A stretch of DNA of 32,037 nt from Acidobacteriota bacterium (GTDB taxonomy: Bacteria > Acidobacteriota > Blastocatellia > HR10 > JACQTD01): NCBI GenBank assembly GCA_016210985.1, contig JACQTD010000140.1:1-32037 (forward strand), written 5' to 3'. A program made the translations under genes and the position numbers. Below, one piece after another: positions 1 through 32,037 of the stretch (the first letter of the stretch is position 1; each line of letters starts with the position of its first letter). The notes under the pieces are model-generated. The model made no database searches and had not been told where the DNA came from. It saw only the letters and a list, made by a program, of their open reading frames with translations.

Positions 1-664
1 GCTGAAGATGGCGGCGCTCGGCTATCGAACCGGTATCCTCGACATGACCCGCGGAGAGATGGGAACCCGGGGAACCGTTGAGGTTCGCACCCTTGAGGCG
101 GCGGAAGCCGCAAGATTGCTTCGGGTGACGGTTCGCGAGAACCTTGGACTTCCCGATACCCGGGTGAGCTGCGACGATTCGGCGAGGGTTGCCATGGTTC
201 GCGCGCTTCGGCGGTTCCGGCCCCGCATCGTACTGGCGCCCTACTGGGAGGATCCACACCCGGATCATGCGCACACCAGCCGGATCGTGCGCGAGGCCGG
301 TCACCTCGCCGGACTTGCGAAATTCGATCCGGAGTCGGGATGGGAGCGGTACAGGCCGGCCGCGATCGGCTATTACCTGTTCCCCAGAACCGTGACGCCC
401 AGTTTTATCGTCGACATCTCCGAGCATTTTGAAGGGAAAATGGCCGCGATTCGCGCGCATCGCTCGCAGTTTCATGATCCGGGAAGCCGTGATCCCGAGA
501 CGATGTTGAGCGATCCCGGTTTCCTCGCGCGATTGGAAGCCAGGCACCGGTATTTCGGCTCGCTGCTCGATGTGGCTTACGGCGAACCGCTCCTGGTCCG
601 GGAGGCCCTGAACGTGGAAGATCCGGTGGCGCTGCTCTCCCGCTCGATGAACCTGTATTCTTAA
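1..664 (+). CDS. bshB1: Bacillithiol biosynthesis deacetylase BshB1-like (PIG-L/LmbE family), 5' end truncated by window
   Basis: ORF open to the window edge; [34 protein letters not shown] and IGYYLFP motifs typical of the BshB1 subgroup. Confidence 0.85.
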
Positions 665-688
665 ATCGCGACGGAGGGGAAAGGGAAG

Positions 689-1027
689 ATGCAAGATGCC
701 CTCGTGGTGCTCTGCACGGCCAAGGATCCAGTTGAAGCTCATAGAATCGCCCGGGCCTTGGTCGAGAATCGATTCGCCGCCTGTGTCAGCATACTCCCCG
801 CCGTCGAGTCGATTTACCGCTGGCAGGGGGTGAATGAGCAGGCGACGGAGTCCCTGCTGGTGATCAAGACGACCCGTAGCGGATACCCGGCACTCGAAAC
901 CGCCATCGCGGGTCTCCATTCCTATGAGGCCCCCGAGATTCTTGCTCTTGAGGTCGCTGACGGTTCGAGCCGATACCTGGGCTGGATCGGTGAAACGGTA
1001 TTAGCCCCTTCGAAATCGGACACTTAG
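689..1027 (+). CDS. cutA: Divalent-cation tolerance protein CutA
   Basis: 112 aa; AALVENRFAACVSILPAVESIYRWQG and SYEAPEILALEV motifs. Confidence 0.93.
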   Translation: MQDALVVLCTAKDPVEAHRIARALVENRFAACVSILPAVESIYRWQGVNEQATESLLVIKTTRSGYPALETAIAGLHSYEAPEILALEVADGSSRYLGWIGETVLAPSKSDT

Positions 1028-1137
1028 TAGGATCGAGGGATCCCCCGCTGCGAGGATCGGTGCCGGGAGCCGGGCGCCTTGCCAATGCAATCGGATTTTG
1101 TTACTTTGCATAATGATCGCCTGCTCGGAGGAACATA

Positions 1138-1481
1138 TGGAACCAGAAGCGCCGCAGAGTGCCGAACTAGCTGACAAGCGAAAGACGATGACGAAGGCCG
1201 AGTTGATCGAGGAGGTCGCTCGCGCGGCGGAATTGGCCAAGAAGGATTCGCAAGTGATCGTCGAAACCGTCTTCGAGAGTATCGTCGACGCACTCAAACG
1301 TGGAGAGGGGATCGAGTTGCGCGGGTTCGGTTCCTTCCGTTTCAGGCAGCGCGGCCCGCGACGGGGCCGGAACCCGAAGACCGGAGAGAGTGTTGAAGTG
1401 CTGGCCAAGCGCACACCCTATTTCAAGCCCGGGAAAGAACTGAAGGAATTGATCAATCAGGCGGAATCGCCCAGCCAATAA
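1138..1481 (+). CDS. HU/IHF-family DNA-binding protein
   Basis: MTKAELIEEVA...FGSFRFRQRGPRRGRNPKTGESVEV; start at 1138 preceded by GGAGGA rather than the longer ORF at 1098. Confidence 0.9.
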
Positions 1482-1482
1482 C

Positions 1483-1968
1483 ATGGATTGGATCTGGAGC
1501 CCTTGGCGGTTCCATTACGTCTCCCAGGCGTCCGCCCACGGATGTCCATTGTGTGACGCTCTCGGGAAGCCCGATGACGAGAGCCTGATCCTATATCGCG
1601 GACGAGAGAATTTTATTATCTTGAATCTTTTTCCGTACACCAGCGGGCACCTGATGATCGCCCCGCTCTCCCACATTGCGGAGCTCTCGGAGGTGGGGAA
1701 GGATGCGAGCGACGAGATGATGGACCTGGCCAAGTGGTCCCAGCGGATTTTGCGTGAGACCTACCATCCGCACGGGTTCAATCTCGGCATGAATCTGGGC
1801 CGGGCGGCCGGCGCCGGAATCGCGGATCATTTTCACCTGCATGTTCTCCCCCGATGGTTCGGGGACACTAACTTCACTACCGTCATCAGCGAGAGCCGCG
1901 TCATTCCCGAGGATTTGCGGACCAGTTATTCGAAATTGAGAGTTCAGTTCTCAGCGGCCCGTCCTTAA
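1483..1968 (+). CDS. HIT family hydrolase
   Basis: NLFPYTSGHLMIAP and HFHLHVLPRW (HxHxHxx) motifs. Confidence 0.92.
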   Translation: MDWIWSPWRFHYVSQASAHGCPLCDALGKPDDESLILYRGRENFIILNLFPYTSGHLMIAPLSHIAELSEVGKDASDEMMDLAKWSQRILRETYHPHGFNLGMNLGRAAGAGIADHFHLHVLPRWFGDTNFTTVISESRVIPEDLRTSYSKLRVQFSAARP

Positions 1969-1994
1969 TTGCAAAAGGACCCGGGGAGGGAAGC

Positions 1995-3110
1995 ATGATG
2001 ACCCGAGGTCAGCGTCGATTCCGTTCGGGATATCGCCCGCCGTTGCCGATCGCGCCGAGGGTCGCTTGTTCGCTTCTCGTCCTCCTGTTCCTCGGACCCG
2101 TCGCGATCCTGGGGGCGCAGGAAGGCGTGCAACAGGGCCGTGGAGGCGGAAGCGCCCCCGATACGGTTTTCACGATTCGCGGGCGGATTTACATGCCCTC
2201 GGGAGCGCCTGCGGATGAACAGCTGAGGGTGACCTTGAAGACCTTCAGCCAGGGCATCGCCCAGGAACTCTACAGCGATTCGGTGGGTAATTTTGAATTC
2301 AAAAACATTCCGTCGAACAGTTACGAGCTGGTCGTCTGGGGGACCGACCGGTTCGAGACCACCACGGAGCGAGTCGAGGTCTACGGCCGGATGGGGCGGA
2401 TCGTACCGCAGAACATATTCCTGGTGCCGAAGGAGAAGGAGCGTAAGCCACGGAACGCGGGATCGGTAGTATCCGTCGGCGAGCTCAGAGCGAAGATTCC
2501 ACGCGATGCCGAACGGAGTTACCAGCGAGGCACAAAACTCGTCAAAGAGAAACGCTACGATGAATCGATCGCTTTCTTCCGGCAGGCGATTACGGTATTT
2601 CCGGAGTTCTTTCAGGCCCTGAACGACCTGGGCGTTCAGTACGTGCGCCTGAAAAGGTTCGACGAGGCCTTGGAAGTGCTGCATCGCGCCATCGCCTTAG
2701 CGCCTAAAGCGCCGCAGCCCTGGATCAATGTCGGACATGCGATGATCCAGCGGGGTACGCCGGAGGAGGCCTTGGTCCCGCTCGGTCAAGCCGTTGAACT
2801 CGATTCGTCGATCTGGCTGACGCATCTGCTCCTCGGCATAGTTCATTACCGGGCCGGCGACTATCTATCTGCTCAGCAGGAGTATGAGAAGGCGCTGGTG
2901 CTCGGCGAGATGCCTCAGGTGGCTGTAGCGCACCTGCACATCGCCAACATTCACATCAGGCAGCGGGACTTCACCCGGGCGATCAGAGACTGCGAGCGCT
3001 ATCTGAAGTCCGCTCCCGATGGCCTGGATGCCCCGGAGGCACTGGCGAAGGTGAACCTCATGCGACAGACTATGACCGGTGAGACGATAGAGATCTCCGA
3101 CCCGGAGTGA
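1995..3110 (+). CDS. TPR-repeat protein with N-terminal carboxypeptidase-regulatory-like domain, exported
   Basis: Signal-like N-terminus, IRGRIYMPSGAPADEQLRVTLKT domain, then tandem TPRs (ALNDLGVQYVRLKRFDEALEVLHRAIALAPKAP). Confidence 0.8.
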   Translation: MMTRGQRRFRSGYRPPLPIAPRVACSLLVLLFLGPVAILGAQEGVQQGRGGGSAPDTVFTIRGRIYMPSGAPADEQLRVTLKTFSQGIAQELYSDSVGNFEFKNIPSNSYELVVWGTDRFETTTERVEVYGRMGRIVPQNIFLVPKEKERKPRNAGSVVSVGELRAKIPRDAERSYQRGTKLVKEKRYDESIAFFRQAITVFPEFFQALNDLGVQYVRLKRFDEALEVLHRAIALAPKAPQPWINVGHAMIQRGTPEEALVPLGQAVELDSSIWLTHLLLGIVHYRAGDYLSAQQEYEKALVLGEMPQVAVAHLHIANIHIRQRDFTRAIRDCERYLKSAPDGLDAPEALAKVNLMRQTMTGETIEISDPE

Positions 3111-3141
3111 AGGGAAGGAAGCGGGGAAACGGGGAAACGAA

Positions 3142-3726
3142 TCACCCCAAGTCATTTTGCGCCCGGGTGGCCTCCGCTCGCTGTTTCAGCGCCTGACGAA
3201 TTCGCTCGCGCATCTCCGCGATCATTGGATCATCGGGGCTGATCAGCGAAAGCTGGCCGATATAAAAAAGCGCGTTGTCATTCTCCGGTGCGACCAGATC
3301 ACCCCGCCGGTAGGCCTCCTGCGCTTGAAGCTTGAGTTTCGCCACAACTTCAGACTTCTCATAGGTGATTCCGTTGGCGATATTGGGGTCGAGTCCGAAA
3401 GAAAAGTCGTTAAAGGTTTTAGGTGCCGAGCGGTCAGCGTAGATCTTGCGTTCGATGGCCTGATAGCCCGGCTTGGCGAGTGCGACGGTATGTTCGCCTT
3501 CCGGTACAGCCGTAGTCAGCGGAGTGAACCCGATCGACTGCCCGTCGAGGAACGCCTCGGCGCCACCCGGGTCAGTTGCAAGATTGATGGCCACCAGCTT
3601 GGGCGCCCGCAGAATAAAGACCCCGATGGTTGCTCCGGCCAGGAATACCACGGTGCCCAGCGCCAACGCCGTCCATACGAAATTGCGCGGGAACTCAAGC
3701 ATTTTCCTGAAGCGAGCGAAATTCAT
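3142..3726 (-). CDS. PEGA domain-containing membrane protein
   Basis: One N-terminal TM helix; INLATDPGGAEAFLDGQSIGFTPLTTAVPEGEHTVALAKPGYQ is a PEGA motif. Confidence 0.82.
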   Translation of the reverse strand: MNFARFRKMLEFPRNFVWTALALGTVVFLAGATIGVFILRAPKLVAINLATDPGGAEAFLDGQSIGFTPLTTAVPEGEHTVALAKPGYQAIERKIYADRSAPKTFNDFSFGLDPNIANGITYEKSEVVAKLKLQAQEAYRRGDLVAPENDNALFYIGQLSLISPDDPMIAEMRERIRQALKQRAEATRAQNDLG

Positions 3727-3921
3727 TTTGAATCATCCGTTACGTCCGACCCGATACCGCGACTCCCCGGCTGACCGTAAGGACTTCTCGACCTCATTGC
3801 CGGTCTTTCCACCCCATGGTTCGACTACGGATTAAGCCAATATACTCCATGCCTGGACCCCCGAACAAGCCGTAATCCCTCAAACCTGGGGCCCGCCGTC
3901 GCGAAGGTCCGGTGGCCGAAT

Positions 3922-4584
3922 CTAGAAAGCCGCCTCTTCGAGTAGTAGCGATACGGCCTCCTTGAGTTCTTCGGCATCGGTTCGCGGGGTGAAGCCGACC
4001 ATGTGCTTCCTGAGCCTGCCGTCGCGGCCGAAAATGAGCGTTTGCGGGATCGACTGCCGCCCCGGTCCGATATAGGTGCCAAAGAGCTCATTCGTGGCAT
4101 AGCCGATCGGATAATTGATCTTCATCTGATTGACAAAGCGTTTGACCGTTTCGCCTTCCTGGTCGGGTCTCTCGATCGTCAGGCCGACGACTTCAAGTCC
4201 CCGGTCCCGGTGCGTCCCCACGAGTTCCTTGAGTACCGGAATCTCCTCGCGGCACGGCCCGCACCAAGTGGCCCAGAAATCGAGGACAAGCACCTTTCCC
4301 CGATAATCCGACAGCTTGAGCGGGGAGCCGTCAAGCGTTTGGGTGACCAGTTCCGGCGCCGGTCGCCTGGCGCCAGACGATCCAGGAAGGGCATCCACGG
4401 GGGCGCTGAGGTCGGCACTTGCGCTCAGGGGAGATTCCTCAGGCCTGGACTGCCAATAAAGCACCGCGACAAAGGCTAGAAGTGTCGCCGCTGCGATGAC
4501 CACGCCCACCTTCCCGGCGTTCGACATCCTGGGCCCGGCTACCGCTTTCCGCTTCGCTTTCCCCATGCTTTCCCTCCGGATCAA
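3922..4584 (-). CDS. TlpA/ResA-family thioredoxin-like protein
   Basis: [19 protein letters not shown] active site with N-terminal membrane anchor. Confidence 0.92.
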
Positions 4585-4838
4585 ACCCTGGTCCGTCCTG
4601 AATCTGGATCTGGTCGGCGAGCCGTTCCCTCGCGCGTATCGTCCCCCGCTGGCTGGAACTCTGCCTCCCCCACGGGCGTGGATGTCGATGGAGCCGGCTC
4701 ACGGCCCACGGAGTAGCTCTCATCGGCCCAGTGCCCGAGGTCGATCAACTTACACCGCTCCGAACAGAACGGCCGCATGGGATTATCCTCCCACCGGACC
4801 TCGGTCTTGCAAATGGGGCACCTGACCATCATCACCAT
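4581..4838 (-). CDS. yacG: DNA gyrase inhibitor YacG-like zinc-binding protein
   Basis: [38 protein letters not shown]; 4-bp overlap with downstream tlpA-like gene. Confidence 0.88.
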
Positions 4839-4924
4839 GCGGGATGATAGACGATCGGGGCGCAGTTTTGAATACCGTCCCAGTGTTGTAGCGATCCGGC
4901 GCCGTGTACTAAGATCGAGTTGCT

Positions 4925-5818
4925 ATGTTTAAACCGAAAGCCATCCTCATGCCTGTTGATTTGAACGCGGAGTCCCACGCGGCGCTGAAGTATGCCGCCG
5001 CGCTCGCCCGCCATTATGGGGCGCGTGTGGTCGTCCAGAATGTCCAGGATGCCGAGCTGCCCCCCAACCTGATGTCCCTTCCTGAGCACCTGATCTCGGG
5101 GCGCGAGTCGGAGTGGCTCCGCGTGCTCAAGCAGCAAATGACGACGAGGTGTTCGGACGAGCAGCTTCGCGGTCTGCGCGTCGACGCTATTTTTTCGGGC
5201 GGCGTCCCGCAGGAAGAGATCCTTAAGGCGACCCGCCAGCAGGGATGCGATCTGATTGTCATGGAAGCGACGGCCCGGATCAGAACGCGGAGCGAGCACA
5301 TCGGCTCCACGGCCGAGGCAGTGCTCGCGGCTTCCGATGTGCCGGTTCTGCTGGTTCGTAGTGTGCAACGCCATTTTGTGTATCAGACGCACGGGGGACC
5401 CGAAATTGCACTGAATCGCATCGTGCTTGCCACCGCCTTCGAGGAGAAGGATCAGCATGCCCGCATGATGGCCATCGATCTCGCCGGCCAGTTTTCCTCA
5501 AAGCTCTCAGTGGTGACGGTGATGGAACAGATCAGCCTGCTCCGCACGCTGCTGCCGGGAACCGCCGTCAAGTATGAAGAAACGTTTCGCGAGAATGCGG
5601 AGAGCGCGTTCCGTGCGCTCGAAGCCCAGGCTCCCGGACTCAAGATCGAACGAATCATTCGTGACGGCGCGGCTTATAGAGAGATCGTCCACTTCAGCGC
5701 CGAGACGGAGGCGGACCTGCTGGTGATCGGCGCCTCCGCGAAAGGGTCCTGGATGCTGGGATCCAACGCCGAGCGCGTGGCCCGGCTTGCGCCTTGCCCC
5801 ATCCTCGTCGTTGGATAA
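4925..5818 (+). CDS. Universal stress protein, tandem UspA domains
   Basis: Two Usp folds, C-terminal ADLLVIGASAKGSWMLGSNAERVARLAPCPILVVG. Confidence 0.9.
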   Translation: MFKPKAILMPVDLNAESHAALKYAAALARHYGARVVVQNVQDAELPPNLMSLPEHLISGRESEWLRVLKQQMTTRCSDEQLRGLRVDAIFSGGVPQEEILKATRQQGCDLIVMEATARIRTRSEHIGSTAEAVLAASDVPVLLVRSVQRHFVYQTHGGPEIALNRIVLATAFEEKDQHARMMAIDLAGQFSSKLSVVTVMEQISLLRTLLPGTAVKYEETFRENAESAFRALEAQAPGLKIERIIRDGAAYREIVHFSAETEADLLVIGASAKGSWMLGSNAERVARLAPCPILVVG

Positions 5819-5826
5819 TCGGATTC

Positions 5827-6321
5827 ATGCGGATACTCCTCGCCATCGATGACTCCACCTTCTCCTGGGTGGCCGTACGGTCGGTGGCGGGACGCCCTTG
5901 GCCCGCGGGGAGTGAGATCCGCATCTTCCATGCTATCGAGTTGCCGCCGGTCTTCAGTTTTACCGGGACAGCCTGGCCGGATCCGCCGGTGGATCTCTCG
6001 GCCCTGAGCGAAGCGGAACAGGCCCGGGGTAAACAGCTCCTGGAGAGGGCGGCTCAGGAACTGAGCGTTTCCGGATGTGCCGTGACGACCCGTCTGGTGG
6101 AGGGGAGCGCGCGGACCATGATTCTCGAGGCAGTCCGGGAATGGCCGGCCGATCTCGTGGTACTGGGCTCCCATGGGACAAAAGGGCTGACCAGTCTATT
6201 GCTGGGTAGCGTCTCCCAGACCATTCTGAGCCATGTCCCTTGCTCGGTTGAAATCATCAGGACATCTGCGGAGGGTCGGACGCCGCCGTCCGGGCGCACC
6301 GACGCGCCGGGGCCTCCATAA
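5827..6321 (+). CDS. Universal stress protein, single UspA domain
   Basis: MRILLAIDDSTFSWVAV...ADLVVLGSHGTKGLTSLLLGSVSQTILSHVPCSVEII; start at 5827 rather than 5794. Confidence 0.9.
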   Translation: MRILLAIDDSTFSWVAVRSVAGRPWPAGSEIRIFHAIELPPVFSFTGTAWPDPPVDLSALSEAEQARGKQLLERAAQELSVSGCAVTTRLVEGSARTMILEAVREWPADLVVLGSHGTKGLTSLLLGSVSQTILSHVPCSVEIIRTSAEGRTPPSGRTDAPGPP

Positions 6322-6329
6322 TTTCCTTT

Positions 6330-7469
6330 GTGAGCAAATTGCAGCAGACGTTTCGCCTGGGAAAAATAAAGGGAATTCCGATCGGGGTCCATTTCACCTG
6401 GGGTATCGCTTTCGTGTTGATCACGATGTCGCTGATCGGGCAGTTCGGTGAACAGCACCCGGGCTGGTCTCCGGTAATCCGTTCGGCCATCGGACTCGTC
6501 ACCAGCCTGCTCTTTTTCACCAGTGTCATCCTCCACGAGCTCGCGCACAGCGCGGTGGCGCTGTCGCGAGGCATTCCGGTAAAATCGATCACCCTGTTTG
6601 TGTTCGGCGGAATCTCCGAGGTGACGCGCGAGGCGAGCACGGCGCTCAGCGAATTCCTCATCGCCGTGGTCGGACCGCTCGCGAGCCTGGCGATCGCCGG
6701 CGGTTTCGCTTTGATGGCCAGGTCCTTTCCGGCCGAGTGGACCGTGGCCGTGGCGCCGTGCAAGTGGCTCGCCACCGTCAATTTCTGGCTCGCCCTCTTC
6801 AACCTGATTCCGGGGTTTCCGCTCGACGGGGGGCGCGTCTTCCGATCGATCCTATGGGCGTTCAAACGCGATTACGAAAAGGCCACCCGGATCTCCACCA
6901 CGATCGGCAAGACGATCGCCTACGGGTTCATTTTTCTTGGCGCCTGGATCACCTTCGGCACCAACGACGGCCTGGTCAGCGGCTTGTGGATTGTCTTCAT
7001 CGGTTGGTTTCTGCTCAACGCCGCCCAACAGAACGTGGTGCAACTCGACCTTCGGAATGCCCTCAACGGCATCACCGCCGGGGATGTCATGTCCCGGGAA
7101 TGCCACACCGTTCCCCGGTACCTTTCACTGCAGGATTTCGTGGACGACTATCTGTTGAAGACAGGACGACGCTGTTACGTGGTCACCGATGACCATAGGG
7201 TGTTGGGTATCATTACTCCCCGCGAAGTCTCTGCCGTACCCCGCCAGGATTGGGGCCACGTGTCGATCCATGCGGCCATGACTCCCCTGGAGCGGTTAAA
7301 GTGGATCAGCCCGCAGGAGCCGGCCTCGCGAGTGCTTGAACGCATGGATGCCGAAAATGTCAACCAGTTGCTCGTGATGGAAGACGGAAGACTCCTGGGC
7401 CTCGTCGCCCGGGACGGGTTGCTCAGCCGCATTCAGACTTTTCTGACATTTCAGGGTAAGTCGGGTTAG
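6330..7469 (+). CDS. Site-2 protease family (M50) membrane metalloprotease with C-terminal CBS domains
   Basis: SVILHELAHSAVAL (HExxH), NLIPGFPLDGGRVFRS, two CBS-like segments; GTG start. Confidence 0.9.
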   Translation: MSKLQQTFRLGKIKGIPIGVHFTWGIAFVLITMSLIGQFGEQHPGWSPVIRSAIGLVTSLLFFTSVILHELAHSAVALSRGIPVKSITLFVFGGISEVTREASTALSEFLIAVVGPLASLAIAGGFALMARSFPAEWTVAVAPCKWLATVNFWLALFNLIPGFPLDGGRVFRSILWAFKRDYEKATRISTTIGKTIAYGFIFLGAWITFGTNDGLVSGLWIVFIGWFLLNAAQQNVVQLDLRNALNGITAGDVMSRECHTVPRYLSLQDFVDDYLLKTGRRCYVVTDDHRVLGIITPREVSAVPRQDWGHVSIHAAMTPLERLKWISPQEPASRVLERMDAENVNQLLVMEDGRLLGLVARDGLLSRIQTFLTFQGKSG

Positions 7470-7517
7470 CTTCCTTCACTCCTCCGAACCTCCAGCAAAA
7501 TCGAGGAATCGACGACT

Positions 7518-10057
7518 ATGCGAGAACTGACACGAGGAATCATCGTCATGCTGGTCTCCTGCAATCTGGTGTTTGGGGCACAGGCTCCGGCCCCTAAGGA
7601 GTCCCAGAAGAGCGAGGCGGCGGCGCCATTCAAGCCTGAGCAAACGGATGAGACCAAGAAGGCCGAACCGCCCAAGGACAAACCCTTCGCCGAAATCGTG
7701 AAGGATGCCCAGGAGATCAAGGGCCTGTTCACCCTCCATCGAACCGAGGAGAAGGTTTATCTCGAAATCCTTCCCGATCAACTCGAGCAGACCTATCTGC
7801 TCTCGCTGACCACCGACTCTGGAATAGGTGAACGAGGCTTCTTTGCCGCTGACATGACCGCCCAGGCGCCGATTGTTTTCCACAAGCTGGGAAAGAACAT
7901 TCAGGTGCGCTTGAGGAATACCCGGTTCACGGCCGAACCGGATACGCCGATCGAGCGGGCGGTATCGCGGTCGTTCAGCGATTCGGTGCTCGGCATCGCC
8001 AAGATCGAGAGCCTGCCGCATCCCGACCGTAAGAGTGTGCTGATCGATTTGGGAACGATTCTGCTCAGCGATCTTCCGATGCTCGGTTATGGACTGGAGG
8101 CGACCTTCCGTATCTCTTACCGATTTGATCCCAAGAACAGCGTCTTTGGCGCCGTCAAGGCGTTTCCCCGGAACGTGGAATTGGAGACGGTGGCCCACTA
8201 TGCGACTGACCGGCCGCCGCTACCTCCGCTCCTGCCGCCCGGGGCACCAGTTCCAGCGCTGCCGGCTCCCCCGCGGAATCTTCCGGACGTCCGCAGCATG
8301 ATTTTTCATTTCCGTTACAGCCTCTCCGGTCTGCCCGACAGCGGTTACCGGCCGCGGCTGGCGGATGATCGCGTCGGCCATTTCTTTGACCAGGTGGAGG
8401 ATTACACCGACGATCGGACCTATAGCACGTCTAAGCGGTACATCAACCGATGGCGCCTCGAGAAGCAGGATCCCTCCTCCGCCCTCTCGCGTCCCAAACA
8501 GCCGATCGTCTTCTGGTTGGAGAATACGATTCCGGTGGAATACCGCAACTCGGTCAGGGAAGGCATACTCATGTGGAACAAGGCGTTTGAGCGGATCGGT
8601 TTCAGGGATGCGATTGAAGTGAAACAACAGCCTGACGATGCCGACTGGGATTCCGCTGACGTCCGCTACAACACGATACGATGGTTCGCAGGCTATCCCG
8701 ACCCCGGGTTTGCCCAAGGTCCCTCCCGCACGAATCCGATGACGGGTGAGATCTATGACGCCGATATCCGATTCGCTGAATCGATGACCCGGTTCATGCG
8801 GCGCGAGGCCAGCGAGCAGATCGCTCCGGTGGCCGCGGCCTGGGAGAACAGCACGCCGTCTCCGTTTGTCAGCCCCTGGAGCCGGAACCGTGTATTCGCG
8901 GCGTGCGATTACGCTCAAGGCGCCGTGCTCGAAGCGGCGTTTGTTTCGGATCTCCTCCTCGCCCGCGGGATGGACCCGCAGGGGCCGGAGGCTGAGAGTT
9001 TCATCAAGGAGTTCCTGCGCGAGATCGCCGCGCACGAAGTCGGACATACGCTCGGGCTTCGCCACAACTTCAGGGCAAGCACGATCCACACGTTTGAACA
9101 GTTGCAGGATACTGCGATTACGGCCCGGGACGGTTTGACCGGATCGGTCATGGACTACATCCCGACGAATATTGCGGCCAAGGGCGAGAAACAAGGGGAA
9201 TATCACCAGACGACCCTGGGTCCATACGACTACTGGGCCATCGCGTGAGGCTGGCGCAGGAGGTCTGGGCCAACATGGAAGCGAAGCTCCAGCGCCCCGG
9301 GGAGGGTTACCAGGTGCTGAGGCGGAGCTTCAACGGCGCCATGGGCCAATTCGGAGGCATGATGATCCTGGCCTCGAAATACATCGGCGGCGTATATAAG
9401 TACCGCGATCACGTCGGCGATCCCGGCAACCGCCTGCCCATCGAGCCGGTGCCGGCGCGGGAACAGAAGGAAGCACTGGGGTTGTTGACAAAAAACCTGT
9501 TCTCGCCGAATGCGTTTCAATTCTCCCCTCGCCTGCTCAGCAAACTTTCGGCCGAACGGTATCCCGATTTCACGAATCCGGCCTTTCTTCAGCGGCGTTA
9601 CGATGTGCCGATCCATCAGGCTGTGCTCAACCTGCAGCGAGCCGTGCTTGATCGCGTCTACCATCCAACCGTGCTCGGCAGGATTCTCGACAACGAACTG
9701 ATGGTAGCCTCCCCGGCCGACGCACTCTCGATGGGCCTGTTGTTCAATTCGATTCAGGAGGCGGTCTGGGCCGAAGTTAAGAACCCGGGAGCGTCGATGA
9801 TGATCAACAGTTACCGCCGATCCCTCCAACGCGAGCACCTGAGGAAGGTCATCGCCATGGTGCTTCGCGACGCGGCCGTGCCGGAGGATGCCCGGACCCT
9901 GGCGAGGCAGACGCTGGTTTCGCTTCGAGGCCAATTGCAGGGTGCACTTGCGAGACCGGGATTGAAGTCGACGGCCGAAGCCCGGGCCCATTTGTCGGAG
10001 AGTCTGGCGAGGGTGGACGAAGCGCTGAAGGCGAACGCGCAAAGAACCGCTTTTTGA
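7518..10057 (+). pseudogene. Zinc-dependent metalloprotease (DUF5117/DUF5118-type) split into two ORFs (7518-9248 and 9245-10057)
   Basis: N-part has HEVGHTLGLRHNF and SVMDYIPTN Met-turn and ends LGPYDYWAIA-stop; C-part resumes RLAQEVWANMEAKLQRPGEGYQVLRRSF in another frame. Confidence 0.75.
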
Positions 10058-10077
10058 TGCCGTAACCGGCACAGTGC

Positions 10078-11700
10078 TCAGCCGCCGGGATTCCGGTTGA
10101 ACTTCAAGTAAGGGAGCCGAACGCCGTTGATCAAAATGCGGTCGGCCCTTATTTCCACCGGGGCTTCGAACCCTCGCGTGCCGGCCGCGGTCACCACGTC
10201 GTCCTGCTCGACGCCGTCGCCGCTGATCCCGAGGCCGCCGACCAGTCTGCCATTTCGATACAGCGGCGCGCTCCCGGGAAAGAAGACGATGCCGCTCCGG
10301 TTCCTGCCCTGGCCGCTCTGCTGGGAGCCTTGTGAACACGGTGTCGCCGTGTCGGGCAGATAGAGGGAAGCAAAAAACGGACCCCAGAACTGCCGGTCGT
10401 TCGATCCCGAACCGGGGCCGATCCCCGGCGGAAACAGCGGCTGGGAACCAAAGCCGATGGATCGGTTGGTCATGGCCGTGCCCATCGGAACGCCGGGAAG
10501 ATCCGCCGCCGTGCGCTCACTCCCGCTGAGGAAAACGACATTGCGCGCTTTCGAGACCGCCACATCGATGCTAAAGACCGTGCTGTCCGGCATACGATAG
10601 AGCCCGAGAACATTCCCGGCGAGGTCGCCCACCGCGATCACCATTCGGGTGCGGCTTCCCTCCGGCAGGCGGATGGCGGCGCGGGTCCGGTCGGCCTCGT
10701 CGATGGCATGTTGAATGATCCCGCTGACTTCGGCCGCGCTGATCTCCGGGCTTCCGCTCGGTCCGACGAGCCATCCCTCCGGGGCAGTGCCCCCGTGTCG
10801 CGGTGAGACCATCCAGCTGCCGCTCACCTCGACACCTGCAGTCCCTGGACAGCGAAAAGCGTCCGGTACCGGCGGGATGATCACGCCGCCGATCCGGGTC
10901 AGGGGCAGCCGGATTCCCTCCAGGAAAATCACACCCGGCGCCGGGAGCGGGAGCAATGCACCTATCCCCGGGCAGGCCGCGGTGAACGACGCCAATTCAT
11001 TTCGCCCACCCGAAGCGCCGGCGACACCGATTCCTCCGGCCACACGGCCAGCCTTGTAGATCGGCATGCCGCCGCCGTTGACCGAGGCGTGATCGCTGTC
11101 TGCCACATCAGCCTTGCCGGTCGTGATGCCGAGGCCGGGGGTGGTCCCATCGATGGAGCGGGAGACCGGGACCTCCTGCCCAGGAAGGTACCGCACCGTG
11201 ACCCCATCGACCAAATCACATCCTCGATTCGTATTCTCGATACCATAAAGGGCGCCGTTGGCGGTATTGCGGATGCCCGGCGGAAAATGAATGCCGCTGA
11301 TGAAGCGAACCGTTCTGGACGACAAAGGCGCCTGATCGTTGCTGAAGAAAGCGCCGGTTCGAGCGAGAGACACAGCGAGTTCAGCCGTGTCCACTATCGC
11401 GCCGAAATTCCCAATCGCCCGGTCGGGCGCGCTTGCCACACGCAAGATTCCCAGGATAGCTCCCGCGCGATCCGTGACGGCCACCACGACCGGTTCGATC
11501 GCCGCATTTGCAGCGGCCATGATCAATTCTTCGACTTCCGAAGCGGTCAAACGCGGAGGCTCAGACGCCCGCTTCATGCGACCCCCGCCGGCGGGTGTGG
11601 ACAGGGCCAGGAGCGCCAGCAGGAGCATGATCGTGCGGGAAAGCCTTCCACGGCTATCCGGCGCAGGATGGAGGCGGGTCAATCTGATCTCTGGCATCAT
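10078..11700 (-). CDS. Secreted protein with two GlcG/HbpS-like (DUF336) domains
   Basis: Two copies of the domain: LTASEVEELIMAAANAA...VVVAVTDRAGAILGILR and ISAAEVSGIIQHAIDEAD...MVIAVGDLAGNVLGLYR; start at MMPEIRL because the upstream extension is a repeat array. Confidence 0.75.
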   Translation of the reverse strand: MMPEIRLTRLHPAPDSRGRLSRTIMLLLALLALSTPAGGGRMKRASEPPRLTASEVEELIMAAANAAIEPVVVAVTDRAGAILGILRVASAPDRAIGNFGAIVDTAELAVSLARTGAFFSNDQAPLSSRTVRFISGIHFPPGIRNTANGALYGIENTNRGCDLVDGVTVRYLPGQEVPVSRSIDGTTPGLGITTGKADVADSDHASVNGGGMPIYKAGRVAGGIGVAGASGGRNELASFTAACPGIGALLPLPAPGVIFLEGIRLPLTRIGGVIIPPVPDAFRCPGTAGVEVSGSWMVSPRHGGTAPEGWLVGPSGSPEISAAEVSGIIQHAIDEADRTRAAIRLPEGSRTRMVIAVGDLAGNVLGLYRMPDSTVFSIDVAVSKARNVVFLSGSERTAADLPGVPMGTAMTNRSIGFGSQPLFPPGIGPGSGSNDRQFWGPFFASLYLPDTATPCSQGSQQSGQGRNRSGIVFFPGSAPLYRNGRLVGGLGISGDGVEQDDVVTAAGTRGFEAPVEIRADRILINGVRLPYLKFNRNPGG

Positions 11701-11800
11701 TCGAAATCGATCCTCGTCGTCGGTATGGATAACATAGCCCTCGAGCCTTGCCAGGTAAAGCGAGAGAAGGGTCAAGAACCCGGCGAGTTGATCCCCGGGA

Positions 11801-11900
11801 ACGCCAATCTCCTGATTGGCGTCGTCCAGGTTTGAGACCACGCCAATCAGGAGATTGGCGTCGTCCAGGTTTGAGACCACGCCAATCAGGAGATTGGCGT
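11801..11900. repeat. Three 22-bp palindromic units at exact 39-bp period
   Basis: ACGCCAAT-CTCCTG-ATTGGCGT (11801-11822), ACGCCAAT-CAGGAG-ATTGGCGT (11840-11861 and 11879-11900), separated by identical 17-bp CGTCCAGGTTTGAGACC. Confidence 0.95.
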
Positions 11901-12010
11901 TCCCAGGGCCGGCCTGTCGAACCGTTGACTTGATCCGGAGGATGTGATGTTATCCCGGCCGGTTCAGATCATCTCACCTTTTCGTGGACGAGGCTTCCGC
12001 GGGTGCTTCC

Positions 12011-14398
12011 ATGGCTAGGGCGGATGGCTTACACAAGCCCAGAACGGTAGCGGGAGTGATGTTCACAGTGGCCTTGTTCCATGGGCCGGTCCTCGTCGGC
12101 GCGCACGAACAAATTGACAGCGGCGCCGGAGCCTATTCAGATCGCCATCGTGTGATTGCAGTCTCGATGCCTGCTGTTCCGGGTCAGCGGATACCGGGTC
12201 GGCGTGCAGAGACCAAAGCCGCAATCCAGGGCCAGGTAAGAGATGCATCTGGACGACCCATTCCCGGCGCGAGCGTCCGGCTGATCTATGCCCAGACTCC
12301 CCGCACGCTCGAGTTGACGGCGGACGGAGATGGCGTCTTCCGCGCACGCGGCCTGGAACCGGGTGAGTGTCAGGTCGTCATCGAGATGGCCGGCTACGAA
12401 CCGAAACATCGTACCGGGCTCGTGCTCAACGCGGGTCAGACGGTCTCGCTCGAGATTGAAATGCTATCCACGACCGGGGGCAATCCCGCTGAGCCCTCGG
12501 GGAGGGAAGGAGAGCGGCTCATTACCCGGAATCGCTTGGGTGACCTCGGGGATCATGCCGAATCCTCCACAGCGAGATCGATGGAGGGCATGCATCCGGC
12601 CCTCCGGCCGCGGCCGGAAGAGGTTGCCGAGGCGCCGATTCGTAGCATTGATGGGATCGACCTAAATCGGGTTGATCCGCCCCTGGGGTATTCTGGCCCG
12701 CTTCGACCTCCCCCCCCGGCGCCTACGCACGGCCGATTTGAGGTCTACGAGGATCGCTGGAGAATCGGATTTCCAGATTGGAACCGGGGAGGGCCCGGCG
12801 AGGCGCCCTACGTCCGGGGGCGCTGGTATGATCCCTTTCATCAAAACATGCTCAAAGGCGATTACCCGGTGATCGGTCAACACATCTTCCTGAGTTTGAC
12901 GGCGGCAAGCGACACGCTGGCGGAGCCGAGGCGGCTCTATGTCCCGAGCGGCGCGAGCGCATTCCAGCCCGGCCGCACTCCGTTTTTTGGGCGCGGTGAG
13001 CAGTTTCTTCTCACTCAGAATTTCTTGGTCTCCGTCGACCTGTTCCGCGGCGACGCCGGATTCCGGCCGCGTGATTGGTCGATTCGAATTACACCTGTCT
13101 TCAATATCAATTTCCTGCAGACCCGGGAGAACGGACTCGTGAACATCGATGTGCGGAAGGGAACGCTCCGGACTGACGGACAGGTGGCCCTCCAGGAGCT
13201 CTTCGGCGAGGTGAAGCTCTTCGATGTTGGATCCCATTTCGATTTTGTTTCCGTGCGGGCGGGTATTCAGCCGTTCGTCAGCGATTTCCGCGGCTTCATT
13301 TTCGTCGATGAGCAGCCGGGCATCCGGTTCTTCGGAAACTTCGGCTCCAACCGAAATCAGTGGAATGCGGCGATCTTCACGCTTCTGGAAAAAGACACCA
13401 ACAGCGTTCTAAACACCCTCTTCGAGCCCCGGCATCAATATGTGGCGGTCGCGAATTTCTCCCGGCAGGATTTCCTGGCGAAGGGATACACGATTCAAGC
13501 CAGCCTTCATTACAGCGATGATCATGCCGGAAGATCGGACGAGGAGGGCGGGCTTCATTTTGACACCAACGGCTTCCTGGTTCGCCCGGCGGCGGCAGGG
13601 GCTTTCACGCCCCATAACATCAAGGTGGGATATCTCGGGATCGCGGGCGAGGGACACATCGGCCGTCTCAATGTCAGTCATGCGTTTTATCAAGCGCTCG
13701 GCCGTGACGATCTCAATCCGATCGCCGGGCGCGGGGTTCACATTAACGCCCAGATGGCGGCCGCCGAGTTTTCATACGAACGCGACTGGCTCTCCTTCAA
13801 GGGCTCGTTCTTCTTCTCCTCCGGTGATTCCGACCCCACGGACGGGACGGCTCGAGGGTTCGATGCGATCCTGGATAACCCGAATTTCGCCGGCGGCAGC
13901 GGCTTCAGTTTTTCCAACCGGCCGCTCACCCGGGACAATCTGTTTCAGCCGAACATTCCCGGAGGCGGCTTCGGGTTCTGGAACCGCCAGGGGATTGCAT
14001 TGGCGGGGACGAGTGTCGGGCTCGTCCACCGGCAGAGCTTGCTTCCAAGCCTGCGGAGCAACAAAGACGAGGGACAGGCCAGTTTCGTCAATCCAGGCCT
14101 GTTTCTCTACAACCTGGGTGTCGACGCGGCGATCACGCCGAAGATGAAAGGGTCCTTCAACATAAATTATCTGCAATTCCACCGTACAGAACCGCTGGAG
14201 CTCCTGCTCTTTCAGCCAGGTTTGCGGCGGAGCATCGGGTTAGATTACAGCCTGGGGTTCCAATACCGTCCCTTTCTGAACGATCAATGCATCATCACCG
14301 CCGGCGCCGCCGGACTGACCCCGGGGGACGGGCTGAAGCGGATTTATACATCGAAAACTCTATATTCGACGTTTGTGGGCGTTCGTTTGATGTTCTAA
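12011..14398 (+). CDS. Outer-membrane beta-barrel (porin-like) protein with N-terminal carboxypeptidase-regulatory-like domain
   Basis: Signal-like N-terminus; [25 protein letters not shown] domain; long stretch of alternating-hydrophobicity strands ending in [12 protein letters not shown] (C-terminal Phe). Confidence 0.75.
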
Positions 14399-14460
14399 TA
14401 GGAGGGCGGGGAACCCCCTCGGAGGGAGCGCGACACGTCGTCGACGGGAATTCCCAAGCA

Positions 14461-17400
14461 ATGAGCGCCGTAGAACGCAGGTCCTTGATCAAGGCAGGAT
14501 CGCTCATCCTCCTGATCGCGATCCTCATATTGGGCTCGGCGCTATCGGACGAAGATCGCGCGCGGGCCACCTTGCGCCACGCGCCCGCAGGCTCAGTTGT
14601 GGCCGGATCCCTTCACCCTGAGGCCCCCACCGGCCAGCGGTCGTACGATCAGATCTCCGATCCGCAACTCCTCAGCCAGACCGAGGCGGAGGCGGAGCGC
14701 AAGAGCGCCGGCTGCGTCACATGTCATACACAGGTCGACTCACCCACGATGCACACGTCCGAGGCGGTGCGGCTAGGCTGCGCTGATTGTCATGGCGGCG
14801 CGTTCGAGGTCAGCCTGCCCGCGGGCGTGACCAGCGATACGCCGCGCTATGAGGAAATCAAGCGCAAATCACACGTTCATCCCCGGTTGAAAGGCTTCTG
14901 GCCGAAATCGGCCAATCCGGTCCGGTCCTACGCGAAGCTCAACCAGGAGAGCGCAGCGTACATACAGTTCATCAATCCGGGCGATCTCAGGGTGGTCGAT
15001 CAAACCTGCGGGCGTTGTCACGCGCGGGAGACGGATCTGGTCAAAAATAGCATGATGACCCATGGCGCTATGTTGTGGGGGGCCGCGCTCTACAATAACG
15101 GTGCGTTTCCACTCAAGAATGCGCGCTTCGGCGAGAGCTATGACCATCTCGGCCGCCCGCAACAGTTGCGGACCGTTCCTCCACCTACTCCCGAAGAGAC
15201 CCGTCAGAAGGGGATTCTGGCCTTCCTTGACCCGCTGCCACGGTGGGAAATATCCCAGCCCGGCAATATCCTCAGGGTCTTCGAACGCGGCGAAGATAAA
15301 TTGAGCTTCCGCGGCCTGGGAACCCAAAACAGGACCGATCCGACCTTTCTCAGCGTCCAAAAGACGCGCCTGCTGGACCCGAACTTGTCGTTCCTGGGCA
15401 CCAATGATCATCCGGGAGACTACCGTTCGAGCGGTTGTTCGGCCTGCCATGTCCTTTACGCCAATGACCGGTTCCCGGCGCATTCAGGGCCGGCGGCGGA
15501 GTTCGGTCACCTGGGTTTCAGCCATTCGAGTGATCCGACCATACCGAAAAATGAGTCGGGCCATCCCATCAAGCATCGGCTCACCCGATCGATACCCTCC
15601 AGCCAGTGCATCGTTTGTCATATCCATCCCGGCACTTCCTTTGCCAATGCCTATCTCGGGTATATGTGGTGGGACAACGAGACCGACGGCGAGTTCATGT
15701 ATCCGCGGCAGGCCAAGCGTCTGAGCGCGGAGGAGGAACGCGCCCGGCTCGAAGCCAATCCGGAATCGGCCTCGCTCAAGGGCCTGTGGTCGGAACCCGG
15801 GTTTCTGGCGAGCGTGAGCGAATTGAATCCGGAACTGAAGCACAGCCAATTCGCGGACTTCCACGGTCATGGTTGGATATTTCGTGCCATCTTTAAACAC
15901 GACCGAAAGGGAAATTTCCTGGATGATGCCGGTTGGGTCGTCTCTCCGGTGACGAGCCAAAAGCTTCAGGAAGCTGTCCGGCTGCCGACACCGGAGGAAT
16001 TGCTGAACGGCCGGCCGGGAACTCCGGTTCACTTGAAGGATATCCACCTCGAACGGGGCATGCATTGCATCGACTGTCACTTCGAACAGGATGTTCATGG
16101 CAATGGCAAGCTCTATGGCGAAGTGCGCAATGCAATCGAGATCGATTGTATCGACTGCCATGGGACCATCGATCGGCGGCCGACCTTGAAGACGTCGGGT
16201 CCCGCCGCCGGCCCCAGCGATCTCACCTCGCGGCGAACCCCATTCGGGCAGCGGCGATTCGAGTGGCGTGGCGATCGTCTGTTTCAGCGCTCGATGGTGA
16301 CACCCGACCTCGAGTGGGAGATCACGCAGACGCTCGACACGATCACGCCCGGAAATCCGCATTACAGTGAACGGGCGAGGCTCGCCAAGACGATGCGGCG
16401 CGACGGCCGGACCTGGGGGGATGTCCCGGCGGATCCGCGGACCCTGGCCCACCAGAATGACAACATGTCCTGCTATGCCTGCCACTCTTCGTGGATGACC
16501 AGTTGCTTCGGCTGCCACCTTCCGATGAAGGCGAACGCCAAGCGACCGATGCTCCACAATGAAGGCGAGGTTTCGCGCAATTGGACTTCATACAACTACC
16601 AGGTTCTCCGCGACGATGTCTTCATGCTGGGAAGAGACAGCACGGTTAAGGGCCACAGGATTGCGCCCGTCCGCTCCTCGAGCGCGGTCCTGGTGGGGTC
16701 CCAGAATGCCAACCGGGAATGGATCTACTCCCAGCAACAGACCATTTCGTCCGAGGGGTACAGCGGACAGGCCTTCAATCCCCACTTTCCCCACACCGTC
16801 CGCGGCAAGGAGACGAAGACCTGCACCGACTGCCATGTGTCTTCGAAGGACGACAACAACGCCTGGATGGCGCAAATGCTTCTCCAGGGCACGAATTTCG
16901 TCAATTTTCTCGGCCGGTTTGTTTATGTAGCCAAAGGGGAGCACGGGTTCGAATCGGTGGTCGTCACCGAGGCCGACGAGCCCCAGGCCGTCATCGGCAG
17001 CCACCTTCACCGGCTCGCCTATCCCGATAGGTTCGAGAAGCACCGGGCGGGTGGGGACCGCCTGCGCGAGGCCTATCACCATCCGGGCCGTGACATCCTG
17101 AGGCTGCCCGGCCGTAAGCACGAAGTGCTCAATCTGCAATTGCGGGGTGAGTACCTTTACGCCGCCACCGGAGAGGGGGGTCTGAGGGTCTATGACGTGG
17201 CGCAGATCGATAACAAGGGCATCTCTGAGCGGATGACAACTTCGCCCGTTTCACCCCTCGGCCAGCGGCTCCATGTGAAGACCCGGTACGCAACCGCGGT
17301 AGCGCCGCCGACGACCCTGGGTGTGGATCCTACCCGCCGGCGGTTACCGGAAAACGAAGAGCAGCCCATTCATCCGCTTTACGGATATCTCTATGTCACG

Positions 17401-18345
17401 GACAAGTACGAGGGTCTCATTCTCGTAAGCGCGGCAACGCTCCTGGACGGCGATCCGACGAACAACTTCCTGAATCGTGCGGTGACTTTCAACCCCGGAG
17501 GCGCGCTCAACGGCGCCGTCAACCTCGCCGTAGCCGGGCATTATGTCTACGTGGCCTGCGACCGGGGAATCGTCGTGGTGAACATCGATGATCCGTTGCG
17601 TCCCCAAATCGTCGCCGAAGTCGGAGCGCCCTACGTCAACAGACCAAGGGTCCTCGCGATCCAGTTTCGTTACGGATTTGTTTGTGACACCGAAGGGGTA
17701 AAAGTGATCGATGTCACCATCCCCGAGCAGACCCGCGCCGTGCCAGCCGCATACGTGCCGCTGGAGGACGCAAGGGACATCTATGTGGCGCGAACTTACG
17801 CGTATGTTGCCGGGGGGAGGCAGGGACTCGTGATCGTTGATGTCGAGCAACCCGCCTCGCCCCGCATAGACCAGATCTTTCACGCTGATGGCGCGCTGGA
17901 TGATGCCACCGGTGTGAAAGTCGGCATGACCAATGCCAGCCTCTTTGCTTATGTTGCCGACGGGCACAACGGGCTTCGTGTCATTCAACTGGCGTCCCCT
18001 GAGACACCCGGCATCGCGGGCTTCAGCCCGCGTCCCGATCCCCGCCTGATTGCGACTTACCACACCCACGGTGAAGCGCTGGCCCTCTCGAAGGGGCTGG
18101 ACCGCGACCGGGCGGTCGACGAGAGCGGTCATCAAGTGGCCGTATTCGGGCGAAGGGGTGCCAGACCTTTCAACTTGGAAGAGCAGCGGCGAATGTACTT
18201 GAAGGACGGTAAGCTTTACTCCGTTACCGATCTCCCTCCCGGCCCGCCCCAGACATCAATGAAACCTCTGGTCACATGGCTGCTTCTAGGTGGAAGCATC
18301 GGGCTTCCCCTGACGTACATCGCATTTCGCCGGCGCAGACGCTAG
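14461..18345 (+). CDS. Decaheme c-type cytochrome with C-terminal LVIVD-type beta-propeller repeats and C-terminal TM helix
   Basis: Ten CXXCH motifs (CVTCH, CADCH, CGRCH, CSACH, CIVCH, CIDCH x2, CYACH, CFGCH, CTDCH), then repeats such as [25 protein letters not shown] and [22 protein letters not shown]; ends [26 protein letters not shown]. Confidence 0.88.
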
Positions 18346-18389
18346 TCGCGCCTCGACCTCCTGAATCTGCGTTCAACAAGGCGAAGAGA

Positions 18390-19568
18390 TCATAGAACCA
18401 CAGTCTCGTGGATGAGTTCACCCCGGCTAAACCGCTCCAAACCGAGTTGGGTCGCGTCGATCCAGGGACGGGAGGCGCCTAGAATGAGTTCCGCCAGAAT
18501 CCTTCCTGTGGCGGGAGAGTGCATGACGCCGTGACCGCTGAACCCATTCGCGAGGTATAGACCCTCGATGCCCGGGACCTTTCCCAGGATGGCATGATGG
18601 TCGGGGGTGACTTCATAGAGTCCGGCCCAGCAGCGGCGAGGATTGACTTCGGCATGGGCCAGGCAGGGCGCCCGATGGTGGGCTCGGGTGAGGATCTTCT
18701 CGATGAATTCCTGGTCGAAGCTCGTTTTGAACCCGGCCGTTTCAACCGGGTCGGGCCAGGCCATCAGGATTCCGGCTCCCTCACGCCGGAAATGAAAGCC
18801 ATTTGACATATCGATTACCATTGGAAGGCGTGAAGGAAGACCGTCGAAGGGCTGTGTGTTCACGATCTGCCGGCGCAGGGGCATCACCGGAATATCGACT
18901 CCTGCCATCCGGGCGATGCCCGCCGCCCACGGGCCTGCCGCGTTGACTACGATCTGGGTGGATACCCTTCCCTTCGTCGTCTCCACGCTCGTAATCTGGC
19001 CCTCACGGACCTGGATGGCGGTCACCTCCGTGCCGAGCCAAAGCCTGGCGCCTCGTTCCCGGGCGCGGGCCGAGAAGCACGACATCACGCTGTAGGGATC
19101 GACAAACCCATCGGTCGGACAGTAGCTCGCGCCCATCACATCCGCCAGGTGCAGCTGGGGTACCATGGCCGCGACCTCCGCCGTGGTAAGGAGTTCCACG
19201 TCATCGAGCCCATGCTCAATCTGGAATTCCCGATTTTTCTTGAGTCCGGCGAGTTGGTGTTCGTTGGTCGCAAGGAAGAGGTATCCATGAGGCCGATAAC
19301 CGGACGGATGACCGGTGATCTCTTCGAACCGCGAGAAGATATCAATCGAATAACGCGACATGGCGATATTGATGGCCGTGGCGAATTGTGCCCGGACCCC
19401 GCCCGCGCTTTTCCCGGTTGAGCCCAATCCTAGTTGAGCTTCACGCTCGATGATCAGGACGTCCGTGCAGCCACCCTCGGTGAGGTGGTAGGCGATGCTC
19501 GATCCGACAATGCCGCCTCCGATGATCACGACTTCTGTTGTTTCCCCGCGCATGAAGTGAAAGTTCAA
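18390..19568 (-). CDS. FAD-dependent oxidoreductase, DAO/sarcosine oxidase beta-like
   Basis: [21 protein letters not shown] (GxGxxG), [40 protein letters not shown]. Confidence 0.88.
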
Positions 19569-19678
19569 ACTGATGTCGCAGCGTTACGCTTTTCTTGTAA
19601 ATTGGATGATCCTAGTATAAACCGAATGGGGCTCGTCTCCAAAAGGTGTGATCTTCAAAACCAAATCGGCAGCTCCCA

Positions 19679-19959
19679 GCCCCAACGGGGCGAAATAATG
19701 AAGCCCAGGGTGAAGCGAAGCGAAACCCTGGGCAGGAGTAGCCGGAATATTTAGCCCCAACGGGGCGGCACAAGGGAGAGGCGTAGTCGAAGCAGTCTTC
19801 CGTTAGAGGGATCTCCGCACCAAGTGAGGCGTTGATCTTCGGTCATGTCCTGAGGACCAACTATCTCGCCCTTTCAGGGCTTGAGCGGAGTCTTTAGGGT
19901 TGGACCCAGGGCGTCGCTCCGCTTTGCCCTGGGCTTCAATATTACGGCCTTTCAGGCCG
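19679..19959. repeat. Inverted pair of composite palindromic repeats (REP-like)
   Basis: Left: GCCCCAACGGGGC, GCCCAGGG...CCCTGGGC, GCCCCAACGGGGC; right: GCCCTTTCAGGGC, CCCAGGGCG...GCCCTGGG, CGGCCTTTCAGGCCG in reverse order. Confidence 0.8.
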
Positions 19960-20082
19960 GGGACGACGCTACGAACAGGCAGCCCAGGAAATTCGAGATC
20001 CGCGGTTCTTCCTGAAGGAGGGAAGCAACTGGGAGCGCGCCTGGCTGATCAATACAAGCAGCTGATCGAACGGATCCTCGGT

Positions 20083-20119
20083 CGTAGGGGGGTGGTCCGC
20101 CGCGGCGAACCCCCCTACG
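20083..20119. terminator. Strong hairpin downstream of cysK, possible terminator
   Basis: Perfect 11-bp arms CGTAGGGGGGT / ACCCCCCTACG with GC-rich loop, 27 bp after the cysK stop; no clear U tract. Confidence 0.5.
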
Positions 20120-20146
20120 GAATCACCAACAGCCGTGTCCTTCCGG

Positions 20147-21115
20147 CTAACGCCCTGCGCCCGAAAGCGTAGGCTCAGGTACCTCGTCCGATCCCTCGGT
20201 AATTCCGTCGAAAAGTTTGGTGGTCAAATACCGTTCGCCAGTGTCGGGGAGCATCGCGAGGATGACCGACCCGGGCTCGGCCTCTTTGGCTACCTTGAGC
20301 GCGGCGGAAAAAATCGCTCCCGAGGAGATGCCGCAGAAAATGCCTTCCGCCTTGGCCAATTGCGCGGCGACTTCCCGCGACTCCTCGTCCGTGACGGTCA
20401 CCACCCGATCGTAGATCCCGGTATCCAGCACCGCCGGAATGAAATTGACGCCCATGCCCTGGATGGTGTGCGGCGCGGGTTTGCCGCCGGAAAGGATCGG
20501 CGACAACGCGGGTTCGACCGCGATCAGGCGGATATTCTTGAAGGCCCGCTTGAGCATCTCGCCTGCGCCGGTGATCGTTCCGCCGGTTCCGATGCCGGAG
20601 ACGAAATAGTCGAGCCGCTTGGCGGCGAAGTCGCGAATGATCTCCGGACCGGTGGTCTGCCGGTGGATCTCCGGATTCGACGGATTCTCGAATTGCTGGG
20701 GCATAAACCAGCCGTTGGCGTCGGCGAGCTCCTTCGCCTTGTTGACCATGCCGCTGCCGCCCAGTTCCCGGGGGGTGAGTACAACCTTCGCGCCGAGGAA
20801 CTTCATCAGCTTTCGGCGCTCGATACTGAAGGACTCCGACATGGTCACCACCAGCTTGTACCCGCGCACCGTGCAGACCATCGCCAGGGCGATGCCGGTA
20901 TTACCCGAGGTGGGTTCGACGATCGTGTCGCCGGGTTTGATGACGCCCCGGCGTTCGGCGTCGAGGATCATACTGAGCCCGATACGGTCCTTCACCGAGC
21001 CCATCGGATTGAAGGCCTCCAACTTGCCGTAAAGTTCGACATCGGGAGGTCCGAGCTTGTTGATGCGAACGACAGGTGTATTTCCGATCGTGTCCAGAAT
21101 GTTTTGATAGATCAT
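20147..21115 (-). CDS. cysK: Cysteine synthase A (O-acetylserine sulfhydrylase)
   Basis: NTPVVRINKL, NPMGSVKDRIGLSMI, PTSGNTGIALA, GIGTGGTITGAGEMLK. Confidence 0.96.
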   Translation of the reverse strand: MIYQNILDTIGNTPVVRINKLGPPDVELYGKLEAFNPMGSVKDRIGLSMILDAERRGVIKPGDTIVEPTSGNTGIALAMVCTVRGYKLVVTMSESFSIERRKLMKFLGAKVVLTPRELGGSGMVNKAKELADANGWFMPQQFENPSNPEIHRQTTGPEIIRDFAAKRLDYFVSGIGTGGTITGAGEMLKRAFKNIRLIAVEPALSPILSGGKPAPHTIQGMGVNFIPAVLDTGIYDRVVTVTDEESREVAAQLAKAEGIFCGISSGAIFSAALKVAKEAEPGSVILAMLPDTGERYLTTKLFDGITEGSDEVPEPTLSGAGR

Positions 21116-21143
21116 GAGTCTCCTCCGGCCGATCAGGGTTGGA

Positions 21144-21194
21144 GAAACGAGAAACCCACCGCCAGGGTTGGTCCGACAGTGGGTTTCTTGTTTC
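21144..21194 (-). terminator. Terminator-like attenuator hairpin in cysK leader
   Basis: In the minus-strand RNA, GAAACAAGAAACCCACUGUCGG pairs with CUGGCGGUGGGUUUCUCGUUUC (about 22 bp, one mismatch, a few G-U) around loop ACCAACC; 3' arm is U-rich. Confidence 0.7.
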
Positions 21195-21267
21195 TCTTTC
21201 CTGAACTTTGATTAGTGAAAAGTCATTCAAAGTCTCGGGCGCCACTACCGGCAGTTGGGTTTGAAGA

Positions 21268-32037: not shown

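Follow-up and report, generated by a model that had tools for sequence, protein, structure and literature searches.

We describe a pair of adjacent genes, encoding an outer-membrane beta-barrel and a decaheme cytochrome with a C-terminal LVIVD beta-propeller, that has been retained as a pair in four or more bacterial phyla. This distribution points to a widespread and undescribed form of electron movement at or through the outer membrane. We put at roughly 50% the probability that the pair is a porin-cytochrome type, not previously described, that conducts electrons through the outer membrane. The stretch of DNA that was analysed, here called the window, has 32,037 nucleotides and constitutes the entire contig C84 of a MAG of 3.85 Mb (79% complete), most likely from the class Blastocatellia (Acidobacteriota).

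The barrel gene (12011..14398, plus strand; 795 aa) was assigned from its open reading frame, an AlphaFold model, Foldseek matches and conservation within the family. Its reading frame has an ATG at 12011 and a stop at 14398; an alternative GTG start at 11984 would add nine amino acids. The cytochrome gene (14458..18345, plus strand; 1,295 aa) was assigned from its open reading frame, the CXXCH count and Pfam. A gap of 59 bases separates the barrel stop from the cytochrome ATG, slightly less than the 62 bp given in the first-pass annotation, whose description of a barrel gene followed by a 1,295-aa cytochrome with ten CXXCH motifs and LVIVD repeats is borne out by the open reading frames, the motif count and the Pfam match (E 5.6e-16). 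A second in-frame ATG for the cytochrome lies upstream at 14287; the start at 14458 is preferred because it agrees better with homologue N-termini and with where the signal segment lies. A scan for promoters and terminators gave no signal above chance.

The cytochrome contains exactly ten CXXCH motifs, at residues 86, 108, 184, 327, 384, 537, 564, 672, 683 and 789, against 0.015 expected from its composition and at most one in any of 2,000 shuffles. The distantly ExtM-like heme part covers residues 86–793 (14713..16836, plus strand), and the LVIVD repeats at residues 1014–1197 (17497..18048, plus strand) belong to a C-terminal beta-propeller that is present in the predicted structure; the same region also matches other LVIVD proteins. 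The model of residues 66–1265 has a pLDDT of 84.8 and a pTM of 0.89. Its structure matches come mostly from the propeller, with cytochrome cd1 among them, and in a sequence search of solved structures the similarities were limited to heme motifs, those of NrfA-type and eight-heme nitrite reductases. Virtually all of the 101 homologues retain the ten heme motifs, with CX4CH as the third in 54. Further conserved histidines in these homologues include 11 at 99–100% and two at about 95%, and, judging from the alignment, the invariant histidines appear numerous enough for bis-His ligation of all ten hemes.

The barrel was modelled from 75 sequences with a mean pLDDT of 78.9 and most strands above 90. 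Counting the elements listed for the model gives 18 transmembrane strands in residues 292–794 (12884..14392, plus strand), and the protein ends in FVGVRLMF, a C-terminus typical for outer-membrane barrels. The top solved-structure match in Foldseek is AlgE (E 3.8e-16), with OprD-type and other porins next, and the predicted topology is thus that of the porin-like barrel originally proposed. A sequence search of solved structures with the barrel gave nothing useful. Strands 13 and 14 are joined by a long conserved loop (residues 604–696; 13820..14098, plus strand), predicted to be extracellular by strand count with the N-terminus taken as periplasmic. Within the family, conservation is high in the barrel and in this 93-residue loop, and low in the N-terminal part, which is exchangeable. 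In the window this part holds a CarboxypepD_reg domain (12224..12463, plus strand; PF13620, E 4.5e-19), so that the N-terminal domain reported by the first-pass annotation is indeed there; we take it to be a structural beta-sandwich, not the regulatory-like domain it had been called.

In seven Blastocatellia (L029–L034 and L037), the N-terminal domain of the barrel is replaced by a four-heme class III cytochrome domain, encoded with the barrel in a single reading frame. All seven fall in one clade of the cytochrome tree, a pattern consistent with one fusion event. We regard this fusion as a strong argument for a role of this barrel in electron transfer.

Relatives were collected from one genome per species, and the best 80 of 170 confirmed cytochrome relatives were retained; nearly all of these align over about residues 70–1260. 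Acidobacteriota, Planctomycetota, Verrucomicrobiota and Zixibacteria all contain full-length relatives with approximately 52–69% identity, whose grouping in the tree mostly follows phylum. Cultured hosts include Granulicella aggregans, Rubripirellula obstinata, Roseiconus nitratireducens and Planctomycetes bacterium Pan216. In the phylum of the window the cytochrome is widespread, not universal: the full-length protein was found in a minority of 149 sampled genomes.

Of 91 loci in which 1.5 kb or more of upstream DNA is available, 82 have the barrel gene immediately 5' of the cytochrome gene in the same orientation. The other nine belong to Planctomycetota, and each of these genomes encodes the barrel elsewhere or in another arrangement. 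Among 57 relatives, 38 have both genes, 19 have neither and none has one alone, strong matches being counted by eye from two match lists; in one of the 38, genome G051, the genes are fragments. Conservation of the gene neighbourhood, named at the outset as a check on the pair, is therefore confirmed. Barrel and cytochrome distances are correlated (r = 0.80), as expected from co-inheritance and by itself no proof of interaction. Genome G030 has a second barrel-cytochrome pair (L144, 9294-15897, plus strand); upstream of it, at 3231-8917 on the minus strand, lie a divergent 817-aa gene in the position of the HbpS-like gene and genes for a 13-heme and a 9-heme cytochrome.

The window cytochrome has an N-terminal hydrophobic signal segment (14479..14550, plus strand; hydropathy scan), as do nearly all homologues. 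Its C-terminus, according to hydropathy and the homologue alignment, consists of a hydrophobic segment and an RRRRR tail (18262..18342, plus strand); such a transmembrane segment with a basic tail is found in most Blastocatellia homologues and is absent elsewhere. By the positive-inside rule, this tail suggests that the Blastocatellia cytochromes may be anchored in the inner membrane facing the periplasm, unless they are sorted onward, and it is the chief reason for caution about a role at the surface in the lineage of the window. A function of the tail as a sorting signal is unsupported, with no exosortase found in the window's order, and a rhombosortase search gave no match above the cut-off. 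Only the cytochromes of a Phycisphaerae clade have a lipobox-like cysteine right behind the signal, as in lipoproteins.

Divergently from the barrel gene, the window encodes an HbpS-like protein of haem-binding type (10078..11880, minus strand; PF03928, E 1.8e-19). Such a gene is found in 53 of the 82 loci that extend 4 kb or more upstream, mostly in divergent orientation. Further away lies a gene for a cytochrome c554-type protein (22905..24299, minus strand; Pfam), which may be a periplasmic partner of the pair. It is overlapped by a Si-specific NAD(P) transhydrogenase-type gene on the same strand (21482-24299 for the two), and both families also occur near the pair in some Terriglobia loci. 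Upstream, a Met-zincin gene (DUF5118/DUF5117/DUF4953; 7518-10057, plus strand) is divided between two overlapping ORFs (7518-9248 and 9245-10057), which leave part of the DUF4953 profile uncovered; a frameshift, an assembly error or a natural split would account for this.

Recurring neighbours of the pair are cNMP-binding/4Fe-4S proteins (23 loci), c554-type cytochromes (21), 10-heme c7-type cytochromes (16) and pairs of 8- and 9-heme cytochromes (10). In L031 the four-heme barrel and the decaheme-LVIVD cytochrome are followed by 4-heme, 8-heme and 9-heme cytochromes, a cNMP/4Fe-4S protein and an FHA/C7/4Fe-4S protein, and in L112 the barrel, cytochrome, c554, cNMP/4Fe-4S and c7 genes are all on the same strand. 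Proteins similar to NuoEF and NuoG are encoded near the pair in some Terriglobia loci. Together, these neighbours resemble an electron chain leading from the cytoplasm to the envelope; Pirellulaceae often lack them, and many of their loci comprise the HbpS-like, barrel and cytochrome genes alone. In L031 and L034, single chains combine an FHA domain, c7-type hemes and 4Fe-4S clusters, and adjoin cNMP-binding/4Fe-4S proteins.

No canonical Mtr or Pcc genes adjoin the pair, as had been noted before, and this holds for the whole contig. Elsewhere in the MAG, contig C192 (L138) carries two MtrAB-like clusters, with 10-heme MtrA-like proteins adjoining MtrB_PioB barrels, and an MtrC/MtrF-like cytochrome; the genes of these types are at 2888-5050, 5047-6000 and 10895-12949 on the minus strand and at 13656-14675 and 14600-16933 on the plus strand. 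A further MtrC/F-like gene lies on contig C177 (L140). Provided that these contigs are binned correctly, the window organism also has canonical-type conduits.

As a conduit, the pair would operate with the barrel in the outer membrane and the decaheme-propeller protein exported and docked on or into it, the propeller perhaps serving in docking. The heme chain would link periplasmic carriers, such as c554-type and c3/c7-type multihemes and in the end Fe-S modules of the inner membrane, to a partner or substrate on the cell surface, passing electrons between them. The step from a conserved redox pair to a transmembrane conduit is one that we infer, as are hemes reaching through the barrel, the electron direction and the substrate. 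Since the MAG encodes terminal oxidases, the pair could equally well oxidise an extracellular donor or reduce an acceptor. The best evidence for a conduit is the variant with fused hemes, for which a mere solute pore would have no evident use. A conduit is also favoured by the linkage in 82 of 91 loci, the presence of the barrel in the nine unlinked genomes and the 38/19/0 pattern, by the conserved ten heme motifs and histidines, by the barrel fold, and by the electron-chain-like neighbours and the lipoprotein-like Phycisphaerae cytochrome. It is disfavoured by the AlgE-like 18-strand barrel, which is smaller than MtrB, by the tail of the Blastocatellia cytochromes together with the missing sorting enzyme in the window's order, by the many loci in which no extracellular partner cytochrome adjoins the pair, and by some hosts being aerobes not known for extracellular electron transfer. 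The possible conduit of the first-pass annotation has thus gained a conserved pair and a four-heme fusion in one clade, with the transmembrane step resting, as before, on inference.

The main rival, which we consider unlikely but still the most serious, is that the AlgE-like barrel is a selective channel for the substrate or product of a periplasmic decaheme oxidoreductase. The substrate would then be small, for example an oxyanion or an organic acid, and no electrons would cross the outer membrane. The barrel has the fold of solute and polymer channels, one relative (L103) even exceeding the alginate-export Pfam cut-off, and the inner-membrane-like tail in Blastocatellia would suit a periplasmic enzyme. 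An enzymatic role is also in line with the weak similarity of the heme motifs to nitrite reductases, the presence of cytochrome cd1 among the propeller matches, and the distant ExtM similarity combined with the selenite/tellurite precedent of ExtI (PMC5877670). On the other hand, it is hard to see what the heme domain of the fused barrels would do in a solute pore, and the invariant histidines would, on sequence grounds, suffice for ten bis-His hemes.

It is far less probable that the two proteins have separate jobs, with the cytochrome acting elsewhere and the barrel, an ordinary porin or exporter, merely co-transcribed with it. In favour of this, divergent HbpS-like genes often lie beside the pair too, and in some Planctomycetota the pair is unlinked. 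However, both genes are retained even when unlinked, the phyletic pattern among relatives is all-or-none, and in one clade the barrel itself carries a heme domain.

Returning to the conduit, we tentatively propose, at somewhat less than even odds, a separate trans-outer-membrane class in which an AlgE-type barrel of 18 strands works with a decaheme-propeller cytochrome, and of which the heme-fused barrels are a variant. Such a class would be widespread in Acidobacteriota, Planctomycetota and Verrucomicrobiota, and its hosts would include cultured and apparently aerobic species that are not known to respire extracellularly. If the pair does conduct electrons across the outer membrane, extracellular electron exchange would be far commoner in soil and aquatic bacteria than the Mtr, Pcc and Ext families imply. 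Published porin searches with MtrB, OmbB, ExtB/E and ExtI models (e.g. PMC7399161) would probably miss this barrel. The presence of the pair in cultured G. aggregans, R. obstinata and R. nitratireducens makes the proposal directly testable.

Three elements have been described for outer-membrane electron conduits: a multiheme periplasmic c-type cytochrome, an integral beta-barrel and a redox lipoprotein (PMC6148476). The window pair has the barrel, with its 18-strand model and AlgE/OprD matches, and a cytochrome with ten hemes and a signal segment, ambiguous between periplasm and surface; no lipoprotein cytochrome adjoins the pair in the window. MtrCAB/MtoAB/PioAB and the Geobacter Pcc system (OmbB-OmaB-OmcB) likewise have a barrel gene adjoining a multiheme cytochrome gene. 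In contrast to the window pair, MtrB has 26 strands instead of 18 and MtrA has approximately 320 aa instead of the 1,295 of the decaheme-propeller protein. The MtrB/PioB family (PF11854) was not matched by the window barrel at 0.01 or by ten relatives at 0.05.

The closest structural match, AlgE/Alginate_exp, also has 18 strands, whereas it shares only about 13% identity with the window barrel, which is paired with a cytochrome and in one clade fused to hemes. The window barrel is below the curated cut-off of Alginate_exp (PF13372), which one of ten barrel relatives passes (L103, 34.9 bits), and no alginate genes were seen beside it. Cyc2-type cytochrome-porins have one heme, whereas the seven fused relatives have four class III hemes, an AlgE-like 18-strand barrel and a separate decaheme partner. 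The heme domain is N-terminal to the barrel in both (PMC5566968).

The Geobacter extHIJKLMNOPQS cluster, with ExtI and ExtM, likewise encodes an outer-membrane porin together with multiheme cytochromes. ExtI is required for selenite/tellurite reduction and not for Fe(III) citrate reduction (PMC5877670). The heme part of the window cytochrome matches the ExtM model with 94 bits (E 6.7e-27), and relatives score 65–92 bits; membership was rejected, the score being far under the NF040943 equivalog cut-off of 800 bits. ExtM is described as a 12-heme protein of 68 kDa, which leaves no room for a propeller such as that of the window cytochrome. An 11-heme LVIVD protein from a relative of the same order (L143, 4445-7348, minus strand), with no adjoining barrel, matches ExtM with 206 bits along most of its length, and may link ExtM with the decaheme-LVIVD family.

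Predicted non-Mtr porin-cytochrome clusters include PCC3 and PCC4 (PMC5566968) and the Verrucomicrobia porin-MHC (PMC5615132); PCC4 is found in Planctomycetes too and contains Fe-S redox proteins (PMC5566968). Their cytochromes are described as 8-heme (porin-MHC), 4/5/10-heme (PCC4) or very large (PCC3), with no mention of an LVIVD propeller, and it is by these published descriptions, not by sequences, that the window pair is set apart from them. In the literature on LVIVD cytochromes, on alginate-export barrels with multihemes and on porin-cytochromes of these phyla, which included few subscription journals, the pair is undescribed. Porin-cytochrome pairs are known as a kind, with Mtr, Pcc, Ext, PCC3, PCC4 and porin-MHC as its examples; the pair described here differs from MtrB and ExtM by the sequence tests and from the others in their described architecture.
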